From NCBI GenBank assembly GCA_016185245.1, contig JACPNZ010000007.1, positions 1-64,000 of the forward strand: a stretch of DNA of 64,000 nucleotides, in the 5' to 3' direction. This DNA is from Hyphomicrobiales bacterium (GTDB lineage: Bacteria; Pseudomonadota; Alphaproteobacteria; Rhizobiales; Aestuariivirgaceae). Shown here one piece after another: positions 1-64,000 of the stretch. The translations under genes and the position numbers were made by a program. Below the pieces are notes generated by a model that was not told the DNA's origin, made no database searches, and saw only the letters and a list, made by a program, of their open reading frames with translations. Positions within the stretch are counted from its first letter, which is position 1, and every line of letters starts with the position of its first letter.

Positions 1-150
<150 letters not shown>

Positions 151-282
151 GAACCATCAGAAGCTCGCTTCTATCGGTTCGTCATTGGATCATAGGACCG
201 AAAGTCACGGTCCGTTTTGCGGGACACCGCCGTCTACGTTTCTCTTTCTTTCAGGTCGCATAATGGAGCGCTGGTCGAATAC

Positions 283-359
283 GGGCCTGTAGCTCAGTTG
301 GTTAGAGCGCGCGCTTGATAAGCGTGAGGTCGGAAGTTCAACTCTTCCCAGGCCCACCA
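283..359 (+). tRNA. tRNA-Ile(GAT), CCA encoded
   Basis: Cloverleaf 'gggcctgtagctcagttggttagagc...cttgataag...ggttcaa-like arm...aggcccacca'; anticodon GAT; position between 16S and 23S. Confidence 0.97.
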
Positions 360-360
360 T

Positions 361-438
361 CAGGTGTCGGGTATCAGGTATCAGGTATCAACCTGGCCTG
401 AACCCGCTGACACCCGATAACTGACACCTGACACCTGC
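361..438 (+). repeat. Degenerate short-tandem-repeat hairpin filling the tRNA-Ile/tRNA-Ala spacer
   Basis: 5' arm caggtgtcgggtatcaggtatcaggtatca is complementary at about 25 of 30 positions (plus one G.U) to the 3' arm tgacacccgataactgacacctgacacctg. Confidence 0.85.
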
Positions 439-440
439 CA

Positions 441-516
441 GGGGCCATAGCTCAGTTGGGAGAGCGCTAGCTTTGCAAGCTTGAGGTCGTCGGTTCGATC
501 CCGTCTGGCTCCACCA
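441..516 (+). tRNA. tRNA-Ala(TGC), CCA encoded
   Basis: 'ggggccatagctcagttgggagagcgctagctttgcaagc...ttcgatcccgtctggctccacca'; anticodon TGC. Confidence 0.97.
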
Positions 517-1460
517 GCCTTCGCTCGTGAGGCGAGAGAAGGCTGTCGCGCCGGAGCCCAACGGGCGAAGGCGGGCCGGTTCCGCGAGCTTCGGCTCGGT
601 AAGCCCATCCATTATGAATACCCGGCATCCGGCCGGCGACCTAACCAGTTTCGCCGCTGAACAAGCGTGCGCAAGCGCTGATTGACATCGTGAATGAAGG
701 GACTTGCTTGTATTTTGCCCGCGAGCCGCGGGTTGTGGTGCTTGACCGCCCACAAACAGGCAAGTCGAAGCACAATAAGTCTTTCTATCGATGACCGTCC
801 GCCGGATTTCTTGCCGAGGTCCGGCATCTACCCAGATGGGCATTGATAATGAGAGCGATCAAGCGACTTAAGGGCATTTGGTGGATGCCTTGGCACTGAG
901 AGGCGATGAAGGACGTGGTACGCTGCGAAAAGTTACGGGGAACCGCGAACAGGTTTTGATCCGTAAATATCCGAATGGGGCAACCCCCAGCTTCGGCTGG
1001 ATCCTCACATGAATTCATAGTGTGAGGAAGCAAACCCGGGGAACTGAAACATCTAAGTACCCGGAGGAAAGGACATCAACAGAGACTCCGCGAGTAGTGG
1101 CGAGCGAAAGCGGATTAGGCCAATGTCACATGTGTAAGAACTGGAACAGGATGTGAAAGCCTGGCAACAATGGGTGATAGCCCCGTACAGGTAGAAAACA
1201 TGTGTGAATTCGAGTAAGGCGGGACACGTGCAATCCTGTCTGAACATGGGAGGACCACCTTCCAAGCCTAAGTACTCCTCAGTGACCGATAGCGAACTAG
1301 TACCGTGAGGGAAAGGTGAAAAGCACCCCGACGAGGGGAGTGAAAGAGCACCTGAAACCGAATGCCTACAAACAGTAGGAGGCCGCAAGGCTGACTACGT
1401 ACCTTTTGTATTATGGGTCAGCGACTTATGATTGACGTGCAAGCTTAAGCCGATAGGCGG

Positions 1461-1491
<31 letters not shown>

Positions 1492-1781
1492 AATTAGTAC
1501 GTTGATATAGACCCGAAACCAGTCGATCTAGCCATGGCCAGGCTGAAGGTGGGGTAACACCCACTGGAGGGCCGAACCGGTGTCTGTTGAAAAAGCCTCG
1601 GATGAGTTGTGGCTAGGGGTGAAAGGCTAATCAAACTGGGAAATAGCTGGTTCTCCAAGTACTATGCGGCAGTCACACGGTGGGTGCTAACGTCCATCGT
1701 GAAGAGGGAAACAACCCTGACCTACAGCTAAGGTCCCCAAATCGTGGCTAAGTTAGGAAGGATGTGAAGATCCCAAAACAA

Positions 1782-1812
<31 letters not shown>

Positions 1813-2446
1813 TAAAGAAAGCGTAACAGCTCACTGGTCTAAATAAGGGTTTTTGCGCCGAAAATGTATCGGGAATCAAGCCACGTACCGAAGCTTAGGG
1901 TGTGCTCCGCAAGGAGCACGCGGTAGCGGAACGTTCCGTAAGCCTGCGAAGGCGGACCCGTGAGGGCCGCTGGAGGTATCGGAAGTGCGAATGCTGGCAC
2001 GAGTAACGACAAACAGTGTGAGAGACACTGTCGCCGAAAGACCAAGGGTTCCTGCTTAAAGTTAATCTGAGCAGGGTGAGCCGGATCCTAAGGTGAGGCC
2101 GAAAGGCGTAACCGATGGCAACCAGGTTAATATTCCTGGGCTAGTGGAAGGTGACGAATGCAAGGAGTTGTCCGAGATTATTGGATTTCGAGGGCAACGC
2201 ATGCGTTCCAGGAAATAGCCTCCACATCAATCCGTACCCGAAACCGACACAGGTGGTCAGGTAGAGTATACCAAGGCGCTTGAGAGAACGACGCTGAAGG
2301 AACTCGGCAAATTACCCTCGTAACTTCGGGATAAGAGGGCCCCGTTGGTGGGCAACCATCGGCGGGGGGCACAGGCTAGGGGGTAGCGACTGTTTAGCAA
2401 AAACACAGGGCTCTGCGAAATCCAAAGATGACGTATAGGGCCTGAC

Positions 2447-2477
<31 letters not shown>

Positions 2478-2484
2478 GGTGCAA

Positions 2485-2538
<54 letters not shown>

Positions 2539-3261
2539 TTGCTTACGCGCCGCGAACGATCGCGGAAAATGCTAGCCTTAGTAAAACTGAACTATATGCG
2601 GGAAACTGCTCATACAGCCACGCGGTACTCGTCTGCGACTTTCGCAGGCAGTCAAAAGCCGCTGGACACGGGCACAATCCGCAGGAAAGGTCTCGTCTGG
2701 CACATCCGCCAAACGGGAAATCCTCAGAGACTTTATGTTCGGGAGGTGTGTTTTGCAGCTCGATACCCAATGGATCGTTGGCTTTGTCGACGGCGAGGGT
2801 TGTTTTCACGTCGGGGTAAATCCCAACGCGGAGATGACCGCAGGTTTTCAGGTTCTGCCTGAATTCACCGTTGTACAGCACCAGCGCGATCTGCAGATTT
2901 TGCATGCACTGAAGGCCCATTTCGGCTGCGGTGTGGTTCGCAGGAACCACGGCGAGCGGATGGCCTATCGGGTGCGTGGGCAAGATCATCTGTTGCGGAT
3001 CGTCATACCGTTTTTCATGAAACACCCGCTCAAAACGCGGAAGAACGTGGACTTCTTGAAGTTTCGCGACTGTCTTCTGCTGATCGAGAAGGGCGAACAT
3101 CTGACCGGCGAGGGCGTGGAGAAAATCCGGGCCATCGCGGCGAAGATGAATTGTGGAGCGGACATCCAATGGGACGGGAACGAAGAGCCGGAAGGTTCTT
3201 CGCTGTAGAACGCAGTTCAAGATAAAGTCCGTCCGGTCCAGAAAATGGACAGGGTCAAACG
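2539..3261 (+). mobile_element. Group I intron in 23S rRNA at E. coli L1931-equivalent site, carrying a LAGLIDADG ORF
   Basis: Splits the universally conserved 'taactataacggtcctaaggt|agcgaaattcc'. 5' exon ends in U, intron ends in G. P1: exon CUAAGGU with GCCUUAG (2575-2581). P10: GCU (2571-2573) with exon AGC (3262-3264). P4: UGCGG (2597-2601) with CCGCA (2679-2683). P7: GACUUU (2729-2734) with AAAGUC (3224-3229). P3: GAAC (2589-2592) with GUUC (2737-2740). P9: GUCCA/UGGAC (3236-3250). Confidence 0.94.
2753..3208 (+). CDS. LAGLIDADG homing endonuclease (single-motif) encoded in the intron
   Basis: ORF contains WIVGFVDGEGCFHV (LAGLIDADG variant). TTG start at 2753 is preceded by gggaggtg (2741-2748); the ATG at 2735 overlaps the intron R/P3 core and is less likely. 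Confidence 0.9.
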   Translation: MQLDTQWIVGFVDGEGCFHVGVNPNAEMTAGFQVLPEFTVVQHQRDLQILHALKAHFGCGVVRRNHGERMAYRVRGQDHLLRIVIPFFMKHPLKTRKNVDFLKFRDCLLLIEKGEHLTGEGVEKIRAIAAKMNCGADIQWDGNEEPEGSSL

Positions 3262-3308
<47 letters not shown>

Positions 3309-3381
3309 CGACTTCCCCACTGTCTCCAGCGTCGGCTCAGTGAAATTGAACTCCCCGTGAAGATGCGGGGTAATTGCGGTC

Positions 3382-3412
<31 letters not shown>

Positions 3413-3743
3413 GCTTTACACTGGCATTCGTGCCGGCATGTGTAGCATAGCTGGTAGGCTTTGAAGCCTGGGCGCTAGCTCAGGTGGAGCCGAAATGTGA
3501 AATACCAGCCTTGTTGACATGGATGTCTAACCGCGGCCCCTTATCGGGGTCCGGGACAGTGTATGGTGGGTAGTTTGACTGGGGCGGTCGCCTCCCAAAG
3601 AGTAACGGAGGCGTGCGAAGGTAGGCTCAGACTGGTCGGAAATCAGTCGTCGAGTGCAATGGCATAAGCCTGCCTGACTGCGAGACTAACAAGTCGAGCA
3701 GAGTCGAAAGACGGCCATAGTGATCCGGTGGTCCCACGTGAGG

Positions 3744-3792
<49 letters not shown>

Positions 3793-3821
3793 GATTCCCA
3801 AGAGTCCATATCGACGGAATC

Positions 3822-3862
<41 letters not shown>

Positions 3863-4005
3863 CGTCGTGAGACAGTTTGGTCCCTATCTGCCGTGATTGT
3901 TGGAGAATTGAGAGGATTTGTCCTTAGTACGAGAGGACCGGGATGAACACACCTCCGGTGGACCTGTTATCGCGCCAGCGGTACAGCAGGGTAGCTATGT
4001 GTGGA

Positions 4006-4037
<32 letters not shown>

Positions 4038-4212
4038 ACCCACCTCGAAACAATTTCTCCCTTGAGAACCGAGGAAGACGACCTCGTTGATAGGCCGGGT
4101 GTGGAAGGGCAGTAATGTCCGTAGCTTACCGGTACTAATCGTTCGAACGGCTTGATCGTTCTCATTTTCAATGTCCATCAAATCGATGGAAAGACTTGTG
4201 CTTCGCGCGAAT

Positions 4213-4265
4213 GGCGAATGGCGAATGGCGAAGGGAGTTACTTCCTTCCCCATTCGCTATTCGCC
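4213..4265 (+). repeat. Degenerate heptamer-repeat hairpin in the 23S-5S spacer
   Basis: ggcgaatggcgaatggcgaagg (4213-4234) vs ccttccccattcgctattcgcc (4244-4265): 20 of 22 complementary, 9-nt loop; extra repeat units on both flanks. Confidence 0.85.
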
Positions 4266-4298
4266 ACCTACTATTCGCCCCCTTCTGTCTTTCGCCGG

Positions 4299-4413
4299 CC
4301 TGGTGGCTTTGGCGGGGCGTCCATACCCGATCCCATCTCGAACTCGGCCGTAAATCGCTCCAGCGCCAATGGTACTTCGTCCTAAGACGCGGAAGAGTAG
4401 GTCGCTGCCAGGC
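4299..4413 (+). rRNA. 5S rRNA
   Basis: 'cctggtggctttggcggggcgtccatacccgatcccatctcgaactcggccg...gaagagtaggtcgctgccagg'. Confidence 0.94.
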
Positions 4414-4452
4414 CTGCGAAAGACAGAAACACCTTCATTCACCCATTCAACC

Positions 4453-4487
4453 AAATCCCGCCGCGCGAGACATCGCCGGCGGGATTT
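4453..4487. terminator. Bidirectional hairpin between 5S rRNA and the convergent CDS
   Basis: aaatcccgccg / cggcgggattt perfect 11-bp stem at the convergent junction. Confidence 0.7.
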
Positions 4488-4517
4488 GCGCTTCAAGCAT
4501 CGGTGGTTTCCCCAAAC

Positions 4518-5144
4518 TCAGTCGGCCTTTTCGGCGCCGCCCTTGTCCTTCTTCACCTCGATCTGCACCGGGGCATAGCCCTTGGCGGTGACCTGGATAG
4601 TGAAGGTCTTGGCGTTCTGCGACGTGTGATAGATGGAGTTCGGGTTGTCGCGGATGTGGCCGGGCAAACCGCTGTCGTCGAGATTGACGTCGACGGTTGC
4701 GCCCTTGTCGATGGTCAGGCCGGGCAGCGGCTTGTAGTAGGCTTCGATCTTTCCGGTCACATCGTCCTTGAGGGAATAGAACATCGACAGATCGGTCAAG
4801 GTTTCGCCCGAAGTGTTGGCGATGGCGAGCTCGATATGGTCGGCGACGTCCTTCTTGGTCACCGGATCGAAATTGTTTTCCAGCTTGGCGGTAAAGGTCA
4901 GGGCGTTTGGCTTGCCGATCTGGGGGATGGGGTTTTCGGCTCTGGTGGGGTCCTTGTCGGCGAGATCGTTGACGCCGTCGCCGTCGGTGTCGGGATTTAG
5001 CGGATCGGTTCCCAACAGAGCCTCGGCGGCATCGGGCACGCCGTCGCCGTCCGAATCGGTGGCGGCCATGGCCGGCGGGGTTGCGGCGGCGAGTGCTGCC
5101 GCCAAGCCAATGGCAATGAGATGTCTTGACTGGAATATTGGCAT
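4518..5144 (-). CDS. Secreted protein with thrombospondin type 3 (Ca-binding) repeats
   Basis: Signal peptide [40 protein letters not shown]...[17 protein letters not shown]. Confidence 0.8.
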
Positions 5145-5145
5145 T

Positions 5146-6156
5146 CTACTGCTCCTTCGAGAGACGGGCGATATTGAGGGGGCGGGCAAAGAGATAGAGG
5201 ACGAGCCCGGCGAATATGCCGAGAAGCCACCAGAGGTCTGCCAGGCGATCTAGGATCACGTCGGCAAGGGGTTGGCCGTTGTAGATGTCCTTGATGCCGA
5301 GGACCGCGAAACTGAAGCGTTCGAAGTGCTTGGCGGGCGAGGCCTGTTCGATGTCGTCCCGGATCGTCTCATAGGTCGCGAACGACTTGAGGATTTCCTT
5401 TTCCTCGGGCTTGGCAATGCCGAGCTTGCGGAACACGCCGCCGGCGACCTGGTTGTCCGGGTCCATGGTATCGCCGATCTGCGGAGCGATGAGCACCAGG
5501 GTGAGCCAGACGGCGAAAGCCACCAGCAAGGCGGTCGGCAAGCGGGCGAAGCCCAGCGCCAGGATGAAGCCGAGCAGGAAGAAGCTGCCGACATAGAGGA
5601 TTGCCGCAGCGAAGACGATGGCGATGCGAAGCAGATCGGCGGCGCCCAGGCCGACGCCGCTGATGACGAAAAGGGCAAGGGCGCCCAAGGCGAATGTTGC
5701 CGCCAGGCCGGCAACTATGAGGACCATGTTTCCAGCAAGCTTGCCGGCGAGAAACGCTGTCCGACCCAGGGGGCGGGTCATGATCAGCATGAGGGTGGAA
5801 TGGCCCCGCTCGACCGCGGCGGCGCGGTAGCCGAGCACGATGCCAAGCACTGCCCCGATGATCTCCACGTGCTCGACGAACCCGCGCAGGAGCTTGAGCG
5901 GAAAGAAGGCCGGCGGTACCAGATCGTTGATCGACTTGCCGAGCGACAAGAGAAGATCCCGCGATTGGACGTAGGTGAGGTACTCGGCGTGCAGGGCGAT
6001 CGAGGAAACCGTCAAGGACACCATGGCCGCCAGAATCAGAAACCCGGTGAGCAGCGACAGCACATGAGTGCGAAGCGCATCGTGGATCTCCTTGCCGGCA
6101 ATCGTTGCAATCTGCGCCGGGCGACTAGTCACGATAGCCGCTCCGGCAGGCATCAA
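5146..6156 (-). CDS. ABC-2 type transporter permease
   Basis: Multi-[37 protein letters not shown] motif typical of ABC-2 permeases; adjacent to ATPase. Confidence 0.8.
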
Positions 6157-7081
6157 GGCGCGCGATGGCGACGATCAAAGCGCCGGCCAGTGCAAGATTG
6201 GCGAACACAAGGGATAGCATGGCCCCTCCGGCCGTTATGGTCGTTCCAGCGCCCGAAGTGACCTCGAGAATGGAGGCGGAAAGAAAGCGGTAGGATTCGG
6301 CGATGGACAGCGGTCCGAGAAGTGCCGACGTCACCGCGAAGAACGATCCCCCGGGAACTTCGAGATTGACGCTCTGTGGATTGAGTGCAGCCATCGGACC
6401 GATGTTGGCGGTGACTTGCGGAACGATGAAGGTCAGCGCCAGCCAGATGGTGACCGGCGTCAGCAGCGCCATCGATTCGCTGGCGAAGGCCGTCGCGCAG
6501 ATCGCGCCAAGCAGCCCGAATGCCAGCATGTACAGTGCCGCAACGCCGTAGAACTCGATCATGCCCAGCCAGATCGTGCCGTCAAGGGCCAGACCGGGAA
6601 GCAGCAACATGGTCAGAACATTGACCAGGCCCGCGCCGAGGAGAACGGCGACAACCGCCAGGACCAGAGCGCCGATCTTGCCGAGGGCAAGACCGATACG
6701 GCTTGCCGGCCGGCTGAAGACGAGCGGCAGGACCCCGGCCTTGCGATCGGAAGCTACCACCTGATGGCCCAATACGAGGGCCGCCAGCGCGCCGAGCAGG
6801 GCGACGTAGGTGACCATGTTGCGAAGCAGCGAAAGTGGCGGCATTTCTCCGACCGGATTGGCCGGCACGGGTTTGCCTTGCGCCTGAAACACCGGAACGG
6901 CCTTGGCGTAGATGGCATTCACGGTCGCCGTCGCCGACCAGCCGAGATATGCCGAAACCAGGACCATGGCGAAGAACAGCGCGGCGAGCAGAACCACGGT
7001 GCGGTCGCGCCAGCCGATTCTGGCGGCGAACATGGCCGACAGCATGGCGGTGGCCGGAGTTGAAAGCTTGCGCGTGGCCAA
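6125..7081 (-). CDS. ABC-2 type transporter permease
   Basis: DRKAGVLPLVFSRPASRIGLALGKIGAL; multi-TM; overlaps neighbouring permease. Confidence 0.8.
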   Translation of the reverse strand: MATRKLSTPATAMLSAMFAARIGWRDRTVVLLAALFFAMVLVSAYLGWSATATVNAIYAKAVPVFQAQGKPVPANPVGEMPPLSLLRNMVTYVALLGALAALVLGHQVVASDRKAGVLPLVFSRPASRIGLALGKIGALVLAVVAVLLGAGLVNVLTMLLLPGLALDGTIWLGMIEFYGVAALYMLAFGLLGAICATAFASESMALLTPVTIWLALTFIVPQVTANIGPMAALNPQSVNLEVPGGSFFAVTSALLGPLSIAESYRFLSASILEVTSGAGTTITAGGAMLSLVFANLALAGALIVAIARLDACRSGYRD

Positions 7082-7084
7082 GAG

Positions 7085-7819
7085 CTATGCCGCCGCGGCC
7101 GGGGTGAGCGATAAGTAGAGTTCCTCGAGCGTCTGGTCGTCTCCGAACCGCGCCAGGACGCCGGCGATCGTGTCGCGATAGGCAAGCCGGCCGTGGTTCA
7201 GTACCCCGATCGACGTGCAGGTCTTGGAGACTTCGCTGATCAGATGGGTATTCATGAAGATCGTCATGCCAAGCGTGCGATTGAGCTTCACGATGAGATC
7301 GCGCAGTGTCTTGATCCCCAGGGGGTCGAGACCGGAGGTCGGCTCGTCGAGAAACAGCACATCGGGGCGGTGCAAGATGGCCTGCGCCAGGCCGATCCGC
7401 TGGCGCTGACCCTTGGACATGTCGCCCACGCGCTTGGTCGCCAGTTCCGGGCAATCGAGAATCGCCAGAACCTCGCCGATGCGCTGCGATGGCTCCCTGA
7501 CACCCGACAATCTTGCAAAAAACAGCAGATTGTCTCGGGCCGTCATCGAGTCGTAGAGGCGGACGTTTTCCGGCACATAGCCGATATGTTGGCGCGCCTT
7601 CATGCTGTCCGCCACGACATCGCAGCCGCATATGCTGGCGCTGCCGGATGTAGGAGCGAGGAGGGTGGTCAGGATATTGATGGTCGTTGTCTTGCCGGCG
7701 CCGTTGTGCCCGAGAAAGCCGAAGATTTCGCTGCGGTCGATTTCGAGAGTTAAATTGTCGAGCGCGGCAAGACTGCCATAGCGTTTGCTCAGTCGATCGA
7801 TGCCGATTGCAGGGTCCAT
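7085..7819 (-). CDS. ABC transporter ATP-binding protein
   Basis: Walker A GHNGAGKTTT, signature SKGQRQRIGLA, Walker B VLFLDEPTSGLDP. Confidence 0.93.
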   Translation of the reverse strand: MDPAIGIDRLSKRYGSLAALDNLTLEIDRSEIFGFLGHNGAGKTTTINILTTLLAPTSGSASICGCDVVADSMKARQHIGYVPENVRLYDSMTARDNLLFFARLSGVREPSQRIGEVLAILDCPELATKRVGDMSKGQRQRIGLAQAILHRPDVLFLDEPTSGLDPLGIKTLRDLIVKLNRTLGMTIFMNTHLISEVSKTCTSIGVLNHGRLAYRDTIAGVLARFGDDQTLEELYLSLTPAAAA

Positions 7820-8046
7820 GGTCTGTCCGGTCTATTCTGGTGCGGCTGCGCCAGCGTTGAATCGGGTTTTACAGGGCCAAAATTGCACGACTATGTCCGG
7901 CAACTTACAAATTACCAAGCCAGGCATGGCCGCGTCGCTTTCGGCTCATCGTGCCCTGGGCATGGAAACCGTCCCCGGGCCCGGCTGTTGGTTGGCAACC
8001 CGGCGCCGCGCAAGACGGAACCGTCACTTGCTCCTTCAAACCAAAA

Positions 8047-8072
8047 CCCGCCGGCGACTGCTCGCCGGCGGG
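8047..8072 (-). terminator. Rho-independent terminator
   Basis: cccgccggcga-ctgc-tcgccggcggg, 11-bp stem followed by TTTT on the minus strand, 44 nt after the stop of the NTF2-like gene. Confidence 0.8.
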
Positions 8073-8115
8073 CCACTTGTCGGTGCACGCGCCAAGGCGC
8101 CGTCAGTGCGAGAGC

Positions 8116-8547
8116 CTATTCCCGGCCCCTGAGCCTGTTGAGGCGGTCCAGCATCGCGGCGGAAATGTCGGTGTGATGGTGGACGATCTTCCAGGCATTG
8201 CCTTCGCGGCGATAGATGTTGGTGACCCGCTGATCGATTGCCACCTTCTCGCCGGCAAGGGTGATGTTGCCTGCCTCGACGCCAAGCTCGTAGGCGGCAT
8301 CGCCAACCACCTGGATCACCTGCTTGTCGAGCCGCACCTCGCCGCCGGTGGCGAGTTGTGCCACCTGCTTCCACGGTTCCTGCACTTGTTCCCAGCCGAT
8401 TTCCCGGCCGCCGATCGGATGCATGGTCGATACGCCGGCGCCGTGCGACCAGATGTCGGCCATCGGGCGGGCATCGCCATTGGCCATGCGGTTGAGCGCC
8501 GAATAGAATTTTCCCGATGCTTCACGCACTGCATCTTCCGCTGACAT
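8116..8547 (-). CDS. NTF2/SnoaL-like (nuclear transport factor 2 fold) protein
   Basis: MSAEDAVREASGKFYSALNRMANGDARPMADIWSHGAGVSTMHPIGGREIGWEQV; compact alpha+beta size. Confidence 0.75.
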   Translation of the reverse strand: MSAEDAVREASGKFYSALNRMANGDARPMADIWSHGAGVSTMHPIGGREIGWEQVQEPWKQVAQLATGGEVRLDKQVIQVVGDAAYELGVEAGNITLAGEKVAIDQRVTNIYRREGNAWKIVHHHTDISAAMLDRLNRLRGRE

Positions 8548-8723
8548 GAGGTATTCTCCATTGCTCCAGTTGAACCACACTCGAACGCGCCATAACAGGG
8601 GCGCGAAGCTGCGCCGTTTTGATCCGCTTGGCAAGGCGAAAAGCGGTCAGGTGCAGCCACTTCCCCCGGTCCGGGACTTGCGTTACCAACGTGGCCTCGG
8701 CCAGCCCCATAGCCCCATAAGGA

Positions 8724-10073
8724 GTGCCGTTCATGTCCAGGAGAATTGCCGGCACCAAAGCGCGGGTGATTTCGGCCGAGGAAGCGGCGGGCCTGGTGCG
8801 GTCGGACATGTGGCTCGACTACGGTGCTACCCTGTGTCAACCCGACACGTTCGACAAGGCGTTGGCCGAGCGTGCGGCGGAATTGCGCCAAGTAAAGATC
8901 CGTTCGTGCCTTACCATGCGGCCGCGGGCGGTCATCGAAGCCGATCCCGAGGGCGAGCACTTCTACTGGTTCAGCCTGCATTTCTCCGGCTACGACCGCA
9001 AGAAGCACGATGCCGGCCGCAGCAACTACCTGCCGGTCAATCTCGGCGAGATTCCCGATTACTATCGCCGCTTCATGGCGCCAGTCGATATCGCCATCTT
9101 CAAGACTTGCCGCATGGATGCCAATGGCTATTTCAATTTCAGCGCCGCCAATCTTTGGCATCGCGCCGTGATCGAGCGGGCCCGGCTGGTGATCGTCGAG
9201 GTGACCGACGGCAATCCCTATCTCCACGGCGAGGACAACGGCTTGCATGTCAGCGAGGTCGACTACATCATCGAGGGCGACAATCAGCCGGCACCCGAGC
9301 TTCCCAATCCGCCGCCGACCGAGGTCGACCGCGCCGTCGGCCGGCTTATCGCCGCCGAGATCGAGGACGGCGCCTGCCTGCAGATCGGTATCGGCGGCAT
9401 GCCCAACGCGGTGTGTGCCGAGCTTCGGCACGACAGCCAGCGCGATCTCGGCATTCACACCGAAATGCTGACCGACGGCATCATCGAGCTTTACAAGGCT
9501 GGCCGCATCACCGGCGCCCGCAAGAGGCTCAATCCCGGCAAGATCGTCTGCACCTTCGGGCTCGGCTCGAAGGAGCTCTACCGCGCCATCGACCGCAACG
9601 AGGATTTCCAGTGCTATCCGGTTGAATACACCAACCTGCCGCACACCATCATGCAGAACGATTCCGTGGTGTCGATCAACAACACCACCCAGATCGATCT
9701 ACAGGGCCAGGCGGCCTCCGAGTCGGACGGCCACCGCCACATCAGCGGCACCGGCGGGCAATTGCAATTCGTGCGCGGTGCCTATGCCTCGAAGGGCGGC
9801 AAGTCGTTCATCTGCCTGTCGTCGACCTATGACAAGAAGGGCGAGCGCAAGAGCCGCGTCGCTCTCAGTCTCACTCCGGGTAACGTCGTCACCACGCCGC
9901 GCACCGATGTCATGTATGTCGTCACCGAATACGGTATCGCCAATCTCAAGGGCAAGACGGTGGCCGAGCGGGCCAAGGCACTCATCGCCATCGCGCACCC
10001 GGACTTCCGCGAAGGACTCGAACGCCAGGCCCATGAACACCGGTTGATCCCGCGTGGCTTTGCGATCGGATAG
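8724..10073 (+). CDS. Acetyl-CoA hydrolase/4-hydroxybutyrate CoA-transferase family
   Basis: LQIGIGGMPNAV, GIHTEMLTDGIIELYKAG, family-typical length and motifs. Confidence 0.88.
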   Translation: MPFMSRRIAGTKARVISAEEAAGLVRSDMWLDYGATLCQPDTFDKALAERAAELRQVKIRSCLTMRPRAVIEADPEGEHFYWFSLHFSGYDRKKHDAGRSNYLPVNLGEIPDYYRRFMAPVDIAIFKTCRMDANGYFNFSAANLWHRAVIERARLVIVEVTDGNPYLHGEDNGLHVSEVDYIIEGDNQPAPELPNPPPTEVDRAVGRLIAAEIEDGACLQIGIGGMPNAVCAELRHDSQRDLGIHTEMLTDGIIELYKAGRITGARKRLNPGKIVCTFGLGSKELYRAIDRNEDFQCYPVEYTNLPHTIMQNDSVVSINNTTQIDLQGQAASESDGHRHISGTGGQLQFVRGAYASKGGKSFICLSSTYDKKGERKSRVALSLTPGNVVTTPRTDVMYVVTEYGIANLKGKTVAERAKALIAIAHPDFREGLERQAHEHRLIPRGFAIG

Positions 10074-10075
10074 TC

Positions 10076-10906
10076 TTAGACGGGTGGCAGCGATAGCAGC
10101 CGCCGGGCTTCGGCCGGGTTCGCTGGACGGCGGCCATAGCTCCGGCACAGTTCGGCAACCCGGGCGACGAGTTCAGCATTGGAAGCGGCAAGCCGCCGCT
10201 CATCCCAGCGGATATTGTCTTCAAGCCCGGTGCGGCAGTGGCCGCCGCAGGAGAGCGCCCAGTGGTTGACCTCGAGCTGATGCCGGCCGATGCCGGCCGC
10301 CGTCCAGGTGGCCTCGGGCGCCAGCCTGGTGATCTCGTCGACCATGAAGTCGAAGGCCTGGCGCACCGCCGGCATGGCATTCTTGACGCCGAACACGAAC
10401 TGCACATGCAACGGCTTCTTCAGCAGGCCTTCGTCGGCCAGGCGCAGCGCCTGGTAGAGCATCGACAGATCGAACACCTCGATCTCGGGCTTGACCTGGT
10501 GGGCCAGCATCTTTTTCGCCAGATCGCGGATGAGGTCGGGGTGGTTTTCATAAATGATGGTCGGAAAATTGCACGAGCCGGTCGACAGCGAGGCCATGTC
10601 GCAGCCGAGATGCAGCATGCCGCCGCGCTCCGCGCCCTTGCCGGAACGGCCACCAGTCGAAAACTGCACGATCATGCCCAGACAATGGCGGCGCAGGCCC
10701 TCAAGTAGCCTGGCGAAACGCTCGGGGTCCGAGGTTGGCGTCTGGTCGTCCTTGCGCACATGGACATGGGCGAGCGAAGCCCCCGCCTCGAAGGCGGCAT
10801 GGGACGATTCAACTTGTTCGGCCACGCTGATCGGTACCGCCGGATTGTGCTCCTTGCGCGGCACCGAGCCGGTGATGGCGACGGTGATGATGCACGGCGT
10901 GGTCAT
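10076..10906 (-). CDS. Beta-keto acid cleavage enzyme (BKACE/DUF849)
   Basis: MTTPCIITVAITGSVPRKEHNPAVPISVAEQVESSHAAFEAGASLAHVHVRKDD; internal ATG chosen because upstream of it the ORF is out-of-frame translation of the next gene. Confidence 0.87.
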   Translation of the reverse strand: MTTPCIITVAITGSVPRKEHNPAVPISVAEQVESSHAAFEAGASLAHVHVRKDDQTPTSDPERFARLLEGLRRHCLGMIVQFSTGGRSGKGAERGGMLHLGCDMASLSTGSCNFPTIIYENHPDLIRDLAKKMLAHQVKPEIEVFDLSMLYQALRLADEGLLKKPLHVQFVFGVKNAMPAVRQAFDFMVDEITRLAPEATWTAAGIGRHQLEVNHWALSCGGHCRTGLEDNIRWDERRLAASNAELVARVAELCRSYGRRPANPAEARRLLSLPPV

Positions 10907-11790
10907 GCGGCATCCGGCGAGGGGGTGAGTGTCGGGATACGGTACAGCGATGTCGAGGCCGTGAGGAAAATGCTGCGATAGCCGGGTCCACCCCAATTGA
11001 AATTGGCCACGATCTCCGGCGTGTGGATCACGCCGAGCGAATGTCCGTTGGCATCGAAGACGTGCAAGCCGCCCGGCCCGCAGCAATAGACATTGTCGTC
11101 CCGGTCGATCTTCAATCCATCCGGCAGACCCTGGCCGTCGCCCTTTACCTCGGCCCACACCTCGCCGCCGGCAAGGCCGCCATCGGCGCCGATAGCGAAG
11201 ACGCGGATGTGGCCGCGCATCGTGTCGTTGACGAACAACCGCCGCCCATCGCGCGAAAAGCACAACCCGTTGGGCTGGTCGAAATCGGCGACGAGAAGCC
11301 GGAGGCCGGAGCCATCCGCCTCGACCCGATAGACGCCGCGAAAATCGAGCTGCGGCGCGCGCTTCACTCCGTAATACTCCATGCGCCCGAAAGTCGGGTC
11401 GGTGAAATAGATGCCGCCGTCGGCATGGACGACGATGTCGTTAGGACTGTTGAGTTCGCGGCCTTGGTAATGCGAGGCGATGACGGTGATGCCGCCGTCG
11501 GCCGCGGTGCGCGTCACCCGGCTGGTGGCATGCTCGCAGGTGAGCATGCGGCCCTGCCGGTCCCAGCAATTGCCGTTCGCCATGTTGCAGGGCTTGCGGA
11601 AGGTGGCGATGCCGCCCGTCTCGCTCCAACGCCGCATGTGGTCGCCCGGCATGTCGCTGAAGATCAGAAACTGTCCCGTCTCGTTCCAGATGGGGCCTTC
11701 GGTAAAATCGAAGCCGGTGGCGAGCCGTTCGATCCGAATATCGGCGCCGACAATGGCGGTCAGGCGCAGGTCCCTGATCTCGAGGGTCAT
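10903..11790 (-). CDS. SMP-30/gluconolactonase family protein
   Basis: EGPIWNETGQFLIFSDMPGDHMRRW, NSPNDIVVHADGGIYFTDPTFG, PDGLKIDRDDNVYCCGPGG. Confidence 0.9.
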   Translation of the reverse strand: MTLEIRDLRLTAIVGADIRIERLATGFDFTEGPIWNETGQFLIFSDMPGDHMRRWSETGGIATFRKPCNMANGNCWDRQGRMLTCEHATSRVTRTAADGGITVIASHYQGRELNSPNDIVVHADGGIYFTDPTFGRMEYYGVKRAPQLDFRGVYRVEADGSGLRLLVADFDQPNGLCFSRDGRRLFVNDTMRGHIRVFAIGADGGLAGGEVWAEVKGDGQGLPDGLKIDRDDNVYCCGPGGLHVFDANGHSLGVIHTPEIVANFNWGGPGYRSIFLTASTSLYRIPTLTPSPDAA

Positions 11791-11996
11791 TTGCCTCCCC
11801 GCAGCGTCTCGACGCTGGTGGCACCCACGTACCAGTCGTGGGCGACAACTTCCTCAAAAACCACCCAGACGTCGTTTTCACCGACGCCGGTGGCATTGCG
11901 GATCGCCTGACTCACCGCCTTGGCAATGGCCGCCTTCTTGCCCACTGGATCGGCGGCAATCACTTCCTTGACGATTCGGATATTGCAGAATGGCAT
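11787..11996 (-). CDS. Tautomerase family protein
   Basis: MPFCNIRIVKEVIAADPVGKKAAIAKAVSQAIRNATGVGENDVWVVFEEV. Confidence 0.8.
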   Translation of the reverse strand: MPFCNIRIVKEVIAADPVGKKAAIAKAVSQAIRNATGVGENDVWVVFEEVVAHDWYVGATSVETLRGGK

Positions 11997-12123
11997 GTCG
12001 AATTCCTCCCGCTTGCCCCGTGACTGCCGCCCCGGGGAGGAGCGCAGGCTATTGCACCAGTTTAATGCGGTCGAGGGCTTCGAATGCCGCAACAGGCCGT
12101 CGGGCAGCCCGGCCAGCACCACC

Positions 12124-13224
12124 CTATATGCCGCGCCGGCCGGAAGAAAACCGCCAGTCGGGACGGACAGCGTGGATCAGCATCATCTCGGCGATGTTCT
12201 CGCGGGTGAGAAGGCCCACGAGCCTTCCCCCTGAATCGACCACGATCTGGGCCTTGAGACCCTCGCGGTTCATCGCCGCCATGGCCTCCTCGAGGGGTTG
12301 AGTGTCGCGCACCGGCTCGGCCACGCGCATCACCTGGGCCACCGGCGTTTCTGGCCCGTCTTGGCGCAGCGTCGCAAGAAGGTCCTCGCGGTCGAGGAGG
12401 CCGACCGGGCGCCCTTCCTCGTCGACCACCGGAAAGTCGCGCTGCGGACTGGCCAACAGCGCCGTCACCGCATCGGCCAGGGAGGCAGAGCGCGGCAGGC
12501 TGGCGACCTTCGCCTCCATGCCGGCCGCCACCTTGAGGTCATGGGCGAACCAACGGAAGTCGCTGGCCTGCTGCTCCGAGGCGGCGGCGATATAGATGAA
12601 CAGGCCGATGAAGATGAGAAAGGGATTGTAGAACAGTCCCAAGACCACGAAGACCACGGCGAAAGCCTGACCGATGCGGGCGGCAATGCGGGTGGCTTGC
12701 GGCAATCCTAGTGCCATGGCGAGAAGGGCCCGCAGCACGCGGCCGCCGTCCATGGGAAAGGCCGGCACCAGATTGAACAGCACCAGCGCGGCATTTGTGT
12801 AGGCAAGCCGCTCGACAAGCGAAGCTCTTTCGAAATCGAGGCTCCACAGCGCACCCGGACCGGCGCGGTTCCACAGGATCAGGGTCAGTGCGATCACCAC
12901 ATTGACGAGCGGCCCGGCTATGGCGATGAGCAGTTCCTGGCGCGGCTCGTCGGGGATGCGCTCCATGCTGGCGACCCCACCGATCGGCAGCAAGGTCACG
13001 TCGGGGGTTCTGATGCCGAAGGAGCGGGCGGTCAGTATGTGGCCGAATTCATGGGCCAGCACGCAGGCGAAGATCAGCACCAGAAAGACCAGGGAGGCGG
13101 CGGCAGCAGCAGTCCCGCCGGCGGCATAGTCGGCAAGGGCGATCCACAAGAGGAAGATGACAAAGGTCACATGGATGCGGACGGCGGTGCCGTAGATGCG
13201 CCCCAGGGTGATCGACCAGTGCAT
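12124..13224 (-). CDS. Site-2 protease (M50) family membrane protease with CBS domains
   Basis: AHEFGHILTARSFGI (HExxH), NLVPAFPMDGGRVLRALL, C-terminal CBS pair. Confidence 0.9.
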   Translation of the reverse strand: MHWSITLGRIYGTAVRIHVTFVIFLLWIALADYAAGGTAAAAASLVFLVLIFACVLAHEFGHILTARSFGIRTPDVTLLPIGGVASMERIPDEPRQELLIAIAGPLVNVVIALTLILWNRAGPGALWSLDFERASLVERLAYTNAALVLFNLVPAFPMDGGRVLRALLAMALGLPQATRIAARIGQAFAVVFVVLGLFYNPFLIFIGLFIYIAAASEQQASDFRWFAHDLKVAAGMEAKVASLPRSASLADAVTALLASPQRDFPVVDEEGRPVGLLDREDLLATLRQDGPETPVAQVMRVAEPVRDTQPLEEAMAAMNREGLKAQIVVDSGGRLVGLLTRENIAEMMLIHAVRPDWRFSSGRRGI

Positions 13225-13309
13225 GTTGTGCCACTCCCTATGCTTCCACGTCCGCCGGCGCAGCCTGGTGTTAATGATACCGCAAACCGAACGCCGCCCG
13301 GCGGAAATT

Positions 13310-14563
13310 TCAGCCGGACTCGCCGGCCATGACGGCCCGGTGCAGTTTCATCACCAGCGCCATGGCGATGGCAAGGCCGATGGCGACCAGGCCGAAGGCG
13401 GCGCTGAGACTTGCCGCTGCGGCGGTCCAGCCGAAGATCCACGGTCCCATGGCGCGCGGCAGGCCGGCGGCCAGTGCCACGAAGCCTATACCGGCGGCGC
13501 GGTTTTCCGGCATCAGGCCGGCGGCGAGGGCGAAGACGCAAGGAACCAGCACCGCCGTGCCGAAACCTACCGCGGCAAAGCCAGCCACACTCAGGGCGAA
13601 GGACTGCGACATGCCGATCGCCACAAAACCAGTGATCGCCACGGCGATCGATCCCATCATCAGCGGCAATTCACCGAACCTGGCGCGCAGCCGGTCGCCC
13701 CGCAGGCGGACGGCACCATTGCACAGGCCGAAGAAGGCGGCTCCCAGCCCGGCGACGGCGGCAAGCTGCGGCGCCTGTTCGGTCAGAAGCTTGGCCGACC
13801 ACAGGATCGCCGAAAGTTCCGCCATGATCGACAGGCCGGCGGTGAGGCCGAGCAAGACGAGCGGCTGCCGGTTGGCGATTGCCAGCGCCGGCGGCCGGCG
13901 GCCGGCCAGCAGGTTGCGGGCCGGCACCCACCGGTAAACCAGGAGCCACGCGCCAGCCATCATGGCGGCAACGGCGATTGCGGTCGCCCAGATTCCAGCC
14001 GAAGCCGCCAGCAGACTGGCCAGCGCGGCAAAGACCATCAGGCCGAGGGAGACGCTGGCATGGAAGCTATTGAAGATCGGGCGGCCGAGATCGTGTTCGA
14101 TGGCCGCACCCTCGGCATTCATGAACACGTCGGTCAATCCCATGGCCACGCCGAGCAATAGATAGGCGGCGAAGAACATCGGCGCGGCATGGCTCGCCAG
14201 CAGGGCCATGGTCAGGAGCCCGAAGGCGGGAATGGCGACAAGCAGCACGGCGCGGTGCGAGCGGTGGCGGGCCAGCCTGCCGCCCCACCACATGGCGGCG
14301 ACATTGGCAAGCGTCCAGGCGGTCATGGCGAGCCCCAAGGCGAAACTACCGATGCCGGCCGCCGCGGTCACCGTCGGCATGGAGCCAGCGAGCGATCCTC
14401 CGGCGGCACCAAAGGCGACGAACACCGCCATGATGGCGGTGCGCGGCGACTGAAGAAACGATGGGAATGTCATCGGGTGGAGTACTGGCGAGACGGTTGG
14501 CCCAGGGCCGAATCGCCCTGGCATTCGATCATGCGACGCCAGCGGAAGCCGCAGCGACAACAA
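13310..14563 (-). CDS. MFS transporter
   Basis: About 12 hydrophobic segments; GGRLARHRSHRAVLLVAIPAFGL. Confidence 0.8.
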   Translation of the reverse strand: MLSLRLPLASHDRMPGRFGPGPTVSPVLHPMTFPSFLQSPRTAIMAVFVAFGAAGGSLAGSMPTVTAAAGIGSFALGLAMTAWTLANVAAMWWGGRLARHRSHRAVLLVAIPAFGLLTMALLASHAAPMFFAAYLLLGVAMGLTDVFMNAEGAAIEHDLGRPIFNSFHASVSLGLMVFAALASLLAASAGIWATAIAVAAMMAGAWLLVYRWVPARNLLAGRRPPALAIANRQPLVLLGLTAGLSIMAELSAILWSAKLLTEQAPQLAAVAGLGAAFFGLCNGAVRLRGDRLRARFGELPLMMGSIAVAITGFVAIGMSQSFALSVAGFAAVGFGTAVLVPCVFALAAGLMPENRAAGIGFVALAAGLPRAMGPWIFGWTAAAASLSAAFGLVAIGLAIAMALVMKLHRAVMAGESG

Positions 14564-14805
14564 TCTTGCAGATCAGCGGATTCTGCGGCGGGCAGTGAAG
14601 CCGGGCGCCAGGGCCCTTTCCACGGCGTCGTTGCGTTCGGTGAAGAACAGCGACAGGCCGCGGCTCAGGCCGCCGGCAAAATCGCGAAACGCGGTGATGA
14701 TCTGCATGATTGCCTCGCAAGAAATAGTCAGCGTCCTATATGGGTCCACCGGTTGAAGAAAGTGCTGCACCGGCCCCGCTTCACGCTATCGGACTGCTAT
14801 GCGTT

Positions 14806-15762
14806 TCATGCATAACGAAAGGAATCGGTCAATCGGATCATGGCATCGCGGATGCCGGGCTCGGTGCCGGTGTGGCCGGCATCCTCAATCATCTCGAACT
14901 GCGCCTCGGGCCAGGCCCGGTGCAGGGCCCAGGCGGTTTCGGCCGGGGTGACCACATCATAGCGGCCCTGGACGATGGCTCCGGGTATGGCCCTGAGCCT
15001 TCGGGCATTGATCAGCAGCTGGTCGTCGGTTGCGAAAAAGCCGCGGTGGACAAAGTAGTGGCACTCGATGCGGGCGAAGGCGAGGGCAAAGGCGTCGCCG
15101 CCGAAGGCATTGATCCGGGCGGGATCGGGAAGGAGCGACAGGGTGGTACCCTCCCACCGGCTCCACGCCCTGGCGCAGGCAAGTCGCAGTTCCGGGTCGG
15201 GGCCAGTCAGGCGGCGGTAATAGGCTCCGACCAGATCGTGGCGCTCGGCCTCGGGGATCGGGGCCAGGAAGCCTTCCCAAGCATCGGGGAAGAGGGCGCT
15301 GGCGCCCTGCTGGTAGAACCAGGCGATTTCCGAGCGGCGCAAGGTGAAGATGCCGCGGAGGAGGAGCTCGCTCACCCTTTCGGTGTGGGTCTCGGCATAG
15401 GCCAGCGCCAGGGTCGAGCCCCAGGAACCGCCCACCACCTGCCAGCGCTCTACTCCCAAATGCTGGCGGAGCCGCTCCATGTCGGCCACAAGATCCCAGG
15501 TGGTATTCTCGGTAAGCTCGGCATGGGGGCTGGACTGGCCGCAGCCGCGCTGGTCGAACAGCACGATGCGATAATGGGCGGGATCGTGCATCTGGCGCAG
15601 GAACGGCGAAATGCCGCCGCCCGGCCCGCCATGCAGGACGACCACCGGCTTGCCGGAAGGATTGCCGGCTTCCTCGAAATAGAGCTCATGCAGGTCCGAG
15701 ACCTTGAGGCGGCCGCGGCCGTAGGGCTGCAGGTCGGGGTAGAAATTGCGTCTGGTGTCCAT
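14806..15762 (-). CDS. pip: Proline iminopeptidase
   Basis: VVVLHGGPGGGISPFLRQMHDPAHYRIVLFDQRGCGQSSPHAELTENTTWDLVADMERLRQHLGVERWQVVGGSWGSTLALAYAE. Confidence 0.93.
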   Translation of the reverse strand: MDTRRNFYPDLQPYGRGRLKVSDLHELYFEEAGNPSGKPVVVLHGGPGGGISPFLRQMHDPAHYRIVLFDQRGCGQSSPHAELTENTTWDLVADMERLRQHLGVERWQVVGGSWGSTLALAYAETHTERVSELLLRGIFTLRRSEIAWFYQQGASALFPDAWEGFLAPIPEAERHDLVGAYYRRLTGPDPELRLACARAWSRWEGTTLSLLPDPARINAFGGDAFALAFARIECHYFVHRGFFATDDQLLINARRLRAIPGAIVQGRYDVVTPAETAWALHRAWPEAQFEMIEDAGHTGTEPGIRDAMIRLTDSFRYA

Positions 15763-15881
15763 GATTTTCCTTGAGGCCGGCCAGTGCCGCTATGCTTTCC
15801 TGTGGCCGGTGCCCTGATTTGCGGCTAGATTCAACCTATGCGAGTGGCAGTCTCGCGGGTGAGAAACCTAATGGAGGGAAA

Positions 15882-16295
15882 ATGTGGCAGGAATTCAAGA
15901 GCTTTGCCTTTAAGGGCAACGCGTTCGATCTGGCTATCGGTGTGATCATCGCCGTAGCGTTCGGCAAGATTGTCTCGTCGATTGTTGATGATCTCATCAT
16001 GCCGATTGTGGCGTTCATAACCGGCGGCATAGACTTTTCGAACAAGTTCATTCAGTTGGCTGGTGGAGCGCCGAAGGATGCCTCGCTCGCCGCGGCCAAG
16101 GAAGCAGGCGCGACAATCGCCTACGGTAACTTCTTTACGGTGCTGATCCAGTTCGTGATCATCGCCTTCATCCTGTTCCAGCTGGTCAAGATTTCCAACC
16201 GGATGAAGAAGGCCGAAGCGCCGGCCCCGGCGCCGGGACCAACGCCGACCGAGACTCTGCTTACCGAGATCCGCGACGCCCTCAAGGCGAAGTAA
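15882..16295 (+). CDS. mscL: Large-conductance mechanosensitive channel
   Basis: [43 protein letters not shown]. Confidence 0.96.
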
Positions 16296-16320
16296 GCGCG
16301 CGACGTATCGCAGGCTTTGG

Positions 16321-16350
16321 AACCCGGGTGCTGGACACCCGGGTTTCTTT
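16321..16350 (+). terminator. Rho-independent terminator after mscL
   Basis: aacccgggtg-ctgga-cacccgggtt 10-bp stem followed by tctttctt. Confidence 0.85.
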
Positions 16351-16368
16351 CTTGCTTAAAGCCCCGCC

Positions 16369-17562
16369 ATGGACATTCATCCGCTTCTCGCCGCCCTGAC
16401 ACCCGCCGCCCGCAACGAACCCGACAGCGGCATCGTCAAGGCCGCCATGTATGGTTTTACCAAACCGAACGTCATTCCTTTGTGGGCGGGTGAAGGCAAT
16501 CTGCCGACCCCGGAAGCCTTCGCGCGGCCGGCCATCGAAAGCCTGCTCAAGGGCGAAACCTTCTACACCTGGCAGCGCGGCATTCCGGAATTGCGCGATA
16601 GCCTGGCGCGCTATCATGAGCGCCACTTCGGCCGTCCCTTCAGTCACGAGAATTTCTTTGTGACCTCGGGCGGCATGCAGGCGATCCAGACGGTAATCCA
16701 GATGATCGCCGGGGAGGGCGATGAGATCGTCATCCCGACCCCGGCCTGGCCCAACTATGCCGGCTCGCTGCGCATCCAGGGCTCGCTTCCGGTCGAAGTG
16801 CCGATGCAGTTCGAGAATGGGCGCTGGCTCCTCGATCTCGACCGCCTGTTCGCTGCGGCAACCCCACGCACCAGGGCGATCGCTCTCAATTCTCCCTCCA
16901 ATCCGGTGGGCTGGACGGCAAGCCGCGACGAGCTCGTGGCGGTGCGCGATTTCTGCCGCAAGCGCGGGCTTTGGATCTTCGGCGACGAGGTCTATTCGCG
17001 GTTTTATTTCGGCGAGAAATCCGAGAAGCGAGCGCCGTCCTTTCTCGATATCTGCGATGACGAGGAAATGCTCTTGCTCGCCAACACTTTTTCGAAGAAC
17101 TGGGCGATGACCGGCTGGCGTGTCGGCTGGCTGCAGGCGCCGAAGGTGCTGGGCCCGGCGATTGAGCGCATCATCCAGTATAATTCGAGTGGTACGCCGG
17201 CTTTTCTCCAGCGGGGCTGCGTGGCGGCCCTCGAGCATGGCGAGGATTTCGTCAAATCCCAGATCGCCCGAGCCCGCGCCAACCGCGATCTGGTGGTTGC
17301 GGCGCTGCGCGACCTGCCGCGGGTTCGCTTCGAAATACCGCGCGGCGCCTTCTACCTGTTCTTCGGTCTCGACGGCATGAGTGATTCGACCAGCACGGTC
17401 TTGCGGATCATCGATGAAGCCGGTGTGGGCTTTGCGCCCGGCGCTACCTTCGGCCCCGGCGGCGAGGGGCATTTGCGCCTGTGCTTTCTGCGCGATCCCG
17501 ACAAACTCGTCGAGGCGCTCGACCGTTTCGGCCGCTGGCTGAAAACCGCGCCGTTGGATTGA
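16369..17562 (+). CDS. PLP-dependent aminotransferase (class I/II)
   Basis: NTFSKNWAMTGWRVGW (PLP lysine), NSPSNPVGW. Confidence 0.92.
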   Translation: MDIHPLLAALTPAARNEPDSGIVKAAMYGFTKPNVIPLWAGEGNLPTPEAFARPAIESLLKGETFYTWQRGIPELRDSLARYHERHFGRPFSHENFFVTSGGMQAIQTVIQMIAGEGDEIVIPTPAWPNYAGSLRIQGSLPVEVPMQFENGRWLLDLDRLFAAATPRTRAIALNSPSNPVGWTASRDELVAVRDFCRKRGLWIFGDEVYSRFYFGEKSEKRAPSFLDICDDEEMLLLANTFSKNWAMTGWRVGWLQAPKVLGPAIERIIQYNSSGTPAFLQRGCVAALEHGEDFVKSQIARARANRDLVVAALRDLPRVRFEIPRGAFYLFFGLDGMSDSTSTVLRIIDEAGVGFAPGATFGPGGEGHLRLCFLRDPDKLVEALDRFGRWLKTAPLD

Positions 17563-17574
17563 AACATCTCTCCC

Positions 17575-18204
17575 CTATCTGGCAACGATGGCGCCGATAC
17601 CGTCGATGACGAACTGCACGGCAAGGGCCGCCAGCACAATGCCGAGAAGCCTGGTCATCACGGCGCGACCGGTTACCCCCATGACCGCGGCGATGCGTTC
17701 GGCCATCAGGAAGCTCACATAGCAGGCCAGCATGACGAGTGCGGCAACGGCAAACAACGACGCAAGATAGTCCATGCGGAAATCGGCGCGCCCCGCCAGG
17801 AGGATCATGGCGGTGATGGCGCCCGGTCCCGCCATCAGCGGAATGGCGAGCGGAAAGGCGGCGATGTTCTTCACGTGATCGACGCTGATCGCCTGGTCGG
17901 CGGTCGCCTGTTCGCGCCGGTTGCGCCGGTCGAACACCATCTCGGCCGCCGAGGAGAGGAGCAGCAGGCCGCCGGCGATGCGGAAGGCGGAGAGCGAGAT
18001 GCCGAGCAGGGCCAGAAGCTTTGCTCCGCCAAGCCCCGCCGCCACGAGGATCGCGAGCGCAATCACCGAAGCCCGCAGCGCCACTTCGCGGCGCTGCTTC
18101 TCGCCCATGCCGTGGGTCACGCCGAGAAACAAGGCGCTGAGGAAAACCGGATCGGCGACCACCAGCAGGGTTGCGACCGCCGCGGTGATGAAATCGGTCA
18201 GCAT
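17575..18204 (-). CDS. MarC family integral membrane protein
   Basis: AVATLLVVADPVFLSALFLGVTHGM, AFPLAIPLMAGPGAITAMILL. Confidence 0.88.
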   Translation of the reverse strand: MLTDFITAAVATLLVVADPVFLSALFLGVTHGMGEKQRREVALRASVIALAILVAAGLGGAKLLALLGISLSAFRIAGGLLLLSSAAEMVFDRRNRREQATADQAISVDHVKNIAAFPLAIPLMAGPGAITAMILLAGRADFRMDYLASLFAVAALVMLACYVSFLMAERIAAVMGVTGRAVMTRLLGIVLAALAVQFVIDGIGAIVAR

Positions 18205-18291
18205 CGCTTCAACTTAACATAGCTCCGGCGCGGCACAATGACGTGCCGCGCCGGATGAGAACCAGACATGACCGGGGGATTATGCCTGGTG

Positions 18292-18471
18292 CTATTGGAT
18301 TGGAACCATCAGATGCGCATGAGGGGTGCCCGACCATGTCACACAGGGCCTCGACGCGGTCGGCCGGATGCCAGCACTTTTGATCAGCGCCGCAGCGTCG
18401 TCGGCCAGGGCTCCCGGCAGGGGTGAAACGCTAACCACAATTGCGGCTGAAACCGCTGTGAGTCGCAACAT
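18292..18471 (-). CDS. Small hypothetical secreted protein (about 59 aa)
   Basis: MLRLTAVSAAIVVSVSPLPGALADDAAAL: signal-peptide-like start, divergent from TetR gene. Confidence 0.35.
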   Translation of the reverse strand: MLRLTAVSAAIVVSVSPLPGALADDAAALIKSAGIRPTASRPCVTWSGTPHAHLMVPIQ

Positions 18472-18544
18472 CCTTGTGGTCTCCCCGCGATACTGGTCGA
18501 GACGGCGCGGCTTGCACGAAAGGCCCGCCGGAGTGCCGCGCAAT

Positions 18545-18562
18545 CTACCTACTGATAGGTAG
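18545..18562. promoter_or_regulatory. Probable TetR-type operator
   Basis: Perfect inverted repeat ctaccta-ctga-taggtag in the TetR divergent intergenic region. Confidence 0.6.
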
Positions 18563-18620
18563 GTTGTCAACGCGGGTGTGGCAGTGCTATCCTGTCAAGC
18601 GGGGCAGTTCGGAAGGATGG

Positions 18621-19202
18621 ATGAAACGTCCGAGGAAGACGACTGACACGGCCGAGAAAATCCTCAATATCGCCCAGCGCCTGGTGCAGACGCGGGGGTT
18701 CAACGGTTTCAGCTATGCCGACATCGCCGCGGCGCTGGGCGTCTCCAAGGCCAGCCTCTACTATCACTTCGCCACGAAGTCGGCACTGGGTGTGCGTCTG
18801 ATCACCCGCTATGAAAAGGTCTTCATGGCCCGCCTTGCCGCCATCGACGCCGAACGGGACAGCGCTATCGACAAACTCAAGGACTATGTCGCCATCTACA
18901 ACGTGGTGCTGCGCGCCAATCGCATCTGCATGTGCGGCATGCTGGCGGCGGAGTTCGGCATTCTATCCAAGCCGATGCGCCAGGCGCTTGAGCATTATTT
19001 CGCCGAAAGCGAGCGCTGGCTGGCCGCGGTGCTGGACCAGGGGCGGGCCGAGGGCGATCTGAAATTCACCGGCAGTGCTGAGGAGACGGCGCAGTTTCTG
19101 GTCGGCGCCCTGGAAGGCAGCATGATGTTGGCGCGCTCGCACGGCACCATCGCTCGCTTCAATTCCGCCAGCCGCCGCATCCTTGCGGGGCTTGGCATCT
19201 AA
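18621..19202 (+). CDS. TetR/AcrR family transcriptional regulator
   Basis: TAEKILNIAQRLVQTRGFNGFSYADIAAALGVSKASLYYHFATKSALG. Confidence 0.93.
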   Translation: MKRPRKTTDTAEKILNIAQRLVQTRGFNGFSYADIAAALGVSKASLYYHFATKSALGVRLITRYEKVFMARLAAIDAERDSAIDKLKDYVAIYNVVLRANRICMCGMLAAEFGILSKPMRQALEHYFAESERWLAAVLDQGRAEGDLKFTGSAEETAQFLVGALEGSMMLARSHGTIARFNSASRRILAGLGI

Positions 19203-20617
19203 CCGGTCTTCCAGCCCCTGGCGCGGCGCACCGCTTCAGCGAAGTGCTGGTGCGGTTCGATGCCGAGCGGAGCCAGCGGGGCAATCGCCCGGGTCGGCGG
19301 CAGGGGCGGCAGGCCGGCGGCGCCCCTGCCCAGCATGGCCAGGCGCGCCGTTCCAAGGGCGGTGAGATCGGTCGACGACGGCACTCGTACCGTCCGCTCC
19401 AGGGCATCGGCGAGAAACTGCAGGAAGTAGCCGTTCCTGGCCATGCCGCCGTCGACCGAAATGGCGGGGCCGAGGGGCACCAGTTCGGCCATGGCGGCGA
19501 TCACTTGGGCGGCCCGTAGCGCCACGCCCTCGAGCAGGCTCTGCATCATGTCGGCGCGTGTCGTCTCGAGTCCCATGCCGATCCACAGGCCCGCCGCGGT
19601 GCGGTCCCAGTGCGGGCAGGCAAGCCCCGAGAGCGCCGGCACGAAGGCCAGGCCCCGGGCGATCGCCGGGGCCACGGCAAAGCCTTCGATTTCGGAGAAC
19701 TCGCCGAACAGGCCGAGGCTCCTCGCCCAGTTGACCGCCGAGGCGGCATTGTAGACGCCACCCTCGACGGCGAAATGGGCGGGTGCCGCCCCGATCTTCC
19801 AGGCAAGCGTCGGCGATATGCCGAAGCGGCTGCCGTCGATGCGGGCGGGCCCCGCCACGGCGAGGGCGAAGGCGCCGGTGCCGAAAGTGATCTTGGCATC
19901 GCCCGGAGCGGCGCAGCCATGGCCGAATAGGGCCGCCTGCTGGTCGACCAGGCTCGCCGTCACTGGCACTTTTCCAATCGTTCCGAAGGGACCGGTTGTC
20001 GCACGAATGTCCGGCAGGCACTGGCGCGGCACGCCGAACAGCGCACAGAGCTCGTCGTCCCATTGGCAGGTGTCGAGGTTCATCAGGCTGGTGCGCGAGG
20101 CGGTGGTGACATCGGTGGCGAAGATGCCGGTGAGACGGTCAAGGAAGAATGCATCGCTGGTGCCGAGCCGCAACCGGCCCTGACCCAAGAGCTCATTTGC
20201 CTCACCCACATGGTCAAGAAGCCAACGCAGCTTGGAAGCCGAGAAATAGGGATCGAGCGGCAGTCCGGCGCGCTTCAAAGTCAGTTCCTCGCCGCCATTG
20301 GCCTTGAGCTTTGCCGTCACCTCGCTGGTGCGGCTGTCTTGCCAGACGATGGCGTTGGCGATGGCGCGGCCGGTGGCGGCGTCCCAGGCGACGACGGTCT
20401 CGCCCTGATTGTCGATGCCGATCGCGTCGGCGGGGCCGGCGGCGTCGATCGCCTCTCTCACATGGCGCAGCAACTCCTCGGCGTCATGCTCGACCCAGCC
20501 TCCTTGCGGATAGATTTGCCGGTGCTCGAAGCCGGCGACGGTGGCGAAACGCCCATCGCCGTCATAGGTGAAGGCCTTGGTGCCGGTGGTACCCTGGTCA
20601 ATGGCCACGACTTTCAT
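19199..20617 (-). CDS. FGGY family carbohydrate kinase (glycerol kinase-like)
   Basis: MKVVAIDQGTTGTKAFTYD, AIVWQDSRTSEV, TFGTGAF, SVDGGMARNGYFLQFLAD. Confidence 0.9.
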   Translation of the reverse strand: MKVVAIDQGTTGTKAFTYDGDGRFATVAGFEHRQIYPQGGWVEHDAEELLRHVREAIDAAGPADAIGIDNQGETVVAWDAATGRAIANAIVWQDSRTSEVTAKLKANGGEELTLKRAGLPLDPYFSASKLRWLLDHVGEANELLGQGRLRLGTSDAFFLDRLTGIFATDVTTASRTSLMNLDTCQWDDELCALFGVPRQCLPDIRATTGPFGTIGKVPVTASLVDQQAALFGHGCAAPGDAKITFGTGAFALAVAGPARIDGSRFGISPTLAWKIGAAPAHFAVEGGVYNAASAVNWARSLGLFGEFSEIEGFAVAPAIARGLAFVPALSGLACPHWDRTAAGLWIGMGLETTRADMMQSLLEGVALRAAQVIAAMAELVPLGPAISVDGGMARNGYFLQFLADALERTVRVPSSTDLTALGTARLAMLGRGAAGLPPLPPTRAIAPLAPLGIEPHQHFAEAVRRARGWKTG

Positions 20618-21543
20618 AACATGCTCCCGGCGATTGCCGCGGCGGCGGCAAGGCCCTGGCGCCAGCAGGTGCCGGAACTCTTCAGGGGGCGGAGCACATT
20701 GCCGGCGGCGAAGAAGGCGGGGTCGGTGCAGCGGAAGGCGGAATCGATGCGCGGAGCGAGATCGTCGCTGGCGAAGGGCCCGGTCATGTAGAGAGCATTT
20801 TCGGGCCGGAACTGGCCAGTGAACACCACACCGTCACAGGCAATCCGCCGGCGCTGGCCGCCGTGTTCCACTTCGACGGCCTCGACCTGGCCTCGGCCGT
20901 CGATAGCAATGAGCCTGGTCGCGGTCAGTACCGGCACGCCGAAAGCCAGCCGCGCCACCAGCCGGCCGGCACGGGGAGCGGTGGTCGCAGCATTCTCCTC
21001 GATCATCGCCACGGGCCTCACCCCCAGGTGAAGGCAGGTGACCAGCACCGAGAAAGAGACCCATTCGCTGCCGACAATCACCGGCCGGTCGAAGGGCCTG
21101 CGATGGTTGAGATAGACATGCTGCTGAAGCGCGCCGGTGGTCATCACCCCTTGCGGCCTGGTGCCGCCGACGAGGCGCGCGGCGCGTGGGGTCTCGCGCG
21201 TACCGGTAGCGATCAGCACGCGGTTCGCGATCATGTGGCGCGCGCCCTGGCTGTCGCGGATGCGGAGGTGGCCCTCGGGGCCCAGCTCAAGCACCGTGGT
21301 GCCGGTGCGGACATCGAGCGATGACGTATCGGCCCGCAATTGCGCGGCAAAGCGCGGACCCGTCCACAATCGCCGATGGCTCTGCCAGCCGAAGCCCATG
21401 TGGCCGCAATGGCGGGGAATGCCACCCGCTTCCGCCTCGCGTTCCAGCACCACGACGTCCTTGATGCCGAGTTCTACGAGCCGCAACGCCGCCGCCAATC
21501 CGGCAGGCCCGCCGCCGACGATCGCCACGTCATGGCGTTCCAC
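20614..21543 (-). CDS. NAD(P)/FAD-dependent oxidoreductase
   Basis: DVAIVGGGPAGLAAALRLVELGIKDVVVLEREAEAGG. Confidence 0.88.
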   Translation of the reverse strand: MERHDVAIVGGGPAGLAAALRLVELGIKDVVVLEREAEAGGIPRHCGHMGFGWQSHRRLWTGPRFAAQLRADTSSLDVRTGTTVLELGPEGHLRIRDSQGARHMIANRVLIATGTRETPRAARLVGGTRPQGVMTTGALQQHVYLNHRRPFDRPVIVGSEWVSFSVLVTCLHLGVRPVAMIEENAATTAPRAGRLVARLAFGVPVLTATRLIAIDGRGQVEAVEVEHGGQRRRIACDGVVFTGQFRPENALYMTGPFASDDLAPRIDSAFRCTDPAFFAAGNVLRPLKSSGTCWRQGLAAAAAIAGSML

Positions 21544-22882
21544 GGGCAGCCTCCGCCATGATTGCCGTGACCTCAGCCGAACAGTAGAAACCCTGGCAGC
21601 GCCCCATCACGGCGCGGGTGCGGCGCTTGAGGCCGCCCATGTCGGTGGCGGGCAGGGGCCCGGTAAGCGCCGCTTCGATTTCGGCCCGTGTCACCAGTTC
21701 GCAATGGCAGACGATGTCGCCGCCGGTCTGGTAGGGCCGTGGGCGGAGTTCGGCGAGGTTGGGCACCGGTGTCCAGACGGGTTCGGGAGTGGCCGGCAGC
21801 CTGGCGAAATGATCCGCGTACAGACGAGCGACATGTTGGGCGATGCCGAGCGAGGCGGTTAAGCCGGTCGAGCGGATGCCGGCGATGGTGATCCAGTTGC
21901 GTTCAGGCAGGGCCTCGATCACATAATCCTTGTGCTGGGTGGCGGGACGGAGCCCGGCATAGATGGCGTTGATGCCGACATGTTGCAGTTCCGGCACCAT
22001 AGCGATGGCACGGGCCTTGAGTCTCGCCAGGGTTTCGCCGTCGCAAGACGCGACCTCGCGCTCATCCACATCCTCGGCGGTGGGGCCGATGGCAAGATTG
22101 CCGAAGATGGTGCGGAACAGCACGACCCCCTTGGTGTACTCGCTCGGTACGGGCAGGATGATGGCGTTGACCAGCTTCGCGGCGGGCTTGTCGAAGACCA
22201 CGAATTGGCCGCGGCGCGGCTTGATGGCGAAGGGCGGGTCGCGGACGATCCGCTCCACAAGGTCGCCGAAATTTCCCGCTGCGTTGATGACGACACGGGC
22301 TCGCACCTCGCCCTTGCCATGGGCGAGTCGCCACGCGCCATTCGCCAACGTGCCACCGGTCACTTCGGCACCGCGCAGGATCACCGCCCCATGGGCCAGG
22401 GCCTGATGGGCATAGGCGAGCGGTGCCGACCATGGGTCGATGATCGCTTCACCCGGTACCAGCACCGCACTCAGGGCGGCAGCGAGATGGGGCTCGCGGG
22501 CCGCCAGTTCGCCCGCTTCGATCTGGCGCACGTCGGCAATCCCGTTCTGGTGGGCCTTGGCGACGATGTTGGGGAGCGCTGCAAGTTCCTCATCGCTCCA
22601 GGCGACGACGAGCCCCGAGCTTTCGACCAGCGGCAGGTTGAGACGCTGGCGGATCGCCAGGTACTCGGCATAGCCGGCTTGCATGCAGGCAAGCTCCAGG
22701 CTGCCAAGCGGTGCATCGAAGCCCGTATGCAGTAGCGCGCTGTTGCCCTTGCTGGCGCCGGAAAGAATGTCGGCCCCACGCTCGAGCAACACACAGCGAA
22801 GGCCAGCCTTGGCAAAGCGGCGCAGGATCGCCAGCCCCACCACGCCGCCACCGATCACCGCAATGTCGAAGACGTCACTCAT
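21530..22882 (-). CDS. FAD-dependent glycerol-3-phosphate dehydrogenase-like (GlpA type, C-terminal BFD [2Fe-2S])
   Basis: FDIAVIGGGVVGLAILRRFAKAGLRCVLLERGADILSGASKGNSALLHTGFDA; C-terminal GGDIVCHCELVTRAEI. Confidence 0.87.
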   Translation of the reverse strand: MSDVFDIAVIGGGVVGLAILRRFAKAGLRCVLLERGADILSGASKGNSALLHTGFDAPLGSLELACMQAGYAEYLAIRQRLNLPLVESSGLVVAWSDEELAALPNIVAKAHQNGIADVRQIEAGELAAREPHLAAALSAVLVPGEAIIDPWSAPLAYAHQALAHGAVILRGAEVTGGTLANGAWRLAHGKGEVRARVVINAAGNFGDLVERIVRDPPFAIKPRRGQFVVFDKPAAKLVNAIILPVPSEYTKGVVLFRTIFGNLAIGPTAEDVDEREVASCDGETLARLKARAIAMVPELQHVGINAIYAGLRPATQHKDYVIEALPERNWITIAGIRSTGLTASLGIAQHVARLYADHFARLPATPEPVWTPVPNLAELRPRPYQTGGDIVCHCELVTRAEIEAALTGPLPATDMGGLKRRTRAVMGRCQGFYCSAEVTAIMAEAARGTP

Positions 22883-22946
22883 TACGAAAGCCTAGACCAC
22901 GCCTGTCGTGCAAGGAAGCGTCGGTTCGCGCCGGCCATGAAAGAAA

Positions 22947-22969
22947 ATGGCCGGGACGAGCCCGGCCAT
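22947..22969 (-). terminator. Palindromic hairpin / terminator, part of a dispersed-repeat-like segment
   Basis: atggccggg-acgag-cccggccat, followed on the minus strand by TTTTCTTTC, downstream of the APC permease. Confidence 0.65.
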
Positions 22970-22995
22970 GGCGATGTCGTAGAATTTCGAAAGCG

Positions 22996-24816
22996 TTAGC
23001 CGGCGGTTTCGAGAGCCTTCTCCTGGGCGGCGATGATCGCCTGACGTTTCTTGATCTCCTCGCCGATCGGCGGGCCGGCGAAACGCTTGCCCTGGAGGAC
23101 GAAGACCAGGATTTCCACGACGATCAGCGTGGCGATCGCCGCATAGACATTGAAGTTGCTGTCTTCCGCCTTCCAGAAGTACCAGACCGCGGCGGCGGTC
23201 AGCACACCGAAAGCGAGCCCGACCGGCAGTCGGCCTTCCATCGACTGCCAGAAGCCGATCATGGCCACGATCATCAGCACGATCAGGTAGCCGACCTTCT
23301 CTTGCGGCGGCTGCACGCCGACGAAGATCAGGATGGCGCAGCCGATGATGGCGAGGACCGCAATCGGGATCGAAGCACCACGGAGATTGAAGGGGCCCTT
23401 GTTCTTCCAGTTGCCCGCCGTCTCCGACTTCATCGCCGCGGCGATGGGCATCAGATAGGAGAGATAGAGAAATACCGCCGTGCCCGTCGACAGCACCAGG
23501 AAAGCCCCGCCATAGAGGGTCGAGATGATCGACAGGACTCCTCCTACCCAGATCGCCGCGCCCGGCGTGCGCTGCTGCGGATGCACCTGCTTTAGCGTGT
23601 CCGACATCGGCAGGCCGCCGTCGCGGGCGAAGGCATACATCATGCGCGAGCAGGATGTGAGGCCGGCGAGAGCGCAGAGGAAGTTCGTCACCACGATGCC
23701 GATGATGATGATCGAGCGGAGAGCGCCCGGCATCGGCGATTGCGCGATCAGCCAGTTGAAGGCATTCCAGCCCTGGGCGGCGCCGGCGGTGACACCGTCC
23801 ATGGTGACATTGCCGGCGGCGTCCTTCTGGTCCGGCAGCGCCAGCACAAAAGAGGCGACCATGAAGTAGCCGAAGAGGAAGGACCACCACACCGAACGGA
23901 TCATGCCCTTCGGCACTTCCTTCTGGGCGTTGCGGGTTTCCTCCGAGGTGTGCGCCGAGGCGTCGAAGCCGGTGATCGTATAGACGACGTGCAGGAGGCC
24001 GATGGCGAAAATGTAGATGCCGACGGTTGCCGCCGGCCAGACATTGCCGCCCGGCGCGCCGGTGAAATTCGTGAAGGTGAAGAGCCGCCCGAAATCGAGC
24101 GACGGCGCGAATGCCAGCAGCGCCAGCGTCAGCACTATGGCGGTCGCCAGAATGATGTAGCCGACCCAGTCGGTGAGGATGGTGGTGAGCCGCAGGTAAT
24201 AGTGATTGAGAATCGCCTGCGCCACGGTCACCGCCGCGATGAAGATCGTCTGGATCCACCAGCCCCCCGAAAGCTCGCCCGAGGGAATCCAGCCGGTGAC
24301 GTCCATGCCCACGACTTGTGCCAGAAACAGGTCGCGGAACAGATTGAACAGGCCCCAGTTAACCGAGGACACCACGAAAATCAGGCCGAGAAGGTTGAAC
24401 CAGGCCGCGGCCCAGCCGAAGCCCCGGCCGCCAAGAATCGACGACCAGTGATAGATGCCACCCGCCGTCGGATAGGACGACGCAACCTGCGCCATGGCCA
24501 CCGCGACGATCAGCGCGAAAGCCGACCCCAAAGGCCAAACGATGCCGATGGAGGCACCGCCGCCGGCGCTCAGCGCCACCGGGAAGGCGGTGATGCCGCC
24601 GGCCGCGATGTTGATGATGGCGAAGGAAATCGCGAAGTTCTGGAATGCGCCCATGCGGCGGGACAATTCCTGGGCATAGCCCATTTGATGGAGGACTTTT
24701 TCGTCCTCGGTCACATGATGTTCGGCCATAGTGGCTCCCTCCTGCGCCGGCGGGGAACCGGGCGCCCCATTGATATTATGATTCATTTGCCTTGCGCAGG
24801 TTGCCACTGCGCTCAA
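22996..24816 (-). CDS. APC family amino acid permease
   Basis: About 12 TM; GIVWPLGSAFALIVAVAMAQVASSYPTAGGIYHWSSILGG. N-terminus probably the internal MNHNINGAPG or MAEHHV start. Confidence 0.87.
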   Translation of the reverse strand: MSAVATCARQMNHNINGAPGSPPAQEGATMAEHHVTEDEKVLHQMGYAQELSRRMGAFQNFAISFAIINIAAGGITAFPVALSAGGGASIGIVWPLGSAFALIVAVAMAQVASSYPTAGGIYHWSSILGGRGFGWAAAWFNLLGLIFVVSSVNWGLFNLFRDLFLAQVVGMDVTGWIPSGELSGGWWIQTIFIAAVTVAQAILNHYYLRLTTILTDWVGYIILATAIVLTLALLAFAPSLDFGRLFTFTNFTGAPGGNVWPAATVGIYIFAIGLLHVVYTITGFDASAHTSEETRNAQKEVPKGMIRSVWWSFLFGYFMVASFVLALPDQKDAAGNVTMDGVTAGAAQGWNAFNWLIAQSPMPGALRSIIIIGIVVTNFLCALAGLTSCSRMMYAFARDGGLPMSDTLKQVHPQQRTPGAAIWVGGVLSIISTLYGGAFLVLSTGTAVFLYLSYLMPIAAAMKSETAGNWKNKGPFNLRGASIPIAVLAIIGCAILIFVGVQPPQEKVGYLIVLMIVAMIGFWQSMEGRLPVGLAFGVLTAAAVWYFWKAEDSNFNVYAAIATLIVVEILVFVLQGKRFAGPPIGEEIKKRQAIIAAQEKALETAG

Positions 24817-24968
24817 CCATCCCCAGAATCTGCATAGTGGTCTTTGCCGGCCAGAAGGTCAACCGTAGCGGGCGTGCCGGCTGCGGGTCACCGTCACCCG
24901 GAACCGCGGCAACATGGCGGTCGAATGAGCTTTCCTCAAGCGAAAAGACTCTGCTAGCATGGTTAATC

Positions 24969-25865
24969 ATGGTCCGCCGGCACTATTCCCTGCCCTCGCT
25001 CAACGCCCTAGCGGCCTTCGAGGCGGCCGCCCGTCATCTCAGCCTCACCCGGGCGGCGGGTGAGCTCAATGTCACTCCGGGGGCGGTCTCCAAGCAGGTC
25101 AAGATGCTCGAGGACGAGATCGGCCGGCCGCTGTTCATCCGTCTGCACCGGGCCCTCAAACTCACCGGCGAAGGCGAAACCATCTACCGGACCCTGCGCG
25201 AGACCTTCGAGCGCATCTCGCAAAGCCTGCAGTCGGTCAGGAGCGACCTGGCCATACGCACCGTGTCGATCGGCACCACCACGGCCTTCGCCCAGCTCTG
25301 GCTGATGCCGCGGCTCGGCGCCTTCTGGAACGCCCACCAGGACATCGTCATCGACCACATGATTTCCGACCGGCCCTACGATCTGCACTCACCGGGCGTC
25401 GAACTCCGGGTGCGCTACGGCGACGGCAAGTTCCCCGACGAACATGCCAGCAAGCTGTTCGACGACACGATCGTGCCGGTGGCCAGTCCCGGTTTCGCCG
25501 CGAAGCACCGGTTGAAGGCGGCGAAGGATTTGGTCGACGTGCCGCTCCTGTCGGTCGAGGGCGTCGACTGGACCTGGACCACCTGGGCCGACTTCCTGCG
25601 CGACACCGGGGCGGCCCGCAAGCGCCTCAACATCCGGCGCTTCAACAGCTATGTAATCGCCCTCCAGGCGGCCCAGGACGGTCAGGGCGTGGCTCTTGGC
25701 TGGCTCAGCCTGGTTGCGACGCTGATTGCCAAGAACAGCCTGGTGCAGGTAACGCCCGACCGCATGGTGGCGCCCCATTCCTTCTATGTGACCTGGGGAA
25801 GCGAGCATGCCCTGTCGCGCGAGGCGGCAACGCTCCGCGACTGGCTGCTGGCACAGGCCGCTTGA
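24969..25865 (+). CDS. LysR family regulator (GcvA-like)
   Basis: LPSLNALAAFEAAARHLSLTRAAGELNVTPGAVSKQVKMLEDEIGRPLFIR. Confidence 0.93.
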   Translation: MVRRHYSLPSLNALAAFEAAARHLSLTRAAGELNVTPGAVSKQVKMLEDEIGRPLFIRLHRALKLTGEGETIYRTLRETFERISQSLQSVRSDLAIRTVSIGTTTAFAQLWLMPRLGAFWNAHQDIVIDHMISDRPYDLHSPGVELRVRYGDGKFPDEHASKLFDDTIVPVASPGFAAKHRLKAAKDLVDVPLLSVEGVDWTWTTWADFLRDTGAARKRLNIRRFNSYVIALQAAQDGQGVALGWLSLVATLIAKNSLVQVTPDRMVAPHSFYVTWGSEHALSREAATLRDWLLAQAA

Positions 25866-25953
25866 CTTCCACTCAAAGGACGCCAGCAACTTGTTCGGCT
25901 TGAAATTGCTGCGTCCTGGGGCTCAATGGCCCGAGCAAAGGATGCTGATTGCC

Positions 25954-27510
25954 ATGGTCAACACGCTGGAATTGTCAAAACAGGTCTCCGCCACCGGCCG
26001 CCGCGGCGGTGGGCGCGAGGGCCGGAGAGCGCTTAGGGCCGCTCCCGTTGCCTCGTTTCCCACCCTTGTCCGCGACATTCCCGTCTACCAGATGGTGCCG
26101 GACGAGGCGGTCGAACTGATCCACGAGGAGTCGCTCAAGATTCTCGAGGAGGTGGGCTGCGAGTTCCGCGACGACGAGGCGGTCGCCATGTGGAAAAAGA
26201 CCGGCGCTGCCGTGACCGGCGCCCGCATCCGCATCGACCGGGCGCTGCTCATGGAGCTGGTCTCCAAGGTGCCGCCCGAATTCACCTTGAACGCCCGCAA
26301 CCCCGAACGCACCGTCAGGGTCGGTGGTCGCAACACCATCTTCGTGCCGATGTATGGGGCTCCCTATGTGCGCGACCTCGACAACCGCCGGCGCTATGGC
26401 TCGCTCGATGACCTCAACAATTTCCACAAGCTCGCCTACATGCAGCCGGCGCTGCATTCCTCCAGTTCGATCATCTGCGAGCCCATGGAAGTGCCGGTGC
26501 CGAAGCGCCACCTGCACATCATCCATTCGGCGCTGAAACATTCCGACAAGCCGTTCATGGGCATCGTCACTTCGAAGGAGCGGGCCGAGGACGTGATGAA
26601 GATGGCGGCAATCGTCTTCGGCGAGGACTATGTGAAGGACAATGCGGTTCTGGTCTCGATCACCAACTGCAATTCGCCGCTGGTGTGGGATGCCACCATG
26701 CTCGACGCCATGAAGGTCTATGCGAGGCACAACCAGCCGCTGATTCTCGCGCCCTTCGCGCTGTGCGGGGCTTCGACCTCGGCTTCGGCGGTGGGGGCGG
26801 TGGCCCAGGTCAATGCCGAAGCGCTGGCGGGCGTGGCCTTCACCCAGCTCGTCCGCCCCGGTTCGCCCCAGCTCTATGGCCAGTTCATGGTGACGGTGGA
26901 CATGAAGTCGGGGGCTCCCATGGGCGGTACGCCGGAAGCGGCCCAGATGATGTATCTGATGGGAGCGCTGGCGCGAAAATACAAATTGCCGTGGCGCACC
27001 TCGGGCTTCCATGTCGGCTCCAAGCTCAACGACGCGCAGGCCGGCTACGAGGCCAACATGCTGATGCATGCGGCGATCCTGTCGGGGGCAAACTACATCT
27101 GGCATGTGGCGGGCTGGCTCGAGGCGGGGCTTTGCTGCGGCTATTCCAAGTTCATGACCGACTGCGAGCAGCTCGTCGGCTGGTACAAATACGCCGGCGG
27201 CCTCAAGTTCGACGATTTTCAGGAGGCGATGGGGGCGATCCGCGAGGTGGGTCCCGCCGGCCATTTCCTCGGCACAAAACACACGCTCGAGCATTTCGAG
27301 AGCGCCTTCTTCATGCCGTCGCTCATGGATTTCAATTCCTTCGAGCAGTGGCAGGCGGAGGGCTCCAAGGACCACGACACCCGCGGCCGCGACAAGGCGC
27401 GCGCCATGCTCGCCGCCTATGAGGAGCCGAAGCTCGACGAGGGCGTTGCCGAAGGCTTGCGCGACTTCATCGCCCGGCGAGAGGGCGAGCTTCCCAACAG
27501 TGTCAGCTGA
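25954..27510 (+). CDS. Trimethylamine/betaine methyltransferase family protein (MttB superfamily, non-pyrrolysine)
   Basis: HEESLKILEEVGCEFRDDEAVAMWKKTGA, RNPERTVRVGGRNTIFVPMYGAPYVRDL; reading frame uninterrupted, so no Pyl TAG. Confidence 0.87.
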   Translation: MVNTLELSKQVSATGRRGGGREGRRALRAAPVASFPTLVRDIPVYQMVPDEAVELIHEESLKILEEVGCEFRDDEAVAMWKKTGAAVTGARIRIDRALLMELVSKVPPEFTLNARNPERTVRVGGRNTIFVPMYGAPYVRDLDNRRRYGSLDDLNNFHKLAYMQPALHSSSSIICEPMEVPVPKRHLHIIHSALKHSDKPFMGIVTSKERAEDVMKMAAIVFGEDYVKDNAVLVSITNCNSPLVWDATMLDAMKVYARHNQPLILAPFALCGASTSASAVGAVAQVNAEALAGVAFTQLVRPGSPQLYGQFMVTVDMKSGAPMGGTPEAAQMMYLMGALARKYKLPWRTSGFHVGSKLNDAQAGYEANMLMHAAILSGANYIWHVAGWLEAGLCCGYSKFMTDCEQLVGWYKYAGGLKFDDFQEAMGAIREVGPAGHFLGTKHTLEHFESAFFMPSLMDFNSFEQWQAEGSKDHDTRGRDKARAMLAAYEEPKLDEGVAEGLRDFIARREGELPNSVS

Positions 27511-28387
27511 CCCGCCCATCTCTTATCTGACGCGCATCCGGACCTATTATCAGGGGCTGGGCTACGGTGCTCCCTATGAGTGGGCTCAGTTTGCCGAAGT
27601 GCCGTTCGCCAGATTGGCGAAACCGCTGAAGGATTGCCGCATCGCGCTGGTGACGACGGCTGCGCCCTACCAGCCGGGCAAGGGCGACCAGGGGCCGGGG
27701 GCGCCCTACAACGCGGCGGCGAAATTCTATTCCGTCTATTCGGACGACACGGGTTCCGATCCGGACTTGCGCATCTCGCACATCGCCATCGACAGGAAGC
27801 ACACCACCGCCGAGGACATGGCGAGTTATTTCCCGCTCGCCGCACTCCGCCGTGCCGCGGGCCGCATCGGCGGTTTGACGGCGCGGTTCCATGGTCTGCC
27901 CACCAACCGCAGCCAGCGTCAGACGATCAACGTCGATGGCGCCGAACTCCTCGCCCGCTGCAAGTCGGATGGTGCGGACGCGGCGATCCTGGTGCCCAAC
28001 TGCCCGGTGTGCCACCAGAGCGTGGCGCTGGCCGCCCGCACCCTCGAAGCGGCCGGCATCGCCACCGTCATCATGGGTTGCGCCAAGGATATCGTCGAGC
28101 ATGTCGGAGTGCCGCGCTTTTTGTTCAGCGATTTTCCCCTGGGCAACGGGGCGGGCCACCCCAACGACGCGGCTTCGCAGGACCAGACACTGGCGCTCGC
28201 CCTCGATCTCCTCGAATCCGCCGCTCGCCCGCGCACCACGCTCATGTCGCCGTTGCTCTGGGCCGCCGACGGCGCCTGGAAGCAGGGCTACTGCAACTTG
28301 GCGCTCCTCACGCCCGAGGAGATTGCCCGCCGCCGCGCCGAATTCGACCGCGGCAAGGTGGCAGCGAAAAGTCTCCGTTCGACGTGA
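27500..28387 (+). CDS. Glycine/D-proline reductase selenoprotein B (GrdB/PrdB)-like protein, Cys form
   Basis: [63 protein letters not shown] start overlapping MttB stop by 11 nt. Confidence 0.75.
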
Positions 28388-28394
28388 AACGCTA

Positions 28395-29210
28395 TCAGGC
28401 CGCTGCCACCGTGTCCCTGATGGCGCCGGGGCCAGGAATGGCGCCGGGCGGGCACTTGCCGAGGATGATCATGCCGAGGACTTCGTCCTTGGTCACGTCC
28501 TTGACGCTGGCCGTACCCACCACCCGGCCGTTCTTCATCACCGACACCCGGTCGGCGAGATCGAACACGTCATGGATGTCGTGGCTGATCAGGAAAATGC
28601 CGATGCCTTCCGCCTTCAATTGCTTGATCAGCTCGCCGACCTGGGCGGTCTCCTGGGGCCCGAGCGCTGCCGTCGGCTCGTCCATGATCAGGATGCGGGC
28701 GTTGAAGTGGATGGCGCGCGCTATGGCCACCGACTGGCGCTGGCCGCCGGAGAGCGATTTCACCGGGTCCTTGAAGCGGCGGAAATTGGGATTGAGCCGG
28801 CCCATCACCTTGCGGCACTCGGACTCCATGGCGATGTCGTCGAGGGTTCCGAACTTGGTGCGGAGCTCGCGGCCCAGATAGAGATTGGCGGCAGCGTCGA
28901 CATTGTCGGCGAGTGCGAGCGTCTGGTAGATCGTCTCGATGCCGAGCGCCTTGGCGTCGCGCGGATTGTCGATCGTCACCTTGTCGCCGTTGATGAAAAT
29001 TTCGCCGGCGTCGCGGCGATAGGCGCCCGACAGGATCTTGATCAGCGTCGACTTGCCCGCGCCATTGTGGCCGAGGAGGCCCACCACCTCGCCGGCATGG
29101 AGATCGATGGATGCGTGATCGACCGCCTTGATGCCGCCGAAGGCGATCGACATGTCGCGCATCTCGACCAGGGGTGTTCTCGAGTCTGCCGTCCTTGTTG
29201 TCTGCGACAT
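28395..29210 (-). CDS. Sugar ABC transporter ATP-binding protein
   Basis: [46 protein letters not shown]. Confidence 0.94.
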
Positions 29211-29220
29211 TGTCCCCTCC

Positions 29221-30618
29221 CTACTTGACGCGCCGGCGATAGACCTGGTCGAGGAAGACGGCGGAGACCAGAACGGCGCCCACCACCATGTCCTTGTAGG
29301 CCGATTCGAAATTTAGGAGCGTCATGCCCGACTGCAAAGACTGCATCAGGAGCGCTCCCAGCACGGCGCCGTAGATGGTGCCGATGCCGCCGGCCAGCGA
29401 CGTGCCGCCGATCACCGCCGCGGCAATCACATAGAGCTCGTTGAACTGGCCCAGCGAATTGGTGGCCGAATCGAGCCTTGCCGTCGAAATCATCGCGGAA
29501 ATGGCCACAAGGATTCCCATCAGTGTGAAAACCATCACTGTCAGGCGCCTGGTATTGATACCGGCGAGTTCGGCCGCTTCCGGATTGCCACCGGTGGCGT
29601 AGATATAGCGGCCGAAGCGGGTGCGGGTCGCCATGAAAGTCATGACAAAGCCCACCGCCAGCATGATCAGGACCGGAATGGCATAGCCCGTCTCATAGCT
29701 CAATCCGTCGAGGCAGCGTACGACCTTGCCGTCGGCCATGCAGATGGCGTTGCCGTCGACATTGAGCGCGCCCGGCGGAATGGGAATGTCGTGGTCGATG
29801 GCATATTTCTCGATGACCTTGGGGGCCCAGGGATAGGAGTTCACCACCCAGGTGAAAAGCAGCACGACGACGCTGCCGACCACGGCGAGGACCGTCTCGG
29901 CCCAGATCGGCCGGAGCGGGAAGTTGAAGCGGCGGCGCTGGGTGCGGCCGTTGATGATCGCCGCCACGATGCCGGCGCAGGCGACGATGGCCAGCACCCA
30001 GCTCCACAACGGTCCGATCGACGCCAATGGGCCGTTGCCGCCGATCAGCTTGTAGGTTTGGTCCATCGGCGCCACGGTTTCGCCGCGGATCACCCACCAG
30101 GCCAGGCCGCTGTAGGCGATAAGGCCGCCCAGCGTCACGATGAACGAAGGAATCTGCAGATAGGCGATGAGCGTACCGTTGAGGAAACCGATGAGCGCGC
30201 CAAGCGCCAGGGCAAAAAGCACCGCGATAATCCAGATCGACGGGTGGCCGACGCCCAACCAGGGACCAAGCTTGTAGACCTGCAAATAGCCCACCGAGAC
30301 ACCGACGAGGCTCAACATCGAACCGACCGACAGATCGATCTGGCGCATGACGATGACCAGCACCATGCCGGTGGTCATCACCCCAATCGACGAGGTCTGT
30401 ACCATCAGGATCCAGATGTTGCGGGGGGTGAGGAACGATCCGCCGAACAGGCCATCGGCCTGGCGCAGGAATCCACTGTAGATGTCGAAGCCGGCCCAGA
30501 TCACCAGCAAAGCGCCGATCATGCCGAGCATGCGGGCGTCGATTTCGGTGGCGCGCAGAAACCGCTTCACCATGCCTTCATCGCTCATCGCCGGATTGTG
30601 CGAACCTGCTGCCGTCAT
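29221..30618 (-). CDS. Sugar ABC transporter permease (RbsC/XylH-like)
   Basis: [20 protein letters not shown] start; [42 protein letters not shown]. Confidence 0.92.
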
Positions 30619-30734
30619 CGGCTGCCTCCCCTGTCGTCCGCCCGCCACCGGGCGCTTCTGCCCAAAAGAAAGCCGCGCCACCCGTTAAGGCGACGCGGCC
30701 ATGATCGATCAATCCATCGGGATTGACAAGTCTA

Positions 30735-31778
30735 TCAGTCGCAGGCCTTGACGGTTCCGGCCTTGACGCCGGCGCAAGCCTCTGCCTTGCTGATCCAGCC
30801 GGCATCGATCACGTCGTTAAGGTTGTCCTTGGTGATCGGGTCGGGATTGATCAGGATGGCGTTCATTTCAACGCCCTTTTTGCCCTTGTTGAACTTGGCG
30901 ACGCCGGGAAGCGAGGCCATGTCCTTGCCGTCGGCCATGGCGACCGCGGCTTCCGCGGCAGTCTTGCCGAGCGCGCGACTGTCTTTCCACACCGACACGG
31001 TCTGGGTGCCGAGCGCCACGCGGTTGAGCGCCGCCTTGTCGCCGTCCTGGCCCGACACCGGCACGGTGCCGGCGAGGCCCTGGGCGTCGAGCGCTGCCAC
31101 CACGCCGGAAGCCATGCCGTCGTTCTCGGAGACGACCGCATCGACCTTGTTGCCGGTCGAAGTCAGGCACTGCTCCATTTCCTTCTGAGCGTTGTCCGGC
31201 TTCCAGCCGTCAGTGAAGGTTTCGCAGACGTTCTTGATCTTGCCGGCGTCCATGGCTGGCTTCAGCACTTCGGTGATGCCGGAGAACAGGAAGGTGGCGT
31301 TTGGATCGCCCTTGTCGCCCTTGATGAAGGCATAGTTGCCCTCGGGCTTGGCTTTGAGGATTTCCTTGGCCATCAGGCGGCCGACGCCGATGTTGTCGAA
31401 AGTGATGTAGAGGGCGCTCGGATCCTCGAACTGGACGTCATAGGCGATCGACTTGATGCCCGCATCGGTGATCGCCTTGATCGAGGGCAGGATCGCGTCT
31501 GAGTCGAAGGCGACCACCAGAATGACGTCGACCTTCTGGGATATCAGGCCTTCGATGTCGGCGGCCTGCTTCTGGGCCGAGCCCTGCGCGTCGGTCGTTA
31601 TGAACTTGTCGCCGGCGGCTTCGACCACCGCCTTGATAGCGGCTTCGTCGGTCTTCCAGCGCTCTTCCTGGAAGGTCTTCCACGACACGGCGATGGTCTT
31701 GCCGGCGGCCATGGCCGGCAGCGCCGAGGCGCCCAGCATCAGGGCGCCCGCCATCAGGGTGAACAGTTTGCGATTCAT
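30735..31778 (-). CDS. Sugar ABC transporter substrate-binding protein (xylose-type)
   Basis: Signal peptide MNRKLFTLMAGALMLGASALPAMAA; ISQKVDVILVVAFDSDAILPSIKAITDAGIKSIAYD. Confidence 0.92.
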   Translation of the reverse strand: MNRKLFTLMAGALMLGASALPAMAAGKTIAVSWKTFQEERWKTDEAAIKAVVEAAGDKFITTDAQGSAQKQAADIEGLISQKVDVILVVAFDSDAILPSIKAITDAGIKSIAYDVQFEDPSALYITFDNIGVGRLMAKEILKAKPEGNYAFIKGDKGDPNATFLFSGITEVLKPAMDAGKIKNVCETFTDGWKPDNAQKEMEQCLTSTGNKVDAVVSENDGMASGVVAALDAQGLAGTVPVSGQDGDKAALNRVALGTQTVSVWKDSRALGKTAAEAAVAMADGKDMASLPGVAKFNKGKKGVEMNAILINPDPITKDNLNDVIDAGWISKAEACAGVKAGTVKACD

Positions 31779-31997
31779 TACTCGGGTCCTCCTCGAAGAG
31801 CCACGGGACCCCGCGGGACGCCTCCCTGATCCGGCCGATCACGGCCGGACACACGGTTCCTGGGCTCTGGACGAAGTTTGAATTGTTTTATTTCGGCGTC
31901 CAAAAAAATGTTGCGACATTCTCGCTTCTGAGTCAACATGGCCAAGCAAAAAAATAAATTGTGCATTGCGATATAACTATCGCGATTGCGAATTGGG

Positions 31998-33245
31998 ATG
32001 AGCGAAAAGGCCGACAGCGAGCTCGTGAGGCGGCAGAACCGGCGGGTCGTGCTGGAGACGCTGCGCCATGCCGGACCCATGGCGAGGATCGAACTTGGGC
32101 GGCGCACCGGCCTATCGCCCGCCACCATTTCCTCGATTGCCGGCCAGCTCATCGATCGCGGCCTGGTACAGCCCATCGACGAGGCGCCAGCCAGCGAAAT
32201 GCCGCAGAAGCGCGGCCGGCCGATCACTCGGCTCGACCTCAACCCGGCCGCCGCCCATGTGCTGGCGGTGAAGCTGTCGATCGACGAGCTCGAGCTGGTG
32301 CTCGCCGATTTCCGCGGCGAAGTTGGCCGTAGGATCGTTCTTCGCATTCCCACCTATGAGGCGGATGCCGCCCGGTTCGGGGCCACTGTGGCCCAGGAGA
32401 TCAGGAGTTTCCTGCAGGCGGCGAAGGTTCCCGCACGGGCCGTGGCGCGCATCGGTGTCGCCGTTCAGGGTCTGGCCGATACCCATCTCGGAACCGTGGT
32501 GTGGAGCCCCGCCTTCGGCGCCCGCAATGTCCCGATTGGCGGGCCGATCGAGCAGGCGCTCGGGCTTCCGGTCAGCGTTGCCAACGACGCCAATATGATG
32601 GCCGAGGGTCTGCTTAGTCTCGATCCGCAGCGCTATGGCGGCACCACGGCGGTGGTGTTCATGGGCTATGGCGTCGGCATGGGGCTGGTAATCGATGGTC
32701 ACGTCTATCACGGGCCGACCGGGGGAGCGGCCGAGTTTGGCCACATGAATCACATTCCGCGCGGGCCGTTGTGCCGTTGCGGGCGACAGGGCTGCATCGA
32801 GGCCTATGCCGCCGATTATGGCATCGTGCGGGCGGCGAGCGAGATGGCCGGCAGCGCCCGGCCATCCGAGACCGCCGTCCCCGAGGAAATCATGCTGGGG
32901 TTGGAGGAAGCGGCCCGGCACGGCGAGCCACGGGCGCGCGCTGCCTTCGAGAAGGCCGGCGAGGCCCTGGGCTTTGGTATCGCAAGGCTCATTGCGCTGT
33001 TGAGCCCGAGCCGCGTCGTTCTGGCGGGGCCGGGCACCAGGGCCATGGCGCTGATCGAGCCGGCGCTTCACCGGTCGATTGCCGATGGCGTGGTCGACGA
33101 ACTGCGCCGCAATGTCGCCATCGAGGTGGTGCCGCTGTCGACCGACATGATCGTCAAGGGGACGATCGACGGGCTGCTGCGCCACCTCGACCGCGACGTC
33201 CTGGCCGCCGGCGACAATCGCCAACCGCTGGAGACCCTTGGATGA
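31998..33245 (+). CDS. ROK family transcriptional regulator
   Basis: HTH RIELGRRTGLSPATISSIAGQLIDRGLV; ROK Zn motif HIPRGPLCRCGRQGCIEAYA. Confidence 0.93.
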   Translation: MSEKADSELVRRQNRRVVLETLRHAGPMARIELGRRTGLSPATISSIAGQLIDRGLVQPIDEAPASEMPQKRGRPITRLDLNPAAAHVLAVKLSIDELELVLADFRGEVGRRIVLRIPTYEADAARFGATVAQEIRSFLQAAKVPARAVARIGVAVQGLADTHLGTVVWSPAFGARNVPIGGPIEQALGLPVSVANDANMMAEGLLSLDPQRYGGTTAVVFMGYGVGMGLVIDGHVYHGPTGGAAEFGHMNHIPRGPLCRCGRQGCIEAYAADYGIVRAASEMAGSARPSETAVPEEIMLGLEEAARHGEPRARAAFEKAGEALGFGIARLIALLSPSRVVLAGPGTRAMALIEPALHRSIADGVVDELRRNVAIEVVPLSTDMIVKGTIDGLLRHLDRDVLAAGDNRQPLETLG

Positions 33246-34651
33246 AAACTGTTTTCGTTGCTTCCACCACGCTGTTGCTGGCGGCGTCGCCGGTTCTTGC
33301 CGACGCCGTGCCTTGGGCCGAATCCAACGTCGGCCACAGCCTGAGCTTTGCCGAGGCGGTAGCGCTGTCGAAGAGCGACCTGCAGAAACTCATCGATCGC
33401 GGCCGCGACCTGTTTGCCGCCAAGTTCACGATCGAAGACGGCGGCGGCCGGCCGAAGGCCACCCAGGCCATCGTTCCCACCAAGCGCAAGCGCGGCGAGA
33501 ATGCCGCCTTCCAGCGTACCGGCGGGCCCGACGCAAATTCCTGCGCCGGCTGCCACAACGATCCCATTCCCGGGGCGGCGGGCGATTTCGTCGCCAATGT
33601 CTTTGTCTCGGAAGGTTTCGAAAGTGCCGATTTCGATTCGATCGATGCGCAGTTCTCCAATGAGCGCAACACCAATACGATCACCGGCGACGGGTTGGTC
33701 GAGCTCCTGTCGCGCGAGATGACTGCCGAGCTTCGGGCCGAGCGCAGCCAGGCGCTGAAGCAGGCACGCGAGGCGAAACAGGACGTAACGGTGAAGCTCG
33801 CCAGCAAGGGTGTTTCCTACGGTTCGCTCACCGCCAAGCCCGACGGCGTGGTCGATGTCAGCAAGCTCGAAGGCGTCGACACCGATCTGGTGGTAAGGCC
33901 GTTCAGCCAGAAGGGCGTTTTCACCTCGCTCCGCCAGTTCACCGTCAACGCCATGAACCAGCACCACGGTATCCAGCCGGTGGAGCGCTTCGGTGTGCGC
34001 TGGACCGGTAGCCGCGATTTCGACGAGGACAAGAAGCCCGACGAGATGGATGAAGGCGACATTTCCGCCATTACCCTGTGGCAGGCCACCCTGTCGCCGC
34101 CGACGGTCCGTACCGACGTGCCGGACAACTGGAAAACGGCGGCGGCGGCGGGCCAGAAGGCCTTCACCGATTTCGCTTGCACTTCCTGCCACATGCCGAC
34201 ACTGCCGCTCAAATCGCTCAGTTTCACCGACCCCGGTCCCGATGATGCGGCGGGCACGCTGCGCGCCGCCGATGTGAAGGAACCGATCGCCGTCGATCTC
34301 GGCCAAAGGCCGTGGGCGAAGCTGCTCAAGCGCAACGACAAGGGCGAATGGCTGGTGCCGCTTTTCGGCGATCTCAAGCGCCATGTCATCGTCGACGAGG
34401 GCGTAGCCGAGCTCGGCAACGAGATCATGGGCCAGCGCTTCGTCGAGCGCGACGTGTTCATGACGGCCGAACTGTGGGGGGTGGGCTCGACGGCGCCATA
34501 TGGCCACCGCGGCGACTTCAGCACGCTCGACGGCGTTATCCGCGCCCATGGCGGCGAGGGCCGCCAGGCGCGCGATGCCTATGTGCAGGCCGACGACACC
34601 ACCCGCTCGAACATCATCGCCTTCCTCAAGACCTTGGTGATTGCGAAATGA
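33242..34651 (+). CDS. Secreted di-haem oxidoreductase/cytochrome (two CxxCH)
   Basis: Signal peptide; CAGCH and CTSCH haem motifs; ATGA overlap with ROK gene. Confidence 0.87.
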   Translation: MKTVFVASTTLLLAASPVLADAVPWAESNVGHSLSFAEAVALSKSDLQKLIDRGRDLFAAKFTIEDGGGRPKATQAIVPTKRKRGENAAFQRTGGPDANSCAGCHNDPIPGAAGDFVANVFVSEGFESADFDSIDAQFSNERNTNTITGDGLVELLSREMTAELRAERSQALKQAREAKQDVTVKLASKGVSYGSLTAKPDGVVDVSKLEGVDTDLVVRPFSQKGVFTSLRQFTVNAMNQHHGIQPVERFGVRWTGSRDFDEDKKPDEMDEGDISAITLWQATLSPPTVRTDVPDNWKTAAAAGQKAFTDFACTSCHMPTLPLKSLSFTDPGPDDAAGTLRAADVKEPIAVDLGQRPWAKLLKRNDKGEWLVPLFGDLKRHVIVDEGVAELGNEIMGQRFVERDVFMTAELWGVGSTAPYGHRGDFSTLDGVIRAHGGEGRQARDAYVQADDTTRSNIIAFLKTLVIAK

Positions 34652-36276
34652 AAAAGCTCCTCGCGGTTGTTCTATTCGCAGCACCGGCCTTGGCCGACGA
34701 TGCGCCGCTCGCACCCACCAACGACATTCCGGCCATGGTCGAGGAACATGCGGCGGCCGGCGTCAATCATGTCTACGGCGGCCCGTGGGAGTTCTTCGTC
34801 GGCGGCGGCGGTGCCGCTTTCGATTGCAACGGCGACCGCAAGCCCGACTTGCTGCTGGCCGGCGGCAAGAATCCGGCGGAGCTCTATGTCAATGAAAGTG
34901 CCATCGGCGGGGCGCTGAAATTCCGCGCAATACCGCTCGACATCGGCAAATACGCCGAGAATGTCACCGGCGCCTATCCCCTCGACATCGACGGCGACGG
35001 CCGAGTCGACGTGGCGCTGCTGCGGGTCGGCCAGAACGTGCTGCTGAAGGGCGGCCCCGACTGCACTTTCAGCGTCGCCAACAGCGACTGGAAGTTCGAC
35101 GGCGGCGATGAATGGACCACCGCCTTCTCGGCCGAGTGGGAGGCGGGCCAGAACTTCCCGACGCTGGCCTTCGGCAACTATGTCGACCGCAAGGCCCCCG
35201 GCTCGCCGTGGGGCACCTGCCACGACAATTTCCTTATTCGCCCCGATGGCGGCGAGCGTCCGTCCTACAGCCAGCCGATCACCCTGGCACCGGGCTACTG
35301 TGCGTTGTCGATGCTGTTCACCGACTGGAACAAGTCGGGCGAGGCGTCGCTGCGCATCACCAATGACCGGCAATATTACCGGGGCGGCGAGGAACAATTG
35401 TGGAAGGTGCCGCCCGGCAAGGCGCCCGCAGCCTATGGCAAGGCCGATGGCTGGCGGCGTGTGGTGATCTGGGGCATGGGCATCGCCCAGGGCGATCTCG
35501 ACGGCAGCGGCGTACCTTCCTATGCGCTCACTTCGATGGGCGACACCAAGCTGCAGAAGCTCGACGAGGAGGCCGATGCCGGAAGCCCGGTCTACCGCGA
35601 TATCGCCTTCGAGCGCGGGGCTACGGCCTACCGGCCCTACACCGGCGGCGATCTCAAGCCGTCGACCGGCTGGCATTCGGAATTCGCCGACTTCAACAAC
35701 GACGGCTTGCTCGACCTGTTCATCGCCAAGGGCAATGTCGAGGCGATGGGCGATTTTGCCAAGAACGATCCCGACAATCTGCTGCTCGGCCAGTGGGACG
35801 GGCGCTTCGCCGAGGCCGGCAAAGAAGCCGGCATTGCCCTTGCCACCAAGGGTCGCGGCGCGCTCGTCGCCGACTTCAATATGGACGGCAATCTCGACCT
35901 GGTGGTGATCAACCGCAGCCAGCCGACCAGCGTGTTCCGCAGCACCGGCGGCGAAGTGCAAGGCGGCGGCACGCGGCCCATGGGCAATTTCCTCGAGATC
36001 GAGCTAAAAGAGCCCGGTGGCAACCGCATGGCGGTGGGCGCCATGATCAATGTGAAGATCGGCACCCGCACCATGAACCGCTGGGTGAGTGTCGGCGGCG
36101 GCCACGCCTCGGGCCATATCGGCTGGACCCATTTCGGCCTCGGCAATTCCGAGCGGGCCGAAATCCGGGTGAAGTGGCCGGACGGCGAGTGGAGCCACCC
36201 TTACCGCGTCTTCGCCAATCAGTTCGTCATCGTCGACCGCGAGAAGCCGATCGCCAGCTACTGGTATCCAGAGTAG
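34648..36276 (+). CDS. Secreted CRTAC1/VCBS (FG-GAP) repeat protein with ASPIC/UnbV-like C-terminus
   Basis: MKKLLAVVLFAAPALA; FDCNGDRKPDLLLAGG, DIDGDGRVDVALL, DFNNDGLLDLFIAKG, DFNMDGNLDLVVI; ATGA overlap with upstream gene. Confidence 0.87.
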   Translation: MKKLLAVVLFAAPALADDAPLAPTNDIPAMVEEHAAAGVNHVYGGPWEFFVGGGGAAFDCNGDRKPDLLLAGGKNPAELYVNESAIGGALKFRAIPLDIGKYAENVTGAYPLDIDGDGRVDVALLRVGQNVLLKGGPDCTFSVANSDWKFDGGDEWTTAFSAEWEAGQNFPTLAFGNYVDRKAPGSPWGTCHDNFLIRPDGGERPSYSQPITLAPGYCALSMLFTDWNKSGEASLRITNDRQYYRGGEEQLWKVPPGKAPAAYGKADGWRRVVIWGMGIAQGDLDGSGVPSYALTSMGDTKLQKLDEEADAGSPVYRDIAFERGATAYRPYTGGDLKPSTGWHSEFADFNNDGLLDLFIAKGNVEAMGDFAKNDPDNLLLGQWDGRFAEAGKEAGIALATKGRGALVADFNMDGNLDLVVINRSQPTSVFRSTGGEVQGGGTRPMGNFLEIELKEPGGNRMAVGAMINVKIGTRTMNRWVSVGGGHASGHIGWTHFGLGNSERAEIRVKWPDGEWSHPYRVFANQFVIVDREKPIASYWYPE

Positions 36277-36279
36277 CGC

Positions 36280-36645
36280 TTATCTTATCATGTAAACCTT
36301 GCGCACCGTCTCATGCACCCGGCAAGTGCCTTGCCAGCCCTTGGGGAAGTAGGCGGCGGTGCCGGGGACGATTTCGATGACTTCGCCCGACTGGTGAACA
36401 TAGGTGGCTCGGCCGAGCAGGAAGTGACAGAACTCGTCGCTCACGACGTGGCAGTTCCAATGGCCCGGCGTGCAGATCCAGATGCCGCATTCGTTCTCGC
36501 CATTGGGCCCCTTGTGGATGACCAGGCCGCTGGTGTGCGAGTGGCCCTCGATCATGGTCGGCACCTCACCCCAGTCGGCGAAGGGGCCGGGGTGGGTTTC
36601 GGGATGGACGAGGCGCGGGGCGGAGGAGGCAGAAGACGTGGTCAT
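36280..36645 (-). CDS. Cupin domain protein
   Basis: NCHVVSDEFCHFLLGRATYVHQSGEVIEIVPGTAAYFPKGWQGTCRV. Confidence 0.85.
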   Translation of the reverse strand: MTTSSASSAPRLVHPETHPGPFADWGEVPTMIEGHSHTSGLVIHKGPNGENECGIWICTPGHWNCHVVSDEFCHFLLGRATYVHQSGEVIEIVPGTAAYFPKGWQGTCRVHETVRKVYMIR

Positions 36646-36680
36646 GGTGGGCCCACCACGCCACGGCGTTCCTCCTCCTG

Positions 36681-37406
36681 TCAAGGTTGGCTGGAAGCCA
36701 GCAGCGGGCGGATTTCGCGCAGCAGCTTGGCCTTGATGGCGGCGCGGTAGTCGCTGTAGTTGTCGATGCCGATGCCGATGGCGAAGGCGCCCGGCCCGCC
36801 GATGACGTTGTCGCGGTAGTAGCGGTCGAGATCGGGAACGTCGGTGCGAATAGCGAGCCCGTTGACGATGACGCCACGGGCCGCCCGCATCGCTTGGGCG
36901 TTTGGCAGCAGAAAGCGCGGCTCCCGCAGCTCCCAGCTTTCGGTGCCGTCGCCCGAAACGTCGATCACCTTGCGGCTCGCCGTGAAGCCAGCGGTTTCTA
37001 TCAGGGTGATGCCATAGCCGATGGCGATGCCGATCCCGGTGCCGCCGCCGGAACGCTGGTCGAAGCGTTCGGAGGTTGCGGCAAAGTTCTCGGTGGCGGC
37101 GGCCGAATCGATGGCAAACCAGCCGGTGGTGAATTTCTGCTCGTCGGGGTCGCCCCAGGTCATCAGGATGACGGCGATGCGGCGATTGGGACCGGAAAGT
37201 GCGGCGGAAACCACCTCGGGATCGCGAAAGGCGGCAGCGATGCCGTCGACCTGCAGACGATATTCGCCGCCATCGACGCTCCCCGAGCAGTCGACCGCCA
37301 GCACCAGGGCGAGATCGAAACTACCGGTCGGGTCGGCTGTGGCCGGCGCGATGCAAGCGAGGAATGCCGCCGCCGCCGCCGCGATCCGTTTTGGCACCTT
37401 ACGCAA
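36681..37406 (-). CDS. DUF1194 / VWA-like secreted protein
   Basis: LALVLAVDCSGSVDGGEYRLQVDGIAAAF (MIDAS-like DxSxS), GGTGIGIAIGYG; probable TTG/GTG start overlapping the glycosyltransferase stop. Confidence 0.8.
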   Translation of the reverse strand: MRKVPKRIAAAAAAFLACIAPATADPTGSFDLALVLAVDCSGSVDGGEYRLQVDGIAAAFRDPEVVSAALSGPNRRIAVILMTWGDPDEQKFTTGWFAIDSAAATENFAATSERFDQRSGGGTGIGIAIGYGITLIETAGFTASRKVIDVSGDGTESWELREPRFLLPNAQAMRAARGVIVNGLAIRTDVPDLDRYYRDNVIGGPGAFAIGIGIDNYSDYRAAIKAKLLREIRPLLASSQP

Positions 37407-38739
37407 GTTTCCGCCGGGCCACGGCGTCGATGACCTTGGCCGCCTTGGTCGGGCCATGGTGTGCTTTCATCGCCTTCGAGGTGCGCTTGAGCTTCGCTTT
37501 CATCTTGCGGTCGGCCAGCATGGCGGTCACCTTAGTAGCGAGATCCGCTTCGTTCCAATTGTAGCGATCGAGCTTGAAGCCGTGGCCCGTCTCCTCGACC
37601 CTGGTGGCGTTGTCGTGGCCATCCCAGACATAGGGCATGATCAGCGCCGGCTTGCCGAAATACAGGCACTCGGTGAACGAGTTGTTGCCGCCGTGGTGGA
37701 TGACCGCCTGGGCCTTGGCGATGACCGAAGGCTGCGGGAACCATGAGCCGAGGATGACGTTGTCGGGAGTGCCGGAATAGCGGTCCATGTAGTCGCCGAC
37801 ATTGACCAGGGCCTTGACCGGCATCTTGCCCAAGGCGGCGATCACCCGCTTCAGCAAGTCGACGTCGCTGGAACCGAGAGAACCGTAGCTCACATAGATG
37901 AGCGACTTGTCGTCGTTCATCTTGAACTTCGGGATGGCGTAGGACTTTTCCTTCCTGACGCAGCCTTCGAGATACTGGAACCGGCTCGCCGCCAATTTGT
38001 GTCGGCGCTTGAACTTCACCGCCGAAGGATAGAGCAGGATGTTCGTGTGCGGACTCGCCTCGAAGAACTGGCCGAGCGGATATTTCTTCTCGCCCACCGA
38101 CTTGAGGAAGGCATTAAAGGCGTCGTGAATGGGCCTGATCGCCGCCTTGAAGCGGCGGCGGTAGAGCGCATGGCCCTTCCTGTCCTTGGCGCCGCAGCCG
38201 GAGAGATGCGGCGGAATGTCGGGGTCCTCGATCTCGTTCTCCGAGCACGAGATGATCCTGATCCACGGTTTTCCATGGTCGCGGGCATAGCGCTTGATCG
38301 CCGGGAACAGGATCACATTGTCGACGCAGACCACATCGGGCTTCACCCTGGCCAGCACGGCGGGCAAATCCTTCTCGGCCCATTTCGCCGTCTCGACGAT
38401 CATCGCCCAGCAGTCCTTCACATAATTGTCGATCTGCTCGAGCGGGCTCTTGCGGAAGTTGGGGATGTGGCCGTCGATGAAATCGACCCAGAACTTGGCC
38501 ATCTCCTCGGGCGGCAGAGGCTCGGAGAGGTTCACCGCATGGGCCTCGAAGCCGTAACCCTTGTAGACGTCGAGAAAGCCCGGGTCGGACAGGAACACCA
38601 CCTTGTGGCCGAGCTTCTCCAGCGCCTGGCCGATGCCGACCGAATTGAGCGCCGGCCCGAAGGCGGCTTCCGGGAAAAGTGCGATCACCTTCTTCGGCTT
38701 CCGTGCCGGTCTTTTCTTCTTGGCTAATTTCGTGGCCAT
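37399..38739 (-). CDS. MGT/GT1-family glycosyltransferase
   Basis: C-terminal GSWFPQPSVIAKAQAVIHHGGNNSFTECLYFGKPALIMPYVWDGHDNATRVEETG; ATG at 38739 used (upstream part of the ORF belongs to the permease region). Confidence 0.88.
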   Translation of the reverse strand: MATKLAKKKRPARKPKKVIALFPEAAFGPALNSVGIGQALEKLGHKVVFLSDPGFLDVYKGYGFEAHAVNLSEPLPPEEMAKFWVDFIDGHIPNFRKSPLEQIDNYVKDCWAMIVETAKWAEKDLPAVLARVKPDVVCVDNVILFPAIKRYARDHGKPWIRIISCSENEIEDPDIPPHLSGCGAKDRKGHALYRRRFKAAIRPIHDAFNAFLKSVGEKKYPLGQFFEASPHTNILLYPSAVKFKRRHKLAASRFQYLEGCVRKEKSYAIPKFKMNDDKSLIYVSYGSLGSSDVDLLKRVIAALGKMPVKALVNVGDYMDRYSGTPDNVILGSWFPQPSVIAKAQAVIHHGGNNSFTECLYFGKPALIMPYVWDGHDNATRVEETGHGFKLDRYNWNEADLATKVTAMLADRKMKAKLKRTSKAMKAHHGPTKAAKVIDAVARRKLA

Positions 38740-38777
38740 GTCCGTCTCCCTCGTTGACCTCTCTCTTACCGGCTTCT

Positions 38778-39551
38778 TCATGTCCCCGGAAGGCGGCCGC
38801 GGTTCAGCCACTGGGCGGCGAACACCAGGAAGAAGCTGACGCCCATGACGATGGTCGCCATGGCGTTGATCTCGGGCGTCACGCCGAAGCGGATCATGGC
38901 ATAGATCTGCATGGGCAGCGTGGTCGAGGCTTGACCTGCTCCGGCGGTGAAATAGGCGATGATGAATTCGTCGATCGACAGCGTGAAGGCGAGAAGGGCG
39001 GCGGCGATGACCGAGGGCCGGATCAGCGGCAAGGTGATGCGCTGGAAGGTTTCGAAGGCCCCGGCGCCGAGATCGCGCGAGGCCTCGTTCAGCGACCAGT
39101 CGTAGCTCGCAAGCCGCGCCCGGACGACGGCGCAGACAAAGGCGATGTTGAACACCACGTGCGCTGTCACGATCGAATGCAGCCCGAGCCGGAACTTCGC
39201 CAGGGTGAAGAAGGAGAGAAGCGCTATCGCCAGTACGATGTCGGGAATGATCATCGGCGCAAACAGCAGCGCATCGCGCGCCGCCGACGGTCTGGCGCGC
39301 GCTACCCCCAGCGCCAGCATGGTGCCGAGCGTGGTGGCGATCGCCGTCGACCAGAAGCCGACCACCAGGGAGTTCCAGGCCGAAGCGATGATCTTGGGGT
39401 TGGCGGCAAGCTTGCCATACCACTGCAGGGAAAAGCCGGTCCAGGCGGTGGGCAGGCCCGCCCGGTTCAACGACAACACCATCAGCACGGCGATGGGGAT
39501 ATAGAGGAACAGATAGACGGCGCCGAGATGGAGCTTGAGCAGTCTAGGCAT
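38778..39551 (-). CDS. Spermidine/putrescine-type ABC permease (PotC-like)
   Basis: EASRDLGAGAFETFQRITLPLIRPSVIAAALLAFTLSIDEFIIAYF. Confidence 0.9.
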   Translation of the reverse strand: MPRLLKLHLGAVYLFLYIPIAVLMVLSLNRAGLPTAWTGFSLQWYGKLAANPKIIASAWNSLVVGFWSTAIATTLGTMLALGVARARPSAARDALLFAPMIIPDIVLAIALLSFFTLAKFRLGLHSIVTAHVVFNIAFVCAVVRARLASYDWSLNEASRDLGAGAFETFQRITLPLIRPSVIAAALLAFTLSIDEFIIAYFTAGAGQASTTLPMQIYAMIRFGVTPEINAMATIVMGVSFFLVFAAQWLNRGRLPGT

Positions 39552-40407
39552 GGTGCTCTCCCCGGGCCCGGCGCGCGGCGAGCGATTGCGCGAACAGCAG
39601 CACCATCATGATGGCGATGAGCAGGGCTGAAAGGGCCGCCCCGAAGGGCCAGTCCCGGGCCGAGAGAAACTGGTCGTAGATGAGATTGCCGACCATCTGG
39701 AACTTGCGGCCGCCCAGAAGATTGGGGGTGACGAAGTTGCCGATGGAGAGAACGAAGACAAAGACCGCGCCGGCCGCAACGCCCGAGGCGGTCAGCGGCA
39801 GGGTGATCCGAAAGAAGGTCGTCGCCGCATTGGCTCCAAGGTCGCGCGAAGCCTCGGCGTAGGCGGGATCGAGCCGCTGCAGGGCCGAATAGACCGCCAG
39901 GACCACGAAGGGCGTGTAGTTGTAGACGAGACCAAGGACGACGGCGAATTCGTTATAGAGCAGCGGCAAGGGTGCGGAACTGAGCCCGGTGGCGGCCAGC
40001 AGATTGTTGATGAGCCCGGCCGGATTGAGCAGCACGATCCAGGCATAGGTGCGGATCAGATAGTTGGTCCAGAACGGCAGGATGGCGAGGAACAGCAAGG
40101 CCGTCTGCCGATGGGCGGGTGCCTTGGTGATGGCGTAGGCGGCGGGATAGCCGATCAGCAGGGCGACGGCGGTGGCCAGAAACGCGATGCGGCCGCTGTC
40201 GAAAAAGATCGAGAGATAGAGCGGGTCGAAGGCGCGGGCGAGGTTGTCGAAGGTCGTGGCAGTCCAGTCGATGCCGCCATAGGTGCCGCGCTCGAAGAAG
40301 ATAAGCACGAACACCAGAAGGCAGGGCACGACCATGAGAAGGCCGAGCCACAGGAGGCCCGGCGCCATCAGCAATCCCGAGGCGAGGCGGGGGGACATTG
40401 ATGTCAT
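39544..40407 (-). CDS. Spermidine/putrescine-type ABC permease (PotB-like)
   Basis: EASRDLGANAATTFFRITLPLTASGVAAGAVFVFVLSIGNFVTPNLLGG. Confidence 0.9.
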   Translation of the reverse strand: MTSMSPRLASGLLMAPGLLWLGLLMVVPCLLVFVLIFFERGTYGGIDWTATTFDNLARAFDPLYLSIFFDSGRIAFLATAVALLIGYPAAYAITKAPAHRQTALLFLAILPFWTNYLIRTYAWIVLLNPAGLINNLLAATGLSSAPLPLLYNEFAVVLGLVYNYTPFVVLAVYSALQRLDPAYAEASRDLGANAATTFFRITLPLTASGVAAGAVFVFVLSIGNFVTPNLLGGRKFQMVGNLIYDQFLSARDWPFGAALSALLIAIMMVLLFAQSLAARRARGEHHA

Positions 40408-40408
40408 T

Positions 40409-40459
40409 CCTTCTCCCGTCCGTAGGATGGGAGAAGGTGGCCGAAGGCCGGATGAGGGC
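40409..40459. repeat. Short palindromic dispersed-repeat-like element
   Basis: ccttctcccgtccgtaggatgggagaaggtggccgaaggccggatgaggg; 9-bp stem ccttctccc/gggagaagg plus ggccgaaggcc. Confidence 0.6.
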
Positions 40460-40465
40460 AACCTC

Positions 40466-41515
40466 CTACTTCGCCGCCATGATTTCCGAGACGGTCTTGG
40501 AGAAGGCCTTCATGCCGCCGCCCAGATCGCGCAGCTGCTCGTACTTGAGCAGATCGGCGGGGGCGATCGCCATATTGGGATATTTCTCCAGCATGGCCTT
40601 GTCGACCAGGTCCATGCCGGCCTTGTTCGGCGTCTTGTACATGATGTTCTCGACCACCCACTTGCCGTTGTCGGCATTGAGCACAAAGTCGATGAACTTG
40701 TGGGCGGCCTCGGGGTTCTTCGAGGCCTTGGTGATGACGATGGTGTCGACCCACAAGTCGGAGCCCTCCTGGGGGATCACGTATTTGATCGCCGGGTTCT
40801 CGGCGATCCCGTAGTTGCACCAGCCGTCCCAGGCCTGGACCAGCAGGGCCTCGCCCGATACCAGCTTGGAGAAGAAGGTGGTGTCGTCATAGGCAAGGAG
40901 CTGGCGCTTGGTGTCGATCAGCCGGTCGCGCACCTTGTCGAGGCTGGCCTGGTCGGCGGTGTTGACCGACAGGCCTTCGGCGAGGAAGCCCGCCGCCATC
41001 AGCCAGCGGTCGGTGGCCAGCATGGTGATCTTGCCCTTCAGGTCGTCGGCGGGCTTCAGGAGAGCGTTCCAGCTGGTGGGCTCGGCCTTCACCTTGTCCG
41101 AACGGTAGCACAGGCCCGTGGTGCCCCAGGTGTAGGGGACCGAGTAGGCGTTGCCCGGATCGTGCTGGAGCTTGGTGGCCTCGGGATAGAGATTGGCGAG
41201 GTTGGGCACCTTGGCGTGGTCGATTGGCGCAAGAAGCCCCAACTTGTTCAGCGCCTCGGCGAAGGGCGAAGAGACGAACAGCACGTCGAAGCCCTCGCCG
41301 CCGCTCGCCGTCACCTTGCCCATGATCTCCTCGTTGGTGGCGTGAACGGCGATTTCCAGATCGATGCCGGTGGCGGCCTTGAATTTCTCCGCCATGTCCT
41401 TCGGCATGTAGCCGTCCCAGTTGGAGATGACGAGCTTTTCGGCAAGTGCCGCGGTCGCCGACGCGGCAATCGCGACCGCGGCTATTGCGGCCGTGGCAAA
41501 GGCTTTGAGTTTCAT
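40466..41515 (-). CDS. Spermidine/putrescine-type extracellular solute-binding protein (PotD-like)
   Basis: MKLKAFATAAIAAVAIAASATAALAEKLVISNWDGYMPKDMAEKFKAATGIDLEI. Confidence 0.92.
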   Translation of the reverse strand: MKLKAFATAAIAAVAIAASATAALAEKLVISNWDGYMPKDMAEKFKAATGIDLEIAVHATNEEIMGKVTASGGEGFDVLFVSSPFAEALNKLGLLAPIDHAKVPNLANLYPEATKLQHDPGNAYSVPYTWGTTGLCYRSDKVKAEPTSWNALLKPADDLKGKITMLATDRWLMAAGFLAEGLSVNTADQASLDKVRDRLIDTKRQLLAYDDTTFFSKLVSGEALLVQAWDGWCNYGIAENPAIKYVIPQEGSDLWVDTIVITKASKNPEAAHKFIDFVLNADNGKWVVENIMYKTPNKAGMDLVDKAMLEKYPNMAIAPADLLKYEQLRDLGGGMKAFSKTVSEIMAAK

Positions 41516-41704
41516 CGGACGTCCTCCCGTTGTCTTGTTATCGGTCAAGACTATGGGAACATCGCCGGGGTTGTCGAGGGAGTGCCCGTCGCGGGTTTGC
41601 CGGACCCTGCAGGGCTGGCTGAAGAAATTCTTAACGCCGCCCGGAAAAAACTTCGGCCCCGGCCTGCATTTTTTCTTGAATCGACTCGCGATTTCACTCA
41701 TATC

Positions 41705-41810
41705 GGAGGCGCCCAAAGTCGCACGTGCCGCAAGGATTACCCCAAAGCAACGACGGTGCGGGCTTTTTAGTGTCTGCCGGCTCCTCCAAAGGCCGGGGTT
41801 ACTGAGAGGC
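41705..41810 (+). ncRNA. Candidate structured leader / attenuator upstream of the PLP decarboxylase (speF-type leader position)
   Basis: gccc-aaagtc-gcac ... gtgc-gggc stem ending in TTTTTAG at 41764-41770, then ccggc/gccgg hairpin; about 190 nt before the decarboxylase start. Confidence 0.45.
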
Positions 41811-41955
41811 ACCACTATCATTGCCGGCAGTGCGATCGGGTCTCCCGGTCAAGCCAAGGCGAAACACAGCAGGCGTTCGTGCCATCACGTCTCCATCGCG
41901 TGGCCCGCGGGTCCCTACTGGCAAGGTCACAGTTTTCGTTGGGAGCCTGCCCGCC

Positions 41956-43092
41956 ATGGCCGCCACCGCCCGCATCCTCGACTTCCTGCGCGACCGACGT
42001 CCCGAGGGACCCTGCCTGGTCGTCGACCTCGACGTCATCGCCAAGAACTACCGCGCCTTCATCCGCGCCATGCCGGCCACCCGCATCTACTATGCGGTGA
42101 AAGCCAATCCGGCCCCGGAAATCCTCAAATTGCTGGCCTCAATGGGCTCTTCCTTCGACACCGCCTCGCTGCCCGAAATCGAAATGGCGCTGGACGCCGG
42201 CGCCACGCCCGACCGCATTTCCTTCGGCAACACCATCAAGAAGGAACGCGATGTGGCCCGCGCCCATGCCCTGGGTGTGACACTCTATGCCGTCGATTGC
42301 ACCGAAGAGGTGGAGAAGATCGCCCGTGCCGCGCCTGGCGCACGAGTGTTTTGCCGTATTCTCACCGACGGGGCCGGGGCCGAATGGCCCTTGTCGCGCA
42401 AGTTCGGTTGCGAGCCCGCCATGGCGGTCGACGTGCTCACCCGGGCCCATGCCCTCGGCCTCAAAGCCCATGGCATCTCCTTCCATGTCGGTTCCCAGCA
42501 GACTCGGCTCGAGGCCTGGGATTCTGCCCTGGCCGAGACCAAGGCGATCTTCGATGCCCTGGCTCACCACGGCATCACGCTCTCGATGGTTAATCTCGGC
42601 GGCGGCTTCCCCACCCGGTATCTCAAGGCGGTACCGGGAACCGGCCAGTATGCCGGCGCCATCCACGAGGCCCTCACCCGGCATTTCGGCAACGCCATCC
42701 CGGAAACCATCATCGAGCCGGGCCGCGGCATGGTCGGCAATGCCGGAGTGATCAAAGCCGAAGTGGTGCTGGTTGCCAAAAAGCACGCCAACGACAATCT
42801 GCGCTGGGTCTATCTCGACATCGGTAAGTTCGGCGGGCTGGCCGAGACCATGGAGGAGGCGATCCGCTACCCGATCTCGACCGCCCGGGACGACGACCCC
42901 AAGGCGCCTTGCGTGGTCGCCGGCCCCACCTGCGATTCGGCCGATGTGCTCTACGAGAAGACGCCCTACGACCTGCCGGTCACACTCACGGTCGGCGACG
43001 AGGTGCTGATCGAGGCAACGGGAGCCTACACCACGACCTATGCGTCGGTGGCCTTCAACGGCTTTGCGCCGCTGGCGGCTTACGTTATCTGA
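41956..43092 (+). CDS. Type III PLP-dependent decarboxylase (ornithine/lysine decarboxylase-like)
   Basis: RIYYAVKANPAPEIL (PLP Lys), FHVGSQQTRLEAW, NLGGGFPTRY, GPTCDSADVLYE. Confidence 0.92.
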   Translation: MAATARILDFLRDRRPEGPCLVVDLDVIAKNYRAFIRAMPATRIYYAVKANPAPEILKLLASMGSSFDTASLPEIEMALDAGATPDRISFGNTIKKERDVARAHALGVTLYAVDCTEEVEKIARAAPGARVFCRILTDGAGAEWPLSRKFGCEPAMAVDVLTRAHALGLKAHGISFHVGSQQTRLEAWDSALAETKAIFDALAHHGITLSMVNLGGGFPTRYLKAVPGTGQYAGAIHEALTRHFGNAIPETIIEPGRGMVGNAGVIKAEVVLVAKKHANDNLRWVYLDIGKFGGLAETMEEAIRYPISTARDDDPKAPCVVAGPTCDSADVLYEKTPYDLPVTLTVGDEVLIEATGAYTTTYASVAFNGFAPLAAYVI

Positions 43093-43116
43093 AGTCCTTA
43101 ACATCGTTTGTCGCTC

Positions 43117-44034
43117 ATGGCGGCCGGCCAGCCACCCGACATCGTCGCCCTGGGCGAACCGCTTTACGAGCTGAACCAGCAGCCCGACGGCCGGTTTCTC
43201 GGCGGCTTCGGCGGCGACACCTCGAATGTGGCAATCGCCGCCGCCAGGCTGGGGGCGCGGGCCGCCTATGTGAGCCGGGTGGGTGCTGACATGTTCGGCG
43301 ATGCCCTTCGCGATTTGTGGCGGGCCGAGGGTGTGGATGCCAGTGCCGTGGGCGTCGATCCCACCGCACCCACCGGCCTCTATTTTGTCACCCACGATAC
43401 GAACGGCCACCATTTCACCTATCGCCGGGCCGGATCCGCCGCCAGCCTGATGACGCCCGCCGACGTGCCGGAAGGGCTCATCGCTTCGGCCAAATTTCTA
43501 CATGTCTCAGGCATCAGCCTGGCGATCGGCGCCTCGGCGGCCGAGACGGTTCGCCATGCGGCGGCGGTGGCGCGCCGGGCGAAGGTGAGAATCTCTTTCG
43601 ATACCAATTTCCGGCCGCAGCTGTGGGGCGCCGAGGCCGCCTGGCCGGAAATCGGCCGGCTGGCGGCCTCTGCCCACATCCTCAAAACCTCAGTCGAGGA
43701 CAGTGCCGCGCTGTTCGGCGGCCGGACGCCCGCCGACATTGCCCGCCGCTTTCTTGATCTCGGAAGCGTCATCGTGCTGGCGACGCTGGGTGCCGAAGGC
43801 GTCCATGTGGCGACCGCCGACACCCACGAAACCATCCCCGGCCGCCCGGTTATCGCCGTCGATGCCACGGGGGCGGGCGACGCTTTTACCGGGGCGCTTG
43901 TCGCCGAACTGTCGCGCGGCGCCGATCTCCATGCCGCCGTGCGCTTTGCCAACACCGCCGCCGCCCTTTCGACTTTGGGTTACGGCGCCATCGCGCCCCT
44001 GCCGCGCCGCAGCGAAGTCGATCGGGCGGTTTGA
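43117..44034 (+). CDS. PfkB family carbohydrate kinase (KdgK-like)
   Basis: FLGGFGGDTSNVAIAAARLGARAAYVSRVGADMFGDAL; VDATGAGDAFTGALVAEL. Confidence 0.93.
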   Translation: MAAGQPPDIVALGEPLYELNQQPDGRFLGGFGGDTSNVAIAAARLGARAAYVSRVGADMFGDALRDLWRAEGVDASAVGVDPTAPTGLYFVTHDTNGHHFTYRRAGSAASLMTPADVPEGLIASAKFLHVSGISLAIGASAAETVRHAAAVARRAKVRISFDTNFRPQLWGAEAAWPEIGRLAASAHILKTSVEDSAALFGGRTPADIARRFLDLGSVIVLATLGAEGVHVATADTHETIPGRPVIAVDATGAGDAFTGALVAELSRGADLHAAVRFANTAAALSTLGYGAIAPLPRRSEVDRAV

Positions 44035-44101
44035 CCTAGATCAACGCCTTGCTTGCCGCCTGCAAGCAACATCGCCGCGACATGTGCTTCCCGCAGCCCC
44101 G

Positions 44102-44629
44102 ATGACCCAGTCCGAAGTCGAAAAGTCCATTTTTGCCCACAGCCCGCTGGACGCGATCGCCCATGCCCATGCGGTGCAGATGCAGGTCTGCGATGCCATG
44201 GAGCGGATCGCCGACGGCCTGCCCGACGAGGTCGACCGGCGGCTTGCCGCCCATGTTGCCTCGTGCCTCCACTATGACTTGCCGCTGCATCATCGGGACG
44301 AGGACGAGGGCCTGTTCCCGCTGCTTAGGGCCAGGGCCGAGGCGGCGGACGCAATCGATACGATCCTCGACCGGCTGGTGGCCGAGCACGATCTCGACAC
44401 TGATTTCGCCGACGAGATCGCCGAGCCGCTCGATCTCCTGGCCCGCGGCGTGAAAGTCGCCAACGCCGAGATGGTGGGCTACATGCTGCGCGGCTTTTTC
44501 GAGCGCTACCGCCGCCATGTCCGCTGGGAAGACACGCTGGTCATGCCGCTGGCCAGGCTTAGGCTCACCTCCGCCGATCTCGACCAACTGGCCCGCAAGA
44601 TGGAACAGAACCGCGCCACCACGGTGTAG
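44102..44629 (+). CDS. Hemerythrin-like domain protein
   Basis: FAHSPLDAIAHAHAVQM, HHRDEDEGLFPLL, VAEHDLDTDF; spaced His/Glu pattern. Confidence 0.8.
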   Translation: MTQSEVEKSIFAHSPLDAIAHAHAVQMQVCDAMERIADGLPDEVDRRLAAHVASCLHYDLPLHHRDEDEGLFPLLRARAEAADAIDTILDRLVAEHDLDTDFADEIAEPLDLLARGVKVANAEMVGYMLRGFFERYRRHVRWEDTLVMPLARLRLTSADLDQLARKMEQNRATTV

Positions 44630-44637
44630 GCTGCGGC

Positions 44638-45744
44638 TCAGCCGACGATGCGGAGTTCACGTGGGAAGGTTGTCAGGCACTCGATGCCGGTTTCGGTCAC
44701 CACCACATTGTCCTCGATCCTTACGCCTGCCTCGCCGTCGCGGTAGAGGCCGGGCTCGATGGTAAACACCATGCCGGGCTCGAGAAATTGGCCATTGCCG
44801 CGCATGATCTGCGGTGCTTCGTGAATGTCGAGGCCGAGGCCATGGCCGGTCTTGTGGCGGGCGAAGGCGGCAAACTGCGAGTGTTCGAGAATCTTCAGCA
44901 CCGCATCGTCGAGATCGCCGGCACTGATGCCGGGCCGGGCCACGGCGCGGCCCTTGGCGTTGGCGGCAAGCACCGTGTCGTAGAAGGCGCGGTCGTGATC
45001 GGAAACCTGGCCGACAAAGAAGGTGCGGGTGATGTCGGCGCTGTAGCCGCCATGGCGGCCGCCGAAATCGAAGAGCAGCGCGTCACCCGGCTTGATGCGA
45101 TAGGTGCTGCGCGCCTTGGCATGGGGCCGTGCGGCATTGTCGCCCGCCGCCACGATGGGCTCGAAGGACAATCCGTCGGCGCCATGGGCAAAGAGCTGGC
45201 GCAGCAGGACCTGCTCGATCTCGGTCTCGCTCATGCCGATCTTTACTTCGGCCAATGTTGCTTCCAGGGCCGCCTCTGAAAGTTGGATTGCGGTGCGGAG
45301 CTTGGCAATCTCGCCCGCCGTCTTGTGCAGGCGGATCGCCGAAATCTCGCCATGGGCATCGATCAGGACGGCGCCGGGCAGGGCTTCTTGGAGGGCCAGA
45401 TAATCGAACACCCGCATGCGCTGGCCTTCTACTCCCACCCGCGCGCCCACCCGCAACTGTGGCAGGGCCGCACCCGCTGCAAGGAACGCATCGCGAAAAC
45501 CCTCCTCGTCGCGCCAGGTGAATACTTTGCCCACGAAACCCAGTGGCGTGAACGAGCCCATCTCGAGATGGGGCACCACCGCCACGGGCTCGCCGTCCTG
45601 CGGCACGATGACCACCAGCGGCCGTTCCATCTGGTGGAAGTCCTTGCCGAAGACCCGCAGGAAATTGGCGCCGGGAACGACCGCCACGGCATTGAGCCCG
45701 GTGCGCTTGAGAACGGCATAAAGGGGAGCGAGGTTGACGGTCAT
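44638..45744 (-). CDS. M24 family Xaa-Pro peptidase
   Basis: LLFDFGGRHGGYSADITRTFFVG, GHGLGLDIHEAPQI, VFTIEPGLY. Confidence 0.93.
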   Translation of the reverse strand: MTVNLAPLYAVLKRTGLNAVAVVPGANFLRVFGKDFHQMERPLVVIVPQDGEPVAVVPHLEMGSFTPLGFVGKVFTWRDEEGFRDAFLAAGAALPQLRVGARVGVEGQRMRVFDYLALQEALPGAVLIDAHGEISAIRLHKTAGEIAKLRTAIQLSEAALEATLAEVKIGMSETEIEQVLLRQLFAHGADGLSFEPIVAAGDNAARPHAKARSTYRIKPGDALLFDFGGRHGGYSADITRTFFVGQVSDHDRAFYDTVLAANAKGRAVARPGISAGDLDDAVLKILEHSQFAAFARHKTGHGLGLDIHEAPQIMRGNGQFLEPGMVFTIEPGLYRDGEAGVRIEDNVVVTETGIECLTTFPRELRIVG

Positions 45745-45757
45745 GGTGTCTCCAGGG

Positions 45758-46528
45758 TCAGGCGGCGGTGAAGCCGCCGTCGATCATCAGGGTCTCGCCG
45801 CAGACGAAATCGGACGCGGGCGAAGCCAGATAGAGGATCATGTCGGCCACCTCGACCGGCTGGCCGAAACGGCCGGCCGGTGTCTTGGCAATCTGCGGAT
45901 CGCGCTTTTCCGGGGCACTCCACACCTGGGTGCCCATGGCGGTCAGGATGACATTGGGGCAGACGGCGTTGGCCTGGATGTTGTGGCGGCCCCATTCCAC
46001 CGCCATCACCTTGGTCAGCATGTTGATCCCGCCCTTCGACGCGCAATAGGCCCCATGGCCCTCGATGGCGATGACGCCGGCCTGGGAAGAGACATTGACG
46101 ATCTTGCCGGAGCGCTGGGCAATCATCTTGGGCACTAGCTCGCGGGCGAGCAGGAAGGGGGCGCGCAGATTGACCGCCAAGGTCGTATCCCAGTCGGCAA
46201 TCGAAAGATCGGTCAAGGGCTCGATCAGGGCCATACCGGCATTGTTGACCAGAATGTCGATCGTGCCGAAGGCGGCGAGCGCCTGCCTGGCCACGCGCGC
46301 CGGGGTCGCCGGATCGCCGAGATCGGCCTCGATCGTCAGGCATTTTCGCCCGAGCCCCTCAACCGCGCTCGCCACCTCGGCCAGTCCCGATTGGTTACGT
46401 GCCACGGCGGCGATGTCGGCGCCGGCATCGGCCAGCACCTTGCAGGTCTCGAAGCCGATGCCCTTGCTCGCTCCCGTCACCAGGGCGCGCTTTCCCGCGA
46501 TCGCGAACCGCTTTATCCAGTCGGCCAT
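45758..46528 (-). CDS. SDR family oxidoreductase
   Basis: RALVTGASKGIGFETCKVLADAGA, NNAG, YCASKGGINMLTK. Confidence 0.93.
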   Translation of the reverse strand: MADWIKRFAIAGKRALVTGASKGIGFETCKVLADAGADIAAVARNQSGLAEVASAVEGLGRKCLTIEADLGDPATPARVARQALAAFGTIDILVNNAGMALIEPLTDLSIADWDTTLAVNLRAPFLLARELVPKMIAQRSGKIVNVSSQAGVIAIEGHGAYCASKGGINMLTKVMAVEWGRHNIQANAVCPNVILTAMGTQVWSAPEKRDPQIAKTPAGRFGQPVEVADMILYLASPASDFVCGETLMIDGGFTAA

Positions 46529-46547
46529 TGTCGTCTCCCGTTGCATA

Positions 46548-47513
46548 TCATGGTTGCGGCGTGCCGCCGGCCAGCACGGTCGCAAACTTGCCCATGTCGA
46601 TGTTGCCACCGGAAATGACCACGCCGACGCGCTTTCCCGTCATGCGGTCCTTCTCCTGCATCAGCGCGGCCAGCGCGGCGGCCCCCGCACCCTCGGTTAG
46701 CGTGTGGGCGCCACGGTAGTAGAGCCGCATGGCTCCGGCGATCTCGTCTTCGCTTACTGTGACCACGCGCTCGGCCCCGCGCCTGATGATGTGCAGGGCA
46801 TCGGGGTTGGGAATACGCACCGCCATGCCGTCGGCGAAGGTCGCAGCGCCATTGGTGGCGACGGGCTTTCCTTGCGCGAAGGAGAGAGCATAGGCGGCGG
46901 CCTTCTCGGCGGTCACGCCCACCACCTTGGTCTTCAATCCCAGCATGTCGCGGGCCGCAATCACTCCGCAGATGCCGGAGCCCATGCCGATCGGCACATA
47001 GACCGTATCGAGTGCGCCTGCTGCATGGAACAGCTCATGGGCGTAAGTTGTGACGCCGAGCACCAGTTCGGGCCCGAAGGAAGCGATGAAGGAAAGCCCG
47101 TGCTCCCCGGCGATCCGCATCGCCGTCTCGCGCGCCTCGTCGAAATCATGGCCGGCCTCGATTAGTTCGGCACCCAGCGCCCGCATGGCGGCGTTCTTTT
47201 CGGGTGAATTGCCGAAGGGGGCGACGATGGTGACGGTAATGCCGACCCGCCTGGCGCCGAAGGGGATCGACTGGCCGTGATTGCCGCGGGTTGCTGTGAT
47301 GACGCCGCCCGTCTCGCCGCGTTCGGCCCGCATTTGCATGTGAAAAATGCCGCCCCGCACCTTGAAAGCGCCGATCGGCGTGTGGTTCTCGTGCTTCACC
47401 CAGACTTCGCATCCCGCCGCCGCGGCGATCAGCGGCCAGACATATTGCGGGGTGGGCGGCATGGCGGCATAGACGATACGCTGGGCCTTCTCCAGCTCGG
47501 CTGCTGTAAACAT
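46548..47513 (-). CDS. PLP-dependent threonine/serine dehydratase-like
   Basis: VWVKHENHTPIGAFKVRGG, TRGNHGQSIPFGARR, internal ATG at 47513. Confidence 0.9.
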   Translation of the reverse strand: MFTAAELEKAQRIVYAAMPPTPQYVWPLIAAAAGCEVWVKHENHTPIGAFKVRGGIFHMQMRAERGETGGVITATRGNHGQSIPFGARRVGITVTIVAPFGNSPEKNAAMRALGAELIEAGHDFDEARETAMRIAGEHGLSFIASFGPELVLGVTTYAHELFHAAGALDTVYVPIGMGSGICGVIAARDMLGLKTKVVGVTAEKAAAYALSFAQGKPVATNGAATFADGMAVRIPNPDALHIIRRGAERVVTVSEDEIAGAMRLYYRGAHTLTEGAGAAALAALMQEKDRMTGKRVGVVISGGNIDMGKFATVLAGGTPQP

Positions 47514-47582
47514 TCTTGACTTGGGCCCGCCCCCATGTTTCGTGCGCCGCCAATGTTGGGGGATCGGCCTCAAGGTGGCAAG

Positions 47583-48533
47583 ATGACAGTTGCGTTCACG
47601 TTTCCGGGCCAGGGCAGCCAGACGGTCGGCATGGGCAAGGGGCTGGCGGAGAATTTCGCGGTGGCCCGCGCCGTGTTCGACGAGGTCGATCAGGCGCTGG
47701 GCCAGAAGCTTTCGACCCTTGTATGGGAAGGTCCCGAGGCCGAGCTCACCCTCACCGAAAACGCCCAGCCGGCGCTGATGGCGGTGAGCATGGCGGCGAT
47801 CCGGGTGCTGGCGGCCGAACATGGCATCACCGTCGCCAACACCGCCAAGTTCGTCGCCGGCCATTCGCTCGGCGAATACTCTGCCCTTGCCGCCGCCGGC
47901 ACCTTCACGCTCGCCGATGCGGCACGGCTCCTGAAAACCCGTGGCGATGCGATGCAGGCGGCAACTCCCGTCGGCACCGGCGCTATGGCGGCACTGCTTG
48001 GGCTCGATTTTGCCAGTGCCGCCGCGGTGGCGGCGGAAGCCGCCCAAGGCGATGTGTGTCAGGCCGCCAACGACAACAGCGACGGCCAAGTGGTGGTTTC
48101 GGGATCGAAGGCGGCGGTCGAGCGGGCCCTGGTGATCGCCAAGGCCAAGGGCGCCAAACGCGCCATCCTGCTGCCAGTCTCCGCCCCTTTCCATTGCGCG
48201 CTGATGCAGCCCGCCGCTGCGGTGATGGCCGAGGCGCTCGCCAAAGTTAACATGAAGGCTCCGGCCGTTCCGCTCGTCGCCAATGTGGTGGCGGGGGCCC
48301 TCAGCGATCCGGCCGAGATTCGGGCGAAGCTCGTGGCCCAGGTCACCGGCACGGTGCGCTGGCGCGAATGTGTGGGCTATATGGCGAGCCATGGCGTCAC
48401 CCGCTTCTGCGAAATTGGTGCGGGCAAGGTGCTGACCGGCCTGCTCAGGAAAAATGTGCCTGATGCCTCTGGCCTCGCCATCGGCACGCCCGAAGATATC
48501 GCCGTGGCGGCGGCCCAGCTCAAGCGAGGATAA
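47583..48533 (+). CDS. fabD: Malonyl-CoA:ACP transacylase
   Basis: MTVAFTFPGQGSQTVGMGKGL, GHSLGEYSALAAAG. Confidence 0.95.
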   Translation: MTVAFTFPGQGSQTVGMGKGLAENFAVARAVFDEVDQALGQKLSTLVWEGPEAELTLTENAQPALMAVSMAAIRVLAAEHGITVANTAKFVAGHSLGEYSALAAAGTFTLADAARLLKTRGDAMQAATPVGTGAMAALLGLDFASAAAVAAEAAQGDVCQAANDNSDGQVVVSGSKAAVERALVIAKAKGAKRAILLPVSAPFHCALMQPAAAVMAEALAKVNMKAPAVPLVANVVAGALSDPAEIRAKLVAQVTGTVRWRECVGYMASHGVTRFCEIGAGKVLTGLLRKNVPDASGLAIGTPEDIAVAAAQLKRG

Positions 48534-48538
48534 GCGAC

Positions 48539-49276
48539 ATGTTCGATCTCTCCGGCAAAACGGCACTGGTGACGGGAGCAACCGGCGGCATCGGTGCCGC
48601 CATCGCCAAGGCCCTGCACCGGGCCGGTGCGACGGTGGCGATTTCCGGCACCCGGACCGCCGTGCTCGAGGAGCTGAAAACGGAGCTAGGCTCGCGCGTC
48701 CATGTGCTCGCCTGCAATCTCTCCGATCCGGCCGATGTCGAGAAGCTCGTTCCGGCGGCGGAAGCGGCCATGGGTTTCCTCGACATCCTGGTCAACAATG
48801 CCGGCATCACCAAGGACGGGCTCGCCATGCGCATGAAGGACGAGGATTGGGCCCGGGTGATCGACGTCAATCTCACCGCTGGCTTCCGCCTGGCCCGGGC
48901 CGCCATGCGCGGCATGATGAAGCGCCGCCATGGCCGGATTATCAACATCACCTCGGTCGTCGGTGTCACCGGCAATCCCGGCCAGGCCAATTACGTGGCC
49001 TCCAAGGCCGGGGTGATCGGGCTCACCAAATCGCTGGCCCAGGAGCTGGCCAGCCGGAATGTGACGGTGAACGCCGTGGCTCCAGGCTTCATCGAGACGG
49101 CGATGACCGACGTGCTGAACGACAAGCAGAAGGAAGCGATCCTCGCCCGCGTGCCCGCCGGCCGCCTCGGCAGCCCGGACGATGTTGCCGCCGCCGTGGT
49201 CTTCTTGGCTTCCGCCGAAGCCGGCTATATCACCGGTCAGACACTGCATGTGAACGGCGGCATGGCCATGATCTGA
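48539..49276 (+). CDS. fabG: 3-oxoacyl-ACP reductase
   Basis: [72 protein letters not shown]. Confidence 0.96.
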
Positions 49277-49286
49277 GCCCAGCACG

Positions 49287-49320
49287 CTTTTCGCTTGGGT
49301 GGAATCACCCAAGCGAAAAG
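49287..49320. repeat. Perfect 15-bp stem-loop immediately after fabG
   Basis: cttttcgcttgggtg-gaat-cacccaagcgaaaag. Confidence 0.9.
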
Positions 49321-49341
49321 AAATCGCGCCAAGTCAACATG

Positions 49342-49390
49342 TTGGAGCATCCCCCGGCGAAGTCTGCAACTTCGCCGGGGGATGCTCCAA
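49342..49390. repeat. Perfect 22-bp stem-loop between fabG and acpP
   Basis: ttggagcatcccccggcgaagt-ctgca-acttcgccgggggatgctccaa, no mismatch. Confidence 0.95.
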
Positions 49391-49419
49391 ACCCCTGCGA
49401 TATCAGCGGCTCAACTTGC

Positions 49420-49442
49420 CCCTTTTGCCGCAAAAGGGTTTT
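49420..49442 (+). terminator. Terminator/attenuator-like hairpin upstream of acpP
   Basis: cccttttg-ccg-caaaaggg followed by TTTT. Confidence 0.65.
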
Positions 49443-49529
49443 GTGGTAGGGAACCCCTCGGGTGCTATGGGGTCAGCCCTACGCAGGGGCGGGGCCGTCT
49501 CAACAGATAACAAGCAAGGACGATTGAAC

Positions 49530-49766
49530 ATGAGTGACGTGGCCGAGCGGGTGAAGAAGATCGTGGTCGAGCACCTGGGGGTGGACGGCGACAAGGTCAA
49601 GCCGGAGGCAAGCTTCATCGACGATCTGGGCGCCGACAGCCTCGATACGGTCGAGTTGGTCATGGCTTTCGAAGAGGAATTCGGCATCGAAATTCCCGAC
49701 GACGCCGCCGAGACCATCCAGACCGTCGGCGACGCCATCAAGTTCATCGAAAAGAGCGCTGCCTGA
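49530..49766 (+). CDS. acpP: Acyl carrier protein
   Basis: [19 protein letters not shown]...[30 protein letters not shown]. Confidence 0.98.
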
Positions 49767-49878
49767 CGGCCTTGCGCCGCCCGCGCTCGCAGGGCACATT
49801 TCGACATAATGCTGCGCGGAGGCAGGAACCGAAAAAGCCTGCCGCCGCGTTTTGCCGTCAAGAGAGGACGAATTGCAT

Positions 49879-51144
49879 ATGCGCCGCGTCGTGATCACGG
49901 GCCTCGGAATGGTGTCGCCGCTGGCCACCGGCGTCGAGGCGACCTGGACTCGCCTGATCGACGGGCGCTCGGGGGCCGGCCCGATCACCAAATTCGACGC
50001 CCATGACATGTCCTGCCGCATCGCCTGCGAGGTAAAGCGCGGCGACGGCAGCGATGGCTCGTTCAATCCCGAACAGTGGATGGACCACAAGGAGCTGCGG
50101 CGCTACGACGATTTCCTGGTCTATGCCGTGGCCGCCGCCAAGCAGGCGATGCAGGATGCTGGCGTCGAGCTTATAACCGAGGAGGAGAAATGCCGGGCGG
50201 GCGTCTTGGTCGGCTCCGGCATCGGCGGCCTCACCAATATCGAACAGACCACGCTTTTGCTTGCCGAAAAGGGCCCGCGCCGGGTCAGCCCGTTCTTCAT
50301 TCCAGGCTCGCTGATCAATCTCGCCTCGGGCCTCATCTCCATCGAATTCGGCTGCAAGGGCCCGAACCATTCGGTGGTTACCGCCTGCTCGACCGGCACC
50401 CATGCGATCGGCGACGCAGCCCGCCTGATCGCCCTTGACGATGCCGACATGATGATCGCCGGCGGAGCCGAATCGGCGATCTGCCGGCTGGGCATCGCCG
50501 GCTTCATCGCCTGCAAGGCGCTGGCCACCAAGTTCAACGACGCCCCGCAGAAGGGCTCCAGGCCCTATGACGCCGACCGTGATGGCTTCGTCATGGGGGA
50601 AGGCGCGGGCGTCGTCGTTCTCGAGGAGCTTGACCATGCCCTGGGGCGCGGCGCCAAAATCTATGCCGAGGTCGTGGGCTACGGCATGTCGGGCGATGCC
50701 TATCATGTCACCGCCCCCGCCGCCGACGGCGACGGCGCCTATCGCTGCATGCAGGCCGCTCTCAAGCGTGCCGGCATCCCGGCCCATGACATCGATTACA
50801 TCAACGCCCATGGCACCTCGACACCCATGGGCGACGAGATCGAATTGCGCGCCGTCGAGCGCCTGATGGGCAATCGCGCCGAAGGGCTTGCCATGTCGTC
50901 GACCAAGTCGTCGATCGGCCATCTCCTGGGGGCGGCGGGCGCCGTCGAGGCGATCTTCTCGGTCCTGGCGATCCGCGACAACATCTGCCCGCCCACCCTC
51001 AATCTCGACAATCCGTCGGTCGAAACCGCCATCGACCTGGTGCCCAAGCAGGCGAAGAAGAAGGACATCAACACAGTTCTGTCCAATTCTTTTGGTTTCG
51101 GTGGTACCAATGCCTCGCTGGTTCTGCGCCGCTATGCGGCCTGA
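49879..51144 (+). CDS. fabF: 3-oxoacyl-ACP synthase II
   Basis: MRRVVITGLGMVSPLATGVEATW, VTACSTGTHAIGDA, SNSFGFGGTNASLVLRR. Confidence 0.97.
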   Translation: MRRVVITGLGMVSPLATGVEATWTRLIDGRSGAGPITKFDAHDMSCRIACEVKRGDGSDGSFNPEQWMDHKELRRYDDFLVYAVAAAKQAMQDAGVELITEEEKCRAGVLVGSGIGGLTNIEQTTLLLAEKGPRRVSPFFIPGSLINLASGLISIEFGCKGPNHSVVTACSTGTHAIGDAARLIALDDADMMIAGGAESAICRLGIAGFIACKALATKFNDAPQKGSRPYDADRDGFVMGEGAGVVVLEELDHALGRGAKIYAEVVGYGMSGDAYHVTAPAADGDGAYRCMQAALKRAGIPAHDIDYINAHGTSTPMGDEIELRAVERLMGNRAEGLAMSSTKSSIGHLLGAAGAVEAIFSVLAIRDNICPPTLNLDNPSVETAIDLVPKQAKKKDINTVLSNSFGFGGTNASLVLRRYAA

Positions 51145-51170
51145 CCGCTCTGGAAGGATGACAGCCGAAA

Positions 51171-52565
51171 TTGACTACCGGCAAGGGACCGCAACGGGTT
51201 TCTGAACCGCGCCGCCCGCGGCGGCGGAGTGCCGCGGCGGTGCGCGTGCTGGCCTCGCTGTTCGTGCTGCTGGTTCTCGCCGGCGCCATTGCCGGAGGCC
51301 TTGCCTGGTACGGCTACGATGCCTACAGCAGCGAAGGTCCACTCGCCGCCAGCAAAGTCTATGACATCGACCGGGGTCTCGGCACGGCCGACATCGGCGC
51401 CCGCCTCGAACAGCAGGGCATCATCAGCAGCGGCCGGGTGTTCGCCGCCGCCGCCTATGTGACCGGGGTGCGCGGAAGGCTCAAGGCCGGCGAATACGAA
51501 TTCCCGGCCCATGCCAGCATGCGCGACGTTATGAACCTCCTCGTCTCCGGCAAGGTCATCGTCTACAAGATCTCGATCCCCGAAGGCTTCACCAGCGACA
51601 TGGCGTTGGCCCGCATCGCCGCCGACCAGGTGCTGACCGGCGAGGTGACATCGCCTCCCGCCGAAGGCACGCTGATGCCGGACACCTATCTTTTCCCGCG
51701 CGGCAAGACCCGTCAGCAGCTGATCGAGGACATGCAGGCGGCGGAAACAAAAATGGTTGACGACATCTGGACCCGGCGCAGGGACCTCTTGCCGATCACG
51801 ACCCGGGAGGAAGCGGTGATCCTCGCCTCGATCGTCGAGAAGGAAACCGCACTCGCCGACGAGCGGCCGCTGATCGCCTCGGTGTTCGTGAATCGCCTGC
51901 GCAAGGGCATGCGGCTGCAGTCGGACCCGACCATCATCTATGGCATCGCCGGCGGCAAGGGCAAGCTCGACCGGCCGCTGACCCACGCCGACATCACCAC
52001 GCCCACGCCCTACAACACCTATACCATCGACGGATTGCCGCCGGGACCGATCGCCAATCCGGGTCGGGCGGCGCTTGAGGCGGTAGTCAATCCGCCGGAA
52101 ACGTCTTACCTTTACTTCGTCGCCAACGGCAGCGGCGGCCACGCCTTCGCCTCGACGCTTGAAGAGCACAACCGCAACGTCGCCAAATGGCGCGATCTCG
52201 CCGGCAACGCCGCAACCGCAGCTGCAGTGGACGCCGCGACCGCCGCCACGGCCAACGCTACGTCGGCAAGCAGCACCGCCACGGCAACCGCGCTGCCCTC
52301 GATCGAATCGACGCGCCAGGAGGCTGCCAACAATTCGGCAGCCGCTGCCGCCGACATCAGTACGGCCGCCAAGTCGGGTCCCGACATCATGGCCAATGCT
52401 GAACCGGCCGATACCGCCAAGCCGGCCGAGGCCAAGCCGGTGGATGTCAAACCGGCCGATGCGGCGGCCACCACGACCCCGCCCGTAGCGGTTCTCAAGC
52501 CCGGTTCGGTCATCAAGATCGGCAACCGGCTAGTGCCAATTCCAAAGCGCAAGCCGAAACGGTAA
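51171..52565 (+). CDS. mltG: Endolytic transglycosylase MltG (YceG-like) with long Ala/Pro-rich C-terminal tail
   Basis: ASIVEKETALADERPLIASVFVNRLRKGMRLQSDPTIIYGI, PYNTYTIDGLPPGPIANPGRAALEAVVNP. Confidence 0.95.
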   Translation: MTTGKGPQRVSEPRRPRRRSAAAVRVLASLFVLLVLAGAIAGGLAWYGYDAYSSEGPLAASKVYDIDRGLGTADIGARLEQQGIISSGRVFAAAAYVTGVRGRLKAGEYEFPAHASMRDVMNLLVSGKVIVYKISIPEGFTSDMALARIAADQVLTGEVTSPPAEGTLMPDTYLFPRGKTRQQLIEDMQAAETKMVDDIWTRRRDLLPITTREEAVILASIVEKETALADERPLIASVFVNRLRKGMRLQSDPTIIYGIAGGKGKLDRPLTHADITTPTPYNTYTIDGLPPGPIANPGRAALEAVVNPPETSYLYFVANGSGGHAFASTLEEHNRNVAKWRDLAGNAATAAAVDAATAATANATSASSTATATALPSIESTRQEAANNSAAAAADISTAAKSGPDIMANAEPADTAKPAEAKPVDVKPADAAATTTPPVAVLKPGSVIKIGNRLVPIPKRKPKR

Positions 52566-52580
52566 AGGGTGTGCCCGGAC

Positions 52581-54734
52581 CTAAGCCGCTGCCGTTTCCG
52601 GGGCGGTGGCAAACAGGGCGTGGGCGGCGGCGGCGTCGATGGCTTGCGAGAAATAATAGCCCTGCAGCAGGTCGCAGCCGGCGAGATTGAGCAGTATCGC
52701 TTGCTCCTCGGTCTCGACTCCTTCCGCTGTCACCCTGAGGTCGAAGGAATTGGCGAGCAGAATGGTCGCCTGCAGCAGGGTCTGGCCGCCGAGGTCGGCG
52801 GTGATACCGGCGACCAGGGAGCGGTCGACCTTGAGACGGTCAAACTGGAATTGCCGCAGATTGGCAACACTCGAGTGGCCCGAGCCGAAGTCGTCGAGAG
52901 CGATAGACACGCCGAGCGCCCGGATGCGGTCCATCGACTGACGGACCCGCTGCGGCTGATCGATGAGATGGGTCTCGGTCACCTCGAGTTCCAGGCGGCG
53001 GGCTGTGAAGCCGGTCTCCTGCAGCACCGAGGCCACCGTCGCGACGAAGGCCGGATTGCGGAACTGGGCGGGCGAGATGTTGACCGCAAGCCTGATCTCC
53101 GGCCATTGCCTCGCGGCGCGGCAGGCGGTGGCGAGCACGAAGGTGCCAAGTTCGTCGATCAGGCCGAATTGTTCGGCAACCGTGACCACCAGGTCGGGCC
53201 GTACCGGTCCGTGACCGGCGCGGTCCCAGCGTATCAGGGCCTCGACCGCGCAAGCCCGGTGGCTCTTCGCATCGACGATCGGCTGGTAGGCGAGGCGGAG
53301 CCTTCCGGCGGCGAGATCGGCCTTGAGATCGGCGGCCAGCGCCCGGCGGCCGAGATGATTGCCATCCATTTCCGGAGAATAGACGGCAGCCCCACCATGG
53401 CCCGCCAGCTTCGCCTGATACATGGCAACGTCGGCGCGGCGCAGGATCTCGCACACCTCGATCGCCTCCGCCGGACAGTCGGCAATGCCGATGCTGGCGC
53501 CGACCGATATAGCCCGGCCGTCCAGGTTGAACGGCTCGGCGAGGAACTGGATGATGCGCTGGGCCAGGGCGCGGGCATCCTCGGCGGCGCGGGACCCCCG
53601 ATGCACGACGGCAAATTCGTCGCCACCCAGCCTGGCCAGCAGGGCGGCGGGACCGGCCAGGGCGGCAAAGCCCGCCGATACGGCGGCGATCAGCCGGTCG
53701 CCGGTTTCGTGGCCATAGGTATCGTTGACGCTCTTGAAGCCGTCGAGGTCGACGAAGGTGATGGTGAGGCCGCCATCCCCGCGCTTGGTATCGCTCGAAG
53801 TCTCCTCGAGATACTGCATCAGTCGCATGCGGTTGGGCAGGCCACTCAAGCCATCGTGGGTCGCCTGATAATGCGACTGGGTCTGGCGCTCCTCGACTTG
53901 CCTGACTTCGTGGTAGCACAGCCAGGCGATCGCTAACATGACGACGATCAGATAGAGAATGATCGACCAGGCCTTGGGCGAAATCGCTCGGTTCGACAGA
54001 TCGCCGGGCCGGCGGTCGGTCCAGGCGAGATGCATAACCGGGTTGCCGAAGATGTCGGTCACCGTGAAAAAGGCACGGGCCGCGCTGGGTTCCGTGTGGA
54101 AGTCTTCGATCACGAAGGTCTGGCCGATTTCGGCGATGAATTCGGGAGTGAGGAACTTGGCAAAGACCAGATAGCGGCCCGGCGTGTCGGCGGGAACGAG
54201 CCCAGTGGTGGTGGGAACCAGATTGCCGGCGGCGACGATTGCCGGCCCTTCGGCGGTGGCCAGCACCGAGGCGGCGGTCTTGAATTCCAAAGCGTCCGAC
54301 GGCAGCCGGGCAATGAGACCCTTGAGGCCGCCCTTGAAGTAGAGCTCAACATCGGGGCTGAAGGATTTTCCGGCATGATAGGCGGTGAGCACCTGGCCGT
54401 TGCCGTCGACGGCGATCACCACGTCGTAGTTGACGCCGGTTTCGCTAGGTCCGCCCCAGGCCGAGGCGGCGAAGGCCTGGTCGATATCCTTGGCATAGAG
54501 ATTGAGAGCTGCGTCATCCCAGTTGGCGTTGTCGGCAATGGTGTTGGCCAGCTGCTCGACCGAGGAGGCGATGGCCGATTGGGCAACCTCGCGGGTGCGG
54601 TCGTGGTCGGCGATATTGGCGCCGTTTGACACGCTGGTGATCAGATCGGCGGCAAGGCCGATGGCGCCGGCACAGGCGATCAGGATCGGCAAGACGATCG
54701 ACAGGCCAAAACGGCGGGTGCGGCGGTTGCTCAT
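52581..54734 (-). CDS. Diguanylate cyclase/phosphodiesterase (CHASE4-like sensor, GGDEF, EAL)
   Basis: DHDRTREVAQSAIASSVEQLANTIADNANWDDA (CHASE4-like), LARLGGDEFAVV (GGDEF-type), CAVEALIRWDRAGHG (EAL-type degenerate: EALIRW). Confidence 0.92.
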   Translation of the reverse strand: MSNRRTRRFGLSIVLPILIACAGAIGLAADLITSVSNGANIADHDRTREVAQSAIASSVEQLANTIADNANWDDAALNLYAKDIDQAFAASAWGGPSETGVNYDVVIAVDGNGQVLTAYHAGKSFSPDVELYFKGGLKGLIARLPSDALEFKTAASVLATAEGPAIVAAGNLVPTTTGLVPADTPGRYLVFAKFLTPEFIAEIGQTFVIEDFHTEPSAARAFFTVTDIFGNPVMHLAWTDRRPGDLSNRAISPKAWSIILYLIVVMLAIAWLCYHEVRQVEERQTQSHYQATHDGLSGLPNRMRLMQYLEETSSDTKRGDGGLTITFVDLDGFKSVNDTYGHETGDRLIAAVSAGFAALAGPAALLARLGGDEFAVVHRGSRAAEDARALAQRIIQFLAEPFNLDGRAISVGASIGIADCPAEAIEVCEILRRADVAMYQAKLAGHGGAAVYSPEMDGNHLGRRALAADLKADLAAGRLRLAYQPIVDAKSHRACAVEALIRWDRAGHGPVRPDLVVTVAEQFGLIDELGTFVLATACRAARQWPEIRLAVNISPAQFRNPAFVATVASVLQETGFTARRLELEVTETHLIDQPQRVRQSMDRIRALGVSIALDDFGSGHSSVANLRQFQFDRLKVDRSLVAGITADLGGQTLLQATILLANSFDLRVTAEGVETEEQAILLNLAGCDLLQGYYFSQAIDAAAAHALFATAPETAAA

Positions 54735-55039
54735 GGAAGCCCGTTGCGAGTACAGCCTGACTATCCACGCTGCCCGTTAAGGTGCGGTAAGAAGGCGTAA
54801 CAAACGGGAGCGTAAGGGGAATGACCGAATTTGTCGGCAAGTGTTAATGACCGGCGAGGGTGCCGTTAACCATGCGCTGACGGAGAGTTGAGCCGGATAC
54901 TGTCCGCAGCCGCTGCATCCCGGCGCGGAAAAACATCGTTAGCAGTATCGGTGAGGCAAGCCCTCGCGCTGCCTCTATGGAAATTTCATGCTGCACCGGC
55001 TTGTGCCGATTTCCGCTGTGGTCCTGGCCGCCGCGGCTG

Positions 55040-56188
55040 TCATCCGGTTTGCACTTCGGTTGTTTCGCGCTCGGCGGACATCTCGTGGCCTTGCCAGACG
55101 AAGCCGTTTGAGACAAAGCCTGCCACCCAGATTGCCGGAATGAGCAGATCGCGAGCGATCATGCCGACGGTGGACTCGAAAGAGACATGCCACCGCATGC
55201 ATTTTGCCAGGATCAGCTCACTGGCAACCCATAGCAGAAATAGCGAGCCACCGGTCGCAAGAAGGTCAAAGCCGAGACGCCAGGCAACCGCCACGCCGGC
55301 GGCGGTCGGCAATAGGCTGCCGGCAAAAATTTCCGGAAGATAGAGGAGCGGGAACGTTGCGCGCCTGAGCCGCGCCCAGCGCACTTGGCGCCGCCAGAGT
55401 TCGGACAGTTTGCGCCGTCCGAGCGGCTGCGCGAAGGGATGCCGCGTCAGGCGCACCTTGAGGCCGATGGCGCGTATGGCCTTGGTGGCAGCCGCATCCT
55501 CGGCGGGTTCCTGCCCCAGGGCCTCAATGCCGCCGATCGGCTCGAGGATCGACTTGCGGAACAGCAGGTTCTTGCCGTGGGCAAACCCAATGCCGAATTG
55601 ATCCGCGAACAATAGCCAGCGCGCCTGGTAAGTGTTGAGAAAGTCACATTCGACGCAAGCCCAGAAATTGCCGGGCCGGTCACCGATCGGCGGAGAACTC
55701 ACCAGTCCGGTTTCCGCATTCCACACTTCAAACATCCGGCCGAGATAGTCGGGGGTGAGCATCACGTTGGAGTCGATAAACACGGTGAAATCATTGCGCC
55801 CCGCCCACCAGCCCTTGGCGCAATTGTTGAGCTTCGGATTGCGGCCGATGCGGTCGTCTCCAATCAGCAATCGGGCATCCACTTCAGGATGCGCATCGAT
55901 CAGACGGCGCGTGACCTCGACCGCAGGATCGCCGGCATAGGCGGCACAAAAAATGATTTCGACGTTCCTTGCTTCGAGTTCAAACGAGCTTTTCAGCGTG
56001 TCGTGCAGATACGGATCGGCGCCGGAAATTGGTCGTACGATCGTGACTGCAGGCAGGGGGAAGTTGCCCGCCGCGGGTTCCCCGTGGCGCATGCGGAGGG
56101 CCACGGCAAGCACCGACAGAAGGTGAACGGCCGTCGTGCCAACGCAGAAAAGGATGAGCAGAGAGGTAATAGTGGTTGACATATCCAT
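55040..56188 (-). CDS. Glycosyltransferase family 2 (ceramide glucosyltransferase/HpnI-like)
   Basis: PAVTIVRPISGADPYLHDTLKSSFELEARNVEIIFC, FIDSNVMLTPDYLGRM, LWRRQVRWARLRR. Confidence 0.87.
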   Translation of the reverse strand: MDMSTTITSLLILFCVGTTAVHLLSVLAVALRMRHGEPAAGNFPLPAVTIVRPISGADPYLHDTLKSSFELEARNVEIIFCAAYAGDPAVEVTRRLIDAHPEVDARLLIGDDRIGRNPKLNNCAKGWWAGRNDFTVFIDSNVMLTPDYLGRMFEVWNAETGLVSSPPIGDRPGNFWACVECDFLNTYQARWLLFADQFGIGFAHGKNLLFRKSILEPIGGIEALGQEPAEDAAATKAIRAIGLKVRLTRHPFAQPLGRRKLSELWRRQVRWARLRRATFPLLYLPEIFAGSLLPTAAGVAVAWRLGFDLLATGGSLFLLWVASELILAKCMRWHVSFESTVGMIARDLLIPAIWVAGFVSNGFVWQGHEMSAERETTEVQTG

Positions 56189-56505
56189 TCGTCAAATCTC
56201 TACGCAATCCTGGCTATGTGAATGTTATTGGCGTGACAAGGGCAAGTCGGCGGCAGATCGAAATGCTAAATGGAGCCAGGCCATCGCGGAGAACCAAGGG
56301 ACTAACCGGCCTGACCGGCTTTCAGTACCGGACGGGGTGGCAGGTTATTGCATATTGTCGGGTTGGTCGAGAGGGGTTGGAGCTGAGACGGTTGCGCGTG
56401 AGGGAGACGACCCGTAACCGAGCGTGGAGTGTGGGCTACGGTGTTCGGGCGCATTGCCTGGCGTAGTGGGCGCAGGCTCGCCATCGCCAGGGTGAAACCC
56501 ACCGA

Positions 56506-58455
56506 TCAAGGCGATTTGGTGTATTGCGCCGCGAAGCTACGGTCGAAGAGATGAGCGAGCGCCAGTGCTGTCCGTCGAGTAATGTGGTCGGCGTCGCGAT
56601 ACCGTGAGATGCCAGCCAATTCCACCCGGCAAAGCTTGGCGTCGCAGAACCACGGCGTGGGATCGATGATCGACACACTCCATCGGGCTGCCGCCTGCCG
56701 CAGGACCTTGAGAGCCAGACCCTGGCGGGCGTCGACCGCCGCCCGCGTCGGATTGACATTGGCCACCGTATTGCTGAGGGCCGCGCGGGCAAGCGACACT
56801 GGAACATCATAGCCAGGTTCCGGCACATCCATCACCAACACGGCGCGGACGCCGAGTGCCGCCATGGCGCCGATGGTGGAATCAAGCGCGGACGAAACCT
56901 TTTCCGACCTGTCTCTTGTCGGATAGGGCGCGGCAGGATCATAGAACGGGCCTTCAAGGCCGTTCTGCGCCCCCAGCACCTCGCGTGGCCAGCGGGCAAC
57001 CAGAAAGACCAGCGGAATCCGCTCGCGCTTCAGGAGATCGATCACGGCGTTGTTTTGCGCGCGGCAACCATCCCGCTTCGCCGCGTCGGAACTCAGATAT
57101 TCATAGCCGATAAGTGGCGGGCAGCCGCCGCGGCCGACGAACAATCCGCGCCTGCCGAAACTTGTCCCGGCCGAGTCGAAAGCCGGCGCCATGGCGGCGG
57201 CATGAGAATCTCCCCAGACCAGGAAGCTGACCCTGCCACCCAGCGCACCCATGGAACAGAGCTTGCCCTTCAGGACAGACTCCGTGTCAAGACCTGCTCC
57301 ATTGTTGTCGGTAAAACAGTCCAACCCAGAAAAGGGGCTCGCCTCTTGCTTGACCGCGTAGATCTTCTGGACTTCCGGGGGAAGCCGTCCCGGCAGACCG
57401 CCCATGGCCGGGATGGCAAGACCCAGGGCAACCGAGGCCGCCGCCACCGCTGCGCCACTCCGAAACAAGGTGCGCCGGCGGCCGAGAAGCGCGCGCCGGC
57501 GCACCGGTTGCTCGATGAAGCGCCACGAGAGCGTTGCCGCCACCAGCGAGGCCGCGAGAGCGAGCATAGCTTCGCTGCCGGTCAGAAGATGTCCCAACCT
57601 GTACTGGGCAAAGATGATGATCGGCCAATGCCAGAGATAGAGCGAATATGAAATGAGCCCGACGAAGACCAGCGGCGGCGTCCCGAGCAAGCGGCTCAGC
57701 GGATTGGCGCTGGTTCCGGCCGCAATGACCAGGGCCGTGCCGATGCACGGCAGGAGCGCCACCGCCCCCGGGAAAGGCGTGCTCGCAGAAATTCCGAATA
57801 CCGCTGCGGCAATTAAAGCTAGACCGACCGCAGCGAGGCACGCGCCGAGCGTGGCATGCCGTACCGAAAGCGATGGCACCAGGGCGAGCAGGCTTCCGGT
57901 TCCGAGCTCCCAAAACCGCGCCGGTAGCAGGAAGAATGCGGCTTCCGGCGCCCGCCGCACCCAGACGACGCTCATCAAGAACGAGGCAACCGTCAAAACT
58001 GCAATGATCGCGGTTCTGCGTCCCGGCAGGAAGCGGCCGAGGGCCGCAAGTAGCAGCGGAAAGACGATATAGAACTGTTCCTCGACACCGAGCGACCAGG
58101 TATGAAGCAATGGCTTGAACTGGGCGATCGTGTCGAAGTAGCCGGATTCCAGCCAGAATCCGATGTTGGACGAGAACAGGGCCGCCAGCGCCATGCTGCG
58201 CCCGAACAAGCTGAATTCCGGCGGCATGAATAACGACCACGCGGCAACGGTGCTGGCCCCGAGCATGGCGAAGAGCGCTGGAAAAATGCGGCGGATGCGT
58301 CGTTCATAGAAGGTCAGGACCGAAAACCGTCTCTCCGCCATCTCGCCGGCAATGAGCGAAGTTATCAAATAGCCCGAAATGACGAAGAAAATGTCGACTC
58401 CGGTGAATCCTCCGGGAAAGCCCAAACCGGCATGAAACATCACGACCGGCAGCAC
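56506..58455 (-). CDS. OafA/YrhL-type acyltransferase with C-terminal SGNH domain; true start upstream of 58455
   Basis: FTGVDIFFVISGYLITSLIAGEM; C-terminal LVWGDSHAAAMAPAF. In-frame upstream translation AYRADIDGLRALAVLPVVMFHAG is the family N-terminus. Confidence 0.92.
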   Translation of the reverse strand: MLPVVMFHAGLGFPGGFTGVDIFFVISGYLITSLIAGEMAERRFSVLTFYERRIRRIFPALFAMLGASTVAAWSLFMPPEFSLFGRSMALAALFSSNIGFWLESGYFDTIAQFKPLLHTWSLGVEEQFYIVFPLLLAALGRFLPGRRTAIIAVLTVASFLMSVVWVRRAPEAAFFLLPARFWELGTGSLLALVPSLSVRHATLGACLAAVGLALIAAAVFGISASTPFPGAVALLPCIGTALVIAAGTSANPLSRLLGTPPLVFVGLISYSLYLWHWPIIIFAQYRLGHLLTGSEAMLALAASLVAATLSWRFIEQPVRRRALLGRRRTLFRSGAAVAAASVALGLAIPAMGGLPGRLPPEVQKIYAVKQEASPFSGLDCFTDNNGAGLDTESVLKGKLCSMGALGGRVSFLVWGDSHAAAMAPAFDSAGTSFGRRGLFVGRGGCPPLIGYEYLSSDAAKRDGCRAQNNAVIDLLKRERIPLVFLVARWPREVLGAQNGLEGPFYDPAAPYPTRDRSEKVSSALDSTIGAMAALGVRAVLVMDVPEPGYDVPVSLARAALSNTVANVNPTRAAVDARQGLALKVLRQAAARWSVSIIDPTPWFCDAKLCRVELAGISRYRDADHITRRTALALAHLFDRSFAAQYTKSP

Positions 58456-58742
58456 AGCGAGAGCCCGCAGTCCATCGATATCGGCCCGGTAGGCCGGGCC
58501 TCCGTGCGAGGTCGCGGCCGCGGAATCCCCTTGGATTTTGTGCGGTAATGTTTTGCAGCCTAACTGTAGCGTTGGTTTTGGCAGGATTTGCTGATCCCAT
58601 CCGGGCGAAGTTCAGCCGTCTTGGTGAACTTGCAGGACTTAGTTCCAGAGGCTGGATGTTCCCAATCGGCGCGCTACCGCATAGGCTGGGCTTGTCTTCC
58701 ATTTGAGAAGAGCTGTCCAGTTACAGAGTAGTAATGTCCGGG

Positions 58743-59495
58743 CTAGAATTTTCTCGTGATGCCGACGGACTTGTTCGAAAAGACGACGCTGGCCATCCCT
58801 TCCGTTGCCAGCCATTCGTCGACCGCGCGGCGGCATCCCGAGTATGATTTGTAGTCGTCGAAGATCATCAAGCCGCCTGGTGCGAGGTGCGGAAAAATTC
58901 TTGCGATGCAGACACTGACGGACTCATACCAGTCGCAGTCGATATGCGCGAGAGCGACCGGTCCGCTTAGTTCCAACGTGTCCTGGAAGAGGCCACGGAC
59001 CGTCTTCAGGCCATGGCTGACCGCGGTTATTCCGTAGGCGGCAAGATTGGAACGAACGGTCTCCTCCAACTGATCGACATAGCCATAATATTGATATTGG
59101 TCGCCACCCAACCCTTCGGCTTTGCCCGATGAGATGACAGAGAAGCGGCTATGCGCATCGGCGCCATCCTGCTCGCCCGGTGGCGGAATGAGGCCAAAGA
59201 CGTCGAACAGAAGCAGGCCGGACGAAGCCGGCTTTAGACGCCCAAGAAGGATTGCAGATCCGCCCAGCGCGACGCCGGCTTCGACGAAGTCTCCCGCTAT
59301 GCCGCGTTCGCCGATGTCGATCGCGGCCCAGGCAAGATTCTTCAGCTTCGTTGCACCTACGTAGGTCAGGTGTTTTTCGCGCAACTCGGAAATGAGGGCT
59401 TCGATGGGCTTGCGTTTCTCGGCTGGAATAGCGTCGAATTGCGGTGTTTTGGACCTTCCAAGTATCCTGCGCAACCAGTCATTCAGCATCACCAC
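58743..59495 (-). CDS. TylF/MycF-type O-methyltransferase (macrocin-O-methyltransferase family)
   Basis: GDFVEAGVALGGSAILLG, LAHIDCDWYESVSVCIARIFPHLAPGGLMIFDDYKSYSGCRRAVDEWL. Confidence 0.85.
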   Translation of the reverse strand: MVMLNDWLRRILGRSKTPQFDAIPAEKRKPIEALISELREKHLTYVGATKLKNLAWAAIDIGERGIAGDFVEAGVALGGSAILLGRLKPASSGLLLFDVFGLIPPPGEQDGADAHSRFSVISSGKAEGLGGDQYQYYGYVDQLEETVRSNLAAYGITAVSHGLKTVRGLFQDTLELSGPVALAHIDCDWYESVSVCIARIFPHLAPGGLMIFDDYKSYSGCRRAVDEWLATEGMASVVFSNKSVGITRKF

Positions 59496-60550
59496 TTACC
59501 TATCGATTCAACAAATTTCAGCATAACCGGAAAAGTCCGCAAGGCCGCCTGTCGGATCCGTTCGAAGTCAAAATCCATGACGTCTTCAAACTTGGTCGGA
59601 TCGCACAGCGGAAATTCGAAATGTTCGGATATTCCGGTTGACCGCTCGTCGACCTTGGTGAGGAAGCTGCGCTTGTTCTGCGACAGCATATTGAGATGGG
59701 CGTGCAGGCGGCTCCCAAAGTGCAGATCCGCCGCTTTGTAATACGCAAGGCCCTCGTCGATGCCCGCCGGCTTGAGAACCCTGAAGCCGCGGTGGGTGGC
59801 GTAGGCTTGCAGCGCATCCGCGGTTTTCCGGAAGGTTCCAAGCACGTTTTCCGCAAACCAGGTTTTCCGCTTCAAAGCATAGTCCTGGTGCACTACGAGC
59901 CACTTTTGGGCATGCGGGAATTTCCGCGCGACGAAGTCGATGGTTTGGCTCTCGCGATCCCAGAAGGCGCCCCGCTCGGTGGTCGTCACCGCGACGATGT
60001 CTTTGCCGATCTGAAAACGCGAAGACTCGAGCAGCGGCTTGTCGTAGAGCACAGGACAGCCGGTCATCAGAAACTGAGACGTCAACCCGGGAATCGACCG
60101 ACGCAGATATGCAACCGTTCTCGGGCACCGCCAGGACGAGTAGCGGATCCTCTCGTGAATGATCGCGATCGTCTCCCGTGCCGCCGGACTCATTTCGCTG
60201 TTGCGAGCGGGCTCACCATGAATGCCAATGCCCATTGGCACGAAGATATAGGGCCGCGCGCGAATTTCATCGGGTTGCAGTGCGGGCCATGGCGCAAAAT
60301 TGTCATCCAACTGGTTTGCGCCAGCCAGAATGATCCCGCCGCTTTGCAGTAAGGCCTGCTTTTGGACTTCCGACGGCTGGTATCGCGACGAGAAACGTCT
60401 TTCCGGCGGAAACGGGCCGATCCGCCTTTCGATCGCCCGCAGGATAAATTCGTCACCCAGGTTGGGCACTTTCTTTCCTCCGGGCGGGAACAGATAGGGT
60501 GTCAGCACGCTGAGGGCGCGGGACGTCACCTGAGGCTGGGGATCTTGCAT
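59489..60550 (-). CDS. Polysaccharide pyruvyl transferase family protein
   Basis: NLGDEFILRAIERRIG; IFVPMGIGIHGEPA; C-terminal SRLHAHLNML. Confidence 0.75.
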   Translation of the reverse strand: MQDPQPQVTSRALSVLTPYLFPPGGKKVPNLGDEFILRAIERRIGPFPPERRFSSRYQPSEVQKQALLQSGGIILAGANQLDDNFAPWPALQPDEIRARPYIFVPMGIGIHGEPARNSEMSPAARETIAIIHERIRYSSWRCPRTVAYLRRSIPGLTSQFLMTGCPVLYDKPLLESSRFQIGKDIVAVTTTERGAFWDRESQTIDFVARKFPHAQKWLVVHQDYALKRKTWFAENVLGTFRKTADALQAYATHRGFRVLKPAGIDEGLAYYKAADLHFGSRLHAHLNMLSQNKRSFLTKVDERSTGISEHFEFPLCDPTKFEDVMDFDFERIRQAALRTFPVMLKFVESIGKW

Positions 60551-61488
60551 CAGGAATCCTTATCTCTTCCTTCATATGTCCGGGCAAGATTTGCAAATGC
60601 CTCTTCATCCTTGAGTTTGCCTTTCGGAAAGAGAATGAGTCCATCCTTGGCAAGCTCGAAACTGACATCGCGCGACGTGAGCGCACTGAAGCTGTTCCGC
60701 CTTTCGTCCTCGCTCATCGCCCGCACGGCCCGGTAGAGCGCAAATTGGTCGAAGGCAAACCAGTAGAAACCGGCCCGCAGGAACCGCTCGATATAGTCGC
60801 ACGCGGTGGCTAGGAATTGTTGTCCGACAGGATTTGCCGAGGCGAAGACCACTCCGCCCAGTGTACGCTTGCAAAGGTTCTTCTCATTGGGTCGCAGCAG
60901 CAGGGCGCATTCGATACCACCCCCGAACCGGTCCTTGATGTTGCCGTTAAAGAGAATGTCGATGTCAGTAATCAGCAAAGTGGCACCGCTCAGCCGTTGA
61001 ATCGTGCGTGCAGCCAGAAACCGCGAACTGCATATGTACAGGCTCTTCCATGTTTGTTTGGAGGATGCCCTGGCCCGGCGCTCGAAGTCCCTGCTCGCAA
61101 AGTATTCATGGCTCAACGTCAATTGCAGACTGGAGTATTTTTCTTGAATGCTCTTAATCAGATTGAAGTCACCGTTTTGGGGATTGTACAAGTGAATGTG
61201 CAGGCGCGGGCCGGGAATATGGACAACCATTGATCCGGCAAATGGCAGCAAGAACCGTCCGAGGTATTCGCTGTCCGCCGCGGTAAACACGATGATGTCA
61301 TCGCGGGCAATTCCTGTGGCTGGCGGTAACCGGTCGATTTCCATACGGTGATGGTACCTTGCGGAGCATAATGCAAGACGCAGCACCCGCAAATACTGCA
61401 GCAGCAACAAATCGATTCTTTTTGAGAGTTTCATGCCGAATGGCCAAGGAATTCCGCTAAATTGGTGCACAAAAACCATAGCCAACAC
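60550..61488 (-). CDS. Putative GT-A-fold glycosyltransferase
   Basis: ATLLITDIDILFNGNI (DxD); probable start at the internal MEIDRLPPATG. Confidence 0.5.
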   Translation of the reverse strand: MLAMVFVHQFSGIPWPFGMKLSKRIDLLLLQYLRVLRLALCSARYHHRMEIDRLPPATGIARDDIIVFTAADSEYLGRFLLPFAGSMVVHIPGPRLHIHLYNPQNGDFNLIKSIQEKYSSLQLTLSHEYFASRDFERRARASSKQTWKSLYICSSRFLAARTIQRLSGATLLITDIDILFNGNIKDRFGGGIECALLLRPNEKNLCKRTLGGVVFASANPVGQQFLATACDYIERFLRAGFYWFAFDQFALYRAVRAMSEDERRNSFSALTSRDVSFELAKDGLILFPKGKLKDEEAFANLARTYEGRDKDS

Positions 61489-61539
61489 GATCTGGCAAGT
61501 CTAGATGAGGCTCCATGGAATTGTCCTCCGGGAGCCGTC

Positions 61540-62115
61540 ATGATCAAACTTCAATCGCTTTTTCGTCGCAGGCGCCCATTCAATCTGTCCGATCAGCGAG
61601 CAGAGCCGTGGTTACGCCGGGCGGAAGATGCAGTGTCGCTTGTCGATTTGATCCCGGACCTTGCGCAACCGTTCCGTGCCGTCGACCTGGGCGCGGGCGA
61701 CAAGAAGCTTTCGAGAATTTTGACCGGGAAATACAAGATCGAGTATACTGGATATGATAAGTTTCCTCAGTCCGACGACATAGTGGTCTGGAATGCCGAC
61801 TTAGGGCTCCCGCCCGATCTGGGGGATGTTACCTTCGCCTTAGGGCTTATCGAATACCTTGCGGCTCCGCGCAGCCTGTTCCAGGAAGCAGTATCGACCG
61901 GGCGCTATTTAATCTTTTCCTATGTCACAAGCGATTCAGGTCTGTACTCTGCGAATCGCCTAGAACAGCTAGGTTGGAAGACGCATCATTCGATTTCGGA
62001 AATCGAGAATATGGTGACGTCCGCAGGCCTCAAGATCATCAAGCGTCGCGATAACGCCGATGACAACTATTCCTTGTGGCTCGTATCTTCCGTGAGTTCG
62101 CTTTCGCATAGCTGA
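61540..62115 (+). CDS. SAM-dependent methyltransferase-like protein
   Basis: FRAVDLGAGDKKLSRIL, VTFALGLIEYLAAP. Confidence 0.65.
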   Translation: MIKLQSLFRRRRPFNLSDQRAEPWLRRAEDAVSLVDLIPDLAQPFRAVDLGAGDKKLSRILTGKYKIEYTGYDKFPQSDDIVVWNADLGLPPDLGDVTFALGLIEYLAAPRSLFQEAVSTGRYLIFSYVTSDSGLYSANRLEQLGWKTHHSISEIENMVTSAGLKIIKRRDNADDNYSLWLVSSVSSLSHS

Positions 62116-62189
62116 TGACGCGGCGACGCTTACTTGCCTAAATTTTTGACGGAGGTCGGGTCAGGTCCCGGCCCCCGCAATCGGCAGGT

Positions 62190-63116
62190 TCACGCCGCAA
62201 ATAACGGCTTTTCGGCAAGGCTCGGGGTCTTGCGCAGGACCTCGATGGCGTCGTGCCGGACGTGATTGTGCTTCATCTCGTCGCGGATCATGGCCTCGCT
62301 GACGATGCCCTTCTCGATGCACTCCTTGAGCAGGGCGAAGAACAGCCGTTCCTGATTGGGATCGGGGTGGCGGTCGTAGGTGCCGAGCAGCCCGTACTCG
62401 CCGAACAAGGCGCGGCGGACCCGGTGATAGATATTGCGCGGCATCAGCGAGCCTGCCTTCTCCGCCGGCCGGAAGTCGACGGGCAGTCCGCTCTTCCACG
62501 GCTGCGTCTGGCGCTTGGTGTTGTGGATCATGCGGGTTTCGCGGGTCAGCTTGTCGAAATCGTTCCAGTAGGTTTCGAGCGGGCCGATCGAATCCTCCGG
62601 CTCAAGCTGCAGCGTGATCCACTTCATATAGTCGCGCTCGAAGCGGAACATCTCCGTGAAGTTCTCCTTCACCCGCCAGTGTTCGAGCTTCGGATTGTCG
62701 AGAACCATGACGCTCGAGGCATAGACGCGGCGCTTGGAACCGGTGCGATGGCGGGCAAGGATGGCCTTGCCTTGCAGGTCGCGGGTCAACAGCGGAATCA
62801 CGTCGGAAACGCAGAACACATCGGGGTCGACCACCAACGAACGACCCTGGTAACCCATCAGTTCCGGCGGCATGAAGCGGAGAACGGTGAAGGACTGCAG
62901 GTCGTCGTTCATCCATTTTCGTTTCAACCCGTCGCGCAGATAGCTGCGACCTTCATGCTCGAGCAGCCATGGATAGTCCTTCGTTTCGATGAGCTTCACA
63001 TCGAAAGCATTGCGATCCGAAGCGAAGCGCTCGAAGGAATATTGCGAAACGATCGCGCCAAGGATCTGCTTATTGTTGGTGTGGATGAAAACGCAGGGTT
63101 TCGTGGCCATTGGCAA
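62190..63116 (-). CDS. Putative GT-A-fold glycosyltransferase-like protein
   Basis: RSLVVDPDVFCVSDVIPLL (DxD-like), VFIHTNNKQILGAIVSQYSF. Confidence 0.5.
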   Translation of the reverse strand: MPMATKPCVFIHTNNKQILGAIVSQYSFERFASDRNAFDVKLIETKDYPWLLEHEGRSYLRDGLKRKWMNDDLQSFTVLRFMPPELMGYQGRSLVVDPDVFCVSDVIPLLTRDLQGKAILARHRTGSKRRVYASSVMVLDNPKLEHWRVKENFTEMFRFERDYMKWITLQLEPEDSIGPLETYWNDFDKLTRETRMIHNTKRQTQPWKSGLPVDFRPAEKAGSLMPRNIYHRVRRALFGEYGLLGTYDRHPDPNQERLFFALLKECIEKGIVSEAMIRDEMKHNHVRHDAIEVLRKTPSLAEKPLFAA

Positions 63117-63211
63117 TCTTCGCTGCTAGTGAGGAAACCTATTGGTAAAAAGCTAGCAGCATGTCGTCCGCGAGGCAATACGGCCATGCGTCACATGGCA
63201 CCGGCCCGGCG

Positions 63212-64000
63212 CTAGTTATAACCGAATATCGGCGAAAGGCCCTCGCGGACCATCCGATCGACTTCTATGGCTTCTTCGTCGGTCATATAGTCACGCCAGC
63301 CGCCGACCTTGCCGCGCCTGACCTTGAAGCTGGCAGGATCGTTGGCATCGCCCGGCCGCAGCCGCGCATCGGCCGTCCACCGGCCGGCATTTTCCCGCTC
63401 CATCCGGCGCATGTTGTCGAGCGAGGCATAGGCGACGCAATCGTCGAGTTCGGCGGCGGTCGGCGACTGCCCGAAAAATTCCAGCACACGTCGTAACTGG
63501 TCGCGCGTCGCGGCGCGCAGATCTTCGTATTTGACGACCAGGAGAGTTGGAAAACGCTCGATGTCGCGGGCCCAGGCATTCAGGAAGTCGAGAGTCTTCG
63601 GTATGCCCGCCGCGTCGCCGGCGACAAAGTCATAGACACCGTTGTCCTCGGCCGGATAGGCGTTGATGAGCTTCTTGCGGTCGAGCATGCGATGTTTCCA
63701 TTGGAAGTATTGCGAAACCGCGGTGTCGCGCGGATCGCGGATCAGCAATACGATGCGCGATCGACCATAGATGTCGAATTTCCGGTCGCTGCCCAGATAG
63801 TCCTTGATGTAATTGTCATGGGTGAAGAAGATCACCGGAATGAGCCGATTGTGTCGGTGGAAATCGTCGAAATCCATGATGCGACCTTCCAGCAGGCCGT
63901 ATTTCTGGGCAAAATAGCGTGAGAGCAGGACGGTGAGCCAGGTGCGGCCGCTCTTGCCAAAGGATACCACCACGCCGTCGGCGCGGGCGAGCTTCTTGCT
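63212..64000 (-). CDS. Sulfotransferase domain protein (N-terminus beyond window)
   Basis: DGVVVSFGKSGRTWLTVLLSRYF (5'-PSB loop), SRIVLLIRDPRDTAVSQYFQWKHR (3'-PB). Frame stays open past 63973 to the window edge. Confidence 0.88.
   Translation of the reverse strand, partial: SKKLARADGVVVSFGKSGRTWLTVLLSRYFAQKYGLLEGRIMDFDDFHRHNRLIPVIFFTHDNYIKDYLGSDRKFDIYGRSRIVLLIRDPRDTAVSQYFQWKHRMLDRKKLINAYPAEDNGVYDFVAGDAAGIPKTLDFLNAWARDIERFPTLLVVKYEDLRAATRDQLRRVLEFFGQSPTAAELDDCVAYASLDNMRRMERENAGRWTADARLRPGDANDPASFKVRRGKVGGWRDYMTDEEAIEVDRMVREGLSPIFGYN

Follow-up and report, generated by a model that had tools for sequence, protein, structure and literature searches.

The window analysed here, a stretch of 64,000 nt from contig JACPNZ010000007.1 of a Hyphomicrobiales bacterium (assembly GCA_016185245.1), carries part of an rrn operon comprising the 3′ end of a 16S rRNA gene, within which the contig starts, followed by tRNA-Ile, tRNA-Ala, a 23S rRNA gene at 857–4159 (RF02541 match) and a 5S rRNA gene. 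On the 3′ side of the operon, the minus strand at 4518–7819 encodes a TSP3-repeat protein, two ABC-2 permeases and an ABC ATPase, a set of genes reminiscent of transporter clusters of the export or Nos type. The 23S gene is interrupted by an insert of 723 nt (2539–3261), located, as are all of the exon and intron features of the window described below, on the plus strand, and lying between ...GGTCCTAAGGT, which ends at 2538, and AGCGAAATTCC, which starts at 3262. The resulting 5′ and 3′ exons (857–2538 and 3262–4159) are delimited by the RF02541 match and by alignment to eleven 23S genes, and each contains an internal gap, at 1656/1657 and 3862/3863, respectively. Counting from Psi1911 and Psi1917, two modified bases in E. 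coli 23S, places the insertion after U1931, a known hotspot of the gene. Excision of the 723 nt generates a 78 nt exon junction (39 nt per side) that is identical in many intron-less proteobacterial 23S genes, and gives a spliced 23S of 2580 nt, as assembled. Amongst plasmid-borne 23S genes, the closest to that of the window is alphaproteobacterial. The original prediction, which had placed the element at L1931 of an alphaproteobacterial 23S gene, is therefore borne out on both counts, by the exact empty-site junction and the count of positions for the former, and by the 23S match and comparisons for the latter.

The insert displays the architecture of a group I intron. P1 is formed by the exon sequence CUAAGGU (2532–2538) and the internal guide sequence GCCUUAG (2575–2581), which pair at 7/7 positions and create a U.G at the splice site, whilst the strand GCU (2571–2573) pairs with the 3′ exon AGC (3262–3264) to form P10, and the intron ends with omega-G at 3261. 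There is no P2, as P1 (ending at 2581) and P3 (starting at 2587) are only five bases apart, with UAAAA between them. The catalytic core, consisting of P3, P4, P6, P7, P8 and P9, is present. P3 (2587–2592 with 2737–2742) and P4 (2597–2602 with 2678–2683) each form 6/6 pairs, and P5 (2607–2611 with 2670–2674; 5/5 pairs) bears a branched P5a/b-like extension, together spanning 2607–2674. A P6/P6a hairpin (2684–2723) is supported by RNA folding and by the Rfam alignment. The 5′ strand of P7 (2729–2736), which constitutes the guanosine-binding site, forms 8/8 pairs with the 3′ strand (3222–3229), that of P8 (2747–2758) forms 12/12 pairs with 3203–3214, G.U included, and the P9 hairpin (3236–3250) has 5/5 pairs. 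Each of the pairings previously drawn for this element (the 7 bp P1, P3, P4, P7, P9 and P10), as well as the intron-terminal G, is thus found in the sequence.

A targeted covariance search returned a single family, Intron_gpI, the entire model of which is matched at 2535–3252 (36.4 bits, E 1.5e-7). The match ends at G 3252, the terminal G being assigned to 3261 by exon continuity. Such a search had been proposed alongside the original prediction, and its outcome is divided: the match is full length, but its score falls under the Rfam gathering score of 50, and a default covariance scan of 9 kb did not report the intron. A homologous L1931 intron in a second genome (L003, described below) scores 55.4 bits, above the gathering score. 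Comparison with this intron, and with a further one at L1917 in the same genome, reveals one compensatory, two-sided change each in P4 (G-C to U-A in the L1917 intron) and P7, these three sequences being too few for statistical covariation. In P3, a one-sided change (U.G to C-G in L003) retains pairing, and changes also occur in P5 and P9. Taken with the pairing core helices and the splice-site P1 and P10, the whole-model match, albeit sub-cut-off, supports the assignment to group I, and the element is probably a self-splicing intron of this class.

The loop of P8 harbours an ORF (2753–3208), the start and stop codons of which fall within the P8 stem. Its product matches the LAGLIDADG_1 profile (E 6.5e-24) with a single, intact motif (IVGFVDGEG), as anticipated by the earlier claim of a LAGLIDADG ORF, and shares 59 % identity over 134 aa (E 2e-51) with PDB 5gkk, a putative homing endonuclease. 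Translation probably begins at TTG 2753, which is preceded by the ribosome-binding site GGGAGGTG, to yield a protein of 151 aa, rather than at ATG 2735, an alternative start at the edge of P7 that would yield 157 aa. The TTG is preferred because in L003 the counterpart of ATG 2735 does not share the reading frame of the enzyme, and because the L003 enzyme start aligns with TTG 2753. Relative to the L003 ORF, nucleotide changes number 42, 15 and 69 at the first, second and third codon positions, respectively, with a dN of 0.23 and a dS of 2.3 that is near saturation. This concentration at third positions and the difference between dN and dS indicate purifying selection on the endonuclease gene over at least part of its separation from the L003 gene. 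An AlphaFold model built from the alignment of these two sequences had a mean pLDDT of 40.8, which is too poor for use.

The only relative of the enzyme returned by a scan of 84,980 species genomes, which employed exact short peptide patterns and therefore reaches close relatives only, is that of L003 (JAKASJ010000031.1, MAG Proteobacteria bacterium YP1.bin44). The L1931 intron of this MAG (1528–2152) is alike in site, internal guide sequence, P10 (including the GCU-A-GCCUUAG arrangement) and core, and encodes a LAGLIDADG_1 protein that is 68 % identical; however, its P1 loop and its protein are shorter, and its host 23S is gammaproteobacterium-like, being nearest, amongst plasmid-borne 23S genes, to that of Methylomagnum, a gammaproteobacterium (86 %). 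The same 23S gene possesses two introns, where the window copy has that at L1931: the additional one, an ORF-less group I intron at L1917 (1239–1513), lies 14 nt 5′ of the L1931 intron of this gammaproteobacterial MAG.

With regard to the host lineage, the enzyme was found in none of the sampled genomes of the family (69), order (398) or class (385) besides the host itself, in agreement with the suggestion that such introns are uncommon in Alphaproteobacteria, and a sample of the phylum (399 genomes) contained one further weak, partial match (E 7e-4). Of the 69 family genomes, 10 show the uninterrupted site, as do 91 of 269 genomes of the order; six of these belong to the same genus as the host. 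Absence of the intron from relatives is well supported wherever this uninterrupted site is readable, and only loosely so for the remaining genomes, as many assemblies are without a readable 23S. Neither the enzyme nor the exact core pattern was found in viral contigs, and plasmid and phage records contained only distant proteins with <60 % identity to the enzyme. Two records labelled as Peribacillus plasmids, NZ_CP110133.1 (L053; GC content of 31 %) and NZ_CP110134.1, have LAGLIDADG genes at 11 and 4 places, respectively. Both could represent mitochondrial DNA of fungi, but a search of NZ_CP110133.1 for simple cox1 and cob motifs gave no match.

Group I matches as such were obtained in 41 of the 398 order genomes. 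When the best match in each of 20 of these genomes was inspected by eye, 19 resembled tRNA-gene introns, and none of the 20 adjoined 23S signatures; ARAGORN was uninformative on intron-split tRNAs. The remaining genome (L004, G231:C36) contains a pair of strong group I introns separated by 1.2 kb, likewise not adjoining 23S signatures. As this search used strict filters, under which the intron of the window itself was missed, it cannot prove absence from the order.

Introns of this kind have been described in distant hosts. Simkania, Synechococcus and Thermotoga, along with algal and amoebal organelles, are listed as hosts of L1931 introns that encode single-motif LAGLIDADG enzymes (PMC1995217), in line with the occurrence in Thermotoga and Simkania stated with the original prediction. 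Compared by description, those of Thermotoga, Simkania negevensis and Synechococcus resemble the present intron in site, in length (654–700 nt) and in their single-motif LAGLIDADG proteins of 143–167 aa, but their hosts belong to other phyla; for Synechococcus, an IC1-like core is also described, and its L1917 and L1931 introns are both devoid of P2, as observed here (PMC1995217). In CPR bacteria, the 23IS7 intron at position 1931 encodes I-ShaI, which cuts its own insertion site and forms homodimers (PMC11270868). Again by description, these CPR introns share the group I class, one LAGLIDADG_1 domain and position 1931, with the difference that the host is a candidate-phyla bacterium. Closer in taxonomy is the IOLA bacterium, which is placed with Alphaproteobacteria and has three 23S introns, two of them with homing endonucleases, although its genome, unlike that of the present host, is extremely reduced (PMC8155191). 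Given the Thermotoga, Simkania, Synechococcus, CPR and organellar L1931 introns, together with the 23S introns of IOLA, the kind of element is already known and the present case is not quite the first in its class; what is unusual is the lineage of the host.

The two gaps in the host 23S copy were newly noticed in this analysis. The 1656/1657 junction lacks a domain II segment of ~110 nt (E. coli ~816–925), and the 3862/3863 junction a segment of exactly 60 nt (E. coli ~2531–2590) that belongs to the peptidyl-transferase centre and contains the A-loop. Both segments are present in 11/11 comparison genes, a set drawn from the same genus, the same family, other Alphaproteobacteria, Gammaproteobacteria and E. 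coli. Both gaps are blunt, and no microhomology is visible at 3862/3863. The missing 60 and ~110 nt were not found elsewhere in the assembly, the ~110 nt query being taken from a relative and used without a positive control, and the whole genome assembly has one LSU match. The ~120 nt directly preceding the first gap (1537–1656) show 72–85 % identity to the host genus versus 82–95 % to other lineages, suggesting a chimeric join or recombination; no clear switch of lineage was seen beside 3862/3863 with more references. Outside the gaps, 5 of 1559 otherwise invariant sites deviate, which is as few as in intact relatives, and a simple decayed pseudogene is rejected on account of this conservation.

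In its assembled form, the 23S copy could not give rise to a working ribosome, and any statement that this copy produces a working 23S is weakened by the loss of conserved segments. The most likely cause of the two gaps is assembly error, which is favoured over the second likeliest, a young pseudogene, because the copy is otherwise undecayed. The latter would mean that a real intron resides in a defective rRNA copy with two deletions, whilst intact, unassembled copies make the ribosomes. Two blunt gaps in indispensable parts of 23S are as expected in that case, and the single LSU match, together with a contig start inside 16S, indicates that other rRNA copies may be unassembled. Despite this, a defective copy is considered unlikely, as the near absence of deviating sites is not the drift expected of a pseudogene with two deletions.

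A chimeric assembly, in which the intron derives from another organism in the sample and was joined via the ultra-conserved flanks, is similarly improbable. The flanks shared exactly with most bacteria extend over only ~44–55 nt, so that a short-k metagenome assembly could join a neighbour's intron; in addition, there are two further irregular junctions in the 23S gene, one of them beside the stretch that resembles other lineages, and all sampled relatives are without the intron. Patchy presence is, however, normal for homing introns, and the flanks shared with a close relative (G002) measure 114 and 69 nt, with no foreign signature at the insert.

RNase-removed intervening sequences are present in other 23S helices of Proteobacteria, which lends some precedent to a non-catalytic element that is excised without ligation. 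Coxiella serves as an example of 23S intervening sequences (PMC4990558). For the present insert such an explanation is very doubtful, in view of a group I fold with splice-site P1, P10 and omega-G, a site in the ribosome core instead of a peripheral hairpin, and an endonuclease of the intron type. That the gaps are real, and that separate RNA pieces from other loci provide the A-loop and domain II segments in trans, is scarcely credible.

The element is thus very probably a mobile group I intron, IC1-like without P2, inserted after 23S position 1931 and homing by means of its LAGLIDADG_1 enzyme, with the gaps most likely being assembly errors. The site, the fold signature, the intact ORF, on which purifying selection has acted, and a homologue at the same site form the basis for this reading; splicing, cutting and homing are extrapolated from studied relatives, and a location in the functional 23S of the host is presumed. 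In the precursor rRNA, the intron would fold through P1–P10, and guanosine bound in P7 would attack after U1931, at the U.G of P1. The freed 5′ exon would then attack after omega-G 3261, joining the exons into an uninterrupted 23S. A homodimeric LAGLIDADG_1 endonuclease, encoded by the ORF in the P8 loop, is predicted to cut intron-less L1931 alleles, whereupon repair would copy the intron into them.

Judged by its sequence, the intron itself is convincing; it is ordinary in kind and unusual in host. The missing segments of the surrounding gene caution that rRNA genes of draft genomes can be wrong where readers would trust them. As organellar 23S introns share the site, bacterial L1931 introns such as this bear on the origin of those in organelles. 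That the nearest relative found comes from a different proteobacterial class suggests inter-class transfer. Provided that the intron is indeed the host's own, a non-reduced alphaproteobacterial lineage, with a genome of 3.5 Mb, would join the scattered bacteria that carry L1931 introns.
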